64,000 bases of DNA from contig NZ_JADKSJ010000002.1 in the NCBI RefSeq assembly GCF_015351235.1, positions 620,001 through 684,000 on the forward strand. Reading direction: 5' to 3'. Numbering within the stretch: position 1 is the stretch's first letter; each line of letters starts with the position of its first letter. The translations under genes were made by a program, and so were the position numbers. Shown piece by piece: positions 1-64,000 of the stretch. Origin of the DNA: Plantibacter sp. VKM Ac-2880 (GTDB taxonomy: Bacteria; Actinomycetota; Actinomycetes; Actinomycetales; Microbacteriaceae). The notes under the pieces were generated by a model. It made no database searches. It had not been told where the DNA came from and worked only from the letters and a program-made list of their open reading frames with translations.

Positions 1-524
1 AGGATCGCGGCGCCGCGGGTGTTGAACAGCTCGAGTGCGGATACCACCTGGAACGTGGCCACCTGGGTCGTGACCGACGGCACAAGCGTCGCCAGGAGGA
101 ACAAGCCCATGACGAGCTTCCGTCCGCGGAAACGGAACCGGTCGAGCGCATAGGCCGACATGGTGCCGATCAGGATCGTCCCGGCGACGGACACGAGCAG
201 GATGATCGCGGTGTTGAGGAAGCCGGTGACCATGCCGCCCTGGTCGAAGGCGACGACGAAGTTGTCGAAGTTGAACCAGTTCGACGGCGGGGTGAGCGGC
301 CCGGTCGTCCGCTGCTCGCGGTCGGTCTTGAACGCGAGCATGAAGATCGTGGCCAGTGGGACCACGGCGAAGAGGCTCGCAATGATGAGCGAGGCGTACT
401 TGACCGTCGTCGCGGTGAGGGCGGCGGCACCCTGTGGGCGCTTCGGCCCGCGCCGCGTCCGTCGCAGTGCGCGTCGGGGCTCGGGTGTGGCAACGGAGAC
501 CTGTCGGTCGGCGGTGGCGGTCAC
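1..524 (-). CDS. Carbohydrate ABC transporter permease, MalG type (3' end outside window)
   Basis: Inner-membrane permease subunit of a binding-protein-dependent sugar importer. Only about the first 174 residues are visible because the gene runs off the left edge. A basic cytoplasmic N-terminus of about 40 residues is followed by a first membrane segment, a short loop with FKTDRE, and two further hydrophobic segments, as in MalG-type (BPD_transp_1) proteins. The GTG start shares four bases (GTGA) with the stop of the preceding permease, and AAGGGAGG lies about 7 nt upstream. It is the third gene of a minus-strand operon: binding protein, permease, permease. The EAA loop that contacts the ATPase is beyond the window. 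No ATPase gene is seen; such systems often share one MsmK-like ATPase. Substrate unknown. Confidence 0.85.
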   Translation of the reverse strand, partial: MTATADRQVSVATPEPRRALRRTRRGPKRPQGAAALTATTVKYASLIIASLFAVVPLATIFMLAFKTDREQRTTGPLTPPSNWFNFDNFVVAFDQGGMVTGFLNTAIILLVSVAGTILIGTMSAYALDRFRFRGRKLVMGLFLLATLVPSVTTQVATFQVVSALELFNTRGAAI

Positions 525-1480
525 GATTCGCCTCCCTTCTCGTCGGGGAAGACCCGGCGTTGGACGAAGGTGATGATCAGGACGATCAGCAGCAGGACGA
601 CGGCCATCGCAGACGCCAGACCCACCTTCGAGAACTTGAACGCCGTGTTCACGGTCTGGATCACGAAGGTCTCGGAACCGTTGGCACCGCCGGTCATGAC
701 GTACGGCATCTCGAAGGCGGACAGTGCTCCGGCGATGGCCAAGATGAACGAGAGGCCGAGGATGCGCCGGATACTCGGCAGGATGATGAACCGGAACTTG
801 TGCCACGAGTTGGCACCGTCGAGGTCCGCGGCCTCGTACTGCTCGGACGGGACCGACTGGATCGCGCCGAGGAACAGGACGAAGTTGAGGCCCATGTACC
901 GCCAGACGGACGTGGCGGCGAGGGAGGCGTTGACGAACGAGGGGTCGCCGAGCCACTGCGGGGTGTCCTGCACACCGATTGCCGCGAGGAGGGCGTCGAG
1001 GGTGCCGCCTGGGCGGAGGAAGTAGAGGAAGACCAGCCCGATCGCGACCCCGTTGATGAGGTAAGGGAAAAAGATGACGCCCTTGAAGAGGTTCTTGAAG
1101 CGGGTCCGGAAGCTCAGCAGCGTGGCGAGGTACAGCGCCAGGACGAGCTGGGCGACAGCTCCGACGAGGTAGTACAGGCTCACGAAGAAGACCTGGAAGA
1201 TCTCCGGTTTCGTGAAGATCTGCACGAAGTTGTCGATGCCGACGAACTCCTGCTCGGGCTCCAGTCCGTCCCACGAGGTGAGGCTGTACCAGAACATGTT
1301 CGCGACCGGCACGTAGGTGAGGACGATCAGGAAGGCGAGCGGCACCACGAGGAACAGCCACGGCGTGACTCGGGAGCCGGTGGCCTTCGGGGGCCGGCCC
1401 GGCCGCAGCGTGCGTGCGCGGCGTGGATGGTTCGTCACCACCGCTCGAGTGGCGGGTGATGCTCCCTGGACTGTGACCAT
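521..1480 (-). CDS. Carbohydrate ABC transporter permease, MalF type
   Basis: Inner-membrane permease, 319 residues, partner of the next gene in the operon. After a basic N-terminus come six predicted hydrophobic segments, the first near residues 38-60. The cytoplasmic EAA loop is clear (EAADLDGANSWHKF, near residues 205-220), the signature that docks on the ABC ATPase. The ORF is open a further 56 codons upstream, but that stretch is rich in Pro/Ser/Arg and lies in a hairpin region. I chose the ATG at 1480 because AGAAGG lies about 9 nt upstream and the protein then begins at the family's usual position. It is separated from the binding-protein gene by a strong hairpin and overlaps the next permease by 4 bp. 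Confidence 0.9.
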   Translation of the reverse strand: MVTVQGASPATRAVVTNHPRRARTLRPGRPPKATGSRVTPWLFLVVPLAFLIVLTYVPVANMFWYSLTSWDGLEPEQEFVGIDNFVQIFTKPEIFQVFFVSLYYLVGAVAQLVLALYLATLLSFRTRFKNLFKGVIFFPYLINGVAIGLVFLYFLRPGGTLDALLAAIGVQDTPQWLGDPSFVNASLAATSVWRYMGLNFVLFLGAIQSVPSEQYEAADLDGANSWHKFRFIILPSIRRILGLSFILAIAGALSAFEMPYVMTGGANGSETFVIQTVNTAFKFSKVGLASAMAVVLLLIVLIITFVQRRVFPDEKGGES

Positions 1481-1513
1481 GCTCGTTGCCTTCTTCGCTG
1501 AATGTGGTGGTGA

Positions 1514-1548
1514 GCACCCGGGCCCGCCGTCGGGACGGGCCCGGGTGC
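1514..1548 (-). terminator. Intercistronic hairpin between binding protein and permeases
   Basis: Perfect 13-bp GC-only-rich stem (GCACCCGGGCCCG and its complement) with a 9-nt loop, placed 15 bp after the binding-protein stop and 34 bp before the permease start. There is no T-run, so it is better read as an attenuator or 3' RNA stabiliser giving more binding protein than permease than as a full terminator. That role is inference from position and from the usual stoichiometry of these importers. Confidence 0.6.
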
Positions 1549-1562
1549 CGATCGGAGGGGTG

Positions 1563-2861
1563 CTACTCGGCGACGTCGGCGCGGGCCGCTGCCCAGCGCT
1601 CGTTGAGGTCGGCGAATGCGCTCTCCTTGTCGCCGTCGGCTGCGCCACGGGCGACGTCGATGAGCTTCTGGCGGTAGGTGTTGCCGAAGAGGTCGATCTC
1701 AGCGGCGTTCGCGATGTCGTTGATCACGGCCTCCTTGCCCACGGGGTCCGGAGCGAGCTCCAGGTAGGTGACGCCGAGGTCGGAGAAGTCGGCCAGCGTG
1801 TCCGGTGCCGGGTCGCTGATGACGGGGCTGATGGCTCCCTGGCTCGCGGCGAATCCGGACTCGTTCGTGAACCAGTCGATCCAGGCCTTCGCGGTCGCCT
1901 TGTTCTTCGAGTACTTGCTCACCGCCAGGAACTTGTCGGAGGCGGTGACGGAGGTGAAGCCCTCGTCGGTCTTCCACGGCATCGGCCAGAAGCCGATCAC
2001 GTCGCGAGACTCGCCGGCCTTCTCCGCCGCGTCCTGCATCTGCGAGACGGCCCAGGAGCCGAGCACCATCGAGCTGATCTCACCCGAGGCGAGAAGGTTC
2101 TTCGACTCCTCCCAGTTGGTGGTGGTGGGGTCCGGCTCGCTCAGGCCGGCGGCAACGGTGTCGAAGAGGAGACCGTCGATGTTGTACTGGTCGTTGCCCT
2201 CGGTCCACGGGCTGTCGGTGGCGATCATCTCGGTACGGACCTTCGGGCCCTGCACCGCACCGAGGTTGCCCTCGAGCGTCGCGAGCGGCCAGCCGTCCTT
2301 GTAGTTCGTGTAGTACGGGATCGAACCGTTCGCCTTGATCTTCTCGAGTGCGGCGAGGTACTCCTCCTCGGTGGCCGGTGGCTCGGTGATCCCGGCCTTC
2401 GTCCAGACGTCGCGGTTGAAGACATAGCCCATGGCGGAACCGAAGGTCGAGACGCCGTAGGCCGTCCCGTCGAAGGAGGCCTCGTTCGCGAAGCGGTAGG
2501 TCTTGGACTGCTCCTCGGTGCTGCCGAGCGGCTCGAAGAAGTTCGCGTACTGGTCCTTGGTGACGTTCGAGGACGGGATGAGGAGCACATCCCCGTAGTC
2601 CTTCGAGTTGAGGCGGATCTTGGCGTCGCCCTCGTAGTCGGTCAGGGCTTCGAAATTGACGGTGGTGCCGGGGTACTGCTTCTCAAACTCGGCCGCATAG
2701 TCCTTGAAAGTGGTGTCGACGAGATCGGTGCGGTTCGTGAGGACGGTGATCTCGCCGCTCGGGTCGCCGTCGTCGTTGGCGGCTCCGCCGGAGCAGCCGC
2801 TGAGGACGAGTGCCGCGGCCGCAGCCGTTGCGGCGAAGCCGATGATCGGTCTCCGGGACAT
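1563..2861 (-). CDS. Sugar ABC transporter substrate-binding lipoprotein
   Basis: Extracellular sugar-binding protein (SBP_bac_1/MalE-like), 432 residues, usual family length. The N-terminus is a lipoprotein signal: MSRR, a hydrophobic Ala-rich core, then the lipobox LSGC with the lipidated Cys near residue 23. Start confirmed by GAAGGAG about 7 nt upstream of the ATG. It would capture an oligosaccharide at the cell surface and hand it to the two permeases encoded downstream. The promoter region contains an AT-rich symmetrical site, and a ROK repressor is encoded just beyond the next gene, so regulation by that ROK protein is likely. The exact sugar cannot be read from sequence. Confidence 0.92.
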   Translation of the reverse strand: MSRRPIIGFAATAAAAALVLSGCSGGAANDDGDPSGEITVLTNRTDLVDTTFKDYAAEFEKQYPGTTVNFEALTDYEGDAKIRLNSKDYGDVLLIPSSNVTKDQYANFFEPLGSTEEQSKTYRFANEASFDGTAYGVSTFGSAMGYVFNRDVWTKAGITEPPATEEEYLAALEKIKANGSIPYYTNYKDGWPLATLEGNLGAVQGPKVRTEMIATDSPWTEGNDQYNIDGLLFDTVAAGLSEPDPTTTNWEESKNLLASGEISSMVLGSWAVSQMQDAAEKAGESRDVIGFWPMPWKTDEGFTSVTASDKFLAVSKYSKNKATAKAWIDWFTNESGFAASQGAISPVISDPAPDTLADFSDLGVTYLELAPDPVGKEAVINDIANAAEIDLFGNTYRQKLIDVARGAADGDKESAFADLNERWAAARADVAE

Positions 2862-2955
2862 GGGAACTCCTTCGTTCGTGGGGGCGAAGGGCCGGGTCGC
2901 CTCGTCGCTCGTTGTCCAGCATCGTCTGCCGCCATGTTCTCGTCAAGACTAAACA

Positions 2956-2971
2956 TTATTAATTTATATAA
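2956..2971. promoter_or_regulatory. AT-rich candidate ROK operator upstream of binding-protein gene
   Basis: TTATTAATTTATATAA is a striking AT block in 70% GC surroundings. Its outer bases are symmetrical (TTATnnAnnTnnATAA), like operators of NagC/XylR-type ROK repressors. It lies about 95 bp before the binding-protein ATG and could include the minus-strand promoter -10 region. A separate inverted repeat CACAGC-N7-GCTGTG follows at 2981-2999; it could be a second operator half or a weak terminator of the 3015-3884 gene. Confidence 0.4.
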
Positions 2972-3014
2972 CGAATCGGTCACAGCAAATCTCGCTGTGG
3001 GGCGCGCCGACGCT

Positions 3015-3884
3015 TCAGGCGCCGGGGACGGAGCCTGAGGTCGAGCGCTCGATGACCACGGCGTGCGGCGCCTCCCGGGTGGTGCCGGGGCGGCCCGCCA
3101 GCAGCTCGAGCAGCTCCTCGCCCGCCATCTCGCCGATGCGCTGCACGTCATGGCTCAGCGCGGACATCGGCGGGTCGGACAGCTGGCACTGCGCCGAGTC
3201 GTCCCAGGCCACGATCGAAAGATTGTCGGGTACCCGCAACCCGGCCTCCTGCAGCGCCTGCAGCCCGCCGAGCGCCATCACGTCGCTGTCGAACACGACC
3301 GCGGTCGGCCTGGGGTCGCGTGCGAGCAACGCCTGCATGGCCTGGACGCCCGAGGTCCGGGAGTAGTCGCCGCCGATCGAGACGGTGTCCACGTCGGGCA
3401 GGTCGGACGCGAGCGTGAACGCCTCCATCCTGGACAGCGTGTGAGTGAGCTCCCTCGGGCCGGTGACGTGCGCGAGCTGCCGGTGCCCGAGCGAGACGAG
3501 GTGATCGACGGCCTCGTGCATCGTGACCGCGTCGTTGGTCCAGACCGCCGGGAGGCCCTGCGCCGTCGCCGGTGCACCGATCACGATCGCCGGGATTCCG
3601 GACCGCTCGACGAAGGCCACCCGCTCGTCGTCGTCAATGAGGTCCACGAGGATGACGGCGCTCACTGCTCCGTCCTGGTGCCAGCGCCCCAGCTGCAGCA
3701 GTTCCTCCTCCCGAGTCGGCAGGACTCGGAGGAGCACCGACAGGCCGTGCGGGCGGACCACGCGATCGATGCCGGCGATGAGCTCGTGGTAGAACGGCTC
3801 CTCCCCGTAGATCTCCGAGGCACGGAACAGCGTGAGGCCGATCGGCCTGGGCTGCGCGATAGTCTGTTCGGCGTCGAGACCCAT
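3015..3884 (-). CDS. LacI/PBP1-like ligand-binding protein lacking a helix-turn-helix domain
   Basis: A 289-residue protein that matches the C-terminal sugar-binding half of LacI-family repressors: the opening PIGLTLFRASE resembles the first strand after the LacI hinge, and the family motifs for dimerisation and the second lobe are present (GHRQLAHVTGP, AVVFDSDVMALGGLQAL, IVAWDDS, LSHDVQRIGEMAGEELL). The 55-60-residue HTH and hinge are missing: only 15-20 residues precede the first strand, and the ROK gene starts 75 bp upstream on the other strand. The ATG at 3884 is preferred over a GTG at 3926, which has no ribosome-binding site. It may be a ligand sensor partnering the ROK regulator, an enzyme-free binding module, or a decayed repressor; not a classic LacI. 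Confidence 0.75.
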   Translation of the reverse strand: MGLDAEQTIAQPRPIGLTLFRASEIYGEEPFYHELIAGIDRVVRPHGLSVLLRVLPTREEELLQLGRWHQDGAVSAVILVDLIDDDERVAFVERSGIPAIVIGAPATAQGLPAVWTNDAVTMHEAVDHLVSLGHRQLAHVTGPRELTHTLSRMEAFTLASDLPDVDTVSIGGDYSRTSGVQAMQALLARDPRPTAVVFDSDVMALGGLQALQEAGLRVPDNLSIVAWDDSAQCQLSDPPMSALSHDVQRIGEMAGEELLELLAGRPGTTREAPHAVVIERSTSGSVPGA

Positions 3885-3913
3885 CGGGACGCGGCCTTTC
3901 GTGAGAAGTGGTC

Positions 3914-3928
3914 GTGTGGCCCTCACAC
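3914..3928. promoter_or_regulatory. Inverted repeat in divergent control region
   Basis: GTGTG-N5-CACAC sits in the 74-bp space between the LacI-like gene and the ROK gene. A shared operator for autoregulation is possible, but the repeat is short. Confidence 0.3.
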
Positions 3929-3958
3929 TACGCGCTCGAACATCGCCGGGAGGGGAAG

Positions 3959-5182
3959 ATGGCCAGACGTGAGTCCGTGCAGTCGGGTCCCGGCAGCCAG
4001 GCGCTCATCGTCGACCTGATCCGCTCGGCCGGCACGATCAGCCGTACCGAACTCACCGAGGCGACGGGCCTGACCCAGCCGTCGATCTCGAACATCGTCC
4101 GCCGCCTCATCGAGGACGGGCTCGTCCGTGAGACCGGTCGGGCTGCGCCGAGAGGCGGCAAGCCGCGGACCCTCCTCGAGATCAACGCGAGCGCCAAGTA
4201 CGGCGTCGGGATCCAGCTCGGGTTCGAGTCGATCACGCTCGTCGCAACCGACGTCCGTGGTGGCGTCGTCGGCCGACAGCTCGTCGACGGGGCGGGCTCG
4301 GCCACGCCGGAGCAGGTGACCGACCGGCTGGTCACGCTCTACCGCGACTTCGTCGCCGGCGTCGGGCTCGCGGCGCCGTCGATCGCGGGCGTCGCCGTCG
4401 TCGCCCCCGGTCCGATCGCCCAACTCGGCGGTGTCCTTCTCGGCCCGCCCACGCTCGTCCGCTGGGACGACTTCCCCCTGCAGCAGGCGTTGCAGGAGAG
4501 CCTCGACGTTCCAGTGGTCGTCGACAACGACGCCGCCGCCGCCGCTGTCGGTGAATTCTGGAGCCGCCAGGTGTCGCGCACGGAGTCCTTCGCGTGCGTC
4601 TACATGGGCACGGGGATCGGCGCAGGCATGGTGCTGGGCGGTGCGCTCTATCGTGGTTCAAGCTCGAACGCCGGCGAGCTGGGTCACATCAGCATCGAGG
4701 TCGACGGTGTCCCCTGCCACTGCGGCAACCGCGGGTGCCTGGAGCGCTACGCGGCGCCGGCAGCCGTGATGGCGGCGGCCGATGCGGTGCGCGACCGACT
4801 CGGGGACTTGGGCCTCGGCTTCGCACCGGACACACTCAGTCGCGATTTCGACCAGCTCGCCCGCGCCGCCGTCAGCGGTCACGAGGCGGCCCTCGACCTC
4901 ATCCGCTTCTCGGCCGACCGTGTCGCCGCCGCCTCGGTGACCCTCGCAAACCTCCTCGACCTCGATCGGCTCGTCCTCGCTGGCCCCGGCATGGCGGTCG
5001 CCGGGTCGCTCTACGCCCGGGCGATCCGCGAACGCCTCGAGCAGCGCTTCTTCGCCAGGCGTGCCCACCCGATCGTCGTCGAGCTCTCCGCCAACCCTCG
5101 CGATGCGGCTGCGATCGGTGCCGCGTCGCTCGTCCTGCAGGGCTCGATCGCACCGGGCCACGGCCCGGCACTCACCCGCTGA
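3959..5182 (+). CDS. ROK-family transcriptional regulator
   Basis: NagC/XylR-type repressor, 407 residues. Residues about 15-70 form a winged helix (LIRSAGTISRTELTEATGLT, then QPSISNIVRRL). The rest is the ROK sugar-kinase-like fold: ATP-site-like DNDAAAAAVGEFW, GTGIGAGMVLGG, then GELGH and the zinc-binding CHCGNRGCLE signature. The presence of the HTH makes it a regulator and not a sugar kinase. The ATG at 3959 follows GGGAGGGG by about 6 nt; an upstream in-frame GTG lacks such a site. It is divergent from the LacI-like gene and presumably senses the sugar, or its phosphate, imported by the minus-strand ABC genes. Confidence 0.93.
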   Translation: MARRESVQSGPGSQALIVDLIRSAGTISRTELTEATGLTQPSISNIVRRLIEDGLVRETGRAAPRGGKPRTLLEINASAKYGVGIQLGFESITLVATDVRGGVVGRQLVDGAGSATPEQVTDRLVTLYRDFVAGVGLAAPSIAGVAVVAPGPIAQLGGVLLGPPTLVRWDDFPLQQALQESLDVPVVVDNDAAAAAVGEFWSRQVSRTESFACVYMGTGIGAGMVLGGALYRGSSSNAGELGHISIEVDGVPCHCGNRGCLERYAAPAAVMAAADAVRDRLGDLGLGFAPDTLSRDFDQLARAAVSGHEAALDLIRFSADRVAAASVTLANLLDLDRLVLAGPGMAVAGSLYARAIRERLEQRFFARRAHPIVVELSANPRDAAAIGAASLVLQGSIAPGHGPALTR

Positions 5183-5327
5183 GGCGCTGCAGCGGTCGCC
5201 AGAGTGATCGGCTCGGCGGACAGTTTCCAGGTCATCGACGACTTCTGGATGCGACGAATTCCGGGAAATCGACCGGCCCTATCCCACCTGGGGCGAAGAA
5301 GTGGCGGACACAAGCGGTGACGCTCGC
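5183..5327. other. Intergenic, no gene seen; left border of accessory region
   Basis: No convincing ORF, RNA or terminator. Composition begins to drift from the 70% GC backbone here, and recombinase debris follows, so this is the approximate left border of the accessory stretch that ends at the tRNA-Thr gene. Confidence 0.4.
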
Positions 5328-5495
5328 CTACAGCTCTTCCGTCGAGAATCCACTGGATGAAGACGTCGACCCAATGGTGAAACCGTAAGCAGGTTCGGTT
5401 GGTCCGTTGATCCATGACAAGTCATAGACGCGACGTCCGTCTGGCTTTCGGCGCACCTCGACAGAGAAGCGTTCGCCCTCAACGTCAATCAACAT
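5328..5495 (-). CDS. Small hypothetical protein
   Basis: A 55-residue ORF beginning MLIDVEGERFSVEVRRKPDG and ending in a Ser-rich tail. The mix of charged and beta-forming residues looks protein-like and the stretch YDLSWINGPTEPAYGFTIG is not low-complexity until the tail. No strong ribosome-binding site is seen before the ATG at 5495. Family and function unknown; I only recall it as resembling short conserved hypotheticals of high-GC Gram-positives. Confidence 0.45.
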   Translation of the reverse strand: MLIDVEGERFSVEVRRKPDGRRVYDLSWINGPTEPAYGFTIGSTSSSSGFSTEEL

Positions 5496-5519
5496 TGATG
5501 ACAAGGGTACGTCCTCACG

Positions 5520-5702
5520 GTGAGCGAAGACATCCGGCACGACGAAGTTCGCGCCCCTGCCACGTCGACCGGCCAGCTCATGCTCCACCTGCTCGCCACC
5601 CTCGCCGAGTACGAGCGCGAGCTCATCGTCGAACGCATCCACGCCGGCATCGCCGCGGCACGCGATTTCGACAGCTCCGGAGAAATCGTGATCCGGCTAT
5701 GA
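5520..5702 (+). pseudogene. Serine recombinase (resolvase) fragment
   Basis: About 35 codons (roughly 5553-5666) encode STGQLMLHLLATLAEYEREL followed by IVERIHAGIAAAR, the conserved end of the catalytic domain and the E-helix of resolvase/invertase proteins. The catalytic Ser region and the C-terminal HTH are absent on both sides, so this is a remnant of a former transposon or plasmid resolvase. It marks the site as recombinationally active. Confidence 0.7.
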
Positions 5703-5735
5703 GCGCGATGACGCCGATCTGGTAATACGTTAGAA

Positions 5736-5752
5736 CTGAAATCATTTTTCAG
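5736..5752. promoter_or_regulatory. Inverted-repeat operator upstream of ArsR-type gene
   Basis: CTGAAA-TCATT-TTTCAG, a perfect 6-bp inverted repeat ending 15 bp before the ATG at 5768 and overlapping the likely promoter. Position and symmetry fit autoregulation by the winged-helix protein encoded immediately downstream. Confidence 0.6.
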
Positions 5753-5767
5753 ATTAGGAATGATGGC

Positions 5768-6364
5768 ATGTCGACCTCTCCGTCACCGCACACCCCCGCC
5801 CAGGTCATGAAGGCGCTGGCGCTACCTGTCCGACTCGAAGCCCTCAACTTTCTCATGTCCTCAGGTCCGGCGACATCTTCGACGATTGCTCGGGCGATCG
5901 GCGAGAGCCCCTCGAACTGCAGCTACCACCTTCGAGCATTGCTGCGTGTGGGACTCGTGGAGGATGCTGAATCGCCGAGCGCACGAGAACGATTGTGGAA
6001 GGCGTCCGTGACCGGGGTGCGCTCGAGCGGTTCGTCCGCAGGACCGGAGGAAGCGCAATCCGCTGCAGATCTCAGCGCGGCGGTCTTGCAACTCGACCAA
6101 CGCCTCGCCCGCAACTACCTCGCAAATCGTGAGCAGCTCGGCCGAGAGTGGCAGGAAGCCGAGGCGATTTCCAGCTATGCACTGCGCGCCAGCCCCTCCG
6201 AAACACGCCAGCTCCTGAAAGACATCGACGCGCTCATCCGCCCTTTCATAGCCCCACTGCGAACAGAGGCACCGACAGACGCCGAGATCGTCCAACTCAG
6301 CCTCCAAGCCTTTCTGAAATCAGCGGCAACCACGCCCCCGAACCCGACGAGGACCCCATCATGA
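5768..6364 (+). CDS. ArsR-type winged-helix transcriptional regulator
   Basis: A 198-residue DNA-binding protein. Residues about 10-80 form an ArsR-like winged helix (VMKALALPVRLEALNFLM, then TIARAIGESPSNCSYHLRALLRVGLVE). The C-terminal 110 residues are helical and unlike metal-sensing ArsR proteins; no Cys-rich metal site is visible, so the ligand is probably not a metal. AGGA lies about 8 nt before the ATG. It overlaps the next gene by ATGA, so the pair is co-translated. GC content is lower than in neighbouring core genes. The operator at 5736-5752 points to autoregulation. Confidence 0.85.
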   Translation: MSTSPSPHTPAQVMKALALPVRLEALNFLMSSGPATSSTIARAIGESPSNCSYHLRALLRVGLVEDAESPSARERLWKASVTGVRSSGSSAGPEEAQSAADLSAAVLQLDQRLARNYLANREQLGREWQEAEAISSYALRASPSETRQLLKDIDALIRPFIAPLRTEAPTDAEIVQLSLQAFLKSAATTPPNPTRTPS

Positions 6365-6894
6365 CCGACACACTGACTCCAGAACTCGAAATCGCCATCA
6401 CCGTCGGATTCGAGAATCGAGATCGAAACAACATGGCCCCTACCATCGAGTATTTCCATCGCCTCCTAGAGCAGCATCCCGAGAACCCCGCCGTACTCTA
6501 CGAAGTGGGCGGCTCCTACGACACGGATGGCCAGGAAGAAACAGCAGCGGGCTACTACGAGCAGGCCCTGGCGAAGGGTCTCAGCGGTGACATCAGACGC
6601 AGGTGTCTCCTGCAGTACGGTTCAACACTGCGAAATCTGGGACGGCATCACGAGTCACTGGCGACATTCGCGCAGGGACGGGCTGAGCTTCCGGATTCCG
6701 ACTCGATGCGTATATTCGAGGCGCTTTCGTTTCATGCAGCAGGTCGCTTTGACGAAGGCTTCGGAGAGCTGCTCCTACTCATCGCCGAGCGTCTGGACAG
6801 TGCCGAAGTCGTCCGATACGCGGTCGCCATCGAGGGCAATGGCCGTCACCTCATCGACAGGGCCGAATCGGGGACACCCATGATTGTCCGCTGA
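6361..6894 (+). CDS. Tetratricopeptide-repeat protein (TPR_5-like)
   Basis: A 177-residue helical repeat protein. TPR signatures are visible: a helix pair ending RLLEQHPENPAVLYEVGGSY at about residues 27-47, then AAGYYEQAL, and RRRCLLQYGSTLRNLGRHHE at about 72-92, matching the TPR_5-type small soluble proteins of Actinobacteria. It has no signal peptide or membrane segment, so it is a cytoplasmic scaffold of unknown partner. The ATG shares ATGA with the end of the ArsR-type gene, so the regulator and TPR protein form a two-gene operon. Low GC for the region supports acquisition. Confidence 0.8.
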   Translation: MTDTLTPELEIAITVGFENRDRNNMAPTIEYFHRLLEQHPENPAVLYEVGGSYDTDGQEETAAGYYEQALAKGLSGDIRRRCLLQYGSTLRNLGRHHESLATFAQGRAELPDSDSMRIFEALSFHAAGRFDEGFGELLLLIAERLDSAEVVRYAVAIEGNGRHLIDRAESGTPMIVR

Positions 6895-6917
6895 GGCACT
6901 CGACCAGACCAGCTCGA

Positions 6918-6952
6918 GAACGATCGTTCGCGGTCTGAGTGCACGATCGTGC
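6918..6952. promoter_or_regulatory. Two 12-bp palindromes sharing ACGATCGT
   Basis: GAACGATCGTTC (6918-6929) and GCACGATCGTGC (6941-6952) are both perfect palindromes with the same 8-bp core, their centres 23 bp apart (about two helical turns). They end 11 bp before the likely GTG start of the membrane-protein gene. This looks like a cooperative double operator; the cognate regulator is not evident. Confidence 0.5.
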
Positions 6953-6963
6953 AAAGTAGACAC

Positions 6964-7329
6964 GTGAACGAAATCCATGCGGAGCTCAGCCGAGAGGCGA
7001 CCGAGGCCCTGAACGCCTCGATGCCCGATGCAGTCATCACTGCCAGTCGCGCACGAATCGCGATGTATATGCTCTTCACCGCGTGGCTCCTCGTCCCCGC
7101 CTTGGGTTTCTTGGTCGCGATCTTCGGCCCGGCGCTCGTCAACAGCTTCCCTGGCTTCGTGACGATGGTCGGCCTGATCGTCTTGGTGTTGATAGCGGTA
7201 ATGGTGACGGCCTTGGTGATCGCCCTCCGCGCCAAGCGAGCATTCAACCAGATCGCTCAGATCATCCAACGTGAACGCCACGCAACCCTCGTCCGCGTGG
7301 TGAATCGCCAGATATTCGTGCGCCGCTAA
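6964..7329 (+). CDS. Small membrane protein of unknown function
   Basis: A 121-residue protein with two hydrophobic segments (about residues 33-58 and 66-92), an amphipathic helical N-terminus and a basic C-terminal helix (RAKRAFNQIAQIIQRERHA). No family recognised. The start is uncertain: GTG at 6964 places the protein just after the double palindrome; a GTG at 6949 inside the second palindrome would add five residues. No strong ribosome-binding site precedes either. It follows the TPR gene by 69 bp on the same strand. Confidence 0.65.
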   Translation: MNEIHAELSREATEALNASMPDAVITASRARIAMYMLFTAWLLVPALGFLVAIFGPALVNSFPGFVTMVGLIVLVLIAVMVTALVIALRAKRAFNQIAQIIQRERHATLVRVVNRQIFVRR

Positions 7330-7440
7330 GTCGCACGTCGCACCAGCGACGCTGAAGGGCGTTTCCGAGGCGATGAAATCCGCGCTCTCCAACCAAGGTC
7401 CGAGCCTTACCTGACCGCCGCCGTGCGCCGGTATCCGTGG
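7330..7440. other. Intergenic, nothing recognised
   Basis: Short non-coding stretch between the membrane-protein gene and the integrase-arm-like repeats; no gene or clear hairpin. Confidence 0.4.
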
Positions 7441-7478
7441 GCGTTGCTGTCAGCCGTTGCTGTCAGCGTTGCTGTCAA
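7441..7478 (+). repeat. Three direct repeats CGTTGCTGTCA (integrase arm-type sites, older element)
   Basis: CGTTGCTGTCA occurs at 7442-7452, 7455-7465 and 7467-7477, spaced 13 and 12 bp. The same motif with a TAC ending lies just after the integrase gene at 10946-10968. Such repeats are arm-type binding sites of actinobacterial tyrosine integrases. Their position left of the 100-bp left repeat, outside the current element, suggests the right end of an earlier element whose integrase has been lost. Confidence 0.6.
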
Positions 7479-7540
7479 TCGGGCCGAGAACCACACCTGA
7501 CCGCCAAAATGGAGGGGTAATCGCGGATGGGGTCGAGGCA

Positions 7541-7640
7541 GAAAAAAGCCGCTGACCTGGGTTTTCCAGGGCAACTGCCGGGTGATGCTGGTGGAGCCGC
7601 CCAAGGGAATCGAACCCTTGACCTTCTCATTGCGAGTGAG
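7541..7640 (-). repeat. Left 100-bp direct repeat (distal attachment site) with tRNA-Thr 3' fragment
   Basis: This 100-bp segment matches 11032-11131 with four mismatches. Read on the minus strand, 7592-7640 is the 3' half of tRNA-Thr (anticodon stem, T arm, acceptor, CCA) and the remainder is the tRNA's transcription terminator (stem CCTGG/CCAGG followed by T6). The anticodon-loop copy reads CTCGCAA instead of CTCGTAA and the 5' half is missing, so it is not a functional tRNA. It is the displaced target end left by integration. Confidence 0.85.
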
Positions 7641-7728
7641 GGCGAGGGGGTCCGCGACAATACGTAGAAGTCCACTCATCAGGCACTTTTCATGCACGCG
7701 GCCGCACCAGTCCACCAGGACTAACCCA

Positions 7729-7739
7729 CGTTGCTGTCA
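7729..7739 (+). repeat. Single CGTTGCTGTCA arm-type site at the distal end
   Basis: One further copy of the arm motif, 89 bp inside the left repeat, in the expected place for an integrase arm site of the element's distal end. Confidence 0.5.
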
Positions 7740-8179
7740 TGGGCCTCGCATGGCCCGTTCAGCCAGGACGAACTACTTGAGGACCAAGCGACGGCGGTCG
7801 CGCACTGGAGACCCGCAGCTGAAAGCTGACTCGGTGGCGGCGCGCTCGTCCTCACCAGTCGCAGCGCTCGATCGAGCGCTGCATGCACGCTGTGGCGGCA
7901 GATCGCTTCCCAACAGGGTGCGGCTTGATTCCGCGGGGTATGGCACATTTGCCAAACGTCTGCCACGTATCTCTCTAGCGTGGGCGCCAGCTGAGTCAGC
8001 AAGCAAATAGGTGAATGCTCAATGCGCGCCTACGCCGATAGGCGGTAGGCCGGAGCTACCTGAGTCTGACACTTGCCAGAACGGACCTTTTGGTCATGGC
8101 CGAGACACTCGCGCACGCCTGCGGTGGCGCCGGCATGATGAGCGGGTAACGTTGAACTGTCGGGCTTAATTCACCAATG
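7740..8179. other. Non-coding stretch of the element
   Basis: Several ORFs of 77-142 codons overlap here on both strands (for example 7582-8010 plus and 7773-8006 minus), but they include the att repeat or tRNA sequence, have no ribosome-binding sites and show no recognisable protein. I see no supported gene. Confidence 0.45.
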
Positions 8180-8209
8180 TTGTACTCCTGGGATGGCATT
8201 CGTTAGACT
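8180..8209 (+). promoter_or_regulatory. Candidate promoter of the secreted-protein/lipoprotein pair
   Basis: TTGTAC and TAGACT separated by 18 bp in a locally AT-rich stretch, 60 bp before the ATG at 8269. Fits a sigma-70-type promoter; no experimental support. Confidence 0.4.
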
Positions 8210-8268
8210 CATTTCTACCGCCTTATTCGAAAGCGGACGCACGAAGAAGTGCACAAGATGGGGGAACA

Positions 8269-8649
8269 ATGAAACTTAGAGTATTTGCCACTACCGCCGC
8301 CGGTGCTGCGATGACTATCGCTGCGATGCTCTTTGCGTCCCCGGCTATAGCAGTACCAGCCGCGGGCGCGGCCCATGAAGCGGGGGCTTCCCAGAGGGCA
8401 AACACAAGCGAGGTCTCAGCACAAGGTGCAGCCGCCGTCGATTACGTCGCCGCCGAGGGCAGCGCGGCCGCAGAGGACAGCACATCCGCCCTCCGTAGGC
8501 CATGTGACTATGTGTACGGGGCGAAATGCGTCACGTGGGTGACGGACTATTACAGCTGTCACAACATCTTCCAGATCACCACGGACGTCCGGAAGCACAA
8601 AGCCTGTGCTTTGTTCATCGACCAGAACATTGTGACGGTCTGGCCGTGA
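8269..8649 (+). CDS. Secreted Cys-containing protein of unknown function
   Basis: A 126-residue exported protein. Residues 1-31 are a classic signal peptide (MKLRVF, hydrophobic Ala/Met core, cleavage near ASPAIA-VPA). A 50-residue Ala/Ser-rich propeptide-like linker follows, then a distinct 48-residue C-terminal domain with four Cys (CDYVYGAKC, YYSCHN, HKACALF), rich in aromatic residues, able to form two disulfides. GGGGGAAC precedes the ATG. The stop overlaps the GTG of the lipoprotein gene, so the two are made together. Layout (leader, spacer, small Cys-rich domain, linked membrane-anchored partner) resembles secreted bacteriocin or effector genes with an immunity protein, but no family is recognised; this role is inference. 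Confidence 0.7.
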   Translation: MKLRVFATTAAGAAMTIAAMLFASPAIAVPAAGAAHEAGASQRANTSEVSAQGAAAVDYVAAEGSAAAEDSTSALRRPCDYVYGAKCVTWVTDYYSCHNIFQITTDVRKHKACALFIDQNIVTVWP

Positions 8650-9101
8650 TAGGAGCCCGCTCGCGCCACGGTTGTCTCGCGACGCGAGCGGGCGCCTTCG
8701 CCCTGGTAGTCAGCCCGCTGCTCCTCTTGACGGCCTGCAGCTCAGAACTCCAGTCATCCTTCTGCACGGACTACCAGCACTCCTGGAACGAGTTCACAAG
8801 TGTGCGAGACGACAGCAGCGCGACGCCCGAAGCCTTGATTGCCGCCGGGCAGGAAATCCGTGAGCGCTGGGAAGAACTCCGGACCGACTCCGGGGCGCCC
8901 GAAGATGTGACGGGCATGCTCGGCATTTCCCTGAGCACCTTTTCCTCTGCGTGGAGTGCAAGTTCACCGGCAGAGCGAGGAAAGTACGAGCGCTCCCTGG
9001 CTAATGAGCGAGGATACATCGCGCTACAGTGTTCGAAAATTGATGCTGACATCGACTTCTCTGGAGACGTATCACCTATCGAAACACCAAAGGTTAATTA
9101 A
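8646..9101 (+). CDS. Lipoprotein of unknown function
   Basis: A 151-residue protein with a lipoprotein signal: basic start, hydrophobic AFALVVSPLLLL and lipobox LTAC near residue 29. The mature part is helical and charged (ALIAAGQEIRERWEELR, then SPAERGKYERSLANERG) with two further Cys. The GTG start overlaps the stop of the secreted-protein gene (GTGA), arguing that the products act together, for example as toxin and surface immunity protein or as secreted ligand and receptor. No known family. Confidence 0.7.
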   Translation: MIGARSRHGCLATRAGAFALVVSPLLLLTACSSELQSSFCTDYQHSWNEFTSVRDDSSATPEALIAAGQEIRERWEELRTDSGAPEDVTGMLGISLSTFSSAWSASSPAERGKYERSLANERGYIALQCSKIDADIDFSGDVSPIETPKVN

Positions 9102-9568
9102 CCAGCCACGTCTGTTTAGCGATACAGGAGTTCTACTCTAGAGCGAAAATGTGGGCATCGCCGATATCTGACCTGAAGCAGGACACTGGTGAATTACCCA
9201 CAAATCGAAGTCGCGCAAGAGACTAGGCTCGGGTAACTCGCCGCCGAACTTGGCCCTGATCTGCAGAGGAGAGAAAGACCCGAGCGCGATCCAGTCTTGA
9301 AGAACTCATCTTCATCACGTGGATACAGATCAAACTGAAACTCAGTCCTGGCCCACGCACGTCGATTTCTGTACAGCATCCTGCTAGCGGCTGTGACGAA
9401 AATACGACCAATAAGTCCAGCTCCCGAAGCTGATCCTCCCCGAGCAAAGGGAGCGTTATGGTCAGACCACCGATCAACCAGCCATCTCGGGTCCGCCGCT
9501 AACGGCGAACACCGGCAAGAGCAGTCGTAGGGCAACCACTCAGGCGCCCAAGGACTGATCGGATCGTC
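9102..9568. other. Non-coding or unrecognised stretch
   Basis: About 470 bp of lower-GC DNA without a convincing gene. A minus-strand ORF at 9194-9535 (113 codons) has no ribosome-binding site and no recognisable sequence. It may hold control signals for the excisionase/integrase operon. Confidence 0.4.
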
Positions 9569-9757
9569 ATGCCAATCGACAAGCTACTACTCACCGCCGA
9601 AGAAGCAGCAGAATCACTCGGAGTAGGACGCTCCACCGTCTATGACCTCATGAGGCTCGGTCGCCTGTCCAGCGTCAAGATCGGACGTGCCAGACGCATC
9701 CCCGTCGCCGCCCTGCACCGCTTTGCCGGGCAGCTCGCAGCTGAAGACCAGGCGTGA
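9569..9757 (+). CDS. Excisionase-family DNA-binding protein
   Basis: A 62-residue helix-turn-helix protein of the MerR-like HTH_17/excisionase type (LLTAEEAAESLGVGRSTVYD, then LMRLGRL and KIGRARRIPVAAL, the wing). Full family length. It directs integrase toward excision or represses the operon. Its stop overlaps the integrase GTG (GTGA), so the two are translationally coupled. Confidence 0.85.
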   Translation: MPIDKLLLTAEEAAESLGVGRSTVYDLMRLGRLSSVKIGRARRIPVAALHRFAGQLAAEDQA

Positions 9758-10908
9758 GTCAGCGCGCAAACGGTGAGGGGTCGATCTACAAACGAAAGAA
9801 CGGAACCTGGAGCGGCGCGACGCACGTGCTGGCCCCTGACGGTGCGAGGAAGCGCCGCACCGTCTACGGCCACACGAAAGCCGAGGTGGCCTCCAAACTC
9901 CGCGACCTGCAGACCCAGACCGAGGACGGCGTGCCCGCAGCAGTGTCCGGGTGGACTGTGCGGTCCTACTCCGCCTACTGGCTCGAACACATCGCCCCCA
10001 ACACGCTCCGCCCGACAACGCTCGCGAACTACGAGTGGATCCTGAACAAGCACGTGTTGCCCGCCGTTGGCGGGAAGAAGCTCGAGCAACTCACCCCGCA
10101 GAACGTCCGCGAGCTCCACACCGCGGTCGCAAGGACCGGGGTGTCCGCTCACACGGTGCGCCTCGCGCACGCAGTCCTTCGGAGCATCCTCAGCGAAGCG
10201 GCGCGCGAGCAGCACATCGCTCGCAATGTCGCCTCGCTGGTCCGGGCTCCGAAGATCGAACATATCGAGGTCGAGCCATGGACAGCCCAGGAAGCGTCGA
10301 CGTTCCTCGAGTCGAGCCGGGACTCGCAGTTCGCGCAGCTCTACGTCGTCGCGCTGACCCTCGGACTGAGGCGCGGGGAGATCCTCGGACTCCGATGGGC
10401 GGACATCAATGCAGAGCGCACCCAACTCCGTGTGAGGCAGACAGCGCACCGTGCCGGTGCCGGCCAGGGCATCACCATCGGTCCGACCAAGACAGCTCGA
10501 TCGAAACGCACGCTCCCCCTACCCGAGAAGACGGCCACGACACTCCGTGCCCGCGCGAGCATTCAGCAAGCCGACCTCAGGGCAGCGGGTGAGGGGTGGG
10601 TCGAGACCGGTCTGGTCTTCACCACGACTCTCGGCACGCCTATCGAACCGAGCAACCTGCGGCGCACCTTCGATAAGGACATCGCGGCTGCGGGCGTCCG
10701 CCGGATCCGCTTCCACGACATGCGTCACACCTGTGCGTCGCTGCTGCTCGCGCAGGGAGTGCAGATGCGGGTCGTCATGGAAGTGCTCGGCCACTCCAAC
10801 ATGGCCATCACATCAGACATCTATTCACACGTTGCGCCGACCACGCTCCGGAGCGCATCAGAGGCCATGAACAGCGCGCTCGACGTCAACGATTCAGGGC
10901 TGAAGTGA
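9754..10908 (+). CDS. Tyrosine-type site-specific integrase
   Basis: A 384-residue phage-type integrase. N-terminal AP2-like arm-binding region with GSIYKRKNGTW (residues about 9-60), then the SAM-like core-binding domain (about 65-150), then the catalytic domain. The catalytic set is visible: Arg in GLRRGEI (about residue 207), Lys in the TKTARSKR turn, HDMRHT (His/Arg), GHSN and the nucleophile Tyr in IYSHV near residue 351. All are intact, so it is probably active. The gene points at tRNA-Thr, ending 174 bp from it, with arm repeats between. It would recombine the tRNA 3' half with the element's copy. Confidence 0.95.
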   Translation: MSQRANGEGSIYKRKNGTWSGATHVLAPDGARKRRTVYGHTKAEVASKLRDLQTQTEDGVPAAVSGWTVRSYSAYWLEHIAPNTLRPTTLANYEWILNKHVLPAVGGKKLEQLTPQNVRELHTAVARTGVSAHTVRLAHAVLRSILSEAAREQHIARNVASLVRAPKIEHIEVEPWTAQEASTFLESSRDSQFAQLYVVALTLGLRRGEILGLRWADINAERTQLRVRQTAHRAGAGQGITIGPTKTARSKRTLPLPEKTATTLRARASIQQADLRAAGEGWVETGLVFTTTLGTPIEPSNLRRTFDKDIAAAGVRRIRFHDMRHTCASLLLAQGVQMRVVMEVLGHSNMAITSDIYSHVAPTTLRSASEAMNSALDVNDSGLK

Positions 10909-10945
10909 GCGTTCCAGTCCGCGGTCGTCCGCCCCGATCCACTGC

Positions 10946-10968
10946 CGTTGCTGTACGCGTTGCTGTAC
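10946..10968 (+). repeat. Two CGTTGCTGTAC arm-type sites next to integrase
   Basis: CGTTGCTGTAC at 10946-10956 and 10958-10968, 12 bp apart, between the integrase stop and the right 100-bp repeat. Same motif as at 7442-7477 and 7729-7739 except for the last two bases. Confidence 0.6.
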
Positions 10969-11031
10969 GGGACGCCGAATCCCTCACTTGTCCCGCAGAT
11001 TCGGGCAGGAGAGAAGGACTGTCGGCGGCAA

Positions 11032-11131
11032 GAAAATAGCCGCTGACCTGGGGTTTCCAGGGCAACGGCCGGGTGATGCTGGTGGAGCCGCCCAAGGGAA
11101 TCGAACCCTTGACCTTCTCATTACGAGTGAG
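11032..11131 (-). repeat. Right 100-bp direct repeat (tRNA-proximal attachment site)
   Basis: Matches 7541-7640 with four mismatches. On the minus strand it comprises the 3' half of the intact tRNA-Thr gene and its downstream terminator (CCTGG/CCAGG stem, then a T-rich run). The crossover probably lies in the tRNA anticodon-stem to T-arm part. Confidence 0.85.
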
Positions 11132-11158
11132 ATGCTCTGCCGACTGAGCTAGGGCGGC
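11083..11158 (-). tRNA. tRNA-Thr (anticodon CGT)
   Basis: A 76-nt cloverleaf with encoded CCA. Acceptor GCCGCCC pairs with GGGCGGC, the D arm is GCTC/GAGC, the anticodon stem TCTCA/TGAGA with loop CTCGTAA gives anticodon CGT (Thr, codon ACG), and the T arm is AAGGG-TTCGATT-CCCTT. It is intact and reconstituted by the element's right end. Confidence 0.97.
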
Positions 11159-11193
11159 GCGTGCGCTGGTCGCCCGGCGCACGAGTATCCATG

Positions 11194-11835
11194 TTAGCGC
11201 AGCTTTTGCACGGTCGTGTACAGCTCGGCGAAAGAACGACGGATCCGCTCCGCGAGCGACCCGGGGGTCGGCGCATCGGCCCAGCAACGCCACGCGTGGC
11301 GGAGCCCCGCGAACCCCACCATCGTCATCATCCAACACCGGTCGAAGAGGGCTTCCGAGTCACCCGCGAGCGCGGGCTCGTCGTTCAGCACCCGCCGCTC
11401 GACGACCTTGTACAGGCCTTCTTCGAAACCGCGCATGCTCGCGATCCGCGCCCCGAGGAGGTGCGGGTGATCACGCAGTACGTCCTTGCGGAGGTGGTGG
11501 ATCTCCACGTCCTCGTCGGCATCGCCCACCGTCCGGGCCAACAACTCACCGAGATCGGTGAGAACGTCGGTCGCCGGGCCCGCGGTCAGGAAGGCTTCGA
11601 GGGCGTCGCCGTCGGGGATCAACGGGATGTCGCCGATCAGCGCCTCCTCCTTCGTCCCGAAGTAGTTGAAGAAGGTCCGCGGTGAGATCTCCGCCCGTCG
11701 GCTCACCTCCTCGACCGTCACGTTCTCGAGGCCGTGCTCCCCCGCGAGCGTCAACACCGCGTGCTGGATCGCCCGACGCGTCGCGAGGCGCTTCCGCTCG
11801 CGAAGCCCGAGTTCGGCCGGCACCGTCATGGTCAT
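11194..11835 (-). CDS. TetR-family transcriptional regulator
   Basis: A 213-residue repressor. The N-terminal HTH is clear: RKRLATRRAIQHAVLTLAGE, HGLENVTVEEVSRRAEIS, then PRTFFNYFGTKEEAL, the TetR signature, at about residues 13-60. The helical C-terminal ligand domain is not assignable to a substrate. It lies 13 bp downstream of the secreted hydrolase gene on the same strand and may be co-transcribed with it; it ends just before tRNA-Thr. Confidence 0.92.
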   Translation of the reverse strand: MTMTVPAELGLRERKRLATRRAIQHAVLTLAGEHGLENVTVEEVSRRAEISPRTFFNYFGTKEEALIGDIPLIPDGDALEAFLTAGPATDVLTDLGELLARTVGDADEDVEIHHLRKDVLRDHPHLLGARIASMRGFEEGLYKVVERRVLNDEPALAGDSEALFDRCWMMTMVGFAGLRHAWRCWADAPTPGSLAERIRRSFAELYTTVQKLR

Positions 11836-11848
11836 CGAGGTCCCGCCA

Positions 11849-13471
11849 TCAACTGCACATCGGGTCCTTCGACGGTACGGTGCCGTCGATGAGGTACTGG
11901 TCGACCGCCTGGTTCACGCAGTCGCTGCCCTTGTTGTAGCCGGTGTGCCCCTCGCCCTTGTAGGTGATGAGCTGGCCCTGGTCGAGCTGCTCCGCGAGGT
12001 TCTGCGCCCACACGTACGGGGTGGCCGGGTCGTTCGTCGTTCCGACGACGAGGATCGGAGCGGCGCCCTTCGCGTGGATCTCGCCACGCTCGGTCCGCGT
12101 CTGGTACGGCCAGTTCGCGCAGAACGTGTCGCCGTAGGCCATGTACTCGCCGATCACCGGAGCAGCCTGCTCGAGTTCCTTGGCTTCGTCGGCCATCTTC
12201 GTCTTGTCGTCGTCGTAGCTGTAGTCGAGGCAGTTGATCGCGTTGAAGGCCTCGGTCTGGTTGTCGGTGTACTTGCCGGTGTCGCCGCGGCCGTTGTACC
12301 CGTCGGCGAACTGGAACGCGATGTCGGTGCGGCCCTGCATGACCTCGTCGAACATCCGACTCAGGTACGGCCAGGCGTCTGCCTGGTACAGCGGGTAGAT
12401 GATCGCGGTGAGCAGCGTGTTGCCGCCGAGCTCGCGACCGTCGTCGGCGGGGATCGGCTTGGCGTCCACCTCGTCGAGGAGGGTCTTGATCTCCGTCATC
12501 GCGTCGTCGACCGAACCGGAGAACGGGCAGTCCGTCCCCGACATGCAGTCCTCGAGGTAGGCGCGCAACGCGCTCTCGAAGCCCTTGGCCTGCTCCTTCA
12601 CCACCTCGAAGTTCGAGGTCGACGGATCGATCGCACCGTCGAGGACGAGGCGACCGACGTTCTTCGGGAAGAGCTCGGCGTAGGTCGCGCCGAGGAAGGT
12701 GCCGTACGAGTAACCGAGGTAGTAGAGCTGCTTGTCGCCGACGGCAGCGCGCAGCATGTCGAGGTCCTTGGCGGCACTCTGCGTGTCGACGAACTCGAGC
12801 ATCTTCCCGGTCTCCTCCGCACAGGCGTCACCGAAGTCCTTCGCAGCCTTCTCGTTGGCGGCGATCCACTCGTCGGAACCGCGCTCGCCCGGCGTGACGT
12901 CGTACAGGTACGCGTCCATCTCCGAATCACTCAGGCAGGTGACGGGCGTCGACTTGCCGACACCACGAGGGTCGAAGCCGACGACGTCGAAGTTCTCCTG
13001 GAGGTCCTTGTCGACGGCGAAGTCGAGGCTGTCGGCGACGAGGCTGTAGCCGGAACCACCGGGGCCGCCGGGGTTCATGAAGAGCGAACCGATCGGCTTG
13101 CCGTTCGTCGCCTGGTGACGCACGAGTGCGAGGGACAGCTCACCGTCGGACGGGTTGTCCCAGTCGATGGGCGCCTTCGCCGTGGCGCACTCGAAGCCGT
13201 CGACGCACCCGCTGGTCTTCCAGTCGAGCTGCTGCTCGTAGAAGGGCTTCAGCGCCGCATCGACGTCGCTGGTCGACGCTGAGGACGACGGCGTCGGTTC
13301 GGCTGCCTTCGGGGGCAGGAAGGCGGTGACACATCCACTCAGCGTGAGGGCCGCCACCGCGAGACCGGCGACGAGCGCGACCCGTGCCGTCCGCCGCGCA
13401 CCGGGACCCCTGCGGCGGGATCCACCGGCCGTTCCCATCGAGGCCGACGGCTGCTGCCTGGGCGAAGTCAC
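11849..13471 (-). CDS. Secreted alpha/beta-hydrolase, tripeptidyl-aminopeptidase type
   Basis: A 540-residue exported lipoprotein. A basic Arg-rich start is followed by a hydrophobic helix and lipobox LSGC near residue 47. The hydrolase domain has the oxyanion motif NPGGPGGSG, DPRGVG, the nucleophile elbow GYSYGT, and a C-terminal cap ending with the catalytic Asp (TNDPATPY) and His (GEGHTGY) plus the Cys-containing tail typical of Streptomyces tripeptidyl aminopeptidase-like (TAP) proteins. It likely trims peptides outside the cell. Substrate is inferred from family only. Confidence 0.88.
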   Translation of the reverse strand: MTSPRQQPSASMGTAGGSRRRGPGARRTARVALVAGLAVAALTLSGCVTAFLPPKAAEPTPSSSASTSDVDAALKPFYEQQLDWKTSGCVDGFECATAKAPIDWDNPSDGELSLALVRHQATNGKPIGSLFMNPGGPGGSGYSLVADSLDFAVDKDLQENFDVVGFDPRGVGKSTPVTCLSDSEMDAYLYDVTPGERGSDEWIAANEKAAKDFGDACAEETGKMLEFVDTQSAAKDLDMLRAAVGDKQLYYLGYSYGTFLGATYAELFPKNVGRLVLDGAIDPSTSNFEVVKEQAKGFESALRAYLEDCMSGTDCPFSGSVDDAMTEIKTLLDEVDAKPIPADDGRELGGNTLLTAIIYPLYQADAWPYLSRMFDEVMQGRTDIAFQFADGYNGRGDTGKYTDNQTEAFNAINCLDYSYDDDKTKMADEAKELEQAAPVIGEYMAYGDTFCANWPYQTRTERGEIHAKGAAPILVVGTTNDPATPYVWAQNLAEQLDQGQLITYKGEGHTGYNKGSDCVNQAVDQYLIDGTVPSKDPMCS

Positions 13472-13480
13472 AGAGGCTCC

Positions 13481-14614
13481 CTACCGGACCGCCGACACGA
13501 GCATGGCCTCCAAGGCCAGCGCCGGGGCGACGTTCCCTTCGATTCGTGTGCGGGCGACGGAGATCGCCTCCAAGGTATCGATCGTAACCGCAGGTGTCGT
13601 CCGCCGAGCGGCTTCCTCGAGTTCCGGACGCAATTCCCGGTTGATGATCGTGGCGTCGTGCCCCAGCTGGAGGAGCACGATGTCGCGATAGAGCGACAGC
13701 AGGTCGACCATGATGCGGTCGAGCCCGTCGCGGAGGCTTCGTGTCGCGCGCCGCTTCTGATCCTCCTCCATCGCCCGCACCTGCGAGCGGAGAGCGGGAG
13801 GCACCGATTGGCCGGGCTCGACCCCGAGCGACCGCAGCGTGCTCTCGCGCTCGGCCTCGTCCCGCAGTGACGTGTACGCCTTCGCGTCGTCGCCGGCGAG
13901 TTCCAGGAGGCGCCCGGCCGTGACCACGGCCTGGCCGGCACTACGGATGTCGAGGACGGCACGGAGCGTGGACTCACGACGTTGCCGCGCTCCGGTGTCG
14001 GTTGCCAGACGATGGGCCATCCCGACGTGGCTCTGGGCCTCGCGGGCCGCTCGCTCGGCGATGTCGTGGGCTACACCGTCGCGTCGCTCCAGCAGCTCCG
14101 CGACATCGTCGATGGTCGGCACGCCGAGCCGGACGGAGCGCACGCGGGACCGGATCGTCGGCAGGAGGTCCGCCTCGCTGGGCGCGCACAGGACCCAGAT
14201 CGTGCTGCTCGGCGGCTCCTCGAGCGACTTCAGCAGCAGATTGGAGGTGCGCTCGGTCATGCGGTCGGCGTCTTCCACGACCATGACGCGGAAACGAGCC
14301 ACGGACGGTGCACGGTAGGCGTTGCGAACCAGGTCGCGGACCTCGTCGATCGTGATGATGACGCGGTCGGTGCTCAGCGCGGACAGGTCGGGGTGGGTGC
14401 GAGCTTCAACCTGCCTGCGGGTGACGTCGTCTCCCCCGGGCTCCCGGCTGAGGAGTGCCGCAGCGAACGCGTACGCCAGGGTCGACCGGCCGGAACCCGG
14501 CGGACCGGTGATGAGCCAGGCGTGGGTCAGGCCCTTGGGTTCGACCGGGTCCGACGCGGCCTGCAACAACTCGATCGCGTCGCGTTGACCCGTCAAGTCG
14601 GTCCAGGAAGCCAT
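13481..14614 (-). CDS. holB: DNA polymerase III subunit delta'
   Basis: A 377-residue clamp-loader subunit. Walker A-like GPPGSGRST at about residue 37, DEVR and the sensor-1 motif SNLLLKSLEEPP followed by the delta-prime hallmark IWVLCAPSEADLLPTIRSRV. The zinc finger of the E. coli protein is replaced by a shorter loop, as usual in Actinobacteria. The C-terminal domain is helical. It follows topA and tmk on the same strand, the usual actinobacterial order, and is 9 bp upstream of the secreted hydrolase gene. Confidence 0.93.
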   Translation of the reverse strand: MASWTDLTGQRDAIELLQAASDPVEPKGLTHAWLITGPPGSGRSTLAYAFAAALLSREPGGDDVTRRQVEARTHPDLSALSTDRVIITIDEVRDLVRNAYRAPSVARFRVMVVEDADRMTERTSNLLLKSLEEPPSSTIWVLCAPSEADLLPTIRSRVRSVRLGVPTIDDVAELLERRDGVAHDIAERAAREAQSHVGMAHRLATDTGARQRRESTLRAVLDIRSAGQAVVTAGRLLELAGDDAKAYTSLRDEAERESTLRSLGVEPGQSVPPALRSQVRAMEEDQKRRATRSLRDGLDRIMVDLLSLYRDIVLLQLGHDATIINRELRPELEEAARRTTPAVTIDTLEAISVARTRIEGNVAPALALEAMLVSAVR

Positions 14615-14856
14615 GGCTCAACGATACCGGGCGCCACCGACCGCGGCTGGCGGGGGTGCAGGTATCTGAGCCGACGGGCGCTCGCTGAGCCGCCCACCGG
14701 TCACTGACCCGCCCACCGGTCACTGAGCTTGCGAAGTGCCGAGCTCACGCCCTCGAGACACCACGCCGCCCTTCGACAAGCTCAGGGACCCGAGTTGGTG
14801 TTCAGCCAGGGACCGGAGGTCCCGTCGACAAGCTCGGGGCGCGGCGGGCTGCGCGA
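14615..14856. repeat. Intergenic region with copies of the CTTCGACAAGCTCAGGGACC repeat
   Basis: Between tmk and holB. One good copy at 14768-14790, a degenerate copy at 14808-14840, and a cluster CACCGGTCACTGA repeated at about 14694-14722 that is a relic of the inverted half. No gene. These form hairpins that could attenuate read-through into holB. Confidence 0.7.
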
Positions 14857-15492
14857 TCAGAGGAGTGGCGCGATCCGCTCGCGGATGTCGGCCGCGAGCT
14901 CCTCGGGCGGCAGGGCGGCGTCGACGACGAGGAACCGCTGCGGTTCCGCCGCCGCGAGTGCGAGGAACGATTCGCGCACGCGGGTGTGGAAATCCTGCGC
15001 CTCGGCCTCCAGCCGGTCGAACCGCTTGTTGGCGTTGTCGAGCCGACCTCGGGCGACGGCGACGTCCAGGTCGAGGAGCACGGTGACGTCGGGGAGGAGG
15101 TCCTCCGCCGCCCACAGCGAGATGCCCCGGATCTGCCCGGCGTCGAGGACCCGCCCGCTGCCCTGATAGGCGACGGACGAGTCGAGGTAGCGGTCCTGCA
15201 ACACGATCTCACCGCGGGCGAGTGCCGGGCGCACGACGGTGGCGATGTGGTGGGCGCGGTCCGCGGCGTACAGCAGCGCCTCGGCGCGCGGGGAGATGTC
15301 GCCGCGATGGTGCAGCACGATCTCGCGGATCTCGATCCCGAGGTCGCTCCCGCCCGGTTCGCGGGTGCGGACGACGGTGCGACCCTGTTGCTCGAACCAC
15401 TCGCTCAGCAGTCTCGCCTGCGTCGACTTGCCGACACCGTCTCCGCCCTCGAGGGTGATGAACAGCCCACGCGGGCGCGCTCCCCCGCTCAC
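14857..15492 (-). CDS. tmk: Thymidylate kinase
   Basis: A 211-residue dTMP kinase (dTMP to dTDP). P-loop EGGDGVGKST at residues 15-24, the DR-Y motif QDRYLDSSVAYQG, and the LID segment. The substrate motif TREPGG is present. The GTG start overlaps the topA stop (GTGA), indicating coupling with topoisomerase I. Length is normal. Confidence 0.96.
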   Translation of the reverse strand: MSGGARPRGLFITLEGGDGVGKSTQARLLSEWFEQQGRTVVRTREPGGSDLGIEIREIVLHHRGDISPRAEALLYAADRAHHIATVVRPALARGEIVLQDRYLDSSVAYQGSGRVLDAGQIRGISLWAAEDLLPDVTVLLDLDVAVARGRLDNANKRFDRLEAEAQDFHTRVRESFLALAAAEPQRFLVVDAALPPEELAADIRERIAPLL

Positions 15493-18386
15493 GTGACGGC
15501 GTCGGCCTTGGCCGCAGCCGCCTTGTTGGCAGCACGGGTCGCGGCCGCCTTCTTCGCCGCGGCGGACCGCGCCGTCGACGTCGCCGAGGCGGACTTGGCC
15601 GTCGTGGCCTTCGCCGTGGTCGCCTTGGTCGTCGTGGCCCTCTTGGCGGGCGCCTTCTTCGCGGGTGCCTTCTTGGCCGGAGCCTTCTTGGCCGTCTTCG
15701 GCTTCGCAGGGCCCTTCGCTCGCTTGTCCGCCAGCAGTTGGACCGCTCGCTCGAAGTCGACGTCTTCGACCTGTTCGCCGCGCGGAATGGTCGCGTTGGT
15801 CACCCCGTCGGTGACGTACGCACCGAAGCGACCGTCCTTGATCTTGATCGGCTTGCCGCTCTCCGGGTCCGCTTCGAACTCCTTCAGCGCGCTCGACGCC
15901 TTGCGGGCGCCGTACTTCGGCTGAGCGAACAGCTCGACCGCGCCGGGGAGGTCGACGGTGAAGATGTCGTCCTCGGAGGTGAGGGACCGGGTGTCCGTGC
16001 CCTTCTTCAAGTAGGGACCGTATCGACCGTTCTGCGCCAGGATCTCCTCGCCGGACTCGGGGTCCGCCCCGACCACGCGCGGCAGGTCGAGGAGCTTGAG
16101 CGCGGTCTCGAGGTCGATCGTCGCGAGGTCCATCGACTTGAAGAGCGACGCCGTGCGGGGCTTCTCGGCCGCAGCCTTCTTCTTGGCCGGAGCCTTCTTC
16201 TTCGCGCCGGCTGCCGGCTCGGTGACCTCGCCGGTCGCCGTGTCGACGGAGAGTTCCGCCTCGGGCTCCGGGTCGAGTTCCGTGATGTACGGGCCGAATC
16301 GGCCGTCCTTCGCGACGATCTCCTTGCCGGTGGCAGGGTTCAGGCCGATGACGCGATCGCCCACGACGGGCGCGTCGATGAGTTCGTGCGCCTTCTCCGG
16401 AGTCAGCTCGTCCGGCGCGAGATCCTCGGGCAGGTTGACGCGACGCGGGGTCGGGCCTTCCTCACCCTCAGCGGGAGGCGGGCCGTCCGGCGTCACCTCG
16501 AGGTACGGGCCGTACTTGCCGATGCGAAGCGTGACCCCGTCGTCGATGACGATCGAGTTGATGCGGCGAGCGTCGATGTCGCCGAGGTTGTCGATCACCT
16601 GGCGGAGGCCGCGGCCGGCGTCGTCTCCGAAGTAGAAGCCCTTGAGCCAGTCGACGCGATCGACCGTTCCGCCGGCGATGCGGTCGAGGTCGTTCTCCAT
16701 CTCAGCCGTGAAGTCGTACTCGACGAGTTCCTCGAAGTACTCCTCCAGCAGTCGGACGACGCTGAACGCCACCCAGCTCGGGATGAGCGCCTGGCCGCGC
16801 TGCGTCACGTAACCGCGGTCGATGATCGTGGAGATGATCGACGCGAACGTCGAGGGTCGGCCGATGCCGAGCTCCTCGAGACGCTTCACCAGGCTCGCCT
16901 CGGTGTAGCGCGGCGGCGGCGAGGTCTCGTGGCCCTTCGCCTCCGGGTCGGCGACACCGAGCTGCTGCCCCTCGGTCAGCGGTGGCAGCTTCGCCTCGGC
17001 GGCGTCCTCCTGGGAGTTGCGGTCCTCGTCCTGCCCCTCTTCGTACGCGGCGAGGAAGCCACGGAAGGTGATGACGGTACCCGATGCGGTGAACTCGGCA
17101 CGGCCGACCTCGGTCGCGGACTCGAGCGTGATCGTCGCGGTCGAGCCCTTGGCGTCGGCCATCTGGCTGGCGACGGTGCGCTTCCAGATGAGGTCGTAGA
17201 GCTTGAAGTCGTTGCCGCGGAGCGTCGACGCGAGCGAAGACGGCGTGCGGAAGGTATCGCCGGAAGGCCGGATCGCCTCGTGGGCCTCCTGCGCGTTCTT
17301 GCTCTTGCCGCTGTAGAGGCGCGGTTTGTCCGGAACCGTCTCGGCTCCGTAGAGGGACGCCGCCTGCTTACGCGCCGCATCGATCGCCTGCTTGCTCAGC
17401 GACGGCGAGTCGGTACGCATATAGGTGATGTAGCCGTTCTCGTAGAGCGACTGCGCGACACTCATCGTCTGGCGGGCGGAGAACCGGAGCTTCCGGCCCG
17501 CCTCCTGCTGCAACGTCGAGGTGGTGAACGGCGCTGCCGGTCGACGGGAGTACGGCTTCGACTCGACCGAGAGGACGGTCGCCTTCGACTGCTCGAGTGC
17601 TGCGGCGAGCGCCGTGGCGCGCTGTTCGTCGAGCGGGACGGCGCTGCCCTTGAGCTGGCCGAGGTCGTCGAAGTCGCGGCCGGTGGCGACGCGGTCGCCG
17701 TCAAGACGGACGAGGCGGGCGGTGAAGGGTGCACCGGTGGCCTCTTCGCCCGGGAGGAAGCGGGCGATGACGTCCCAATAGGAGGCGGCGCGGAACGCGA
17801 GGCGCTCACGCTCGCGGTCGACGACGAGTCGGGTCGCGGCGGACTGCACGCGTCCGGCGCTCAGCCCAGGACCGACCTTCCGCCAGAGCACCGGGGAGAT
17901 CTCGTACCCGTAGAGGCGGTCGAGGATGCGGCGGGTCTCCTGGGCGTCGACGAGGTCGGTGTCGAGGGGGCGCGTCTTGTCCTTGGCGGCGAGGATGGCG
18001 TCCTTGGTGATCTCGTGGAACACCATGCGGCTGACCGGGACTTTCGGCTGCAGGACCTGCAGGAGGTGCCAGGCGATCGCCTCGCCTTCGCGGTCCTCAT
18101 CAGTCGCGAGGAGGAGTTCGTCGGCGTTCTTGAGGGCGCGTTTGAGGTCCGCGACGGTCTTCTTCTTCGCGTCCGAGACGACGTAGTACGGCTCGAAGCC
18201 GTTGTCGACGTCGACCGAGAACTTGCCGAGGGAGCCCTTCTTGAGCTCGGCGGGAAGGTTCTTCGGCTCGATGAGATCGCGGATGTGCCCGACCGAGGAC
18301 AACACCTCGTAGTCGTCACCGAGGTATCCGGCGATCGACTTCATCTTGGTCGGTGACTCTACGATCACGAGTTTCTTGCCTGCCAC
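15489..18386 (-). CDS. topA: DNA topoisomerase I
   Basis: A 965-residue type IA topoisomerase that relaxes negative supercoils. Toprim domain at the N-terminus (KKLVIVESPTK, DEDREGEAIAWHL), the active-site Tyr in GYITYMRTDSPSL near residue 325, and several C-terminal topoisomerase repeats of the KNGRYGPY/KDGRFGPYIT type with no zinc Cys, as in Actinobacteria. A Lys/Ala-rich insert and an AKKAPAKK-type basic tail of about 70 residues end the protein and likely bind DNA. GTG at 18386 chosen because GGAAGGAG lies just upstream; the ORF continues open much further but without homology. Confidence 0.97.
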   Translation of the reverse strand: MAGKKLVIVESPTKMKSIAGYLGDDYEVLSSVGHIRDLIEPKNLPAELKKGSLGKFSVDVDNGFEPYYVVSDAKKKTVADLKRALKNADELLLATDEDREGEAIAWHLLQVLQPKVPVSRMVFHEITKDAILAAKDKTRPLDTDLVDAQETRRILDRLYGYEISPVLWRKVGPGLSAGRVQSAATRLVVDRERERLAFRAASYWDVIARFLPGEEATGAPFTARLVRLDGDRVATGRDFDDLGQLKGSAVPLDEQRATALAAALEQSKATVLSVESKPYSRRPAAPFTTSTLQQEAGRKLRFSARQTMSVAQSLYENGYITYMRTDSPSLSKQAIDAARKQAASLYGAETVPDKPRLYSGKSKNAQEAHEAIRPSGDTFRTPSSLASTLRGNDFKLYDLIWKRTVASQMADAKGSTATITLESATEVGRAEFTASGTVITFRGFLAAYEEGQDEDRNSQEDAAEAKLPPLTEGQQLGVADPEAKGHETSPPPRYTEASLVKRLEELGIGRPSTFASIISTIIDRGYVTQRGQALIPSWVAFSVVRLLEEYFEELVEYDFTAEMENDLDRIAGGTVDRVDWLKGFYFGDDAGRGLRQVIDNLGDIDARRINSIVIDDGVTLRIGKYGPYLEVTPDGPPPAEGEEGPTPRRVNLPEDLAPDELTPEKAHELIDAPVVGDRVIGLNPATGKEIVAKDGRFGPYITELDPEPEAELSVDTATGEVTEPAAGAKKKAPAKKKAAAEKPRTASLFKSMDLATIDLETALKLLDLPRVVGADPESGEEILAQNGRYGPYLKKGTDTRSLTSEDDIFTVDLPGAVELFAQPKYGARKASSALKEFEADPESGKPIKIKDGRFGAYVTDGVTNATIPRGEQVEDVDFERAVQLLADKRAKGPAKPKTAKKAPAKKAPAKKAPAKRATTTKATTAKATTAKSASATSTARSAAAKKAAATRAANKAAAAKADAVT

Positions 18387-18506
18387 GAGGCTCCTTCCAT
18401 CAGCGACACCATACACACGTGCACGGCAGGCTTGTCCAATCGGGAGGCGGGGCACTCGGGTGTCCATCCCCTTGCGTTCTGCGGCGTTGGGAGCAGAATG
18501 TGTCCC

Positions 18507-18752
18507 ATGAGTACCCAGACGAACTACACCGTGAAGTTGACCGACGGTCCGCTGGAGGGCAAGACGATCAGCGCCCCGCTCACCGATCAGGGATCGCCGA
18601 AGCCCACCGTCGACGTGCCGAGTGGCACGGCCGGCAAGGTCTACCGGTACGCCCGCACGACCGGTGAGGAGTACGACGACTCGGGAGCACCGAGTGCCGT
18701 CGACTACCGCTTCCTCGAGGCGGTCTTCACGACCGGATCCGACCAGCCCTGA
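18507..18752 (+). CDS. Small hypothetical protein divergent from topA
   Basis: An 81-residue soluble protein (MSTQTNYTVKLTDGPLEGKT, then beta-rich sequence ending RFLEAVFTTG). No signal or membrane segment. The pattern GPLEGKTISAPL with GKVYRYARTTGE suggests a small beta-barrel. I do not recognise a family. Codon use matches the core genome, so it is probably a real conserved gene. Confidence 0.7.
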   Translation: MSTQTNYTVKLTDGPLEGKTISAPLTDQGSPKPTVDVPSGTAGKVYRYARTTGEEYDDSGAPSAVDYRFLEAVFTTGSDQP

Positions 18753-18771
18753 CCCGCCGTGGCGGTACCTC

Positions 18772-19188
18772 TTAATACGGTGCGTTTCCGGGTGCGCCGT
18801 CCGGTCGCCCCGAGGCGTCAGGCGGCGGGCCCGCCCTCGCCGCGACCCTGACGGTGCCGAGCGGGGTCTCGACGATGGCGTCGACGACGACCGTCTCCCC
18901 CTCGATGGTGCAGGCCCCGAGCGTGGCCTGGTTGCGGGACGCGACGACGCGCGCAGTGTCGCACGGGAAGCCCGCGACGCGTCCGGACAGGGTGTCCGCG
19001 GCGGCCAACGCGGCGGCGTCCGCCGCGTTGGCCGCTCGCTGATGCCCGGCGAGCAGTGTCGCCACGGGGAGGGTGGCGAGGAGGAGCGCGACGAGGGCGC
19101 CCATGATGCCCACTGCCAGCACAGAGCCTGCGCCGGTCTCCTCGCGGAACCCGGCTGCACCGAGCCTGCCGCGGCAGCGGCGCTTCAT
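18772..19188 (-). CDS. Rv3654c-like Tad pseudopilin/secretion-neighbourhood protein
   Basis: A 138-residue protein with a single N-terminal hydrophobic segment after the ETGAGSVLAVGIMG motif, then AANAADAAALAAAD, a pattern typical of the TadE-like proteins found beside DECH helicases and Tad genes in Actinobacteria (Rv3654c type). Two Cys could form a disulfide outside the cell. Overlaps the upstream TadE gene by ATGA. Probably a minor pilin or assembly factor. Confidence 0.8.
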   Translation of the reverse strand: MKRRCRGRLGAAGFREETGAGSVLAVGIMGALVALLLATLPVATLLAGHQRAANAADAAALAAADTLSGRVAGFPCDTARVVASRNQATLGACTIEGETVVVDAIVETPLGTVRVAARAGPPPDASGRPDGAPGNAPY

Positions 19189-19538
19189 CGTCCGCCAGCG
19201 AGGGCACAGGAGGACACCGAGATCGGGATCAGCGCCGCGAGGCCTGAACCACCTGCGGCGTCGACCTGCACGCAGACGAGGTCGCCCTCCGTGCTACTGG
19301 CGGTGGTCGCCCCCGGAAGCACCTGCGAGACCCGGCCCGCCGCCGTTCCACCGTCCTCGCCTCGTCCCAGGCTGCGGGCAGCGTCGGCGGCGGCATCGGT
19401 CGCGCGGAGCTGGGTCAGGCCCACCTGGATGGCGGAGAGCCCCATCGCCAGCACCAGGACGACGGCGGGGACCACGACGGCGAACTCCGCCGTGACGGAG
19501 CCGTCCTCGGAGTGGAGCGATCGGCGACACCGACGCAC
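19185..19538 (-). CDS. TadE-family minor pilin
   Basis: A 117-residue TadE-like protein: EDGSVTAEFAVVVPAVVLVL is the canonical TadE N-terminal segment with the Glu that aligns with the type IV pilin fold, followed by ATDAAADAARSLGRGE. Located 3 bp after the pilin gene and overlapping the next gene by 4 bp. Confidence 0.87.
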   Translation of the reverse strand: MRRCRRSLHSEDGSVTAEFAVVVPAVVLVLAMGLSAIQVGLTQLRATDAAADAARSLGRGEDGGTAAGRVSQVLPGATTASSTEGDLVCVQVDAAGGSGLAALIPISVSSCALAGGR

Positions 19539-19541
19539 CGG

Positions 19542-19754
19542 TCAACCGTTCGCCGTGAGCGCGCGACGGATGAGGTCGGTGAGGATACCCCGCACCTCGT
19601 CGCCCCGGAGGATGGCGACGAGGAGTCCCGCGAACCCGACGGCCGCCATCGTCGCCACGGCGTACTCCGCCGTCGCCGACCCTCGCTCGTCCCGCAGGAG
19701 GCGTCGCGCCTCACACACGATGTCCTGCTCGATCCGGCTTCCGATCCTGATCAT
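19542..19754 (-). CDS. Flp-type major pilin, DUF4244 family
   Basis: A 70-residue pilin precursor: a basic N-terminus, then RDERGSATAEYAVATMAAVG and a single hydrophobic helix, matching DUF4244/Flp pilins. The Gly before SATAEY is the likely prepilin processing point, with Glu at +5. GGGAAGGAAC sits before the ATG, a strong site fitting an abundant product. It is first of three minus-strand genes and must have its own promoter because the genes upstream are on the other strand. Confidence 0.87.
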   Translation of the reverse strand: MIRIGSRIEQDIVCEARRLLRDERGSATAEYAVATMAAVGFAGLLVAILRGDEVRGILTDLIRRALTANG

Positions 19755-19905
19755 GATGTTCCTTCCCTGCACCGGAGTGCGGTGTCCGTGGCACGAACAC
19801 CTCCATCGTCCCCGGCGGTGGTAGTCGTCGGACAGACGAGCGGCTCGAGACGGACGCGTGCCCTCGAAGGGCGGCTTGTGGAGCGACTTCCGTTGCACCC
19901 TGTCG

Positions 19906-19926
19906 CTATTCATGGTTGAGTAATAG
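19906..19926. promoter_or_regulatory. Inverted repeat CTATT-N11-AATAG before PadR gene
   Basis: CTATT and AATAG flank 11 bp immediately upstream of the GTG at 19929, within TCGCTATT...AATAGTCG. It fits a PadR operator between the divergent pilin and padR genes and could control both. Confidence 0.45.
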
Positions 19927-19928
19927 TC

Positions 19929-20279
19929 GTGGATGAACTGCTGGGGGGACACGACTCGCAACTCCTCCGAGGGGTGTTGCCGATGCTGATCCTGTCGACC
20001 GTGCAGCGCGGCGAGACGTACGGGTACGAACTCGTGGAGCAGCTCCGCGCGCTCGGCCTGACGGACCTCGCCACCGGGGTCGTGTACCCGGTCCTCAGCC
20101 GGTTCGAGCGTGACGGCCTGGTGACCGGACGCCGGGTCGCGTCCCGTGGCGGACCGGCACGGAAGTACTACGCGATCACCGAACGAGGAGCAGCGGCGAG
20201 GCTCGACGCCATCGCACGCTGGAGGGCGATGACCGACATCGCCGAGCGAGGACTGGACCCAGAGGGAGCCCGACCATGA
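19929..20279 (+). CDS. PadR-family transcriptional regulator
   Basis: A 116-residue winged-helix protein: GVLPMLILSTVQRGETYGYE, then ATGVVYPVLSRFERDGLV and GPARKYYAITERGAA, the PadR signature. No long C-terminal domain (PadR-s1 type). Start GTG at 19929. It overlaps the next gene by ATGA, a common pairing of PadR with HAAS membrane proteins. It is divergent from the pilin gene. Confidence 0.93.
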   Translation: MDELLGGHDSQLLRGVLPMLILSTVQRGETYGYELVEQLRALGLTDLATGVVYPVLSRFERDGLVTGRRVASRGGPARKYYAITERGAAARLDAIARWRAMTDIAERGLDPEGARP

Positions 20280-20839
20280 CCGATCGCAAGACCACTCCGA
20301 CGGACGAGCGATCCGCCGAAGGCACCCCACACCGCCCCGGAGCCGGGGACCGATGGCGTCGCGACACGTACCTGCAGCGCGTGGACTGGCATCTCGAGGC
20401 CGTCGTGTCCGGGCGCGAACGCCGGTCGATCGTCCGATCGCTCCGCGAGGACCTCACGGCCGAGCGAAGGCCGATGGCCGCCGCCCTCGCCGACCTCGGC
20501 GCTCCCCGAGCGCTTGCCGCCCGATACGCGGAGGACCCGACACGACTCCGGCCGCTGTGGTCGATCGGGGTCATCTGGGGCGGCGTCGCGATCCTCGCCT
20601 ACTGGTGCGCCTTTGCCCTGTTCACCCTCGGGATGCTCTCGGTCGTCGAGCAGTCGACGCTCACCGAGGCTCATGCACGGTTCTTCTTCGTCGACGTCCT
20701 CGCGTTCACCGGTCCGGACGGTATCGGCGTGGGGTGGAACGGCGACCTGGCCTGGCTCCTCGTGCCGACGGTGATCATCTCGGTCGGCGTCCTGCTCGGC
20801 GCCCGGTCCTGGCGCGCACTGCAGCGTCCACGGCCCTGA
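20276..20839 (+). CDS. HAAS/DUF1700-type membrane protein
   Basis: A 187-residue protein. Residues about 25-90 form the helical HAAS-like domain (YLQRVDWHLEAVVSGRERRS, then VRSLREDL and ALADLGAPRALAARYAED), followed by two hydrophobic segments (about 100-125 and 160-178). Such proteins accompany PadR regulators and are thought to transmit membrane signals. Translationally coupled to padR. Confidence 0.83.
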   Translation: MTDRKTTPTDERSAEGTPHRPGAGDRWRRDTYLQRVDWHLEAVVSGRERRSIVRSLREDLTAERRPMAAALADLGAPRALAARYAEDPTRLRPLWSIGVIWGGVAILAYWCAFALFTLGMLSVVEQSTLTEAHARFFFVDVLAFTGPDGIGVGWNGDLAWLLVPTVIISVGVLLGARSWRALQRPRP

Positions 20840-20878
20840 GGCAGCGGCACCGGCGACCACACCGGCGACCACCGGGCC

Positions 20879-21946
20879 TCAAAATCCCAGCGCGGTCGAG
20901 GTGAGGACGCTCAGGAGCAGCGGGGCCACTCCCACGAGGAGGAAGGCAGGCAGCACGCAGACGCCGAGCGGGATCATCAGTCGCGTCGCGAGGACCGCGG
21001 CGGCGCGCTCACCGTCGGAACGAGCCTGATCGCGTTGCTGCTGCGCCTCGCTCCGGAGCAGTTCGCCTGCCGGGACACCGGCCCTGGCCGACAGCGCCAG
21101 GACCCCGGCGATCGCCTGCTCGTCGTAGGGGACGCGGAATCGCACGCAAGCCTCCTCGACGATCGCCCGTGCGGCCGGAGCGGCGCCGCCGCCCGCCATC
21201 GCGACCGCGACGAGGTCGAGCGACAGCCCGGGGGCCGGATCCCGCCTGGCTGCCCGTGCACTCAGCGACGCGCTCCACCGTGCACCGAGCACGAGGAACC
21301 CCACGCCGACGACGAGGCAACCGAGCCCAGGGCCCGTCGCGACGAGCGTGTGGAGGGTGTCGAAGCCGAGCGCCATCCCGAGGACCACGGCCACGACCGG
21401 CAACCAGAGCACGAGCCGCGCGGTAGCCGCCGGGCCGGCGAGCGCCGTGCCCACGTCTCGGGCGATCCGATCCAGCTCCCGCAACGACCCGGCCAGGTCT
21501 CGGAGGCAGACGCCGAGCGGCGCGCCGCTGATGGAGGCGACCTGCCACGCGGCAGCCAAGCCCGCCCAGGCAGTGCGAGCACCGGCACTCGGTTCCTGCT
21601 CGGCGATGGCGGCGATGGCCTCCGGCATGTCCCCGCCGCGCACTGCGGCGTCGGCCACGGCGGCGAGTGCGTCCGCATCCGAGCTCGCCTGTGGCCCCGG
21701 GTCCACCACGCCGATATCCGACGCGTCGTCATGGACAGGTTCGAGGGCACCGGCTACCGTGACGCCGCCTTGCACGTCCGCAGCGGCCGCGAGATGTGTC
21801 CAGGCGCTGCCGGGGGCCACCCCCGCGCCGAGCAGCACTGCCAGACGACGCGTGGTGCGGGCGACGCGCGCGGGGCCGTCATCCTCCGGTGGGGTCGCGC
21901 CGGGGAACGCCGCGAGCACGGGGCGAAGCCACCGAGGTGTGATCAC
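20879..21946 (-). CDS. Type II secretion F-family protein (TadB/TadC-like)
   Basis: A 355-residue membrane platform protein of a Tad system. The T2SSF pattern appears twice weakly: an N-terminal segment with LGVCLRDLAGSLRELDRIAR and a hydrophobic pair, then a second (LSLDLVAVAMAGGGAAPAAR ... ARAGVPAGELLRSEAQQQR ... ATRLMIPLGVCVLPAFLLVG). Mycobacteria have two smaller genes here; this single one may combine both or one has been lost. GTG at 21946 overlaps the ATPase stop (GTGA). Confidence 0.83.
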   Translation of the reverse strand: MITPRWLRPVLAAFPGATPPEDDGPARVARTTRRLAVLLGAGVAPGSAWTHLAAAADVQGGVTVAGALEPVHDDASDIGVVDPGPQASSDADALAAVADAAVRGGDMPEAIAAIAEQEPSAGARTAWAGLAAAWQVASISGAPLGVCLRDLAGSLRELDRIARDVGTALAGPAATARLVLWLPVVAVVLGMALGFDTLHTLVATGPGLGCLVVGVGFLVLGARWSASLSARAARRDPAPGLSLDLVAVAMAGGGAAPAARAIVEEACVRFRVPYDEQAIAGVLALSARAGVPAGELLRSEAQQQRDQARSDGERAAAVLATRLMIPLGVCVLPAFLLVGVAPLLLSVLTSTALGF

Positions 21947-22977
21947 GGCAACTCCTCGACCGCGAGACGATCCCGTTCGTCGAGCACGAGTCGACCGACA
22001 GCGACCACCTGCCTCCCGGCCGGAAGCCGGGCGAGGTGGACGATGAGCCCGATGGCGCTCGTCGCCTGGCGTGCGACGGCCTCCTGGCTCATGCCGGCGA
22101 GCGCACCGAGCGCTTCGAGTCTGGCGGGGACGTCCGTCAACGAGTTCGCGTGCAGGGTGCCCGCGCCGCCGTCGTGGCCGGTGTTGAGGGCCGACAGCAG
22201 TTCCCGCACCTCCGGACCGCGACATTCGCCGAGGACGAGGCGGTCGGGCCGCATGCGGAGTGCCTCGCGCAGGAGGCGTTCGAGGTCGATACCGCCCGCA
22301 CCCTCGAGGTTCGCCTGGCGGGACTGCAACGCGACGACGTGCGGGTGGAGGATCCGGAGCTCGGCGACGTCCTCGATCACGACGAGCCGTTCGGCAGGCG
22401 GCGCGAGCCCGAGCAAGGCGCCCAAGAGGGTCGTCTTGCCGGAACCCCCGGCGCCGGTGACGAGGACGTTCACGCGCGTGGCCACGGCCTCACGCAGGAG
22501 GTCGGCGACGGTGGACGGGAACATACCGGCGGCCTGCAGGGCTTCGAATCCCAGCGCCTCGTCGCGAGGCACCCGGATGGACAGCAGGGTGCCTCTGGTG
22601 GAGACCGGTGGCAACACCACGTGGACCCGGATGCCGTCCTGCAGCCGGACGTCGACGCAGGGCGTCGCTTCGTCGACGTGGCGTCCGCCGCGCGCCACGA
22701 GACGGATGGCCAGCGCACGGATGGCCGCCTCGTCCGACTTCCATCCGGCCTCGCGGACGAGACCGGCACCGTGGTCGAGCCAGAGGCCGGAGGTGCCGTT
22801 CACGAAGAGGTCGGTGACCCCCGGGTCGGCGAGGTAGGGCGCGAGGGTGCCGAAATCGGCGAGCGCGGTCACCCCGCGGGACTCGTCCGCGCGGGTGGCT
22901 TCGGCGTCGCCCACCGCTCCCGGCGGATCGGGTGGGGTGGTGTCGGGCGGCACGGAGACGACGAAACGTTCGGACAT
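21943..22977 (-). CDS. Tad pilus/type II-IV secretion ATPase (TadA/CpaF-like)
   Basis: A 344-residue hexameric ATPase powering pilus assembly. Walker A GAGGSGKTT near residue 174, Asp box VVIEDVAELRI, Walker B LRMRPDRLVLGE, and His box with NTGHDGGAGTLHAN. Shorter at the N-terminus than CpaF, as in the Rv3659c group. First gene of the minus-strand Tad genes in this window; no CpaE/TadZ or prepilin peptidase gene is adjacent. Confidence 0.93.
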   Translation of the reverse strand: MSERFVVSVPPDTTPPDPPGAVGDAEATRADESRGVTALADFGTLAPYLADPGVTDLFVNGTSGLWLDHGAGLVREAGWKSDEAAIRALAIRLVARGGRHVDEATPCVDVRLQDGIRVHVVLPPVSTRGTLLSIRVPRDEALGFEALQAAGMFPSTVADLLREAVATRVNVLVTGAGGSGKTTLLGALLGLAPPAERLVVIEDVAELRILHPHVVALQSRQANLEGAGGIDLERLLREALRMRPDRLVLGECRGPEVRELLSALNTGHDGGAGTLHANSLTDVPARLEALGALAGMSQEAVARQATSAIGLIVHLARLPAGRQVVAVGRLVLDERDRLAVEELP

Positions 22978-23149
22978 GCGGCGAGCGTAGGCGTGGCAGG
23001 GACGGCGCTCCCGGTTGGACGAGGCGACCGGCGATGGTGGCGCAGGCGAGGACGACTGTGGAGCGGTGTCGCACCGCGACGAGTCCAGCGGCGCAGGCTC
23101 CGCGCGAGCGGCCGGTCGATCGACCAGCTCCTCGACGCGTCAGCCCGGC

Positions 23150-24229
23150 TCAGCGCCCGATCGTCGACGCGCGCACGACGAGGTCCGCGGCGATCACGGG
23201 CGCCGGCACCGCCGTCCGACCCTCGATCTGGGCGAGGAGCTGCTCGGCCCCGGCACGCCCGAGTGCCTCACCGGGCAGCCGCACGCTCGTGAGCGGCGGA
23301 TCACTGACCACGGACGACGCGAGGTCGTCGAACCCGACCACGGCGAGTTCGCCCGGCACCGGCATGCCCATCGCCCGGGCCGATTGCAGCACCCCGTAGG
23401 CGTGCGTGTCGGTCGCGCAGACGAGCGCCGTCACCCCGGCGTCGCGCCACCGCGGCCAGCTGTCGACGAACGCTTCCGCCGCCGCGGCCAGGTCGATGAG
23501 ACTCTCCGCCCGGTCGTCGGCATGCACCCGCATCCCGCGGAGCGCAGCCTCACGTTCGAGGAGCAGCCGGCGGAGGCGGAAGGTGTCCGTCGCCGTCCGC
23601 CCGCCGAGGTAACCGAGTTGGCGGTGCCCGAGCACGTGCAGGTGGTCGAGGAGTGCCCGGACCCCGCCGAGGAGGTCGAAGTCGACCGAGACGGCGCGGC
23701 GTTCCGTCGACGGGGCACCCGATGCCGCCTCGACCGTCGACACGGGGAGCCGCGGCGCGTCGAGGAGGACGAGCGGGGTCTCGAGGCGCAACTCGTCGAG
23801 GAAGGCCTCACTCGGGGCGTCGACCACCACCCCGGCCGGCCGGAGCGCTGCCAGCCGTCCGAGCGCTGCGGCGGTGGGGACGTCGCCCTCCCCCGTCACC
23901 GACACGAGGAGCTGGTAGGTGTCGCCGAGCCCCTCCCGGAGTCCACGGATGACGGCACCGAAGTACGGGTTCGAGGCGTCCGGGGTGACGAAGACGATGA
24001 GGTTGCTCGATCCGCTCGCAAGCGCCCTGGCGGCGTGGTCGGCGACGTATCCGAGCTCCGTGATCGCTTGACGGACCCGCTCGGCGTTCTGGGCCGACAC
24101 GTGACCGGCGTCCTTCCCGTTGGCGACGAGCGACACGGTCGCAACCGACGTCCCCGCGCGCTGCGCGACCATCGCCGCGGTCACCCGCCGGGCACCGCGC
24201 GGGCTGGGATCGTTCGACGCGTCAGTCAC
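23150..24229 (-). CDS. LacI-family transcriptional repressor (nucleoside operon)
   Basis: A 359-residue repressor. HTH at residues 16-36 (TAAMVAQRAGTSVATVSLVA), the hinge helix ALASGSSN, and a full ligand domain with DASNPYFGAVIRGLRE, LGHRQLGYLGG, CATDTHAYGVLQSAR and VVGFDDL. It is divergent from a nucleoside hydrolase-MFS-ribokinase operon, and two matching operators lie between, so it probably represses that operon until a nucleoside or ribose is present. Confidence 0.92.
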   Translation of the reverse strand: MTDASNDPSPRGARRVTAAMVAQRAGTSVATVSLVANGKDAGHVSAQNAERVRQAITELGYVADHAARALASGSSNLIVFVTPDASNPYFGAVIRGLREGLGDTYQLLVSVTGEGDVPTAAALGRLAALRPAGVVVDAPSEAFLDELRLETPLVLLDAPRLPVSTVEAASGAPSTERRAVSVDFDLLGGVRALLDHLHVLGHRQLGYLGGRTATDTFRLRRLLLEREAALRGMRVHADDRAESLIDLAAAAEAFVDSWPRWRDAGVTALVCATDTHAYGVLQSARAMGMPVPGELAVVGFDDLASSVVSDPPLTSVRLPGEALGRAGAEQLLAQIEGRTAVPAPVIAADLVVRASTIGR

Positions 24230-24285
24230 CCGTCGATCGTATCGGGCACCGGAGCCTCGGTTCCGATGACCCGGATTGGCGAACC

Positions 24286-24331
24286 TAAAGCGCTTGACGT
24301 AAGCTGCTCGCGGCGCACCTGAAGCGCTTTA
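24286..24331. promoter_or_regulatory. Twin LacI-type operators, AAGCGCTT
   Basis: TAAAGCGCTTGA (24286-24297) and TGAAGCGCTTTA (24320-24331) share the palindromic core AAGCGCTT with centres 34 bp apart, mirror images of each other, between the lacI gene and the nucleoside hydrolase gene. A -35-like TTGACG (24294-24299) overlaps the first. Typical of LacI-family binding sites. Confidence 0.75.
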
Positions 24332-24380
24332 CGTCCGACGCGGCTGGTACCGCGTCGGCACCCCAACGATGTGGAGAACC

Positions 24381-25328
24381 ATGCCCCGCAAGATCATCCT
24401 CGACTGCGACCCCGGCCACGACGACGCGATCGCCATCCTCCTGGCGCACGGCAACCCGGAGATCGAGCTGCTCGCCGTCACCACCGTCGTCGGCAACCAG
24501 ACGCTCCCGAAGGTCACCAGGAACGCCCTCGCCGTCGCCCGCATCGCCGGGATCACCGACGTGCCCTTCGCAGCCGGAGCCGACCGGCCCCTGGTGCGTC
24601 CGCTCGAGAACGCCCCGGACATCCACGGCGAGTCGGGCATGGACGGCCCCGTCCTCCCAGACCCGGCGATCGAGCTCGACGGCCGGCACGCCGTCGACCT
24701 CATCATCGACCTCGTGATGTCGCACGAGCCGGGCGAGATCACCCTCGTGCCGACCGGCGGCCTGACGAACATCGCCCTCGCCGCCCGCAAGGAACCGCGC
24801 ATCGTGGACCGGGTGAAGGAGGTCGTCCTCATGGGTGGCGGGTATCACGTCGGCAACTGGTCGGCGGTCGCCGAGTTCAACATCAAGATCGACCCGGAAG
24901 CCGCACACATCGTCTTCAACGAGTCCTGGCCCGTCGTGATGGTCGGCCTCGACCTGACGCACCAGGCGCTCGCGACGCCAGAGGTCGTCGAGCAGATCGC
25001 CGCCGTCGGCACCGCCCCGGCGCGGTTCGTCGTGGAGCTGCTCGAGTTCTTCGGCACGACCTACAAGGATGCGCAGGGCTTCGACAGTCCGCCAGTGCAC
25101 GACCCGTGCGCCGTCGCCTACGTGATCGACCCGTCGATCGTGCGCACCGTCAAGGTCCCGATCGACATCGAGCTCACCGGCACGCTCACGCTCGGCATGA
25201 CGGTCGCCGACTTCCGCCACCCGGCGCCGGACGACTGCAGCACGTGGGCCGCGACCGACCTCGACCACGCGCGTTTCTGGGGACTCGTCACCGACGCGCT
25301 CGAGAACATCGGGCAGGTCGAGCTGTGA
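24381..25328 (+). CDS. Inosine/uridine-preferring nucleoside hydrolase
   Basis: A 315-residue enzyme that splits ribonucleosides into base and ribose. The calcium-binding start DCDPGHDDAIA (residues 7-17) is intact, with GG-NIAL, MGGG, AEFNIKIDPEAA and the catalytic-region HDPCAVAYV. The ATG at 24381 follows GGAG by 6 nt; an upstream ATG at 24369 is less good. Overlaps the MFS gene by GTGA. Ribose released would go to the ribokinase encoded two genes downstream. Confidence 0.95.
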   Translation: MPRKIILDCDPGHDDAIAILLAHGNPEIELLAVTTVVGNQTLPKVTRNALAVARIAGITDVPFAAGADRPLVRPLENAPDIHGESGMDGPVLPDPAIELDGRHAVDLIIDLVMSHEPGEITLVPTGGLTNIALAARKEPRIVDRVKEVVLMGGGYHVGNWSAVAEFNIKIDPEAAHIVFNESWPVVMVGLDLTHQALATPEVVEQIAAVGTAPARFVVELLEFFGTTYKDAQGFDSPPVHDPCAVAYVIDPSIVRTVKVPIDIELTGTLTLGMTVADFRHPAPDDCSTWAATDLDHARFWGLVTDALENIGQVEL

Positions 25329-26767
25329 GCGCCGCGTCCGGCACCACCGGTACGACGCCCGCGGTCCGCGTCGGCGCGCTCATGGTGGCGCTGCTCGCAG
25401 CGTGCGTCGCCTTCCAACTGAACGCCAGCATGCTGAGCCCGGCGCTCGTCAGCATGGCGCGTGAGCTGAACACCGACGACGCCACCATCGGCCTCTCGCA
25501 GACGATGTTCTTCACCACCGCCGCACTGTTCTCCGTCTTCCTCCCCCGCCTCAGCGACATCGTCGGCCGCAAGCGCGTCCTCACCGGGATGCTCGTCGTC
25601 ATGCTCGTCGGCACCGTCGTCGCGGCCCTCGCCGTCAACGTCGAGATGCTGTTCGTCGGCCGCATCATCCAGGGCGTGTCAGGTCCCGTCGTACCCATCA
25701 CCTTGCTCATGCTGCGTGCGGAGGTCACCGACCCCAAGCGGTACGGCGCCATGATGGGCCTCATCACCGCGGTCAACGGCGGGATCGCCGGGATCGACGC
25801 CCTCGCCGGCGGCTGGCTCGTCACGAACCACGGCTTCCGGTCCGTCTTCTGGACGATGGCCGTCGTCGCAGCCGTCGCGATCGTCTTCGTCATCCTGTGG
25901 GCGGCGAACTCGCAGCCCTCGAAGGGCACGCGGATGGACTGGTGGGGCGTGCTCCCGCTCGTCGTGTCGATCGCCGCACTCCTCACCGCGTTCAACGAGG
26001 CCGGCAAGCTCGCATCAGCGAACTGGTTGCTCGTCGGCGGGTTCATCGTGGTCGCCATCGTCGCGTTCGCGATCTTCTGGACCGTCGAGAACCGTGTTGC
26101 AGAGCCGCTCGTGGCGACCAGGTACCTCCGTCAGCGCAGCACGTGGGCGCTCCTCCTGACGACCCTGCTCACCATGACCGGGGTCTTCGCCGTGGTCAAC
26201 GGCCTCGTCACCTCCCTCGCGCAGAACGCCGACGCCGGGTTCAGCATGGAGGCCGACCTCGCCTCCCTCGCGTTCCTCACCCCGTACGCCCTCGTCGGCT
26301 GGATCGTCGGTCCGTTCGCCGGTCGTCTCGCGCCGACCATCGGCTACCTGAACGTGCTCCGCATCGGGCTCGTCGGCAGCATCGTCTCGATCGTCGTCAT
26401 GGCCCTCGTCGGCGTCCACTCCCTGCCGGTCCTCATCGCGACGACGGTCCTGATCGGGGCGACGTACGCGGGCATCGGCAACATCATGCTCAACGGACTC
26501 GGCATCGTCCTGTCGCCGAAGGAGAACCCGGGGTTCCTGCCCGGGTTGAACGCGGGCGCCTTCAACCTGGGCGCCGGTCTCAGCTTCGTCGTGCTTCCCG
26601 CGGTGCAGATCGCCGTAGCGCCGAACGGTGGGACGTCGACCGCGGGATACACGAGTGCCATGCTGGTCGGCGCGGGCATCACCGCCGTCGCCCTGCTGGT
26701 CTCGTTCCTCATCCCGAAGCCGGCGAGCGCGGAGGTCCGTTCCGCCGATGCCGTTTCGGCGAGCTGA
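25325..26767 (+). CDS. MFS transporter, probable nucleoside/ribose-related permease
   Basis: A 480-residue major facilitator with at least 12, probably 14, hydrophobic segments in the DHA2-like arrangement. The loop 2-3 motif reads RLSDIVGRKRVLTGMLV. GTG at 25325 overlaps the nucleoside hydrolase stop. Position between a nucleoside hydrolase and ribokinase suggests import of nucleosides (inference); DHA2 proteins are more often drug exporters, so efflux of a base or analogue remains possible. Confidence 0.88.
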   Translation: MSAASGTTGTTPAVRVGALMVALLAACVAFQLNASMLSPALVSMARELNTDDATIGLSQTMFFTTAALFSVFLPRLSDIVGRKRVLTGMLVVMLVGTVVAALAVNVEMLFVGRIIQGVSGPVVPITLLMLRAEVTDPKRYGAMMGLITAVNGGIAGIDALAGGWLVTNHGFRSVFWTMAVVAAVAIVFVILWAANSQPSKGTRMDWWGVLPLVVSIAALLTAFNEAGKLASANWLLVGGFIVVAIVAFAIFWTVENRVAEPLVATRYLRQRSTWALLLTTLLTMTGVFAVVNGLVTSLAQNADAGFSMEADLASLAFLTPYALVGWIVGPFAGRLAPTIGYLNVLRIGLVGSIVSIVVMALVGVHSLPVLIATTVLIGATYAGIGNIMLNGLGIVLSPKENPGFLPGLNAGAFNLGAGLSFVVLPAVQIAVAPNGGTSTAGYTSAMLVGAGITAVALLVSFLIPKPASAEVRSADAVSAS

Positions 26768-26779
26768 GAGAGGGACATC

Positions 26780-27718
26780 ATGCAGCGTCCACGCATCGTC
26801 GTCGTCGGGTCCTTGAACGCCGACCTCGTCGTCCGTACCGCCCGCTTTCCCCAACCCGGGGAGACACTCACCGGATCCGAACTCGCCGTCATCCCCGGTG
26901 GCAAGGGCGCCAATCAGGCGGTCGCCGCCGGACGACTCGGCGGCGACGTCACGATGGTCGGCGCCGTCGGTGACGACGCGAACGGCTCGATGCTGCTCGA
27001 GTCGCTCTCGGACGCCGGGGTCGACGTGACCCGGATCGCGCGCCGGGACGACACTGCGACGGGTACCGCGGTGATCACCGTCGACGATGCCGGCGAGAAC
27101 ACGATCATCGTCTCGCCGGGAGCCAACGGGACGCTCGCGCCGGAGCGGATCGGCGGGGCGTGGTCGGCACTGGACGGTGCCGGGGTCGTGTGCCTGTGCC
27201 TCGAGGTCCCACTGGAGACCGTGCTCGAGGCCGCGCAGCGCGGTGCAGCGGCAGGCGCGGTCGTCCTGCTCAACCTCTCCCCCTTCGGCCCCGTGCCCGA
27301 GGAACTCCTGCAGGCGACGGGCGTGCTCCTCGTGAACGAGCACGAGGCGGCCGAGCTCTCCGGCGTGGATCCCGAGGAGTCCGGTTGGGCGGCGATGGCC
27401 TCCGCACTGCGCGACCGAGGTGTCCGACGAGCCGTCGTCACGACGGGGGCTGCCGGGAGCGTCGTCATCGACGAGGGGACGGATGCGGTCGTCGTGCGTT
27501 CACCGAAGGTCACGGCGGTCGATACGACCGGCTGTGGCGACGCGTTCATGGGTGCCCTCGCCCGGAGGCTCGCCGCCGGGGACACGCTCGTCGACGCGGC
27601 ACGGTTCGCCTCAGCGGTCGGGAGCTATGCGGCGACGGGAGCCGGCGCGCAGGCCTCCTACCCGAGCGAGGAGCAGCTCGAGGTGTTCCGCGAGGAGCAT
27701 CCCGTCGCATCCGACTGA
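26780..27718 (+). CDS. rbsK: Ribokinase
   Basis: A 312-residue PfkB-family kinase making ribose 5-phosphate. N-terminal GSLNADLVVR, the sugar-binding GGKGANQAVAAGRLG (residues 40-54), and the C-terminal signature DTTGCGDAFMGALARRLAAG with catalytic Asp. Length normal. Thirteen bases after the MFS gene with AGAGAGGG before the ATG; last gene of the operon. Confidence 0.94.
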   Translation: MQRPRIVVVGSLNADLVVRTARFPQPGETLTGSELAVIPGGKGANQAVAAGRLGGDVTMVGAVGDDANGSMLLESLSDAGVDVTRIARRDDTATGTAVITVDDAGENTIIVSPGANGTLAPERIGGAWSALDGAGVVCLCLEVPLETVLEAAQRGAAAGAVVLLNLSPFGPVPEELLQATGVLLVNEHEAAELSGVDPEESGWAAMASALRDRGVRRAVVTTGAAGSVVIDEGTDAVVVRSPKVTAVDTTGCGDAFMGALARRLAAGDTLVDAARFASAVGSYAATGAGAQASYPSEEQLEVFREEHPVASD

Positions 27719-28172
27719 GCTGGAGCCAGTCAGGACGCCCGTGCCACCGGAACCCCGGAGGCGCGGGCGTTCTTGCATCAGCCGGGCGTCCCATTCGGAA
27801 CGACATGGCCTGAGGCCGCCCACGCCGCAGGGTCATCGCCGGAGACAGAAGAAGGCGGCACCCATTGGGGGGAATGGGTGCCGCCTCTGCAGCGCCGGAT
27901 TGGGGGGAATCGCTGGCACTGCATGCACGAATAAGTATTCGGCCGGGTTCAAGTGTACGCCAGTGAACGGGGAACACAAGCATTCCGATGGCCCCAGATC
28001 GAGTGGTTTCCCTACCATGCCCAGATCATTCACAGACTGGTCGCCGGAGTTTGTTCGGATGAGTGACAAATCCGCGAGCGAGAACGCGCTACGCTCGTGC
28101 TTGGCACGGACCAGACCGCCGACGCGCGGACAGGTCAGGAACGCGGATTCGCAAGGGAGCGAGAGACACACG
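27719..28172. other. Intergenic region upstream of acsA
   Basis: About 450 bp, less GC-rich toward acsA. Contains the hairpin at 27853-27886, a second ATTGGGGGGAAT at 27899-27910, and an unsupported 30-codon ORF starting at 27874 inside the hairpin. The acsA promoter is not obvious. Confidence 0.4.
27853..27886 (+). terminator. Strong hairpin after nucleoside operon
   Basis: A 13-bp perfect stem (GGCGGCACCCATT and complement, plus one A-T pair) around a G6 loop, 135 bp after the ribokinase stop. No T-run follows, so termination efficiency is uncertain. The loop region ATTGGGGGGAAT recurs 35 bp downstream. Confidence 0.55.
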
Positions 28173-30164
<1,992 letters not shown>

Positions 30165-30177
30165 GCGAGTGCTCCAT

Positions 30178-30222
30178 GCACGAGAGCCGGACGGAATCGC
30201 GGATTCCATCCGGCTCTCGTGC
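30178..30222. terminator. Bidirectional terminator between acsA and RidA gene
   Basis: A 21-bp stem with one mismatch and a 3-nt loop (30178-30198 with 30202-30222), between the converging ends of acsA and the RidA gene. Very stable in both directions. Confidence 0.85.
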
Positions 30223-30240
30223 GTATGACGCAGGGACTCG

Positions 30241-30711
30241 CTACGCGAACTCGACGATGAGCTCCACCTCGACGGGCGAGTCGAGCGGGAGCACCGCGAC
30301 GCCGACAGCCGAACGGGCGTGCACACCGAGGTCACCGAAGATCTCGCCGAGGACCTCGGAGGCTCCGTTGATGACGCCGGGCTGGCCGGTGAACGCCGGG
30401 TCGGAGGCGACGAAGCCGACGACCTTCACGATGCGGGTGACGCGGTCGAGCGAACCGATCTGGCTCTCCACCGCGGCAAGCGCGTTGAGCGCGCAGGTGC
30501 GGGCGTAAGCCTTCGCGTCGGCGGGCGAGACCAGGCCGTCGCCCTGACCGACCTTGCCGGTGGCCGGGAGTCTGCCGTCGGTCATCGGCAGCTGACCGGA
30601 GGTGAAGACGTGGTCGCCGGACACGACCGCGGGGATGTACGCGGCCACGGGCGGAACGACGGTGGGCAGGGTGATGTCGAGCTCGGCGAGTCGATCGGCG
30701 ATCTGGGACAT
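30241..30711 (-). CDS. RidA/YjgF-family protein
   Basis: A 156-residue enamine/imine deaminase-family protein that removes reactive 2-aminoacrylate-type intermediates. Family pattern: VSGDHVFTSGQLPMTDGRLP, ALNALAAVESQIG, RIVKVVGFVASDP and the ARSAVGVAVLPLDSPVEVE ending with the active-site-type Arg followed by beta strand. Slightly longer than classic RidA, as in the Rv3678c group. It sits beside a DUF4177 gene and PBP genes, an arrangement recalling the Rv3678c-ponA2 region. Confidence 0.92.
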   Translation of the reverse strand: MSQIADRLAELDITLPTVVPPVAAYIPAVVSGDHVFTSGQLPMTDGRLPATGKVGQGDGLVSPADAKAYARTCALNALAAVESQIGSLDRVTRIVKVVGFVASDPAFTGQPGVINGASEVLGEIFGDLGVHARSAVGVAVLPLDSPVEVELIVEFA

Positions 30712-30734
30712 GGGGGCTCCTCCGGGTCGTGTGG

Positions 30735-30890
30735 TCAGTCGGCGATGGGTCGTTTGAGGTAGGCGACGAGGCCGCCCTCAGGACCGGTGACGACCTGGAC
30801 GAGCTCCCAGCCGTCCCCGCCCCAGTTGTTCAGGATGGCTGCCGTGTTGTGGATCATCAACGGCGTGGTGAGGTACTCCCAGCGGGTCAT
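30735..30890 (-). CDS. Small DUF4177-type protein
   Basis: A 51-residue protein (MTRWEYLTTPLMIHNTAAIL, then NNWGGDGWELVQVV and GLVAYLKRP) with the WEY ... GWELV pattern of DUF4177. GAGGAGAGAC just before the ATG. Same strand as and 23 bp upstream of the RidA gene, so co-transcribed. Function unknown. Confidence 0.85.
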   Translation of the reverse strand: MTRWEYLTTPLMIHNTAAILNNWGGDGWELVQVVTGPEGGLVAYLKRPIAD

Positions 30891-30998
30891 GTCTCTCCTC
30901 GATCGGGCGCTCCGCACAGCGAGGCGGATGCGCAGGGGACGGACGTGGCGGGCACCGGGTGAAGCTCGCTCACAGTTTCTCCGCTTACCTTCGATCCT

Positions 30999-33341
30999 AT
31001 GCCTGAACCACGTACCCCCGCGAAGACGGTCGTGCAGAGCGTCCTCGGCTTCGTCGGCCTGAGCGTCGCCGCCGGTGTCCTCGCGACCGCTGCGGTCACC
31101 CCCGCCATCGCGATGACGGGCCTCGCCACGTCCACTGGCATCACCGTCTTCGACGGTCTCCCCGACTACCTGCAGCTCGACTCGCTCGCCCAGAAGTCGA
31201 GCATCTACGCGAAGGACTCCGCCGGCAACCCGGTGCTCCTCGCCTCCTTCTACGACCAGAACCGCATCGAGGACAGCTGGGATCAGATCTCCCAGTTCGC
31301 GAAGGACGCGGCCGTCTCGGCCGAGGACCCGCGCTTCTTCGACCACGGTGGCATCGACCTCGCGGGCACGGTCCGCGCCGTCGTCAACAACGCCGCCGGC
31401 GGGTCCACGCAGGGTGGCTCCTCGATCACGCAGCAGTATGTGAAGAACGTGCTCGTGCAGAAGGCCGAGGCGATCCCGGATGCTGCCGAGAGCAAGAAGG
31501 CCTATGAAGAGGCGACGGCCACGACCCCGGAGCGCAAGCTCAAGGAGATGCGGCTCGCGATCGGCCTGGAGAAGACGTACGGCAAGGAGGACATCCTCCG
31601 TGGGTACCTGAACATCTCCGGGTTCGGTGGCCGGGTGTACGGGATCGAGGCCGCCGCGAACTACTACTTCAACACCACCGCCGCGAACCTCACCCTGGAG
31701 CAGGCGGCGACCCTCCTCGCGATCGTCAACAACCCCGAGAACCTCCGCATCGACAAGCCGGACAACGCCGACAACGGGGCCGCGAACGGGTACGCGCTGA
31801 CGAAGACCCGGCGGGACTACGTCCTCGACCAGATGCTCAAGGAGGAGAAGATCTCCCAGGAGCAGCACGACGCAGCCGTCGCGGTCCCGGTGACCCCGAC
31901 GATCGTGCCACCGGTCACCGGCTGCTCGGCTGCCGCATCGGCCGCCTACTTCTGCGACTACGTCACGAACGTGCTGCAGAACAACGAGATCTTCGGCGCC
32001 ACCCAGGAGGAGCGCTGGACCAACTTCAAGCGGGGCGGATACAGCGTCTTCACGACCCTCGACCTCGATCTGCAGGGCGCATCACAGACCGCGATCGACG
32101 AGTACGTGCCGAAGACGACGACCGAGGCCGACCTCGGCGCCGTCTCGGTGAGCGTGCAGCCCGGCACCGGGCGCATCCTGGCGATGGCGCAGAACAAGGA
32201 CTACTCGCAGGACCCCGACGTCCTCGCGACGGGCGCCAACTACAGCGCCATCAACTACAACACCGATCAGGCCTACGGCGGTTCGGCCGGGTTCCAGCCC
32301 GGGTCGACGTACAAGATCTTCACCCTCACCGACTGGCTGAAGGCAGGCAAGGGCGTCAACGAATCGATCAACGCGAACCGTCGATCCGACTGGGGCACCT
32401 TCAAGAACAGTTGCGTCCCCGGTGGGACGGAGCAGGCCGACGCCGGATGGAGTCCGCGGAACGACGAGGGTGAGTCCGGTTCGTACACGGTCCGTCGAGC
32501 GACGCAGCAGTCGATCAACACCGCCTTCATCGCGATGGCGCAGGAGCTCGACCTCTGCGACATCAGCAAGACGGCCGAGTCGATGGGTGTCCATCGCGCC
32601 GACGGGGCACCGCTGAACAACTCCCCGGCCACGGTGCTCGGGACGAACGAGGTCGCTCCGCTGAGCATGGCGACCGCCTTCGCGACCCTCGCCGCTGGCG
32701 GCAAGACCTGCGACCCGATCGCCATCGACTCGATCACGAAGCCCGACGGCTCCACCGCAGAGGTCCCCTCGGCGAACTGCCGCCAGTCCGTCGACGCGAA
32801 GGTGGCCGCAGCGGCCGACGACGTCCTCCAAGGGGTGGTGTCGAACGGCACCGCCTCGGCCTCCGGCAGCCGCACCGACGGGGTCGGCGAACTGATCGGC
32901 AAGACCGGGACGACGGACAACGCCGAAGCGACGTGGATGAGCGGCGCGAGCACCACCGTCGCGACGGTCGTCGGCACGTTCAACGTCTCCGGGCATGTGA
33001 ACCTCCGCGACACCTACATCGACGGCACGCAGGTCGCCTCCATGCGGCACCTCATCTGGCCGCAGATCATGTCGGCCGCGCTGGCGAAGTATCCTGGCGG
33101 CGACTTCCCGGAGGCCGATCGCGCGACCCTGCAGGGCGACGGGTCCGGCGGCAGCGGCGAGGATGCGACCCCCACGCCGGCGCCGACCGCCGACCCGACG
33201 CAGGCACCCACCCAGGCGCCGACACCGGCACCGGGCGACGAGGGTGGCACCGGCGGCACGGGTGAACCCGGCGAACCGGCCGCACCCGGGAACGGCAACA
33301 ACGGCAACGGGAACGGGAACGGCAACGGCCCTCCGGATTGA
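30999..33341 (+). CDS. Class A penicillin-binding protein (first of tandem pair), PonA2-like
   Basis: A 780-residue bifunctional peptidoglycan synthase. Short cytoplasmic start, one membrane segment (about residues 16-40), GT51 transglycosylase with catalytic Glu in SAEDPRFFDHGG, GGSSITQQYVKN and the RKLKEMRLAIGLEK motif, then the transpeptidase with the SxxK nucleophile in PGSTYKIF, SIN in QSINTAF, and KTGTT. The C-terminal 80 residues are a Pro/Thr then Gly/Asn low-complexity tail, where the paralogue carries PASTA domains. ATG at 30999. Confidence 0.95.
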   Translation: MPEPRTPAKTVVQSVLGFVGLSVAAGVLATAAVTPAIAMTGLATSTGITVFDGLPDYLQLDSLAQKSSIYAKDSAGNPVLLASFYDQNRIEDSWDQISQFAKDAAVSAEDPRFFDHGGIDLAGTVRAVVNNAAGGSTQGGSSITQQYVKNVLVQKAEAIPDAAESKKAYEEATATTPERKLKEMRLAIGLEKTYGKEDILRGYLNISGFGGRVYGIEAAANYYFNTTAANLTLEQAATLLAIVNNPENLRIDKPDNADNGAANGYALTKTRRDYVLDQMLKEEKISQEQHDAAVAVPVTPTIVPPVTGCSAAASAAYFCDYVTNVLQNNEIFGATQEERWTNFKRGGYSVFTTLDLDLQGASQTAIDEYVPKTTTEADLGAVSVSVQPGTGRILAMAQNKDYSQDPDVLATGANYSAINYNTDQAYGGSAGFQPGSTYKIFTLTDWLKAGKGVNESINANRRSDWGTFKNSCVPGGTEQADAGWSPRNDEGESGSYTVRRATQQSINTAFIAMAQELDLCDISKTAESMGVHRADGAPLNNSPATVLGTNEVAPLSMATAFATLAAGGKTCDPIAIDSITKPDGSTAEVPSANCRQSVDAKVAAAADDVLQGVVSNGTASASGSRTDGVGELIGKTGTTDNAEATWMSGASTTVATVVGTFNVSGHVNLRDTYIDGTQVASMRHLIWPQIMSAALAKYPGGDFPEADRATLQGDGSGGSGEDATPTPAPTADPTQAPTQAPTPAPGDEGGTGGTGEPGEPAAPGNGNNGNGNGNGNGPPD

Positions 33342-33415
33342 TCGGGTGGACGGCGGGCGGGCCGGTCGGTCGCCCGGCCTCCCGCCGCCGGCCCGACAAC
33401 GATCGGGTTTCGACA

Positions 33416-33436
33416 CCGCCCTGAGCGGGCCTTTTT
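33416..33436 (+). terminator. Weak rho-independent terminator between PBP genes
   Basis: Short GC hairpin (GCCC/GGGC, 5-nt loop) followed by CTTTTT, 26 bp before the second PBP start. Likely partial, and overlaps the second gene's control region. Confidence 0.4.
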
Positions 33437-33461
33437 CAGGAATGTCGCTTAGCATCGATCC

Positions 33462-36014
33462 ATGCCTCAACAACATCGCACGGCCACCGGTGTGCTCGGC
33501 GGCCTCCTGGGCTTCCTCGGGCTGAGCGTCGCGGCGGGTGTCCTCGTCACCGCGACGGTCACGCCGGCCCTCGCCGTCACCGGGATCGCGACCAACAGCA
33601 CGATCAACGTGTTCGACGGTCTCCCCGACTACCTGGCCCTCGACGAGCTGGCGCAGAAGTCCAACATCTACGCGACGGACAGCGCGGGCAACCCGCAGCT
33701 GCTTGCGTCCTTCTACCAGCAGAACCGCATCGAGGTGGGCTGGGACCAGATCAACCAGTTCGTCAAGGACGCGGCGATCGCGGCTGAAGACCCCCGCTAC
33801 TACGAGCATGGCGGCGTCGACCTCACCGGAACGATCCGAGCGGTCGCGGTCAGCGCGACGGGGCGCGATCTGCAGGGTGGATCGTCGATCACGCAGCAGT
33901 ACGTGAAGAACGTGCTCGTGCAGAAGGCCGAGGCCATCACCGACGAGGCCAAGATGAAGGCCGCGTACGAAGAGGCGACGAAGACGACTCCGGAGCGCAA
34001 GCTCAAGGAGATGCGCTTCGCCATCGGCCTGGAGAAGCGCTATGGCAAGCAGGACATCCTGCGCGGCTACCTGAACATCACCGGCTTCGGCGGGCGCGTG
34101 TACGGCATCGAGGCCGCCGCCAACTACTACTTCAACACGACGGCCGCGAACCTCACCCTCGAGCAGGCGGCGACGCTGCTCGCCGTGGTGAACAACCCGT
34201 CGAACCTGCGCTTCGACCAGCCCGAGAACGAGGTGAACGGCGCGGCCGACGGCTACAGCAAGACGAAGGACCGGCGCGACTACATCCTCGGCAAGATGCT
34301 CGACGAGAAGAAGATCACGCAGGAGCAGTACGACGCGGCGATCGTCACGGTCATCACCCCGACGATCACGCCGTCGAGCACCGGCTGTATCACGGCTGTG
34401 AACGTGAGCCCGGGAGCGGGCTACTTCTGCGATTACGTGACGCGAGTGTTCCAGAACAACCCGATCTTCGGTGCGACCGAGGATGAGCGCTGGGCTGCCT
34501 TCAACCGCGGCGGCTACGACGTGTTCACGACCCTCGACCTCGACCTGCAGTACTCGGCGCAGACCGCGCTCGACGCCTACATCCCGCACGCGAGCGATCA
34601 GCTCGACATCGGAGCGGTGGCGGTCACCGTCCAGCCGGGCACGGGGCGCATCCTCGCCATGGCGCAGAACAAGGACTACGCGAGCGACGAGGACACCCTC
34701 GCCCTCGGCTCGAATTACTCGGCCGTCAACTACAACACCGACGTCGATTACGGCGGATCCACCGGCTTCCAGCCCGGATCGACGTACAAGACCTTCACGC
34801 TGGCCGAATGGCTGAAGGAAGGCCACGGGCTGAACGAGGGCGTCGACGGCCGCAAGCGATCGCCGTGGGGCACGTTCAAGGACTCCTGCGCCGACGGCGG
34901 CACCGTCTACGCCGGCTCCGACTGGAACCCCGGTAACGACGAGGGTGGCAACGGTGGCCAGTACACCGCGCTCCAGTCGACGAAGCAGTCCATCAACACC
35001 GGCTTCATCGCGATGGCGAAGCAGCTCGACCTCTGCGGCATCCGCAAGACGGCCGAGTCGATGGGCGTCCACCGCGCAGACGGCGGGCCGCTGCTCCAGT
35101 CCCCCGCGACCGTCCTCGGCACCAACGAGGTCGCGCCGCTCAGCATGGCGACCGCCTTCGCGACCTTCGCGTCCGGTGGCACCACCTGCGACCCGATCGC
35201 GATCGACCGCGTCGTGAAGCCTGACGGCACGGAGATCCCGGTCCCGGCGGCCAACTGCCGCGTCGGCCTCGAGGCGAACGTCGCGGCCACGGCCAACGTC
35301 GCGCTCCAGGCCACCTTCAACGGCGGCACGACGAGCTCCTCGCGCGTCGGCGACGGCATCCCGCTCATCGGCAAGACGGGTACCACCGACAACAACGAGG
35401 CGACGTGGATGAGCGGTGCCAGTACCCAGGCCGCGACGATCGTCGGTGTCTTCAACGCGACCGGCCACGTCAACCTTCGCCGCACGTACTTCGACGCGGG
35501 CCAGGTGGCGACGATCAGACACAAGATCTGGCCGCGGATCATGGCGACCGCGAACGCGAAGTTCGGCGGCTCGGCGTTCGGCGACCCGGATCCGTCGCTG
35601 ATCAACGGCCAGTCGGTCCAGGTGCCCGACGTCGCCGGCAAGACCATCGAAGAGGCGCAGAAGCTGCTCGAGGACGCCGGTTTCGGCTTCGAGAACGGTG
35701 GCGCCGGTGACTCTGCGCTGCCGGCGGGCCAGGCCGCCAGCACGAACCCCTCCGGCACCGTCCCGAAGGGCTCCATCGTGACCGTCTACACGAGCAACGG
35801 CCTGCTCGGCATCGTCCCTGACGTCAGCGGCGCCGGCACGTACGACGCGGCGAAGGCGGCCATCCAAGGCGCCGGGTTCGCGAACGTGGGCCAGAAGTGT
35901 GCCGTCGATCCGGCGGCCACGACCCCGAAGGTGACGGGGGTCGATCCCCCGGCAGGCACGGCGGCGCGCAAGGACGGCAAGGTCACGGTCACGGTCTCCA
36001 AGACCAGCTGCTAG
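33462..36014 (+). CDS. Class A penicillin-binding protein with PASTA domains (second of tandem pair)
   Basis: An 850-residue paralogue of the preceding gene, similar almost end to end. GT51 Glu in AAEDPRYYEHGG, SxxK in PGSTYKTF, SIN in QSINTGF, KTGTT. After the transpeptidase come two PASTA repeats (VQVPDVAGKTIEEAQKLLED, and GIVPDVSGAGTYDAAKAAIQ), the usual PonA2 ending that senses muropeptides or crosslinked wall. This copy is therefore the likelier PonA2 orthologue and the first copy the diverged duplicate. Confidence 0.96.
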   Translation: MPQQHRTATGVLGGLLGFLGLSVAAGVLVTATVTPALAVTGIATNSTINVFDGLPDYLALDELAQKSNIYATDSAGNPQLLASFYQQNRIEVGWDQINQFVKDAAIAAEDPRYYEHGGVDLTGTIRAVAVSATGRDLQGGSSITQQYVKNVLVQKAEAITDEAKMKAAYEEATKTTPERKLKEMRFAIGLEKRYGKQDILRGYLNITGFGGRVYGIEAAANYYFNTTAANLTLEQAATLLAVVNNPSNLRFDQPENEVNGAADGYSKTKDRRDYILGKMLDEKKITQEQYDAAIVTVITPTITPSSTGCITAVNVSPGAGYFCDYVTRVFQNNPIFGATEDERWAAFNRGGYDVFTTLDLDLQYSAQTALDAYIPHASDQLDIGAVAVTVQPGTGRILAMAQNKDYASDEDTLALGSNYSAVNYNTDVDYGGSTGFQPGSTYKTFTLAEWLKEGHGLNEGVDGRKRSPWGTFKDSCADGGTVYAGSDWNPGNDEGGNGGQYTALQSTKQSINTGFIAMAKQLDLCGIRKTAESMGVHRADGGPLLQSPATVLGTNEVAPLSMATAFATFASGGTTCDPIAIDRVVKPDGTEIPVPAANCRVGLEANVAATANVALQATFNGGTTSSSRVGDGIPLIGKTGTTDNNEATWMSGASTQAATIVGVFNATGHVNLRRTYFDAGQVATIRHKIWPRIMATANAKFGGSAFGDPDPSLINGQSVQVPDVAGKTIEEAQKLLEDAGFGFENGGAGDSALPAGQAASTNPSGTVPKGSIVTVYTSNGLLGIVPDVSGAGTYDAAKAAIQGAGFANVGQKCAVDPAATTPKVTGVDPPAGTAARKDGKVTVTVSKTSC

Positions 36015-36029
36015 CGACTCGCGTCAACC

Positions 36030-36067
36030 CGAAGGGCCCGGTCGGATACTCCCGACCGGGCCCTTCG
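36030..36067 (+). terminator. Terminator after PBP pair
   Basis: Perfect 16-bp stem (36030-36045 with 36052-36067) and 6-nt loop, 16 bp after the PBP stop. No long T-run, but stable enough to end the PBP transcript. Confidence 0.75.
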
Positions 36068-36166
36068 GCGTCCTCCACGAGGGGCGCTCCGAGGATCCTC
36101 GGAGGGCGCACCCGGTACGCTCGGGGGACGGTCGGAACCACCCGACGACCGAGAAGGAGACGATCG

Positions 36167-37141
36167 ATGGCGGCACCCATGAGCACCGGCGGCAGACTCG
36201 GCACCGCGGCGGCCGTCGTAGCCGGCCTCGGCGCCCTCACCTTCGGGTACGCGTCCCTCGTCGAACGCAACGCCTTCACGCTCCGCCGGGTGACCGCTCC
36301 CGTCCTGCCACCGGACGCCGTGCCGATCACGGTGCTCCACCTCTCCGACCTCCACATGGCTCCGTGGCAGCGTCGCAAGCAGGCGTGGTTGCGCGAGCTC
36401 GCCGAGCTCCGCCCGGACGTCGTCATCAACACCGGCGACAACCTCGGCCACGAGCACGGCATCGACGGTATCCGTGCCGCGCTGTCCGTCTTCGCCGGCG
36501 TCCCCGGCGCATTCGTGCACGGCTCGAACGACTACTACGGTCCGAGCGCCAAGAACCCGTTCAAGTACTTCACGCAGACCTCCTCGAAGCACGTCTCCCC
36601 GACGACGCTCGACACCGGCGCGCTCGAACGGTTCTTCATGAAGGACCTCGGCTGGCTGGACCTCAACAACGCGGTCGGCGAGATCACCGTTCGCGGGACA
36701 CGACTCGACCTCTTCGGGGTCGACGACCCGCACAAGCACTTCGACCGCCTGGACACGCTGACAGCCCTCATCGATGAGCGGCTCGACGCGGAGACCCTCT
36801 CGACCGACGACCCTGCGTTGGCACACACCGTGACCGTCGGGGTGATGCACGCCCCGTACCGCCGCGTGCTCGACGCGTTCGTGACGCAGGGGGCCCAGTT
36901 CATCTTCGCCGGGCACACCCACGGCGGGCAGGTCTGCGTGCCCGGCTACGGCGCGCTCGTGACCAACTGTGACATCCCCCGCAAGCAGGTGAAGGGGCTC
37001 AGCGTGTGGCGCCACGCGCTCCGCTCCGCGTACCTCAACGTGTCGGCGGGCCTCGGGACATCCATCTACGCGCCGGTCCGTTTCGCCTGCCGCCCGGAGG
37101 CGTCGCTCGTGACGCTGCTCCCCCGCCGCACCGCGGTCTGA
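36167..37141 (+). CDS. Membrane-associated metallophosphatase (Rv3683-like)
   Basis: A 324-residue calcineurin-like phosphoesterase. One N-terminal hydrophobic helix, then metal motifs HLSDLHM, INTGDNLGH, and AGHTHGGQ. The usual GNHD motif reads GSNDYYG, with His replaced by Asn-Asp context as in the actinobacterial subgroup. Follows ponA2 as in Mycobacterium (Rv3682-Rv3683). Might act on a lipid-linked wall or phospholipid substrate (inference). AAGGAG precedes the ATG at 36167. Confidence 0.9.
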   Translation: MAAPMSTGGRLGTAAAVVAGLGALTFGYASLVERNAFTLRRVTAPVLPPDAVPITVLHLSDLHMAPWQRRKQAWLRELAELRPDVVINTGDNLGHEHGIDGIRAALSVFAGVPGAFVHGSNDYYGPSAKNPFKYFTQTSSKHVSPTTLDTGALERFFMKDLGWLDLNNAVGEITVRGTRLDLFGVDDPHKHFDRLDTLTALIDERLDAETLSTDDPALAHTVTVGVMHAPYRRVLDAFVTQGAQFIFAGHTHGGQVCVPGYGALVTNCDIPRKQVKGLSVWRHALRSAYLNVSAGLGTSIYAPVRFACRPEASLVTLLPRRTAV

Positions 37142-37162
37142 GGCGGCTCGGGGCGTACACCG

Positions 37163-37185
37163 CCCTTCGACAAGCTCAGGGACCG
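37163..37185. repeat. Copy of palindromic intergenic repeat
   Basis: CCCTTCGACAAGCTCAGGGACC-type copy 21 bp after the metallophosphatase stop. Internal partial dyad CCCT...AGGG lets it fold, so it could serve as terminator. Confidence 0.7.
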
Positions 37186-37189
37186 GAGC

Positions 37190-37448
37190 ATCCCCGAAAA
37201 CAGAGAAGCCCGGCCAGACAATTGCTTGTCTGACCGGGCTAATACTGTCGGGGTAGCGGGATGTGCAACCCGCCGGCTCAGCGGTTCGCCATCCCGAAAA
37301 ACAGAGAAGCCCGGCCAGACAATTGCTTGCCTGACCGGGCTTTGCTGTCGGGGTAGCGGGATGTGCAACCCGCCGGCTCAGCGGTTCGCCATCCCGAAAA
37401 ACAGAGAAGCCCGGTCAGACAATTGCTTGTCTGACCGGGCTAATACTG
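37190..37448 (-). repeat. Three 100-bp tandem copies of tRNA-Pro terminator plus tRNA 3' end
   Basis: The same block begins near 37190, 37290 and 37390 (exact 100-bp period). Each contains a 14-bp hairpin (37207-37240, 37307-37340, 37407-37440) followed on the minus strand by a T5 run. The two outer copies also carry a decayed acceptor and T-arm of tRNA-Pro (TCGGGGTAGCGGGAT...). In the minus-strand transcript, base changes in the stems give U-G pairs instead of mismatches, consistent with tRNA-strand termination. The copy next to the intact tRNA is its real terminator. Confidence 0.8.
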
Positions 37449-37522
<74 letters not shown>

Positions 37523-37645
37523 ATGGCCCGAAGGCCTTGTCTAGGATAGCCGATTTTTCAGCGGCTGTTCGCCACTTCCGAGAATCAGCCGATCCTGGAC
37601 CGGATCGATCGGGCGGCGTCGTCGACGCCCGACCGGTCCGTGATC

Positions 37646-38182
37646 TCAGGCCTGCTGGCGGCGGCGCACGAGGACGGTACCGAGCGCTGCGGCACCGACC
37701 GCGAGGAGGCCTCCGGCGGCCCACGGGAGGGCCGTTCCGGCGAAGCCGGTGTCGGCGAGGGCGTTGCCCCCGGCGGACGGGTCGGACGCGGCGGCTGCAG
37801 CAGCGGCCTCGGACGGGTCCAGGACCGTGAAGTCGGACGAGTCGCTCACGGCGCCCTGGGTCGCCGTCAGCGTGTACGTGCCGGCGGGGTCGGCCGCGGT
37901 GTCGATCGACACGTCGATGTCACCGGCCGCGTCGGCGACGGTCGACAGCGTACGGGTGGAGCCGCCTGCAGCGGACGAGTCGATCGTGATCGACACCGTC
38001 TGGTTCGCCGCCCAGAAGTCCGAGCAGGAGTAGGTGACCGCGGCGCCCCGGGCGACGCTCGCGGGCGTGATCGAGTTGCAGCTGCCCGGTCCGTAGTTCT
38101 CACCCTCGACGGCGCTGGCTGCGGTGGGCAGCGCGACGACGGCGAGGAGGACGAGTGCGGCGGCGGAGAGAGTTCGGTTCAT
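37646..38182 (-). CDS. Surface protein with LAXTG-like sorting signal
   Basis: A 178-residue secreted protein: signal peptide (MNRTLSAAALVLLAVVAL, cleavage near ASA-VEG), an Ig-like beta domain with one Cys pair (GPGSCNSI, VTYSCSDF), an Ala-rich linker, then LADTG, a hydrophobic helix and RRRQQA tail, the three-part cell-wall sorting signal. LADTG fits the LAXTG motif of class E sortases of Actinobacteria. Paralogue of the next gene. AGGGGCC precedes the ATG. Role unknown. Confidence 0.85.
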   Translation of the reverse strand: MNRTLSAAALVLLAVVALPTAASAVEGENYGPGSCNSITPASVARGAAVTYSCSDFWAANQTVSITIDSSAAGGSTRTLSTVADAAGDIDVSIDTAADPAGTYTLTATQGAVSDSSDFTVLDPSEAAAAAAASDPSAGGNALADTGFAGTALPWAAGGLLAVGAAALGTVLVRRRQQA

Positions 38183-38427
38183 GTGCAGGCCCCTAGGTGC
38201 GCGGATGGCGCATGCGGTGCGATGACGCGTCATGCGGACAGTGGGCCTGGAGCCGAGCACTGGTCACTCGTGGCCTCCATGGCCGTCATCATGCTAGGCC
38301 AGCGGTTGCCGCCGGAGCCGCCGAAAACCGCGGGATTCCGCGGATGTGACCACCTTTGGGGGTACGGGCACCCTGACCGCCCCGGGCCCACGAGACGTGC
38401 TCGCGGACCCGGGACCGGATGACCCGA
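38183..38427. other. Intergenic between the two surface-protein genes
   Basis: No gene. Contains the word GTGACCACCTTTGGGGGTACG (in part 38347-38366) that nearly recurs at 39156-39176 behind the second gene, so the duplication of the surface genes may have included flanking sequence. Confidence 0.4.
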
Positions 38428-38976
38428 TCAGGCGGTCTTGCGGCGACGGACGGCGAGCGCGGTGACGACGCCGGCGCCGACGACGAGCAGGCCGCCACCG
38501 ATCCACGGCAGGGCTCCACCGTCGAAGCCGGTCGAGGCGAACTCACGCTCGGAGACCTGGAATGAGGCGCTCTCGGTGGTCGCACCCTGGGTCGCAGTCA
38601 CCATGCAGGTGCCCGACTTCGTCGCGTCGGTCGAGATCGTCACGGCGAACGCGCGAGCGGCGTCGGCGCTGAACGTCCCGGAGGTGGGGACAGCGCTCTG
38701 GCCTGCGGCCTGCTCGGTCGCGTCGGCGGTGTTCGGCTTGGCGGGCGCGGGCACGCTGCAGCCCGGGCCGTCGACCGTGACCGTCACCGGGGTGCCGGGG
38801 TCGAAGGTTCCGTCGCAACGGAACACGGTGGACTCCCCCTGGGTCACCGAGACCGGGGTGAGCGTGGCACAGCCGGCGGGGCCGTACGTGGACGAGTCGG
38901 TCGCTGCGTTCGCCGCGGTCGGGACCGCGAAGACGGCGAGCAGGCAGAGCGATGCTAGGGCAAGGGTGCGCTTCAT
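38428..38976 (-). CDS. Surface protein with sortase-like signal (paralogue)
   Basis: A 182-residue paralogue of the 37646-38182 product. Signal peptide (MKRTLALASLCLLAVFAV, then ANA-ATD), an Ig-like domain with Cys in GPAGCATL, VFRCDGTF, GPGCSVP and GTCMV, then FASTG, a hydrophobic helix and RRRKTA. The FASTG motif departs from LAXTG at the first residue. ATG at 38976 chosen at the signal-peptide start. Likely wall-anchored. Confidence 0.83.
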   Translation of the reverse strand: MKRTLALASLCLLAVFAVPTAANAATDSSTYGPAGCATLTPVSVTQGESTVFRCDGTFDPGTPVTVTVDGPGCSVPAPAKPNTADATEQAAGQSAVPTSGTFSADAARAFAVTISTDATKSGTCMVTATQGATTESASFQVSEREFASTGFDGGALPWIGGGLLVVGAGVVTALAVRRRKTA

Positions 38977-39098
38977 GTGTGTATCCCCAAGGAACGTCGA
39001 ATACCCCTGCGTCCGCCGATTTCGGGTGGGCGTCCGCGCGAGGTTCCTCAGGGTCACGAATTCGGGTGCGTGGCTTCCTAAGGTGTTGTCATGCTATG

Positions 39099-40904
39099 TC
39101 AGGACCCGCAGTGAGGGAAGGTCGAAATCGTCGTTTTGCCCGTGATTCCGGGGGTTGTGACCAGGTTTGGGGGTACGTCGGAGGCCTTGGGAGCGACCAC
39201 CGTGAAGACGAGTTCGGTCGATGCCCCCGGAGTGAGGGTCACGTCCGTCTGCGCGTAGAGGCGACCATTAGGGTCGGTCACCGCCTTCACCGCGAGGTCG
39301 GTTCCGTCACTGGCACCGAGGAGGGCCGCGCCGAGTGGTCCGTGGATCACGACGCGCGTCGCGATGTCGCCGGGAGGGGTGCCGAAGCGCCCGCCCGCGG
39401 TCACGTAGTCGGGCAGGGACGTCGCGGCGTCCGCCGGCGCGGTGGACGTGAGGGTGACGGCGACGACGTATTCAGCGCCCTGGCTCGTGCAGCGGGCGTC
39501 GCGGAGGTCGACCTTCGTCTCCAGGTAGTAGTCCATCTTCGCCCGGGTGAGGTCCTCGAGGTACACCCCGGTGTACACGGCGTCGTCGTCGGTCGCGGGC
39601 GGGATCCCGGCGAGGGTCGTCTGGGCGATGAGCGTCTGCTCGGCGGGCACGGCACTCCAGAGGTGGAGCCGGTTCTCGGCAGCGGATGCCGACAACGCTT
39701 CGACGAGCGCGGCGGGGTCCGGTGACCGGGAGATCATGCTCTCGAACACCGAACCCGAGACGGCGGCGAAGAAGGCGTCCTGGACGAGCCGGTCCGGGAA
39801 CCGCGCGTAGACGTCGCTCAGGAGCGTCTTCGGGGCGTTGTCCGCGGTGAGTTCGGAGCCGTCCGGCAGGGCGACCGGGCCGGTCGCCTGCAGCAGGTGC
39901 GCGAGGACGTAGGGGTCGATGGCGACCACGGTGTCGATGGGCACGCCGAACACCCGGGTGCCCATGGCGGCGGCGAGTTCGCCGGTCCGGCTGAAGTCCA
40001 CCGTGAGGTTGGTGTCCTGGATGTAGGTGCCGAGGTTGTCGGTGTACACGTTCTGCTCGAACGGGGTGAGCGGCAGGACCGGGGCTGGGAACTTGGAGAA
40101 GTCGTCGCTGCCGCGGGTCCCGGCGAAGGAGATGACGCCGTTCTCCGCGTGGATGAGCGCCACGGCACCGGCGATGCCGCCGCTCGAGCGGACCTCCGCG
40201 TTGTTCTGGATCATCACCATGATGTTCCGCGGTCCCGCACCACCCGCCATGTCGGGCAGGAGGGCCGTGGCGCGCGCGGCGGTGTCGAGCATCGTGCTCG
40301 CATCATCGAGGGTCCGCGTGAGCTTCTCGACGGCGTCGGCGACGACCGGGAGGGCACCGTCCGTGCTGATCGTGTCGACGCGACCCGCGATGGCGTCAGC
40401 GGCGGCCGCGGCTTCGGCTTCGGCCACCCTCGGAGCGACGTCGCGCAACGGCTCGGTGGCGATCGACCCGTCGCCGGGGAGGAGCGAGGAGAGGTTGACG
40501 CGACCGGCGATCTCCACGACCGACGGGATCACCTCGTCCGCCACGTCGTCGGTCGCGGCTGCCGCCTCACGGACCGCGGAGAAGTTCACCCCGAAGAACG
40601 GGAGGACCTCGGCGGCGCGCCACACCGGATCGCTCGTCAGGGAGACGGCCTCGCCGGTGTGCGCCGACAACGACCGTCGGGTGGCGTCCGTCCCGCTCGC
40701 GTCACCGTCGAGTACGGCCGTCTGGAGGGTCTTGGCATCCGCCTGAGCCGCCTCGAGGGCGGACTTCGCGAGGGATGCGCGGACACCCAGCCACGCTCCG
40801 AGGGCGAGGACGACGAGGAGCACGGCCAGCGCGATCCACCAGAGGCGGGACCGTCGGCGACCACTCGTGGGGATGCCGGCAGTCGCCGGGCGTGGGTCAG
40901 CCAA
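39099..40904 (-). CDS. DUF4012-domain membrane/surface protein
   Basis: A 601-residue protein with one N-terminal membrane segment (about residues 22-42) and a large extracellular DUF4012 domain (NIMVMIQNNAEVRSSGGIAG and YTDNLGTYIQDTNLTVDFSR are its core motifs). Members are encoded near polysaccharide and surface-protein genes; function unknown. TTG at 40904 is the likely start: AAGGAG lies 5 nt upstream, and upstream ORF extension is non-homologous. Close to ugd, so a role with extracellular polysaccharide is plausible (inference). Confidence 0.85.
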   Translation of the reverse strand: MADPRPATAGIPTSGRRRSRLWWIALAVLLVVLALGAWLGVRASLAKSALEAAQADAKTLQTAVLDGDASGTDATRRSLSAHTGEAVSLTSDPVWRAAEVLPFFGVNFSAVREAAAATDDVADEVIPSVVEIAGRVNLSSLLPGDGSIATEPLRDVAPRVAEAEAAAAADAIAGRVDTISTDGALPVVADAVEKLTRTLDDASTMLDTAARATALLPDMAGGAGPRNIMVMIQNNAEVRSSGGIAGAVALIHAENGVISFAGTRGSDDFSKFPAPVLPLTPFEQNVYTDNLGTYIQDTNLTVDFSRTGELAAAMGTRVFGVPIDTVVAIDPYVLAHLLQATGPVALPDGSELTADNAPKTLLSDVYARFPDRLVQDAFFAAVSGSVFESMISRSPDPAALVEALSASAAENRLHLWSAVPAEQTLIAQTTLAGIPPATDDDAVYTGVYLEDLTRAKMDYYLETKVDLRDARCTSQGAEYVVAVTLTSTAPADAATSLPDYVTAGGRFGTPPGDIATRVVIHGPLGAALLGASDGTDLAVKAVTDPNGRLYAQTDVTLTPGASTELVFTVVAPKASDVPPNLVTTPGITGKTTISTFPHCGS

Positions 40905-41082
40905 GAGTGCTCCTTGTTCGGGTAGGCACAGCCTAGCCGTCAGTCGACGGGCGGAACGGGGCGCTGCACGCCCCCGTTTTGGGGCAAGCGGCCGCCCGTC
41001 GACCGGGCCGCGGGCACGCCATGGCCTACGATTGCGAGGTGCCGATGGCACGCCCGACGACCGATCTGGAGCCGCACCGCAG

Positions 41083-41520
41083 ATGACCCGCACACCTCGA
41101 ATCGTCATCGGGGTCCTGCTGCTGGTCTGCCTGTGCGTCATGCTCGGGATCGCGTTCTGGCCGACGCCCGTCGACGCCGACGGACGGGACACCCTGCTGG
41201 CGCTCATCGATCGACTCCAGGCCGCCGGAGCGCCGTCCTGGTTCGACTACCGCTTCGTCGAGTCCGCGGCGAACGTCGTGCTGTTCATCCCGCTCGGTGC
41301 ACTCCTCGCGCTGGAGCTGCCGCTGAAGCTGTGGTGGATCGCTCCGTTGACGACGACGACGTTCTCCGTCGCCATCGAGCTCGGCCAGACGCTGCTCCCT
41401 GCTCGGGTCGCGACGATCGCCGACGTCTACGCGAACGCCGCCGGAGGGCTGCTCGGCGCGACGATCGTGCTCGTCGTCCGACTCCTCGTCAGCGGTCAGG
41501 GGCGACCGAGACCGACGTAG
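41083..41520 (+). CDS. VanZ-family membrane protein
   Basis: A 145-residue protein with four hydrophobic segments and the VanZ-type centre (ESAANVVLFIPLGALLALEL, then TTTTFSVAIELGQ and YANAAGGLLGA). VanZ proteins give low-level teicoplanin resistance in enterococci; the actinobacterial members have unknown roles. Converges with ugd and overlaps its 3' end by 25 bp. Confidence 0.88.
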   Translation: MTRTPRIVIGVLLLVCLCVMLGIAFWPTPVDADGRDTLLALIDRLQAAGAPSWFDYRFVESAANVVLFIPLGALLALELPLKLWWIAPLTTTTFSVAIELGQTLLPARVATIADVYANAAGGLLGATIVLVVRLLVSGQGRPRPT

Positions 41521-42806
41521 CGCCAGCCGGCGCCACGCCACGCGTCGACGTCGAGGCAGTTGCGGCCGTCAACGACGATCTTGCCGGCGGTCAGCGCCGC
41601 CACCGCCTCCGGGTCGAGGGCGCGGAACGCCTTCCACTCGGTCACGACCACGACGATGTCGGCGTCGGTCACCGCCTCCTCGGCGGACTCCGCGAACATG
41701 AGCTGCGGGTGGAGACGACGCGCGTTGGGCACCGCCTCCGGGTCGAACGCGAGGACCTTCGCACCGAGACCGTTCAGCCCGACGGCCACGTCGAGGGCCG
41801 GCGAGTCACGGACGTCGTCGCTGTCGGGCTTGAACGCGAGTCCGAGCACCGCGACACGCTTCTGGTAGGCGCTCCCACCGAGCTCCTCGACGACGAGGTC
41901 GACGACCCGCTGACGACGACGGAGGTTGATGGCGTCGACCTCCTTGAGGAACGCGACCGACTCGCCGCGCCCCAGCTCCTCGGCACGCGCGGTGAACGCG
42001 CGGATGTCCTTCGGCAGGCAGCCACCGCCGAAGCCGACCCCGGCGTTCAGGAAGCGACGGCCGATGCGCGCGTCGTAACCGATCGCGTCGGCGAGCTCCG
42101 TGACGTCCGCGTCCGTGACCTCGGCGATCTCCGCCATGGCGTTGATGAACGAGATCTTCGTGGCGAGGAATGCGTTGGCGGCGACCTTGACGAGCTCGGC
42201 GGTCGAGTAGCCGGTGGCGACGAGCGGCGTCCCGGTGGCGAGCGCCTGCGCGTACACCTCGTCGAACGCGGCGCGGGCGACAGCGGCGTCCTCGGGGGCC
42301 GGAGGCAGACCGTAGACGAGCCGGTCGGGGGCGATGGTGTCCTGGACGGCGAAGCCCTCGCGGAGGAACTCGGGGTTCCAGGCGAGCACGGCACCCGTGG
42401 GGGCGACGAGTTCGGCGAGGCGCGCTGCGGTCCCGACGGGCACGGTCGACTTGCCGACGACGACGTCACCGGCCGACAGGTGCGGGAGGAGCGCCGTCAC
42501 CGCGGCGTCGACGTAGCGCAGATCGGCCGCATTGGAACCGGCCTTCTGCGGTGTACCGACCGCCACGAAGTGCATGGTCGCCCCGGCGGCGTCGGCCATG
42601 TCGGTGCTGAACCGCAGGCGACCGGACTCGACACCGGCGAGGAGGAGCTCAGGCAGTCCCGGCTCGAAGATCGGCGAACGACCGGCAGCGAGCGCCTCGA
42701 TCTTCGCGGGGTCGACGTCGATGCCGACGACCTCGTGACCGATCGATGCCATGGCGGCCGCGTGCACGGCTCCCAGATAGCCGCAGCCGATGACGGAGAG
42801 CTTCAT
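41496..42806 (-). CDS. UDP-glucose 6-dehydrogenase
   Basis: A 436-residue enzyme making UDP-glucuronate from UDP-glucose with NAD. N-terminal Rossmann motif GCGYLGAVHAA, GKSTVPVGT, the catalytic Cys in GFGGGCLPKD near residue 257, and C-terminal AFKPDSDDVRDSPA. Normal Ugd length. Supplies sugar acids for surface polysaccharide or cell-wall polymers. Overlaps tdk upstream by ATGA. Confidence 0.95.
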   Translation of the reverse strand: MKLSVIGCGYLGAVHAAAMASIGHEVVGIDVDPAKIEALAAGRSPIFEPGLPELLLAGVESGRLRFSTDMADAAGATMHFVAVGTPQKAGSNAADLRYVDAAVTALLPHLSAGDVVVGKSTVPVGTAARLAELVAPTGAVLAWNPEFLREGFAVQDTIAPDRLVYGLPPAPEDAAVARAAFDEVYAQALATGTPLVATGYSTAELVKVAANAFLATKISFINAMAEIAEVTDADVTELADAIGYDARIGRRFLNAGVGFGGGCLPKDIRAFTARAEELGRGESVAFLKEVDAINLRRRQRVVDLVVEELGGSAYQKRVAVLGLAFKPDSDDVRDSPALDVAVGLNGLGAKVLAFDPEAVPNARRLHPQLMFAESAEEAVTDADIVVVVTEWKAFRALDPEAVAALTAGKIVVDGRNCLDVDAWRGAGWRYVGLGRP

Positions 42807-43453
42807 GCGTGTGATCCTTCGCTGGTGGGTCGGACGGTGGGAGAGGTGGACGAGAGTCGGCCGCCGGACTCCTGCAGGTAGCAGACGCCGCAGAGCGATT
42901 CGTACGTGACCGTGGTGCCGTCGATGGCGACCTGGTCGCCGTCGAAGACGAAGGTGTCGCCGAACCGGCGCCCGTTGAAGATCGCCTTGCGTCCGCAGCG
43001 GCAGATCGTCTTCAGCTCCTCGAGGCTGTGCGACACCTCGAGCAGGCGGCGGCTCCCGGGGAAGGCCACGGTCTGGAAGTCGGTGCGGATGCCGTAGGCG
43101 AGGACGGGGATGCCCTCTAACAGGGCGATCCGCAGGAGGCCGTCGACCTGCCCGGCGTGCAAGAACTGCGCCTCGTCGACGAGGAGGCAGCTGACGTCCG
43201 CGCCGGTCTCCCCGACGACCCGTCGGCGGTGCTCAGCGAACACCTGGACCGCGTCGTCGTCCGGACCGAGCAGGAAGTCGGCGTCGCGGGTGACGCCCAG
43301 GCGACTCACGATGGCGGCGTCGCCCTTGGTGTCGAGGGACGGCTTGGCGAGGAGGACGCGGTGACCGCGTTCCTCGTAGTTGAAGGCAGCCTGGAGCAAG
43401 GCGGTGCTCTTGCCGGAGTTCATCGCCCCGTAACGGAAGTACAGTTTCGCCAC
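42803..43453 (-). CDS. tdk: Thymidine kinase (type II)
   Basis: A 216-residue salvage enzyme phosphorylating thymidine. P-loop GAMNSGKST (residues 9-17), the catalytic-region DEAQFL, and two zinc Cys pairs (CRCG and CGVC). Same short form as other actinobacterial TK1-like enzymes. The stop overlaps the ugd start by four bases. C-terminal tail of 20 residues is Ser/Thr-rich. Confidence 0.95.
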   Translation of the reverse strand: MAKLYFRYGAMNSGKSTALLQAAFNYEERGHRVLLAKPSLDTKGDAAIVSRLGVTRDADFLLGPDDDAVQVFAEHRRRVVGETGADVSCLLVDEAQFLHAGQVDGLLRIALLEGIPVLAYGIRTDFQTVAFPGSRRLLEVSHSLEELKTICRCGRKAIFNGRRFGDTFVFDGDQVAIDGTTVTYESLCGVCYLQESGGRLSSTSPTVRPTSEGSHA

Positions 43454-43546
43454 CAGGCAAGCTTAGGGTTCCGAGACGGCACCTGTTGCATCGCTGGCGA
43501 GGACCGTCGACAGCCGTTCACCTGCCCCGGAGCGGTAGAGACCGCG

Positions 43547-45013
43547 TCAGAGCGAGATGTCGAGCGCCTCGGCGGTGCTGCCGAGCACCTCGGCCGCCTT
43601 GGCGGGGGCGTCGTTCAGCGTCGAGCCGTACGTCGGGATCATCTCGCGAAGCCGTGGCTCCCACGCCGTCATGCGGTCGGGGAAGCACTTGCGCAGCACG
43701 TCGAGCATGATCGGGACGGCCGTCGAGGCGCCTGGTGACGCACCGAGGAGGCCGGCGATCGTGCCGTCGGCGCCGGTGATGACCTCGGTCCCGAACTGCA
43801 GGACGCCGCCCTTGTCCTTGTCCTTCTTCATGACCTGAGCGCGCTGGCCGGCCTCGATGAGGTACCAGTCCTCGTCCTTCGCCGTCGGCAGGAACTCCCG
43901 CAGGCTCTCCATCTTCTGCGAGCGGGACTGCAGGAGCTGCCCGACGAGGTAGGTGATCAGGCTCGGGTTGTCCTTCGCGACCGCCAGCATCGGGAAGAGG
44001 TTGTGCGGGCGGACCTGGGTGACGAGGTCGAGGATGGAACCACGCTTGAGGAACTTCGGGCTGAACGTCGCGTACGGACCGAAGAGGAGGCTCGCCTGAC
44101 CGTCCACCACGCGGGTGTCGAGGTGCGGGACCGACATGGGCGGGGCACCGACCGAGGCCTGGCTGTAGACCTTGGCCTGGTGCTTCGACACGACCGCGGG
44201 GTTGTCGGTCCGGAGGAACTGGCCGCCGATCGGGAAGACGCCGTAGCCCTTGATCTCGGGGATGCCGGACTTCTGCAGTAGTTTGAGCGCCCATCCACCG
44301 GCTCCGACGAACACGAAGCGCGCGTTGATCTCCATCGGCGAGCGGCCGAGCGTCTGCCGACCCCGGATCCGCCAGGTGCCGTCTTTCAGCCGCTTGAGCG
44401 AGCGGACCTCGTGGTTCAACCGCACGTGGGCGGACGGCGCCGCGTCGAAGAGCTTGTGGGTGAGCGAACCGAAGTCGACGTCGGTGCCGGCCGTGATCCG
44501 CGTGGCGGCGATGCGTTCGCCGACGGCGCGACGGTTGATGAGCAGCGGCGCCCACTCAGCGATGACCGCGGGGTCTTCGGAGAACTCGATGCCCGCGAAC
44601 AGCGGCTGGTCCTTGAGCGCCTCGTACCGCTTCCGCAGGTACTCGACGTCCTTGTCGCCACGCACGAAGGTCATGTGGGGGGTGGGGTTGATGAACGTGT
44701 CGGGCTCGCCGAGCAGGCCCTCCTCCACGAGGTGCGCCCAGAACTGGCGGCTGAGCTGGAACTGCTCGTTGATGCCGATGGCCTTGGCCGGGTCGACCTG
44801 ACCGTGGGCATCCTGCGGCATGTAGTTCAGCTCGCAGAGCGCCGCGTGACCCGTTCCCGCGTTGTTCCACGGGTTGGAGCTCTCGAGCGCGACGTCGCTG
44901 AGGCGCTCGTAGACCTCCACCTTCCAATCAGGCTGCACCTGGTGGATGAGGGCGGCGAGCGTGGCGCTCATGATGCCACCACCAATGAGGGCTACGTCGA
45001 TGGTTTCGGTCAC
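43547..45013 (-). CDS. mqo: Malate:quinone oxidoreductase
   Basis: A 488-residue FAD enzyme of the TCA cycle that passes electrons from malate to quinone. FAD-binding start DVALIGGGIMSATLAALIHQ, NNAGTGHAALCELNY, the Mqo-specific GYGVFPIGGQFLR and the C-terminal LLGASPGASTAVPIMLDVLR, all intact. The start is GTG at 45013. Peripheral membrane protein by family. Confidence 0.97.
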   Translation of the reverse strand: MTETIDVALIGGGIMSATLAALIHQVQPDWKVEVYERLSDVALESSNPWNNAGTGHAALCELNYMPQDAHGQVDPAKAIGINEQFQLSRQFWAHLVEEGLLGEPDTFINPTPHMTFVRGDKDVEYLRKRYEALKDQPLFAGIEFSEDPAVIAEWAPLLINRRAVGERIAATRITAGTDVDFGSLTHKLFDAAPSAHVRLNHEVRSLKRLKDGTWRIRGRQTLGRSPMEINARFVFVGAGGWALKLLQKSGIPEIKGYGVFPIGGQFLRTDNPAVVSKHQAKVYSQASVGAPPMSVPHLDTRVVDGQASLLFGPYATFSPKFLKRGSILDLVTQVRPHNLFPMLAVAKDNPSLITYLVGQLLQSRSQKMESLREFLPTAKDEDWYLIEAGQRAQVMKKDKDKGGVLQFGTEVITGADGTIAGLLGASPGASTAVPIMLDVLRKCFPDRMTAWEPRLREMIPTYGSTLNDAPAKAAEVLGSTAEALDISL

Positions 45014-45147
45014 CAGAGCAGTCTAGTCGCGGCGAGGCACGAGCTCTCCACGCGCGCGAGGTCAGTGATCGTCATTCGTCGGATAGCTCGATGTCGAGAC
45101 AGTTGCCCGCGACGTGCGCGGCGTCCGCTCGACTGCCGAGTGGAGCC

Positions 45148-45870
45148 TCAGCGTCCGGGGAGTGCGGGCGACAGGGCGTCGAGCTCCTCGAGCATCCGTT
45201 GCGCGATGTGCGCGTACCCGGCATCGCTCGGGTGCAGACCGTCGGCGGAGATCCAGGTCGCGGGATCCTCGTCGAGCCAGTGCGATGCCCCCGAGATGTA
45301 GTCGGCGTCGATCGTGTCGGCGGCGTCGTGGACCCAGCCGATGATCTGCTCCAGCGAGTCGGGACGCTCCGCCGTGAACCACCAGGGCTCGACGACGACG
45401 ATCCGCGTCCCGGGCAGGCCGTCGCGCAGGCGCTGGAACTCCGGCAGGATCGCCTCCCGGATCGCCTCCTCGTTGCCCGTCCACTCGAAGTTGTCGTTGA
45501 TGCCGAGCGCGATGATGAGCACCTCGGGGTGCTGCGCGATGACGTCGGCCGCGACATCGCCGACCTGGTCGCGCTTGCGGACGAAGCCGAGCCCCGGGTA
45601 CCCGGCGTTGTACTCCGTCCACCCCTCGGCCTGGGCGACGAGCGAGGACCAGCGGGCCGCGGGCGCCGACGCCGCGGACCCCTTCGTGTACGAGTCTCCG
45701 TAGAACGCGACCAGCGGACCGACCGCCACCTCCGCGCCGGACCCGGCACGCGCCACGGTGGTCTGCTGCACGTCAGCACGCAGACCGCTCACGGTGACGA
45801 CCGCGGCCACCGCGACGGCGGCGGCGATGAAGGCGACGAACCAGCGTCGGCGCAGGCGTGGGCGCGACAT
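45148..45870 (-). CDS. Exported SGNH/GDSL hydrolase
   Basis: A 240-residue secreted or membrane-anchored esterase-type enzyme. One N-terminal hydrophobic segment (about residues 10-30), then block I FYGDSYTKG with the catalytic Ser, the GIND block with Asn, and the catalytic Asp-His pair in DGLHPSDAGYAHIA. Possibly deacylates wall or capsule polymers. AGGGGAGAC precedes the ATG. It follows asd by 29 bp on the same strand. Confidence 0.9.
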   Translation of the reverse strand: MSRPRLRRRWFVAFIAAAVAVAAVVTVSGLRADVQQTTVARAGSGAEVAVGPLVAFYGDSYTKGSAASAPAARWSSLVAQAEGWTEYNAGYPGLGFVRKRDQVGDVAADVIAQHPEVLIIALGINDNFEWTGNEEAIREAILPEFQRLRDGLPGTRIVVVEPWWFTAERPDSLEQIIGWVHDAADTIDADYISGASHWLDEDPATWISADGLHPSDAGYAHIAQRMLEELDALSPALPGR

Positions 45871-45899
45871 GTCTCCCCTGTCGGGTTCCGGGGAGCCCG

Positions 45900-47075
<1,176 letters not shown>

Positions 47076-47090
47076 TCAGACGACCGTCCG

Positions 47091-47112
47091 GCCCCTGAGC
47101 TTGTCGAAGGGC
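47091..47112. repeat. Intergenic repeat between lysC and asd
   Basis: A copy of the GGCCCCTGAGCTTGTCGAAGGG family, just after the lysC stop. With preceding decayed copies (CCGGTCCCTCAG near 47069) it may form an intra-operon hairpin between lysC and asd. Confidence 0.65.
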
Positions 47113-47118
47113 GGAGGG

Positions 47119-48405
<1,287 letters not shown>

Positions 48406-48607
48406 CGGATCTCCTGGGGAAGTCGGTGCGGGCACGAGCGGCCCCGCGATCATCCTACCCATCCGAGCATTCCGCGCCGTTCATGTGACGACCCGCTCCC
48501 GGTGGCAGGGGATCCGCTCCGCAGCAGGACGCTTCGGCCCGTCCGGTCCTGCTGCCAAGCCGATCTCCTGCGGCGGGGAGGCGGGTGAGCCTCGGTAGGG
48601 TTGGCGC

Positions 48608-49357
48608 ATGCAACAGGACGACGCTCGGGTGCTCGCGACGGTGCGCCGCCTCTGGCAGGGGCTCGCCTCGCCGACCGCACGGTTCACCCCGGGACGTGTG
48701 GCGGTCGTCGTGAACGCCGGGTCGATGGCCTGCCCGCCCGGCTGGATCGGCGTCGTCGAGATCGCCGGCAGTGCTCTCGCGATCGTGCCCGAGGAGGAGA
48801 CCGCGAGACGGCTGGCCATCGAGGACGAATCACCGAAGAACGTCGGCACCGTCGACTTCCTGCGATCCCGGATGCAGATCGCCGAGGTCCTCGGGCCGGC
48901 GACCCTCGACTACCTGCTGCCCGGCCGGTTCACGCCCGCCGAGGAGATCGACGTGGTCGCGAGCAAGGCGAGCGACCCGGCCATCGAGTCCATGCTGTCG
49001 AAGGTGGGCGACGATGAGGCCTCGGAGAGCGGGATCTTCGGGATCACCTCTCCCCTGTTCTCCGTGCGGGACCACGGACGTGTGCTGGCCGTCGCCGGCT
49101 ACCGCTCCTGGCCGCTCGGGGTCGCACACGTGACGGCGCTGACGGCACCGGAGGCTCGCGGGACCGGTCTCGCGACTCGGCTCGCCTCGACCGCCGTCGA
49201 GCACGCGCTCGAGCACAACCTGCTCCCCCAATGGCGGGCGGCCGACACGAACCCCGGATCGCGAGCGGTCGCGAGGAAGCTCGGCTTCTCCGCTGTCGGT
49301 CGGCAGCTCTCGGTGCGGCCGGTGGTCGCCGAGTGGCCCTCACCGTCCGCCGACTGA
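48608..49357 (+). CDS. GNAT-family acetyltransferase
   Basis: A 249-residue protein. The C-terminal half has the GNAT core: AVAGYRSWPLGVAHVTALTA, the acetyl-CoA loop EARGTGLATRLAS, then ARKLGFSAVG. The N-terminal 110 residues (with a CPPGW segment) are unlike standard GNAT and could bind substrate. Substrate unknown. It stands alone between divergent lysC and convergent recR. Confidence 0.85.
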   Translation: MQQDDARVLATVRRLWQGLASPTARFTPGRVAVVVNAGSMACPPGWIGVVEIAGSALAIVPEEETARRLAIEDESPKNVGTVDFLRSRMQIAEVLGPATLDYLLPGRFTPAEEIDVVASKASDPAIESMLSKVGDDEASESGIFGITSPLFSVRDHGRVLAVAGYRSWPLGVAHVTALTAPEARGTGLATRLASTAVEHALEHNLLPQWRAADTNPGSRAVARKLGFSAVGRQLSVRPVVAEWPSPSAD

Positions 49358-49366
49358 GCGGCCGAC

Positions 49367-49966
49367 TCAGCCGCTGACGACGGTGCGGCCCTCGAACGCG
49401 CGTCCGAGGGTGACCTCGTCGGCGTACTCGAGGTCGCCGCCGACGGGCAGGCCGGAGGCGAGTCGGGTGATGCGGATCCCCATCGGGAGCAGCAGCCGAC
49501 TGAGGTAGGTGGCGGTCGCTTCGCCCTCGAGGTTCGGGTCGGTCGCGATGATGACCTCGGTGACCGTACCGTCGGCCAGACGCTGCATGAGCCGACGGAT
49601 GTTGAGGTCGTCCGGCCCGACGCCGTCGATGGGGCTGATGGCACCCCCGAGCACGTGGTAGAACCCACGGAACTCGCGCGTGCGCTCGATCGCGACGACG
49701 TCCTTCGGCTCTTCGACGACGCAGATGAGTGCCGGGTTGCGTCGCGGATCGCGGCACACACTGCAGAGGTTCTGCTCGGAGATGTTGCCGCAGATCTCGC
49801 AGAACTTCACCTTCTCGCGCACGACGGTGAGCAGCTCGGCGAGCTTCGACACGTCGAACGACTCCGTCTGGAGGATGTGGAACGCGATGCGCTGCGCCGA
49901 CTTCGGACCGATGCCCGGCAGTCGCCCGAACTCGTCGATCAGATCTTGGACGATTCCCTCGTACAT
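49367..49966 (-). CDS. recR: Recombination protein RecR
   Basis: A 199-residue DNA-repair clamp of the RecFOR pathway. N-terminal helix-hairpin-helix [15 protein letters not shown], a four-Cys zinc finger (CEICGN ... CSVC), and a Toprim domain with [10 protein letters not shown] and [10 protein letters not shown]-type acidic motif. Three bases after dnaX, the usual order. Confidence 0.97.
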
Positions 49967-49969
49967 GGC

Positions 49970-52633
49970 CTACCGCCCTCCGGAGCGCGGCTCGTGCGGC
50001 TGCTCCTCGATGAATGTGGCGCCGAGGAGCTCGCGGACGACGCTCTCGCCGTACCGGTTGTCGCCCGCCGGATGGGATCCCGCCGACGCCGGAGGCGCCT
50101 GACGCATCTTGACGAGCGGCTGCCGGCGCTCCGCCACGGGTGGGGCGGCCGAGGCGGCCGGCGCCGGAGTGGCGGGAGCCGAGGCCGCCGCCGCGGGCGC
50201 CGGGGCGTCGTAGGGGTCGGGGTACGGCGGCTCGTCGTCCGGCGGCGGTGCGTCCGCGTCGGACGGGATCGAGACCACGTCCCAGGTGACGGTCCGCGAG
50301 CCGAGCGCGTCGCCGTTGGCGGGACCTCGGGCGGGCGCCTGCTGGCGCGGCGGTGCGGCCTGCTGGCGCGAGGCGGGCGGGGTGGTCGTCGGCGTGGGAG
50401 CTGCGGAACCGGTGGGCTGGGCGGGCTGCCCTTCGACAAGCTCAGGGACCGGAGATGGGGGCGTCGAGGAGGCAGGCGCCGGAGACGAGGTAGGCCCCTC
50501 GACAGGCGCCGGGACCGGGGATGGTGGCGTCGCGGAGGCGGGCCCACGTGACGAGGTGGGCCCTTCGACAGGCTCAGGGACCGAGGACGGTTGCGGCGCC
50601 GAGGCAGGGACCGGAGACGGCTCAGGGACCGAGGACGGTTGCGACGCCGAGGCAGGGGCCGGGGACGGCTCGGGGTCGTCGGCCGGCGGGGCGACCGTCG
50701 CCCAGGAGGAGGACGAGACCGATGCGCGCTCCTCGACCGGTGCCGCAGGCGACGGAGCAGGAGCCGACGACTCGACGGCGGGCGTTCCCGGGCCGGTGGA
50801 TGCGGGCTCGACCGAGGACGCGGCGTCCGCTCCTCCGGCAGGCGCGACCGTCGGCCACGAGGGACGCGACCCTGCCGAGGCGGAGCCGGCTGACGACGCC
50901 GGAGCGGAAGGCGCCGGGACGTTCTGCGGCAGGCTCGGCGTCGACCAGGCGGACGGCTCCGAGGAGGCGGGGCCTGACGCCGGCGCAGCGGCGCGGACCG
51001 CCGGCGGCTCCTCGGCCCCCGCGACCTTGGCGAGGTACTTGACCCGCACGCCGAGGACGTCGAGCACCGCGGTGCGCAGGACCTCGGCCACCCCGGTGCC
51101 CGGGGCGTGGCGGGCCTTGAAATCGTTGAGGTCGCTGTTGTTCGCGAACAGGAGGGTGAGGACCTCGTCGTCGGAGTAGCCACCGACCTGGGCGTTGACG
51201 ACGATCATCCACGCCTTGCGGTCGGCCTTCTCGACGCGGGCGACGATCTCCGGCCAGGCGTCGCGGACGAGCTGCAAGGTGACCGGGCCGACGCGGGGCG
51301 CAGCCGGGGCCGGGGCCGGAGCCGGAGGGGCGACCGGCTCGGGGACCGGAGACGACGCGGAAGCCGGGGCCGGCGTGGAAGACGGCCCCGAGGCCGGGAC
51401 GGCGGCGACCGAGGCGGACGCCGGAACCGACGCCGACGGCGCCACAGCTGCTGGGTCGGCGGCGACGCCGTCGACACCGATACGGCGCTCGAGGCGCTCG
51501 ACCCGGACGAGCGCGCCACGGGCGGAGTCGTCGGCCGCGGGGACGAGGATGCGGGCCATCATGAGTTCGAGGTGGAGCCGCGGCGAGGTCGCGCCCGTCA
51601 TCTGGGTGAGCGCCTCGTTGACGACGTCCGCCGTGCGGGACAGCTCGGCGATGCCGAACGCCCGTGCCTGGCCGAGCATCTTGTCGAGTTCGTCCTGGGG
51701 CAGACCGCGCAGCACGGCGGCCGCGTTCTCGCCGGTGGCGGCGACGACGATGAGGTCGCGGAGCCGTTCGAGCAGGTCGTCGACGAAGCGGCGTGGGTCC
51801 TGACCCGTCTGGATAACGCGGTCGACCGTGCTGAACGCGGCTCCGGAATCACGCGCGGCGAGGGCGTCGACGACCTCGTCGAGCAGCGCGGTGTGCGTGT
51901 AGCCGAGCAGCGCGACCGCGCGTTCGTAGTCGACCGAGTCGCCCTCCGAGCCGGCCATCAGCTGGTCGAGCAGCGACAGGGTGTCGCGGGCCGAACCGCC
52001 ACCGGCACGGACCACGAGCGGCAGGACGCCCGGCTCGACGCCGACGTGCTCGCTGTCGCAGAGCTGCTGCACGTAGTCGAGCATCTGGGCCGGCGGGATG
52101 AGCCGGAACGGGTAGTGGTGGGTGCGCGAACGGATGGTGCCGATCACCTTGTCGGGCTCGGTCGTCGCGAAGATGAACTTCACGTGCTCCGGCGGCTCCT
52201 CGACGATCTTCAGCAGCGCGTTGAAGCCCTGCGGAGTGACCATGTGCGCCTCGTCGAGGATGAAGATCTTGTAGCGGTCGCGGGCCGGCGCGAAGATGGC
52301 GCGCTCGCGGAGGTCGCGGGCGTCATCGACACCGTTGTGGCTGGCGGCGTCGATCTCGACGACGTCGAGCGACCCCGAGCCGTCGCGCGAGAGGTCGACG
52401 CAGCTCGCGCAGACGCCGCAGGGGGTGTCGGTCGGGCCCTCGGCGCAGTTGAGGCAGCGCGCCAGGATCCGGGCCGAGGTCGTCTTGCCACAGCCTCGCG
52501 GACCGCTGAACAGATAGGCGTGATTGACCCGGTTGGTGCGCAGGGCCGTCATGAGGGGATCGGTGACCTGCGCCTGACCGATCATCTCGGCGAACGTCTC
52601 GGGCCGATACCGGCGATACAGAGCAGTGACCAC
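49970..52633 (-). CDS. dnaX: DNA polymerase III subunits gamma/tau
   Basis: An 887-residue clamp-loader ATPase. Walker A GPRGCGKTTS near residue 45, zinc Cys cluster (CLNC...CGVCASC), Walker B FILDEAHM, SRC-like RSRTHHYPF. Domain III to about residue 400, a tau-type C-terminal domain (VTLQLVRDAWPEIVARVEKA region), then about 300 residues rich in Pro, Ala and Ser, then a conserved tail (GESVVRELLGATFIEE). The linker contains in-frame 66-bp and 48-bp tandem repeats derived from an intergenic repeat. GTG at 52633 is the probable start (VVTALYRRYRPETF). No 4.5S RNA gene fits in the 71 bp upstream. Confidence 0.97.
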   Translation of the reverse strand: MVTALYRRYRPETFAEMIGQAQVTDPLMTALRTNRVNHAYLFSGPRGCGKTTSARILARCLNCAEGPTDTPCGVCASCVDLSRDGSGSLDVVEIDAASHNGVDDARDLRERAIFAPARDRYKIFILDEAHMVTPQGFNALLKIVEEPPEHVKFIFATTEPDKVIGTIRSRTHHYPFRLIPPAQMLDYVQQLCDSEHVGVEPGVLPLVVRAGGGSARDTLSLLDQLMAGSEGDSVDYERAVALLGYTHTALLDEVVDALAARDSGAAFSTVDRVIQTGQDPRRFVDDLLERLRDLIVVAATGENAAAVLRGLPQDELDKMLGQARAFGIAELSRTADVVNEALTQMTGATSPRLHLELMMARILVPAADDSARGALVRVERLERRIGVDGVAADPAAVAPSASVPASASVAAVPASGPSSTPAPASASSPVPEPVAPPAPAPAPAAPRVGPVTLQLVRDAWPEIVARVEKADRKAWMIVVNAQVGGYSDDEVLTLLFANNSDLNDFKARHAPGTGVAEVLRTAVLDVLGVRVKYLAKVAGAEEPPAVRAAAPASGPASSEPSAWSTPSLPQNVPAPSAPASSAGSASAGSRPSWPTVAPAGGADAASSVEPASTGPGTPAVESSAPAPSPAAPVEERASVSSSSWATVAPPADDPEPSPAPASASQPSSVPEPSPVPASAPQPSSVPEPVEGPTSSRGPASATPPSPVPAPVEGPTSSPAPASSTPPSPVPELVEGQPAQPTGSAAPTPTTTPPASRQQAAPPRQQAPARGPANGDALGSRTVTWDVVSIPSDADAPPPDDEPPYPDPYDAPAPAAAASAPATPAPAASAAPPVAERRQPLVKMRQAPPASAGSHPAGDNRYGESVVRELLGATFIEEQPHEPRSGGR
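50429..50666. repeat. In-frame repeat array inside dnaX linker
   Basis: Three copies of the intergenic repeat (start 50429, 50495, 50561) recur every 66 bp = 22 codons and encode VPELVEG, VPAPVEG and VPEPVEG. They are followed by two 48-bp copies (50571-50618, 50619-50666) that share only the outer part. All periods are multiples of 3, so reading frame is kept. Residues about 655-735 of DnaX. Confidence 0.85.
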
Positions 52634-52704
52634 CCACCAATGGTAGCCGTCGCCTCCGACATCGGGGCCGCTGCCGGAAGCGGACGGCCGTCGCTCAGGC
52701 GGGC

Positions 52705-54462
52705 CTAGAACTCCACGGGACCGAGCGACGGACGGGCCAGGAAGGAGAGCTCCGGCGAGGTCAACGCGTGGAACTCGAACACGGTGAACCGGTTCGCCCC
52801 CGCACGCAACTGACCACCCGGGACGTAGAGCGTGTGCTGCGGCCCTCTCGACCAGTAGCGGCCGAGCAGGAAGCCGTTCACCCACACGAGTCCCTTGCCC
52901 CAGTCGACGGTGTCGAGGAACAGGTCGGTGGGCGCCTCGAGCGTGACGGTCGCGGTGAGCAGCACCGGTCCGGCACCGCTGATCGGTGCGCCAGGCACCT
53001 GTGAGGCCGCGGCGTCGACGACCTCGTCGAGTCGGTCGAGGGCGACGGGCGCGATCCCCCAGTCCGTCAGTTCGACGCCGTCGAGCGACACCGGCCCGAT
53101 GATCCCCTTGGGCTCGCCCAGGCGCTTGCCGTAGTTGACGCGTCCCTGGTTCTCGAGGAGGAGTTCGAGCGTCTCGCCCGCCGGGATCACGAGGGAACGT
53201 TCCTGGAACTCGCGGGTCAGCGTCCCGACCGGCGCGCCGTCGACGGACACGACGACGCGGTCGCGTACCTCGCCGAACCGCAGCACGCCGCCACGTCCGC
53301 CGAGCTCCGCGCGGTAGCGGGCGAGACCGCTGAAGGCCCCGAGTTCGTCCATCGTCGGGATCCGGTCGAACGCTTCGAGTGGTGCGAGCACATCGGCGAC
53401 CTTCGCGAAGGACACCTCCGACTCGAAGGCGGCGGTGAACGCCGGCGCGTCCGTCGCGGCGGGCGGGACGTCCGTCGGCACCTCGGCGTACTTCGCGATC
53501 ACGTCGCGGAAGGCGAAGAACTTCTCCGTCGGGTGGCCGGCCTCGTCGAGCGGGGCGTCGTAGTCGTAGGACGTGACGTGGGAGCGGTACTGCCCCTTGT
53601 CGTTCGCACCGCCGGTGAATCCGAAGTTCGTCCCGCCGTGGAACATGTAGATGTTGACCGATGCACCGGTCGCGAGCAGCGCGTCGAGGTCGGCGGCCGT
53701 CTCCGCCACCGGGGTCGTGTGGTGGTGCTCCCCCCAGTGGTCGAACCACCCGTCCCAAAACTCCGAGCACATGAGAGGCCCGGTCGGCTGGTGCTCCCGC
53801 AGCGTCGCGAGGCGTTCGAGCGAGCGGCTGCCGAAGGAACCGGTCTTGTGGAGTTCGGGGATGCTGCCGTCCTCGAGCATCTGCGGGGTCGGCTGGTCGA
53901 CCGTCGTCAGCGGCACGGTGATCCCGAGCTCGCGGGTCCAGGCGGTCAGCGTGCGGAGGTAGTCGTGGTCGTCCCCGTAGGCGCCGTACTCGTTCTCGAC
54001 CTGCACGAGGATGACGGGACCGCCGCGGTCGATCTGCCGCGTGGCGACGATCGGGAGGAGGGCCTCGAAGTACTCGCGGACGGCCGCGAGGTACCGGGGC
54101 TCGCTGCGACGCAGTCCGAGCTCCGGGTCGTGGAGCAGCCAGCCCGGCAGGCCGCCGTTGTCCCACTCGGCGCAGATGTAGGGGCCGGGGCGCACGATCG
54201 CGTACATGCCGGCGTCGGCGATGAGGTCGAGGAAGCGCTCGAGGTCGTTGGAGCCGCTGGTGTCGAACACGCCGCGCGCGGGACTGTGCTGGTTCCAGGC
54301 CACGTACGTCTCGATCGTGTTGAGCCCCATGAGCTTCGCCTTCGCGATGCGGTCCGCCCATTGCTCGGGGTGCACCCGGAAGTAGTGGAGGGCTCCGGAG
54401 AGGATCCGGAACGGCTGGCCGTCGAGCAGGAAGTCGTCGGCGCCGATGGAGAACGTGGGCAT
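52705..54462 (-). CDS. Beta-galactosidase, glycoside hydrolase family 35
   Basis: A 585-residue intracellular GH35 enzyme. GALHYFRVHPEQW, NTIETYVAWNQHSP, RPGPYICAEWDNGGLPGWLL, the acid/base Glu in VQVENEYGAYG and the nucleophile Glu in CSEFWDGWFDHWG are the family's hallmarks. No signal peptide, so it acts on imported galacto-oligosaccharides. Last gene of the galactan operon. The C-terminal beta domains match this family. Probably prefers beta-1,3 or 1,6-galactosides (inference). Confidence 0.95.
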   Translation of the reverse strand: MPTFSIGADDFLLDGQPFRILSGALHYFRVHPEQWADRIAKAKLMGLNTIETYVAWNQHSPARGVFDTSGSNDLERFLDLIADAGMYAIVRPGPYICAEWDNGGLPGWLLHDPELGLRRSEPRYLAAVREYFEALLPIVATRQIDRGGPVILVQVENEYGAYGDDHDYLRTLTAWTRELGITVPLTTVDQPTPQMLEDGSIPELHKTGSFGSRSLERLATLREHQPTGPLMCSEFWDGWFDHWGEHHHTTPVAETAADLDALLATGASVNIYMFHGGTNFGFTGGANDKGQYRSHVTSYDYDAPLDEAGHPTEKFFAFRDVIAKYAEVPTDVPPAATDAPAFTAAFESEVSFAKVADVLAPLEAFDRIPTMDELGAFSGLARYRAELGGRGGVLRFGEVRDRVVVSVDGAPVGTLTREFQERSLVIPAGETLELLLENQGRVNYGKRLGEPKGIIGPVSLDGVELTDWGIAPVALDRLDEVVDAAASQVPGAPISGAGPVLLTATVTLEAPTDLFLDTVDWGKGLVWVNGFLLGRYWSRGPQHTLYVPGGQLRAGANRFTVFEFHALTSPELSFLARPSLGPVEF

Positions 54463-54496
54463 GCTGGGGCTCCGTGATGAAGAGGTCGGGATGGAG

Positions 54497-54549
54497 CGAC
54501 CGTGGCCGGCCCGACGAGACCCTGAGGGTCCGTCGACCGGCCACGGTCG
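54497..54549 (-). terminator. Hairpin between binding protein and beta-galactosidase
   Basis: Outer perfect 13-bp stem (54497-54509 with 54537-54549), plus an inner GACC/GGTC stem, between the binding-protein and GH35 genes. No T-run. Works as attenuator or stabiliser, setting lower beta-galactosidase than binding protein. Confidence 0.55.
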
Positions 54550-54594
54550 ATGCTGCTGGTGGTGCAGGTGCCCGCGGTGAGACCGCAGGCCGCG

Positions 54595-54626
54595 CCACCG
54601 GCTCCGGGAGGGACCGGAGCCGGTGG
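54595..54626 (-). terminator. Hairpin just after galactan binding-protein stop
   Basis: Perfect 13-bp stem (54595-54607 with 54614-54626), 6-nt loop, 4 bp after the stop at 54631. Same architecture as the hairpin after the other binding-protein gene (1514-1548). Confidence 0.65.
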
Positions 54627-54630
54627 ACGA

Positions 54631-55983
54631 CTACTTCTCGGTGACCGTGAAGCCCTGCGTGTTGCCGTACTCGACGAGCTGCTTCTGCCAGTCGGCCAGA
54701 CCGTCGTTCAGGTCGGCCCGGTTGGCGTAGGACTGCCCGACGGTGTCCGCGAAGATGCTGTTCGCGTAGACCTGGTAGGGCAGGTACTGCCAACCCGTCG
54801 ACACGTCCTTGGCACCCTGGACGAGCACCTCGTTGATCTTCTGTCCACCGAAGTACTCGGGGGCGGCGGAGAGGAACTCGTCGGAGTTCAGGTCGGCGGT
54901 GGTCGCCGGGAAGCCGCCGTTGTCGAGGAAGACCTTGACGCTCTCCTCGTCGTTGTTCAGCCACTTGAGGAAGCCCGCGGCGAGCGCCGGGTTCTTGCTC
55001 TGCTTCAGCACGACCTGGCCACCGCCACCGTTCTCGGCGTTGGCCGGCTTGCCGTCGTAGGTCGGGATCGGGGCGACGCGCCACTGGCCGGAGGCCTCGG
55101 CGACGGACGACTCGAGCACACCGGGCATCCAAGCGCCCGTGATGAGCGTCGCGATGCTGCCGTTGCCGAGCGACTTGTACCAGTCGTCGCTCCACCCGGG
55201 GACGTCGGAGAGCAGGTCGCCCTCGACGAGCTGGTTCCAGGTGTCGGCCCACTTCTTCGAGCCCTCGTCGGCGAGGTTGACGCTCACCTTGGTGCCGTCG
55301 GCGGTGAACGGACGACCGCCGGCCTGCCAGATCATGCTGGTCGCGAAGCCGGAGTCACCGGAGTCGTTGGTGATGTACTTCGACGGGTCGGCGGTGTGCA
55401 GCTGGGCTGCGGCGGCGATGTACTCGTCCCAGGTGGTCGGGACGGCGATGCCGTACTGGTCGAACACCGTCTTGTTGTAGAACATGGCCATTGGGCCGGA
55501 GTCCTGCGGGAGGGCGTACAGGCCGTCGCCGATGTTGACGGAGCTCCACGGGCCGGGGCTGTAGTCGTCCTTGAGGTCGCCGAAGCCGTAGGCGTTGAGG
55601 TCGACGAGGGAGTCGCTCAGCGCGAACTGCGGGATGGCGTAGTACTCGACCTGCGCGACGTCGGGGGCACCCTTGCCGGCCTTGATCGCGTTCTGCAGCT
55701 TCGTGTACTCGGTGGTGTTGGTGCCGGCGTTGACGAGGTTGACCTTGACCTTGGGGTAGGCCTTCTCGAACGCGGCGACCTGGGCCTCGGCGGACGGGGT
55801 CCACGACCAGTAGGTGAGCTCGCCACCGGCCTCGAGGGCCGATTCGATGTCCTTCGCGTCGCCAGAGGCGGTGGTGCCGCCACCGGACGAGCAGGCGACG
55901 AGCGAGGCTCCGATCATCGCGGACGCGACGGCCGCCGTGGCCGCGCGGCGCAGGACCGTGCGGGACGGTGAGATGCGCTTCAT
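54631..55983 (-). CDS. Galacto-oligosaccharide ABC binding lipoprotein (probable)
   Basis: A 450-residue extracellular solute-binding protein. N-terminal basic start, hydrophobic core and lipobox LVAC with Cys near residue 31, then a Gly/Ser/Thr linker. ELTYWSWTPSAEAQVAAFEK and the MalE-like pattern place it in SBP_bac_1. Context (GH35, GH30-like enzyme) implies galacto-oligosaccharide binding; sequence alone does not fix it. GGAAAC spacing before ATG is adequate. Confidence 0.92.
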   Translation of the reverse strand: MKRISPSRTVLRRAATAAVASAMIGASLVACSSGGGTTASGDAKDIESALEAGGELTYWSWTPSAEAQVAAFEKAYPKVKVNLVNAGTNTTEYTKLQNAIKAGKGAPDVAQVEYYAIPQFALSDSLVDLNAYGFGDLKDDYSPGPWSSVNIGDGLYALPQDSGPMAMFYNKTVFDQYGIAVPTTWDEYIAAAAQLHTADPSKYITNDSGDSGFATSMIWQAGGRPFTADGTKVSVNLADEGSKKWADTWNQLVEGDLLSDVPGWSDDWYKSLGNGSIATLITGAWMPGVLESSVAEASGQWRVAPIPTYDGKPANAENGGGGQVVLKQSKNPALAAGFLKWLNNDEESVKVFLDNGGFPATTADLNSDEFLSAAPEYFGGQKINEVLVQGAKDVSTGWQYLPYQVYANSIFADTVGQSYANRADLNDGLADWQKQLVEYGNTQGFTVTEK

Positions 55984-56028
55984 GGGTGTTTCCTTTCACT
56001 GCGTTGGGAGGAGGAGTGGTGCTGGTGG

Positions 56029-56175
56029 CCCTTCGACAAGCTCAGGGACCGGGGGAAAGCGGTTGTGGGACGGGGCCCTTCGACAAGCTCAGGGACCGGG
56101 GAGGGAGCTCAGGGACCGGGAGGGAGTTCAGGGACCGGGGAGGGAGTTCAGGGACCGGGGAGGGAGTTCAGGGAG
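56029..56175. repeat. Two intergenic repeats plus 20-bp tandem decay products
   Basis: Full copies of CCCTTCGACAAGCTCAGGGACC at 56029-56050 and 56076-56098, then four tandem 20-bp units (AGGGAGTTCAGGGACCGGGG) ending at 56177, immediately before the permease stop at 56180. The tandem unit is the outer half of the repeat only. Confidence 0.8.
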
Positions 56176-56179
56176 CGGA

Positions 56180-57130
56180 TCATCCCTTGACGCTGCCGGC
56201 GCTGAGGCCGGACTGCCAGAAGCGCTGCAGGAAGAGGAACGCGATGACGATCGGGACGATGGTCAGGAGCGATCCGGTGATCACGAGGTTGAAGATCGGC
56301 TGGGCCGCGACACCCGTGGCCTGTGCGCTCCATTGGCTGAGGCCGACGGTGAGCGGATACCAGGTGGGTTCGGAGAGCATGATCAGCGGCAGGAAGTAGT
56401 TGTTCCAGGTCGCGACGATCGCGAAGAGGAGGACCGTGACGATGCCGGGACCGAGCAGCCGGAGCGAGATCGTGAAGAAGGTGCGGAACTCACCCGCGCC
56501 GTCCATCCGCGCCGCTTCGAGCAGTTCGGTGGGCACCGCGTCGACCGCATACGTCCAGATCAGGTAGAGGCCGAACGGGCTCACGAGCGAGGGCAGGATG
56601 ACGGCCCACGGGGTGTTCGTCAGGCCGAGCTGGCTGAACATGAGGAACGTCGGCACGGCGAGCGCGGTGCCCGGCACCGCGATGGAGCCGAGGATGATCG
56701 CGAAGACCGCACGCTTGCCCGGGAACCGGAACTTCGCGAGCCCGTAGCCGCCGATCGTCGCGAGGAGGGTCGCCCCGCCGGCGCCGACGACCACGTAGAG
56801 GAGCGTGTTGCCGAACCAGCCGACGAACTGTCCGTCGCGGTAGGTCACGGTGTCGACGATGTTCTGCCACAGGTTGAACCCGCCGTCGCCGAACCAGAGG
56901 CCGAAGGAGGAGAAGAGGTCGGGCTGGGACTTCGTCGCGTTGATGACGAGCCAGAGGATCGGGACGACGGAGTAGATGAGGAACACGGCCATGACGATCG
57001 TCAGGACGAGCGAGCGCTTGCGGCGCGGATCGTGGCGCTTCCGGGTGGGGCGGTCGAAGGCGCGTGCGTTGCGGGCGGTGCTCGTCGAGACGGTCTGCGG
57101 ACGCACGGTGGGGTTCGAGACGGTGGCCAT
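56180..57130 (-). CDS. Sugar ABC permease, MalG type (galactan locus)
   Basis: A 316-residue permease with basic start, six hydrophobic segments, and the EAA loop ELLEAARMDGAGEFRTFFTI near residues 210-230. Start ATG at 57130 overlaps the preceding stop (TGATG). It follows the MalF-type permease and precedes the binding-protein gene. Confidence 0.93.
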   Translation of the reverse strand: MATVSNPTVRPQTVSTSTARNARAFDRPTRKRHDPRRKRSLVLTIVMAVFLIYSVVPILWLVINATKSQPDLFSSFGLWFGDGGFNLWQNIVDTVTYRDGQFVGWFGNTLLYVVVGAGGATLLATIGGYGLAKFRFPGKRAVFAIILGSIAVPGTALAVPTFLMFSQLGLTNTPWAVILPSLVSPFGLYLIWTYAVDAVPTELLEAARMDGAGEFRTFFTISLRLLGPGIVTVLLFAIVATWNNYFLPLIMLSEPTWYPLTVGLSQWSAQATGVAAQPIFNLVITGSLLTIVPIVIAFLFLQRFWQSGLSAGSVKG

Positions 57131-58053
57131 CAGCTGTTCTCCTGTCGGGAGCCGCGCACCTGCACGACGTAGGCGATGACGGCGGTGATGACGCCCATGA
57201 TGATCGCGACCGTGGCCGCGAGGTTGAACTGCTGACCCGCGAAGGACAGGTTGTAGGCGTACATGTTCGGCGTGAAGTTGCTTGTGATCACGTTGGGGGC
57301 GAGGTTCTTCAGCAGGTTCGGCTCGTTGAAGAGCTGGAAGGACCCGATGACGGAGAAGATCGTCGCGATGACGAGCGCGCCGCGGAGGGCGGGGATCTTG
57401 ATGCTGAAGACCGTGCGGAACTGTCCGGCGCCGTCGATCTCGGCCGCCTCGTAGATCTCGCCGGGGACCACCCGGAGGGCGGCGTAGAAGATGAGCATGT
57501 TGTAGCCCATGAACTCCCACGTGACGATGTTGCCGATGGAGGCGAGGACGGCCTGCGAGCTGAACGGCTCGAGGATCTGCGCGCCGACGAGGTCGTTGAA
57601 GCTGCCCGCGAGTCCGAACTGGTCGCCGTAGATGAAGCCCCAGATGAGCGCTGCGACGACGCCGGGCACCGCGTACGGCAGGAAGAGGGCGATGCGGAAG
57701 AAGGCGGCGCCGTGCAGTCGGGCACTGTCGAGTGCGAGTGCGGCCGTGAGGGACAGGGCCAGCATGATCGGCACCTGCACGACGAAGAACAGCGCGACGC
57801 GGCCGAACGGCTCCCAGAACTTCGGGTCCTGGAAGACCTGGAGGTAGTTGTCGAACCCGACGAAGGCGTTGCCACCGATGAGCTTCTCCTGGAAGAAGCT
57901 GAGGTAGAGCGCGTAGACGAGGGGCGCGATGATCATCAGCGCGAAGACGATCATGAAGGGGGCGATGAACGCCCACCCCTTCCAATCCCGGCGGTCGCGG
58001 CGGTGGACGCGGACCGCTGGTGGCCGGCCGGTGCGAGCGGTCGTGGTGGTCAT
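57130..58053 (-). CDS. Sugar ABC permease, MalF type (galactan locus)
   Basis: A 307-residue permease; six hydrophobic segments and the EAA loop EIYEAAEIDGAGQFRTVFSI. First gene of the minus-strand operon permease-permease-binding protein-GH35. Its promoter at 58147-58174 contains a LacI-type operator. A divergent lacI gene lies just beyond. Confidence 0.93.
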   Translation of the reverse strand: MTTTTARTGRPPAVRVHRRDRRDWKGWAFIAPFMIVFALMIIAPLVYALYLSFFQEKLIGGNAFVGFDNYLQVFQDPKFWEPFGRVALFFVVQVPIMLALSLTAALALDSARLHGAAFFRIALFLPYAVPGVVAALIWGFIYGDQFGLAGSFNDLVGAQILEPFSSQAVLASIGNIVTWEFMGYNMLIFYAALRVVPGEIYEAAEIDGAGQFRTVFSIKIPALRGALVIATIFSVIGSFQLFNEPNLLKNLAPNVITSNFTPNMYAYNLSFAGQQFNLAATVAIIMGVITAVIAYVVQVRGSRQENS

Positions 58054-58121
58054 GGGCAGCTTCCTTGCTGGATTCGGGTGGAACCGTCGTGCGGTGTGGC
58101 GTGGTGGGGGTGTCGCCGGTG

Positions 58122-58137
58122 ATGTTTACGTCAACAT
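58122..58137. promoter_or_regulatory. LacI-type operator O1, ATGTTTACGTCAACAT
   Basis: Near-perfect palindrome ATGTTnACGTnAACAT, downstream of the permease-operon promoter. Centre 33 bp from O2. Confidence 0.85.
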
Positions 58138-58146
58138 CTGTTCGGT

Positions 58147-58174
58147 ACCATAGCATGTTCACGTCAACATGCAA
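58147..58174 (-). promoter_or_regulatory. Permease-operon promoter
   Basis: On the minus strand TTGCAT (58174-58169) and TATGGT (58152-58147) are 16 bp apart and bracket operator O2, so repressor binding would block polymerase directly. Confidence 0.6.
58155..58170. promoter_or_regulatory. LacI-type operator O2, ATGTTCACGTCAACAT
   Basis: Second operator, between -35 and -10 of the permease operon. Lies 30 bp before the lacI start, so autoregulation is also likely. Confidence 0.85.
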
Positions 58175-58199
58175 GGATGGATGCGACGATAGGGAGACC

Positions 58200-59240
58200 A
58201 TGACGGACACGACCCAGCGAGCGCCTGGCCGCGCCAGACGTGCGCCCTCCATGGCGGACGTCGCCGCCCACGCCGGCGTCTCCTCGCAGACGGTGTCGCG
58301 CGTCGCGAACGGGCTGACGAACGTCGACGACGGCACCCGCGACCGCGTCCTCGAAGCGATGACCGAGCTCGGCTACCGCCCGAACCGGGCCGCCCGCGCC
58401 CTCCGGTCCGGCCGGACCCGCAGCATCGGCATCACGATGTTCACCCTCTCCTCCTACGGCAACATGCGCACGCTCGACGCGATCACCGTGCAGGCGGCGC
58501 GGGCCGGGTACTCCGTCACCGTCGTCCCGGTCGAGTACCCGACGCAGCGCGATGTCGCCGTCGCCCTCGACAGCCTCCGCGAGCAGGACGTCGACGGGCT
58601 CATCATCGTGATCGAGTCGCACATCGTCGACGGCGCCGACGTCGAGCTGCCGGCCGGCCTGCCCGTCGTCGTCATCGACTCGGCCGCGCGCACCGACTAC
58701 CCGGTCGTCGACAACGACCAGGCGCAGGGTGCGGCGTTGGCGACCCAGCACCTCCTCGACCTCGGGCACCAGGGCGTGTGGCACATCGCCGGTCCCCGCA
58801 CCTCCTACTCGGCGGCCCGTCGTGAGCAGAGCTGGGGCGACACCCTGCGCGCGGCCGGCATCACGCCGCCGCCCGCGTTCCGTGGCGACTGGTCGACGAC
58901 CTCCGGCTACGAGATCGGCCTCGAGATCGCCGAGCGCCCGGAGATCACCGCCGTCTTCGCCTCGAACGACCAGATGGCGCTCGGACTCCTGCGCGCCCTG
59001 CACGAGCGGGGGCGTGCCGTGCCGGAGTCGATCAGCGTGGTCGGCTTCGACGACACCCCGGAGTCGGACTCCTTCTGGCCGCCGCTCACGACCGTGCACC
59101 AGGACTTCGACGAGATCGGGCGCCGGGCGATCACGACGCTCCTCCGCGAGATCGAGGAGGGCCCGTCGGCGTCCTCCGAGCCGTTGACGCCGACCCGTCT
59201 CGTCGTGCGAGCGAGCACCGCTCCCCCACCCACGCACTGA
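58200..59240 (+). CDS. LacI-family repressor of the galactan regulon
   Basis: A 346-residue LacI regulator. HTH MADVAAHAGVSSQTVSRVAN (residues 18-37), hinge AARALRSGRTRSIGI, ligand domain with LGHQGVWHIAGP, ASNDQMALGLLRAL and VVGFDDTPES. ATG at 58200 follows AGGGAG. Operators of one type lie before the permease operon and before the GH30-like gene on either side of this gene, so it most likely controls both. Inducer probably a galacto-oligosaccharide. Confidence 0.94.
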   Translation: MTDTTQRAPGRARRAPSMADVAAHAGVSSQTVSRVANGLTNVDDGTRDRVLEAMTELGYRPNRAARALRSGRTRSIGITMFTLSSYGNMRTLDAITVQAARAGYSVTVVPVEYPTQRDVAVALDSLREQDVDGLIIVIESHIVDGADVELPAGLPVVVIDSAARTDYPVVDNDQAQGAALATQHLLDLGHQGVWHIAGPRTSYSAARREQSWGDTLRAAGITPPPAFRGDWSTTSGYEIGLEIAERPEITAVFASNDQMALGLLRALHERGRAVPESISVVGFDDTPESDSFWPPLTTVHQDFDEIGRRAITTLLREIEEGPSASSEPLTPTRLVVRASTAPPPTH

Positions 59241-59250
59241 CCGGCACCCG

Positions 59251-59447
59251 TCCGGTCATTGAGCTGCACCCGTCCGGTCATTGAGCTGCACCCGTCCGGT
59301 CATTGAGCTGCACCCGTCCGGTCATTGAGCTTGTCGAAATGCCCACCTCCGCACTTCGACAGGCTCAGTGACCGGAAACGGGGAGCTCAGTGACCGGAAA
59401 CGGGGAGCTCAGTGACCGGAAACGGGGAGCTCAGTGACCGGCTCATC
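59251..59447. repeat. Symmetrical inverted array: 4 + 4 copies of 22-bp half-repeats
   Basis: Four copies of a 22-bp unit (TCCGGTCATTGAGCTGCACCCG type, starts 59251, 59273, 59295, 59317) face four copies of a 22-bp unit CTCAGTGACCGGAAACGGGGAG (starts 59364, 59386, 59408, 59430). The innermost pair is a full inverted copy of the intergenic repeat. The array can fold into a nested hairpin between lacI and the GH30-like gene, and may end the lacI transcript. Confidence 0.85.
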
Positions 59448-59448
59448 C

Positions 59449-59478
59449 TTGACACCCGAGCGAGGGGTCGCCCATACT
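59449..59478 (+). promoter_or_regulatory. Promoter of GH30-like gene
   Basis: TTGACA (59449-59454) and CATACT (59473-59478) 18 bp apart, starting two bases after the inverted array. Operator O3 begins 9 bp after the -10, over the likely start point. Confidence 0.75.
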
Positions 59479-59486
59479 CGTCGGAA

Positions 59487-59502
59487 ATGTTGACGTGAAC
59501 AC
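59487..59502. promoter_or_regulatory. LacI-type operator O3, ATGTTGACGTGAACAC
   Basis: One-off match to ATGTTnACGTnAACAT over the transcription start region of the GH30-like gene. Confidence 0.82.
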
Positions 59503-59521
59503 GGTGGCATGACGCTCCGAA

Positions 59522-59537
59522 ATGTTCACGTGAACAT
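59522..59537. promoter_or_regulatory. LacI-type operator O4, ATGTTCACGTGAACAT
   Basis: Perfect 16-bp palindrome, 35 bp from O3, in the leader of the GH30-like gene. Best single representative of the operator. Confidence 0.88.
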
Positions 59538-59573
59538 CGATCTGCACCACGGCCTCCAACGAAGGAACCACCG

Positions 59574-62500
59574 ATGACACTGCCGTCACCAGTCCGCCGC
59601 CGAACGATCGGAGCGACCGTCGCCGTCGCCCTCGGCATCGCCGCGATCGCACCAGCACTCGCCACCGTGGAGGCGCCGCCGGCCGCCGCCGCGGAGGGCA
59701 CCGCCCTGACCATCACACCGAACCCCGCCTACCAGAACGAAGCCTTCGAGGGCTGGGGCACGAGCCTGGTCTGGTTCGCCAACGCGACCGGCGACTACCC
59801 GGCCGACGTCCGCCAGGACCTGTTCGACAAGGTGTTCGGCGAGGACGGACTCAACCTCAACATCGCCCGCTACAACATCGGCGGCGGCAACGCCAGCGAC
59901 GTCCCGCCCTACCTCCGCGCCGGCGGCGCCGTCGACGGCTGGTGGAACCCCGAGCTCGGCGCGAGCGACGCCGACGGGCCTATCACCTCCGACTACGCCG
60001 ACCGCGACCGCTACGCCGCGGCCTGGGACGCCGACGACCCGGCCTCCTACGACTTCACGGCCGACGAGACCCAGCGCTGGTGGCTCACGGCCCTCAAGGA
60101 CAAGATCACCAAGTGGGAGGCGTTCAGCAACTCCCCGCCGTACTTCATGACCGAGAGCGGCTACGTCTCCGGCAACGTCAACGCCGCCGACGAGCAGCTG
60201 AAACCCGAGAGCGTCGACGACTTCGTCGCGTACCTCACCACCGTGGTCGACCACCTCGAGGCCGACACCGGCATCGACTTCGACACGATCGACCCGTTCA
60301 ACGAACCGAACACGAACTATTGGGGCACGCAGATCGACGAGGCCACGGGTTGGCCGAAGGGCGGCCGGCAGGAGGGCGCGCACATCGGGCCCGCCATGCA
60401 GGACACCGTGATCAAGGCCCTCGCGGAGCGCCTGGCTGCCGAGGGCACGTCCACGGAGGCGGTCATCGCCGCGATGGACGAGACCAACCCAGGCATCTTC
60501 GCCACGAACTGGAACGGCTGGTCACAGGCCGCCAAGGACCTCGTGACGCAGCTCAACGTCCACAGTTACGGACAGGGCGGCAGCGTCGTCGCACGCGACA
60601 TCGCGAAGACCGCCGGCAAGCCGCTCTGGATGAGCGAGGTCGAAGGCGACTGGGACTCCAGCGGCAAGCACAACCTCACGAACATCGACAACGGCATCGG
60701 CATGGCGACGCACCTCATCGACGACCTCCGGAACCTCGAGCCGACGGCTTGGGTCCTCTGGCAGCCGGTCGAGGACCTCTACAACATGGAGAAGGTCGAG
60801 AAGCTCAACTGGGGCAGCGTCCTCATCGACTTCGACTGCAACGCCGAGGGCGACTCCGAGCGCCGCATCGCCGACGGTGACGCCGACCCGAGCTGCTCCG
60901 TGCAGACGAACGCGAAGTACAACACGCTCCGGAACTTCACCCACTACGTGCAGCCCGGCGACCACCTCATCCCGTCCACCGATGCGGAGACCACCACGGC
61001 CCTGCGCGCCGACGGCACCGGCGTGAACCTCGTCCACGCGAACCCGTCGACCTCGGCTCGGACGATCACCATCGACCTGTCCAAGTTCGCCAGCATCGCA
61101 CCCGGCGCCACCGTCACTCCCGTGGTCACCACCGAGTCCCCCGCGGACGACGTCACCGCGAACGCCCTCGTGCAGGGCGCGGCCGTCGCGATCGACCCCG
61201 TCACCAAGCAGGCGACGTTGACCGTCCCCGCGAAGTCGGTCACCACCTTCCTCGTCGACGGCGCCACCGGTGTCGCTGCGGACGCCGCACCGTTCCAGGA
61301 CGGACACGGCTACCAGCTCGTCGGGAAGCAGAGCGCGAAGGCGTTCACCGCGTCCAACTCCACGGGTACGGTCCCGGCCGGCACGATCGCGCCTCGCGCG
61401 TCCGACGCCGCCACCGGCGCCGCCCAGGTCTGGACCGCCGAACTCCTGTCCGGCGGGGGCACCAGCACCGCCCGGTACGCGATGCGCAGCGGTTCGGGCG
61501 CGCTCCTCGCCGCGAGCTCGGCCGGGACGTCCCTGGCGACCGCGACCCGGGAACAGGCCGCGACCGACCCGTCCCTGCAGTGGATCCCCACGACGACGAA
61601 CGGCGCCGAGTGGAGCCTCGTGAACGCGGGCACCAGTCAGGCACTCGAGGTCGGCGGACAGTCGACCACGACGGGCGCTGCCGTCGGTGTCTACCAGTCG
61701 AACAACGGCGCGAACCAGACCTGGGCCTTCGTCGACATCGCGCTCACCGGCGTCCAGCCGGTCGTGGCGCAGACCATCGCCGGTGTGCCTGCCGCGCTGC
61801 CGAACACCGTCGTCCCGCTCTACGGCACCGTGCAGGGCTCGCCCGTCCCGGTCACCTGGGACACCTCGGCCGTGGATTGGAACACCCCCGGCACGATCGT
61901 CGTGACCGGGTCCGGCACTGACGGGTGGGGAACGGCCTTCACCGCGCAGGCGACCGTCGACATCGGCGGGTTCACCACCACGGAGCCCGTCTCGCTGACC
62001 GTCGCGGCCGGCACGCCGGCGAGCGCCGTGATCGACGCCGTCCCGGCCACCGTCCCCGCGCAGATCGGGGCGAGCGTCAACCGCTTCGACGCCGCGGTGA
62101 CGTGGGTTGTCGACGCGTTGACCGACGAGGACTTCGCCGAACCCGGCGTGGTCCGGGTGACGGGCACCGCGGTCTCCAACGACCCGGCGGCCGCACCGAT
62201 CGACGCCCTCCTGTCGGTCATCGTGACGGCTCCCGGCGAGCGCAACATCGCTCCCGACCCGACGACCGTCGCGAGTGCGACGTCGATGGAGTCGGGCTAC
62301 CCGGCGAGCAACACGAAGAACGGCGTACGCACCGACAAGGGGTGGTCGAACTGGCGGTCGTCGGACAAGCCGGCGGGCGACACCCTCAGCTATGAGCTGG
62401 GTTCCGCGCAGACGGTCGAGCACGTGACCTTCTACGCCTACAAGGACGGTGGGACGAACAGCTGGCCGAGTGCGCTGACGGTGCAGTACCGCGACGCCGA

Positions 62501-63476
62501 CGGGACATGGATCGATGCGCCGGGCGGAGCGGTCACCGTGCCGGTTCCTGCCGGCGGGACGGCACCGGTCGTCGACGTCGACCTCGGCGGCGTGTCGACC
62601 TCGGCCGTGCGCGTCGTCATGACGGCGTACCCGAACACGCACCTCGTCGTCTCGGAGGTGGAGATCTACGCGCTCGCGCCGTCGGTCGCCACCGAAGCCG
62701 GCCTCGCGGCCCTGCGGGTGAACGGCACACCGGTCGAGGGCTTCGACGCAAGCGTGCTCGAGTACGAGGTGCCGCTGGCCGGCTCCGCGGATCCCGTGAT
62801 CGACGCGATCCCGGCCGACCGCGACGCGACGGTCACGATCGAACCGCTCGCCGCTGCTCCGGCTGCGGCGGCCCGTGCTGCGGCTGACGCGAGCGACGGT
62901 GTCGTCATCACGGTGACGGCGGCCGACGGCGCGACCACGCAGACGACGACGATCACCTTCGCCAGGACGGCGGTCGCGACCGCGACGTTGGCGAGCGTGG
63001 CGCGCGAAGGGGTCGCGACGACCGCGGCGGTCGTCCTCGACCCGGAGGACGCCACCGTGGTCTACGCGTGGCTGCTCGACGGCGAGGTGCTGGACGGGGC
63101 CGACACGGCGACGTTCACCCCGCCCGTCGGCAGCGCCGGTGCCGCGCTCTCAGTGCGGGTGACGGTCTCGGCCGACGGCTTCGCACCCGTCGAGACGACG
63201 TCCGCACCGGCGACCGTCCTGGCCGCCGTGGTGGACCCGGGAACCGATCCCGGCACCGACCCGGGGACGAACCCCGGGACCGGGCCCGGCACGGGTTCCG
63301 GCGGCACGGTCGGGAGCGGTGACGGCACGAGCTCGCCCTCGGGTGGTTCGGCCGCGGGCGCCGACTCGCTGTCCCGCACGGGCGTCGACGTGTCGACCGT
63401 CGGGCTCGTCGCGCTGCTCCTCGGCCTCGTCGGCTTCGGCTCCGTGCTCGTCGCGCGACGCCGACGCTCGGCCTAG
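59574..63476 (+). CDS. Wall-anchored multidomain GH30-like glycanase (probable endo-beta-1,6-galactanase)
   Basis: A 1300-residue secreted enzyme. Signal peptide to about residue 40. Catalytic barrel about 45-500: EGWGTSLVWFANATGDYP, acid/base Glu in DPFNEPNTNYWG and nucleophile Glu in WMSEVEGDWD, matching GH30 galactanase-type members. Then a ricin-like lectin region (about 555-725: FQDGHGYQLVGKQS ... QALEVGGQS ... NQTWAF), two Ig-like domains (about 730-890), an F5/8C-type carbohydrate-binding domain (about 895-1040), a cadherin-like beta domain (about 1045-1130), a Pro/Gly/Thr linker, and LSRTG, hydrophobic helix, RRRRSA sorting end. Acts on plant arabinogalactan-type chains (inference), feeding the ABC/GH35 genes. 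Confidence 0.9.
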   Translation: MTLPSPVRRRTIGATVAVALGIAAIAPALATVEAPPAAAAEGTALTITPNPAYQNEAFEGWGTSLVWFANATGDYPADVRQDLFDKVFGEDGLNLNIARYNIGGGNASDVPPYLRAGGAVDGWWNPELGASDADGPITSDYADRDRYAAAWDADDPASYDFTADETQRWWLTALKDKITKWEAFSNSPPYFMTESGYVSGNVNAADEQLKPESVDDFVAYLTTVVDHLEADTGIDFDTIDPFNEPNTNYWGTQIDEATGWPKGGRQEGAHIGPAMQDTVIKALAERLAAEGTSTEAVIAAMDETNPGIFATNWNGWSQAAKDLVTQLNVHSYGQGGSVVARDIAKTAGKPLWMSEVEGDWDSSGKHNLTNIDNGIGMATHLIDDLRNLEPTAWVLWQPVEDLYNMEKVEKLNWGSVLIDFDCNAEGDSERRIADGDADPSCSVQTNAKYNTLRNFTHYVQPGDHLIPSTDAETTTALRADGTGVNLVHANPSTSARTITIDLSKFASIAPGATVTPVVTTESPADDVTANALVQGAAVAIDPVTKQATLTVPAKSVTTFLVDGATGVAADAAPFQDGHGYQLVGKQSAKAFTASNSTGTVPAGTIAPRASDAATGAAQVWTAELLSGGGTSTARYAMRSGSGALLAASSAGTSLATATREQAATDPSLQWIPTTTNGAEWSLVNAGTSQALEVGGQSTTTGAAVGVYQSNNGANQTWAFVDIALTGVQPVVAQTIAGVPAALPNTVVPLYGTVQGSPVPVTWDTSAVDWNTPGTIVVTGSGTDGWGTAFTAQATVDIGGFTTTEPVSLTVAAGTPASAVIDAVPATVPAQIGASVNRFDAAVTWVVDALTDEDFAEPGVVRVTGTAVSNDPAAAPIDALLSVIVTAPGERNIAPDPTTVASATSMESGYPASNTKNGVRTDKGWSNWRSSDKPAGDTLSYELGSAQTVEHVTFYAYKDGGTNSWPSALTVQYRDADGTWIDAPGGAVTVPVPAGGTAPVVDVDLGGVSTSAVRVVMTAYPNTHLVVSEVEIYALAPSVATEAGLAALRVNGTPVEGFDASVLEYEVPLAGSADPVIDAIPADRDATVTIEPLAAAPAAAARAAADASDGVVITVTAADGATTQTTTITFARTAVATATLASVAREGVATTAAVVLDPEDATVVYAWLLDGEVLDGADTATFTPPVGSAGAALSVRVTVSADGFAPVETTSAPATVLAAVVDPGTDPGTDPGTNPGTGPGTGSGGTVGSGDGTSSPSGGSAAGADSLSRTGVDVSTVGLVALLLGLVGFGSVLVARRRRSA

Positions 63477-63479
63477 CCG

Positions 63480-63867
63480 ACCGCACCTCGACAGGCTCGG
63501 TGACCGGACCCCCTCTGGTCCCTGAGCCTGTCGAAGGGATGCAAACGACAGAACCCGCACTTCGACAAGCTCAGTGACCAGAACGGCTCCCGCGGAGAAC
63601 CCCGGTCCCTGAGCCTGTCGAAGGGCACCCGACCGACACCGCACTTCGACAAGCTCAGCGACCAGAATGATCCCCGCGGAGAACCCCGGTCCCTGAGCCT
63701 GTCGAAGGGCACCCGACCGACACCGCACTTCGACAAGCTCAGTGGCCAGAATGATCCCCGCGGAGAACCCCGGTCCCTGAGCCTGTCGAGGGGCACCCGA
63801 CGAACACCGCACTTCGACAGGCTCAGTGACCGGACCCTCCGGCCCCTGAGCCTGTCGAAGGGCAGCA
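63480..63867. repeat. Dense array of intergenic repeats with three 84-bp tandem units
   Basis: Unit GCACTTCGACAAGCTCAGTG... is repeated at 63557-63640, 63641-63724 and 63725-63808, each holding one forward and one inverted copy of the repeat, with further single copies at 63483-63540 and 63809-63862. No gene; ORFs here are repeat translations. Confidence 0.88.
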
Positions 63868-63917
63868 ACGACGGAACCCCGCCACCCGAGCTGACTCGGG
63901 TGGCGGGGTTCCGTCGT
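63868..63917. terminator. Perfect 23-bp terminator hairpin
   Basis: Stem 63868-63890 with 63895-63917, loop CTGA. Lies 10 bp after the stop of the minus-strand gene at the right edge and so probably terminates that gene. Confidence 0.85.
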
Positions 63918-63926
63918 CGCAGGTGA

Positions 63927-64000
63927 CTACTCGGCGTCGAGGTCCGTCTCGAGGAGGCCGGCAAGCTCAGCGAGCGCCTCGTCGGCATTCTCGCCCTCGG
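63927..64000 (-). CDS. ptsH: Probable HPr phosphocarrier, C-terminal end only
   Basis: Only the last 24 residues are in the window: ...EGENADEALAELAGLLETDLDAE. This acidic helix resembles the C-terminal helix of HPr of the PTS (AEGxxAxxALxxLxxLL pattern). The catalytic His is outside, so the call is tentative; other small proteins could end similarly. Confidence 0.5.
   Translation of the reverse strand, partial: EGENADEALAELAGLLETDLDAE

Follow-up and report, generated by a model that had tools for sequence, protein, structure and literature searches.

A 23-bp palindrome that populates the intergenic DNA of Plantibacter also lies within the dnaX genes of this genus, where it has been read in frame and forms a tandem array whose number of units differs between species. 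The same element was separately captured by the dnaX genes of other genera and by a series of unrelated genes. We consider it likely that, as a whole, these observations are explained by a REP of the Microbacteriaceae with a GGTC head, of which one copy was captured in the DnaX linker and then multiplied in tandem, with a DUF222-HNH gene as its putative mover.

An intergenic palindrome forms a tandem array within dnaX

The window, i.e., the whole stretch of 64,000 nucleotides that was analyzed, contained 18 matches to a 22-mer pattern of the repeat at up to 3 mismatches, compared to a mean of 0 over 100 shuffles. A scan for the full element at 20 or more matching positions out of 23 yielded 20 copies, 3 of them in dnaX and 17 intergenic according to our own gene calls. 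The intergenic copies are distributed as follows:

14768..14790, plus strand: element copy (full-element scan)
37162..37184, plus strand: element copy (full-element scan)
47090..47112, minus strand: element copy (full-element scan)
56028..56097, plus strand: two element copies, 47 bp apart (22-mer and full-element scans)
59320..59373, both strands: inverted pair of copies, minus then plus, with the GGTC heads outward
63483..63863, both strands: 10-copy array (5 plus, 5 minus) of alternating orientation, behind the gene at 59574-63476

The dnaX gene of the window encodes the clamp-loader protein of the DNA polymerase, with the domains DNA_pol3_delta2, DNA_pol3_gamma3, and DNAX_ATPase_lid, and its repeats are located in a Pro/Ser/Ala-rich linker that is N-terminal to the conserved tail:

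49970..52633, minus strand: dnaX (DNA polymerase III gamma/tau), 887 aa, with the tail NRYGESVVRELLGATFIEE
50428..50450, plus strand: perfect element (23/23), read as VPELVEG by dnaX on the minus strand
50494..50516, plus strand: degenerate element (20/23, three changes), read as VPAPVEG
50560..50582, plus strand: perfect element (23/23), read as VPEPVEG by dnaX on the minus strand
50428..50619, minus strand: 66-bp (22-codon) tandem array of 2.9 copies (Tandem Repeats Finder)
50571..50675, minus strand: 48-bp (16-codon) tandem array of 2.2 copies that includes part of the element (Tandem Repeats Finder)

The 22-mer matches in dnaX start at 50429, 50495 (3 mismatches), and 50561, i.e., at a step of 66 bp. 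The original prediction of three element copies at a 66-bp period was thus borne out, with the refinement that only two of the three are perfect and that the third carries three changes. The 48-bp derivative array that it described was found as well, overlapping the 66-bp array, and so were the in-frame VPEPVEG-type repeats in the Pro-rich linker, which in plus-strand order read VPELVEG, VPAPVEG, and VPEPVEG. All five periods that Tandem Repeats Finder reported in dnaX (66, 48, 24, 21, and 12) are multiples of three, as had been claimed.

The element is a short stem that is abundant between genes

In an alignment of 129 copies, the element displayed sharp borders that enclose 23 bp, GC-M-CTTCGACARGCTCAG-K-GACC, or in reverse GGTC-N-CTGAGCYTGTCGAAG-N'-GC, where N pairs with N'. 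Among 312 exact-core copies, 298 had a Watson-Crick outer pair (C-G 220, A-T 49, G-C 29), whereas the maximum among 1000 shuffles was 196; the search core itself dictates the two inner stem pairs, which are hence uninformative on pairing. Energy models predicted a stability of the folded isolated element that was no greater than that of shuffled sequences. Despite the lack of such an excess in folding energy, the covariation of the outer pair indicates that the element genuinely forms a short stem, the interior of which is conserved.

Neighboring copies within 60 bp of each other in Plantibacter were found in all arrangements (minus-plus 45, plus-minus 39, plus-plus 50, minus-minus 19), where the minus-plus pairs point their GGTC heads outward across gaps of mostly 8 to 21 bp, and where direct arrays exhibit many different periods. 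The genome of the window (G000) contains 371 copies of the element core, with 0 matches for a reversed-pattern control, and all seven Plantibacter genomes contain the core in 168 to 590 copies. Beyond the genus the distribution is patchy: at least one core copy occurred in 101 of 299 sampled genomes of the family, and the core was found in 41 of 396 genomes across the phylum. A KOPS- or Chi-like site was considered and rejected, because neither the whole-genome counts (222:149 between the strands in G000, near even in six relatives) nor direct scans revealed a strong strand bias.

Sampled DNA of seven genomes held 400 copies at 20 or more of 23 positions (control 1), of which 343 were intergenic, 17 lay at gene edges, and 40 were intragenic, while about 89% (85-91%) of this DNA is coding by a codon-score script that we used in place of an annotation pipeline. 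The intragenic share amounted to 8/156 in G000, where the 20 stretches were mostly placed around listed copies, and to 7/90 in G001 and 0/34 in G004, where the stretches (40 and 20, respectively) were evenly spaced. For stretches that were partly aimed at listed copies, it was 0/35 in G027 and 1/15 in G144, and it was higher in two genomes of one other genus, G172 (18/44) and G043 (6/26). With its 23 bp, its high copy number, and its mainly intergenic location, the element has the properties of a REP in the broad sense (20-40 bp, high copy, mainly intergenic), and its outer stem pair displays the compensatory changes of an imperfect palindrome.

dnaX captured the repeat, and did so more than once

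Among 80 dnaX loci from named records, VPEPVEG was present in four (L031, L032, L036, and L077), which are flanked by 5, 3, 9, and 21 element copies, respectively. The remaining 76 loci, 8 of them cut by contig ends, lacked VPEPVEG and had at most one copy in their flanks. The claim that the dnaX repeat is the intergenic element captured in frame therefore held in this survey, where all VPEPVEG-bearing loci have at least three copies nearby, and the contrary outcome that the original prediction had named, VPEPVEG in the dnaX of repeat-free lineages, was seen in none of the 76. This confinement indicates that the repeat was captured by dnaX and was not born there, and we regard it as well supported that dnaX took up a mobile-type repeat. 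A coding origin, in which the repeat would have been born within the dnaX linker and have come to resemble the intergenic one secondarily or by convergence, would fit the low complexity of the DnaX linkers of the family, whose length varies without any repeat. We nevertheless judge it extremely improbable: apart from the confinement to loci with the repeat nearby, the element's codons in dnaX are rare ones (CCT accounts for 3% of Pro) that match the element, a spelling with a probability of 1e-5 given the peptide, and the element also occurs in unrelated genes, in both orientations. As a separate observation, the dnaX of locus L057 has a single chance-like match to the element, with one mismatch, in the first part of the gene.

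A second survey covered the dnaX genes of 30 genomes with at least five core copies. The element was present in the dnaX of all seven Plantibacter genomes, in six of them within an open frame; in the seventh, G004, dnaX has two exact copies and its frame is broken twice in the linker. The array is common to the Plantibacter loci L031, L032, and L036. The first two are the best matches to the window dnaX among the named records, and the third (P. flavus) matches it at 96% over its best segment. DnaX was also reached separately in other genera. In G076, two copies spaced by 141 bp occupy a site other than that in Plantibacter, at the same positions as in the Planctomonas locus L077, and G172 has one copy in the opposite orientation that reads PSTSSA. 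The dnaX of G043 contained degenerate matches only. In 20 of the 30 genomes, a search that allowed two mismatches found no element in dnaX, which in two cases is truncated by the edge of the locus. These 20 include G144 and G190, with 400 and 362 genomic copies, respectively, which we count against our reading.

The last unit has an identical place in the six open-frame Plantibacter genes, and the capture thus probably predates the genus. One copy would have entered the DnaX linker in the Plantibacter ancestor, in such an orientation and frame that VPEPVEG was encoded, after which a 66-bp stretch, comprising the element and adjoining linker, would have multiplied in tandem to yield the 2 to 6 units that present species contain. 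Such growth may have proceeded by slippage or by unequal recombination, and the insert may have been tolerated near-neutrally because the linker is presumably disordered. The original prediction that the array changes linker length was right insofar as the linker between two landmarks varies from 358 to 425 residues within Plantibacter. This change, however, stays inside the normal variation of the family, since the linkers of other genera measure 99 to 479 residues (median 253; 54 rows with both landmarks, including some species twice and a few with the element).

The copies in dnaX could alternatively be kept for a function of the DNA or RNA, either as a pausing or frameshift hairpin that leads to a short gamma-like product or as a replication-linked site. 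One of the two shifted frames through the element indeed ends in TGA, and the last unit preserves the element's synonymous codons across the six species (0 of 100). The latter looked like exceptional conservation, but the first 380 codons yielded 373 windows of which 42 likewise show none, and we have withdrawn this reading. Together with the lack of a strong strand bias, the absence of a folding excess in the isolated element, and the 20 repeat-bearing genomes that do without the element in dnaX, this renders such a function very unlikely in our view.

Intragenic copies favor two reading frames

Besides dnaX, the genes that contain the element include those of a GH3 hydrolase, a DEAH-type helicase, an SNF2 helicase, a beta-galactosidase, and a decarboxylase, such that one palindrome is found both between genes and in frame within conserved genes, as in RPEs. 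The Plantibacter GH3 gene has its insert behind the N-terminal domain, and the length of this insert varies among four species (4 of 7 GH3 loci matched the pattern).

Five of the six frames through the element are open, and the sixth contains a stop. Threshold matches at 20/23, with all outer pairs allowed (control 1), comprised 31 interior and 9 terminal copies, the latter being those closer than 60 bp to an end of the gene. The interior copies represent 24 gene-frame cases in 18 genes, which read VPELVEG-like (12), PSTSSGT-like (8), PFDKLRD-like (3), ALRQAQG-like (1), and SLSLSKG-like (0). Two of the five open frames accordingly accounted for 20 of the 24 cases (p = 1.7e-5, where the dnaX genes of G000 and G001 are counted twice for one event and pairs within one gene are not independent). 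The terminal copies, excluded from this test, read VPELVEG (3), PSTSSGT (1), ALRQAQG (2), SLSLSKG (1), and PFDKLRD (2). A looser threshold of 18/23, which gave 44 interior copies (VPELVEG 20, PSTSSGT 10, PFDKLRD 8, SLSLSKG 4, ALRQAQG 2), was abandoned in favor of 20/23 as its control produced 21 matches in all. All 6 intragenic spacings between same-orientation neighbors (four of them in dnaX) were multiples of three, versus 21 of 80 intergenic ones.

The gene caller is an unlikely cause of this bias: upon inspection of the sequence, PFDKLRD and SLSLSKG are the frames where every codon ends in G or C, and these are the ones that a codon-score caller would favor. The bias does not support the original notion of selection on frame but not on content, and it argues that the encoded peptide was selected as well as the frame. 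The frame distribution reveals which kinds of peptide insertion proteins tolerate; these seem to be small polar, proline- or serine-rich peptides.

Relation to known palindromic repeats

We compared the element with descriptions in five papers (PMC3733652, PMC2229807, PMC3767692, PMC2817692, and PMC10589994), in each case on the basis of selected passages. The passages on RPEs describe intergenic palindromes that also occur in frame in conserved genes, among them RPE-4/6 in the gene of the DNA polymerase III alpha subunit, as well as repeat clusters inside genes, with 43-82 codons in Thauera and Rickettsia conorii (PMC3767692, PMC2229807, PMC3733652). The Plantibacter element resembles the Rickettsia RPEs of these passages in that an intergenic palindrome was inserted in frame into conserved protein genes, a replication gene included. 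It differs, as far as a comparison by description goes, in its 23-bp unit (RPEs are generally 100-150 bp), its sequence, and its phylum.

A second likeness is to the GTAG- and CGTC-tagged REPs (Di Nocera 2013; PMC3733652), which in the passages at hand have intragenic copies in replication and repair genes and, for the CGTC class, no dedicated transposase. Shared with these are the short palindrome with an unpaired 4-base head, the inverted dimers, and the mostly intergenic location with intragenic copies in replication genes. In the definition given there, however, CGTC-tagged REPs have a CGTC (or TGTC/CCTC) head, AT at the first stem positions, and a CCA tail (PMC3733652), whereas the Plantibacter element has a GGTC head, a stem that starts N-C-T or C-N-C-T, and a GC tail. 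The GTAG-tagged, RAYT-associated family differs likewise, given the GGTC head and the absence of PF01797 from all 31 genomes searched. As the element falls outside the sequence definitions of both families, we file it in neither. Neither 'Actinobacter' nor 'Microbacter' appears in the main text of PMC3733652, which in its passages does mention untagged REP-like repeats of Mycobacterium tuberculosis.

In-frame coding palindromes are therefore a known kind, replication genes included, and intragenic multiplication is already described for RPEs; new relative to these passages is the dnaX array with a unit number that varies between species. Coding palindromes, which the literature in these passages places in Rickettsia, Wolbachia, and other bacteria, now extend to a high-GC family of Actinomycetota with a unit of 23 bp, where a part of the replication machine, DnaX, was reached more than once. 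In the openly licensed PMC literature, we found no paper on the repeat sequence and its peptides, none on dnaX linker repeats in Microbacteriaceae, and none with a fitting title on palindromes in Plantibacter.

A DUF222-HNH gene is bracketed by the repeat

RAYT-REP systems comprise solitary REPs and inverted pairs along with an enzyme gene that has REPs on either side, and the same combination is seen here, except that the flanked gene is of the DUF222-HNH type. A search for the RAYT (Y1 transposase, PF01797) was negative in the genome of the window and in 30 relatives (15 repeat-rich and 15 repeat-free), and positive in 5 of 14 control genomes. An element within 250 bp on both sides was found for 24 of 2340 called genes, and nine of these belong to one family (82-94% identity), of which a tenth is a distant member. 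This family combines DUF222 with HNH. REPs bracketed 9 of 9 close-clade DUF222-HNH genes versus 14 of 2074 other genes, a count that omits genes near stretch ends. These 2074 genes are the telling control, since the REP-free flanks of DUF222 genes in repeat-free genomes are trivial where there is no REP to be found. A whole-genome search found REPs on both sides of 9 of 9 Plantibacter DUF222-HNH loci (two of which are already in the close-clade count), and in G190, which represents a different genus, REPs lay on both sides of 25 and downstream of all 30 DUF222 loci counted, two further matches without a locus being left out.

The bracketing proved regular in its geometry. In all 9 close-clade genes, the nearest upstream REP pointed its GGTC head outward and lay 80-82 bp ahead of the gene start, and in an alignment of 14 Plantibacter copies, similarity begins at this upstream REP, whose orientation is constant and whose distance is almost so. 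The outer flanks of these 14 copies are mostly unrelated, apart from two pairs that share a flank and look orthologous. Downstream, 8 of 9 Plantibacter loci and 29 of 30 G190 loci had a REP of opposite orientation at a distance of up to about 250 bp.

As the REPs bracket a multi-copy DUF222-HNH gene, with the nearest upstream copy head outward, we read the gene and its REPs as a putative autonomous element, of which single or paired REPs would be the non-autonomous ends. We propose, tentatively and with slightly less than even confidence, that this REP system is moved by a DUF222-HNH endonuclease in place of a RAYT, and that the solitary and paired palindromes derive from the gene with its outward-facing GGTC palindromes and have entered protein linkers time and again, including that of DnaX, in the two frames that yield small polar, proline- or serine-rich peptides. 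The REP-bracketed DUF222-HNH gene as the candidate mobilizer is what is new here, and its link to mobilization is so far one of association between sequences. The rank correlation between DUF222 and REP counts across 31 genomes (rho 0.81) is only suggestive, because the genomes were chosen for extreme REP counts and the species are related.

Alternatively, DUF222-HNH could be mobile in its own right and home into REPs or to sites beside them, with the REPs themselves spreading by some other process. REPs are reportedly targets of insertion sequences, as Tobes and Pareja are said to have described in 2006. In G190, the near and far DUF222 clades share the same REP despite their divergence (42-51% versus 25-33% identity to the query). 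In 5 of the 6 other repeat-rich genomes (G195, G144, G043, G172, and G076) the best DUF222 match had no flanking REP, and in the sixth, G027, it had one downstream only. Seven distant DUF222 genes had REPs on both sides in 1 case, upstream in 1, and on neither side in 5; the distant DUF222 genes without a REP include three of Plantibacter. Seven further loci (L291-L297) had no REP beside them. While the bracketing by itself fits both readings, the outward orientation and fixed spacing favor mobilization: insertion beside pre-existing REPs would not obviously yield an upstream REP whose orientation and approximate distance are shared by all 14 aligned copies, nor the opposite downstream copy in almost every locus. 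We consider homing a serious alternative, though less likely than not.

If the link between REPs and DUF222-HNH is true, it would provide a candidate enzyme for REPs that lack a transposase, a point on which the survey of 2013 did not settle for the CGTC class, and it would provide a function for the large DUF222 family. The mycobacterial REP13E12, which has the same protein families (DUF222-HNH), is a listed repetitive element (PMC10589994); we liken it to the present gene by description, from passages that draw no link to short palindromes. Open-licence PMC papers that connect DUF222 to short palindromes were not found either.

Many DUF222-HNH loci carry further REP copies downstream besides the oppositely oriented one. 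One orthologous site varies in presence and absence, which we count in favor of the proposed mover: the full element of gene and REPs is present in G000, G005, G001, and G006 and truncated in G003, the contig of G002 breaks off after the left end of the element, and in G004 a lone REP occupies the site in the absence of the DUF222-HNH gene.

Palindromic repeats flanking DUF222-HNH genes

We observed that Plantibacter genomes carry a multi-copy DUF222-HNH gene with the short palindromic repeat (REP) on either side, an arrangement that recurred at most of the loci from G190, a genome of another genus, and at one locus of genome G138. The DUF222-HNH gene is a candidate for the mover of the repeat.

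L116:5135-6406, REP-bracketed DUF222-HNH gene
L119, L120, L121, L124, L161, L189, L203, L218, further such loci
L270-L278, L298, L299, L308-L336, further DUF222-HNH loci, most of them bracketed
G004:C1:1412542-1413285 and downstream, single-REP site (locus L301)

At the last of these sites, the Plantibacter genome G004 has a lone REP where four relatives have the DUF222-HNH element and one relative has a truncated copy. In the upstream flank of L270, an array of half elements with a period of ~22 bp adjoins a full element; in these units, GGTCCCTGAG or GGTCCCTGGG gives way to unrelated sequence.

Arrays and intragenic copies

Window 63483-63863, array of 10 element copies, immediately after gene 59574-63476
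L243, L244, L245, L247, L252, G172/G043 loci with intragenic element copies

Orientation alternates within the array, and the period is mostly 84 bp. In G172 and G043, two genomes of one other genus, a larger share of the copies is intragenic, often as an inverted pair (e.g., encoding VPELVEG...STGSAT) within helicases and metabolic enzymes.

The element also occurs in moderate number (28 core copies) in G584, a genome of a different family of the same class, and its only sampled genus mate, G594, had 0 copies; the element perhaps arrived in G584 horizontally. Lastly, the dnaX linker of G004 (locus L133) contains two frame breaks, which reflect either a real change or sequencing error; this genome is a single contig.
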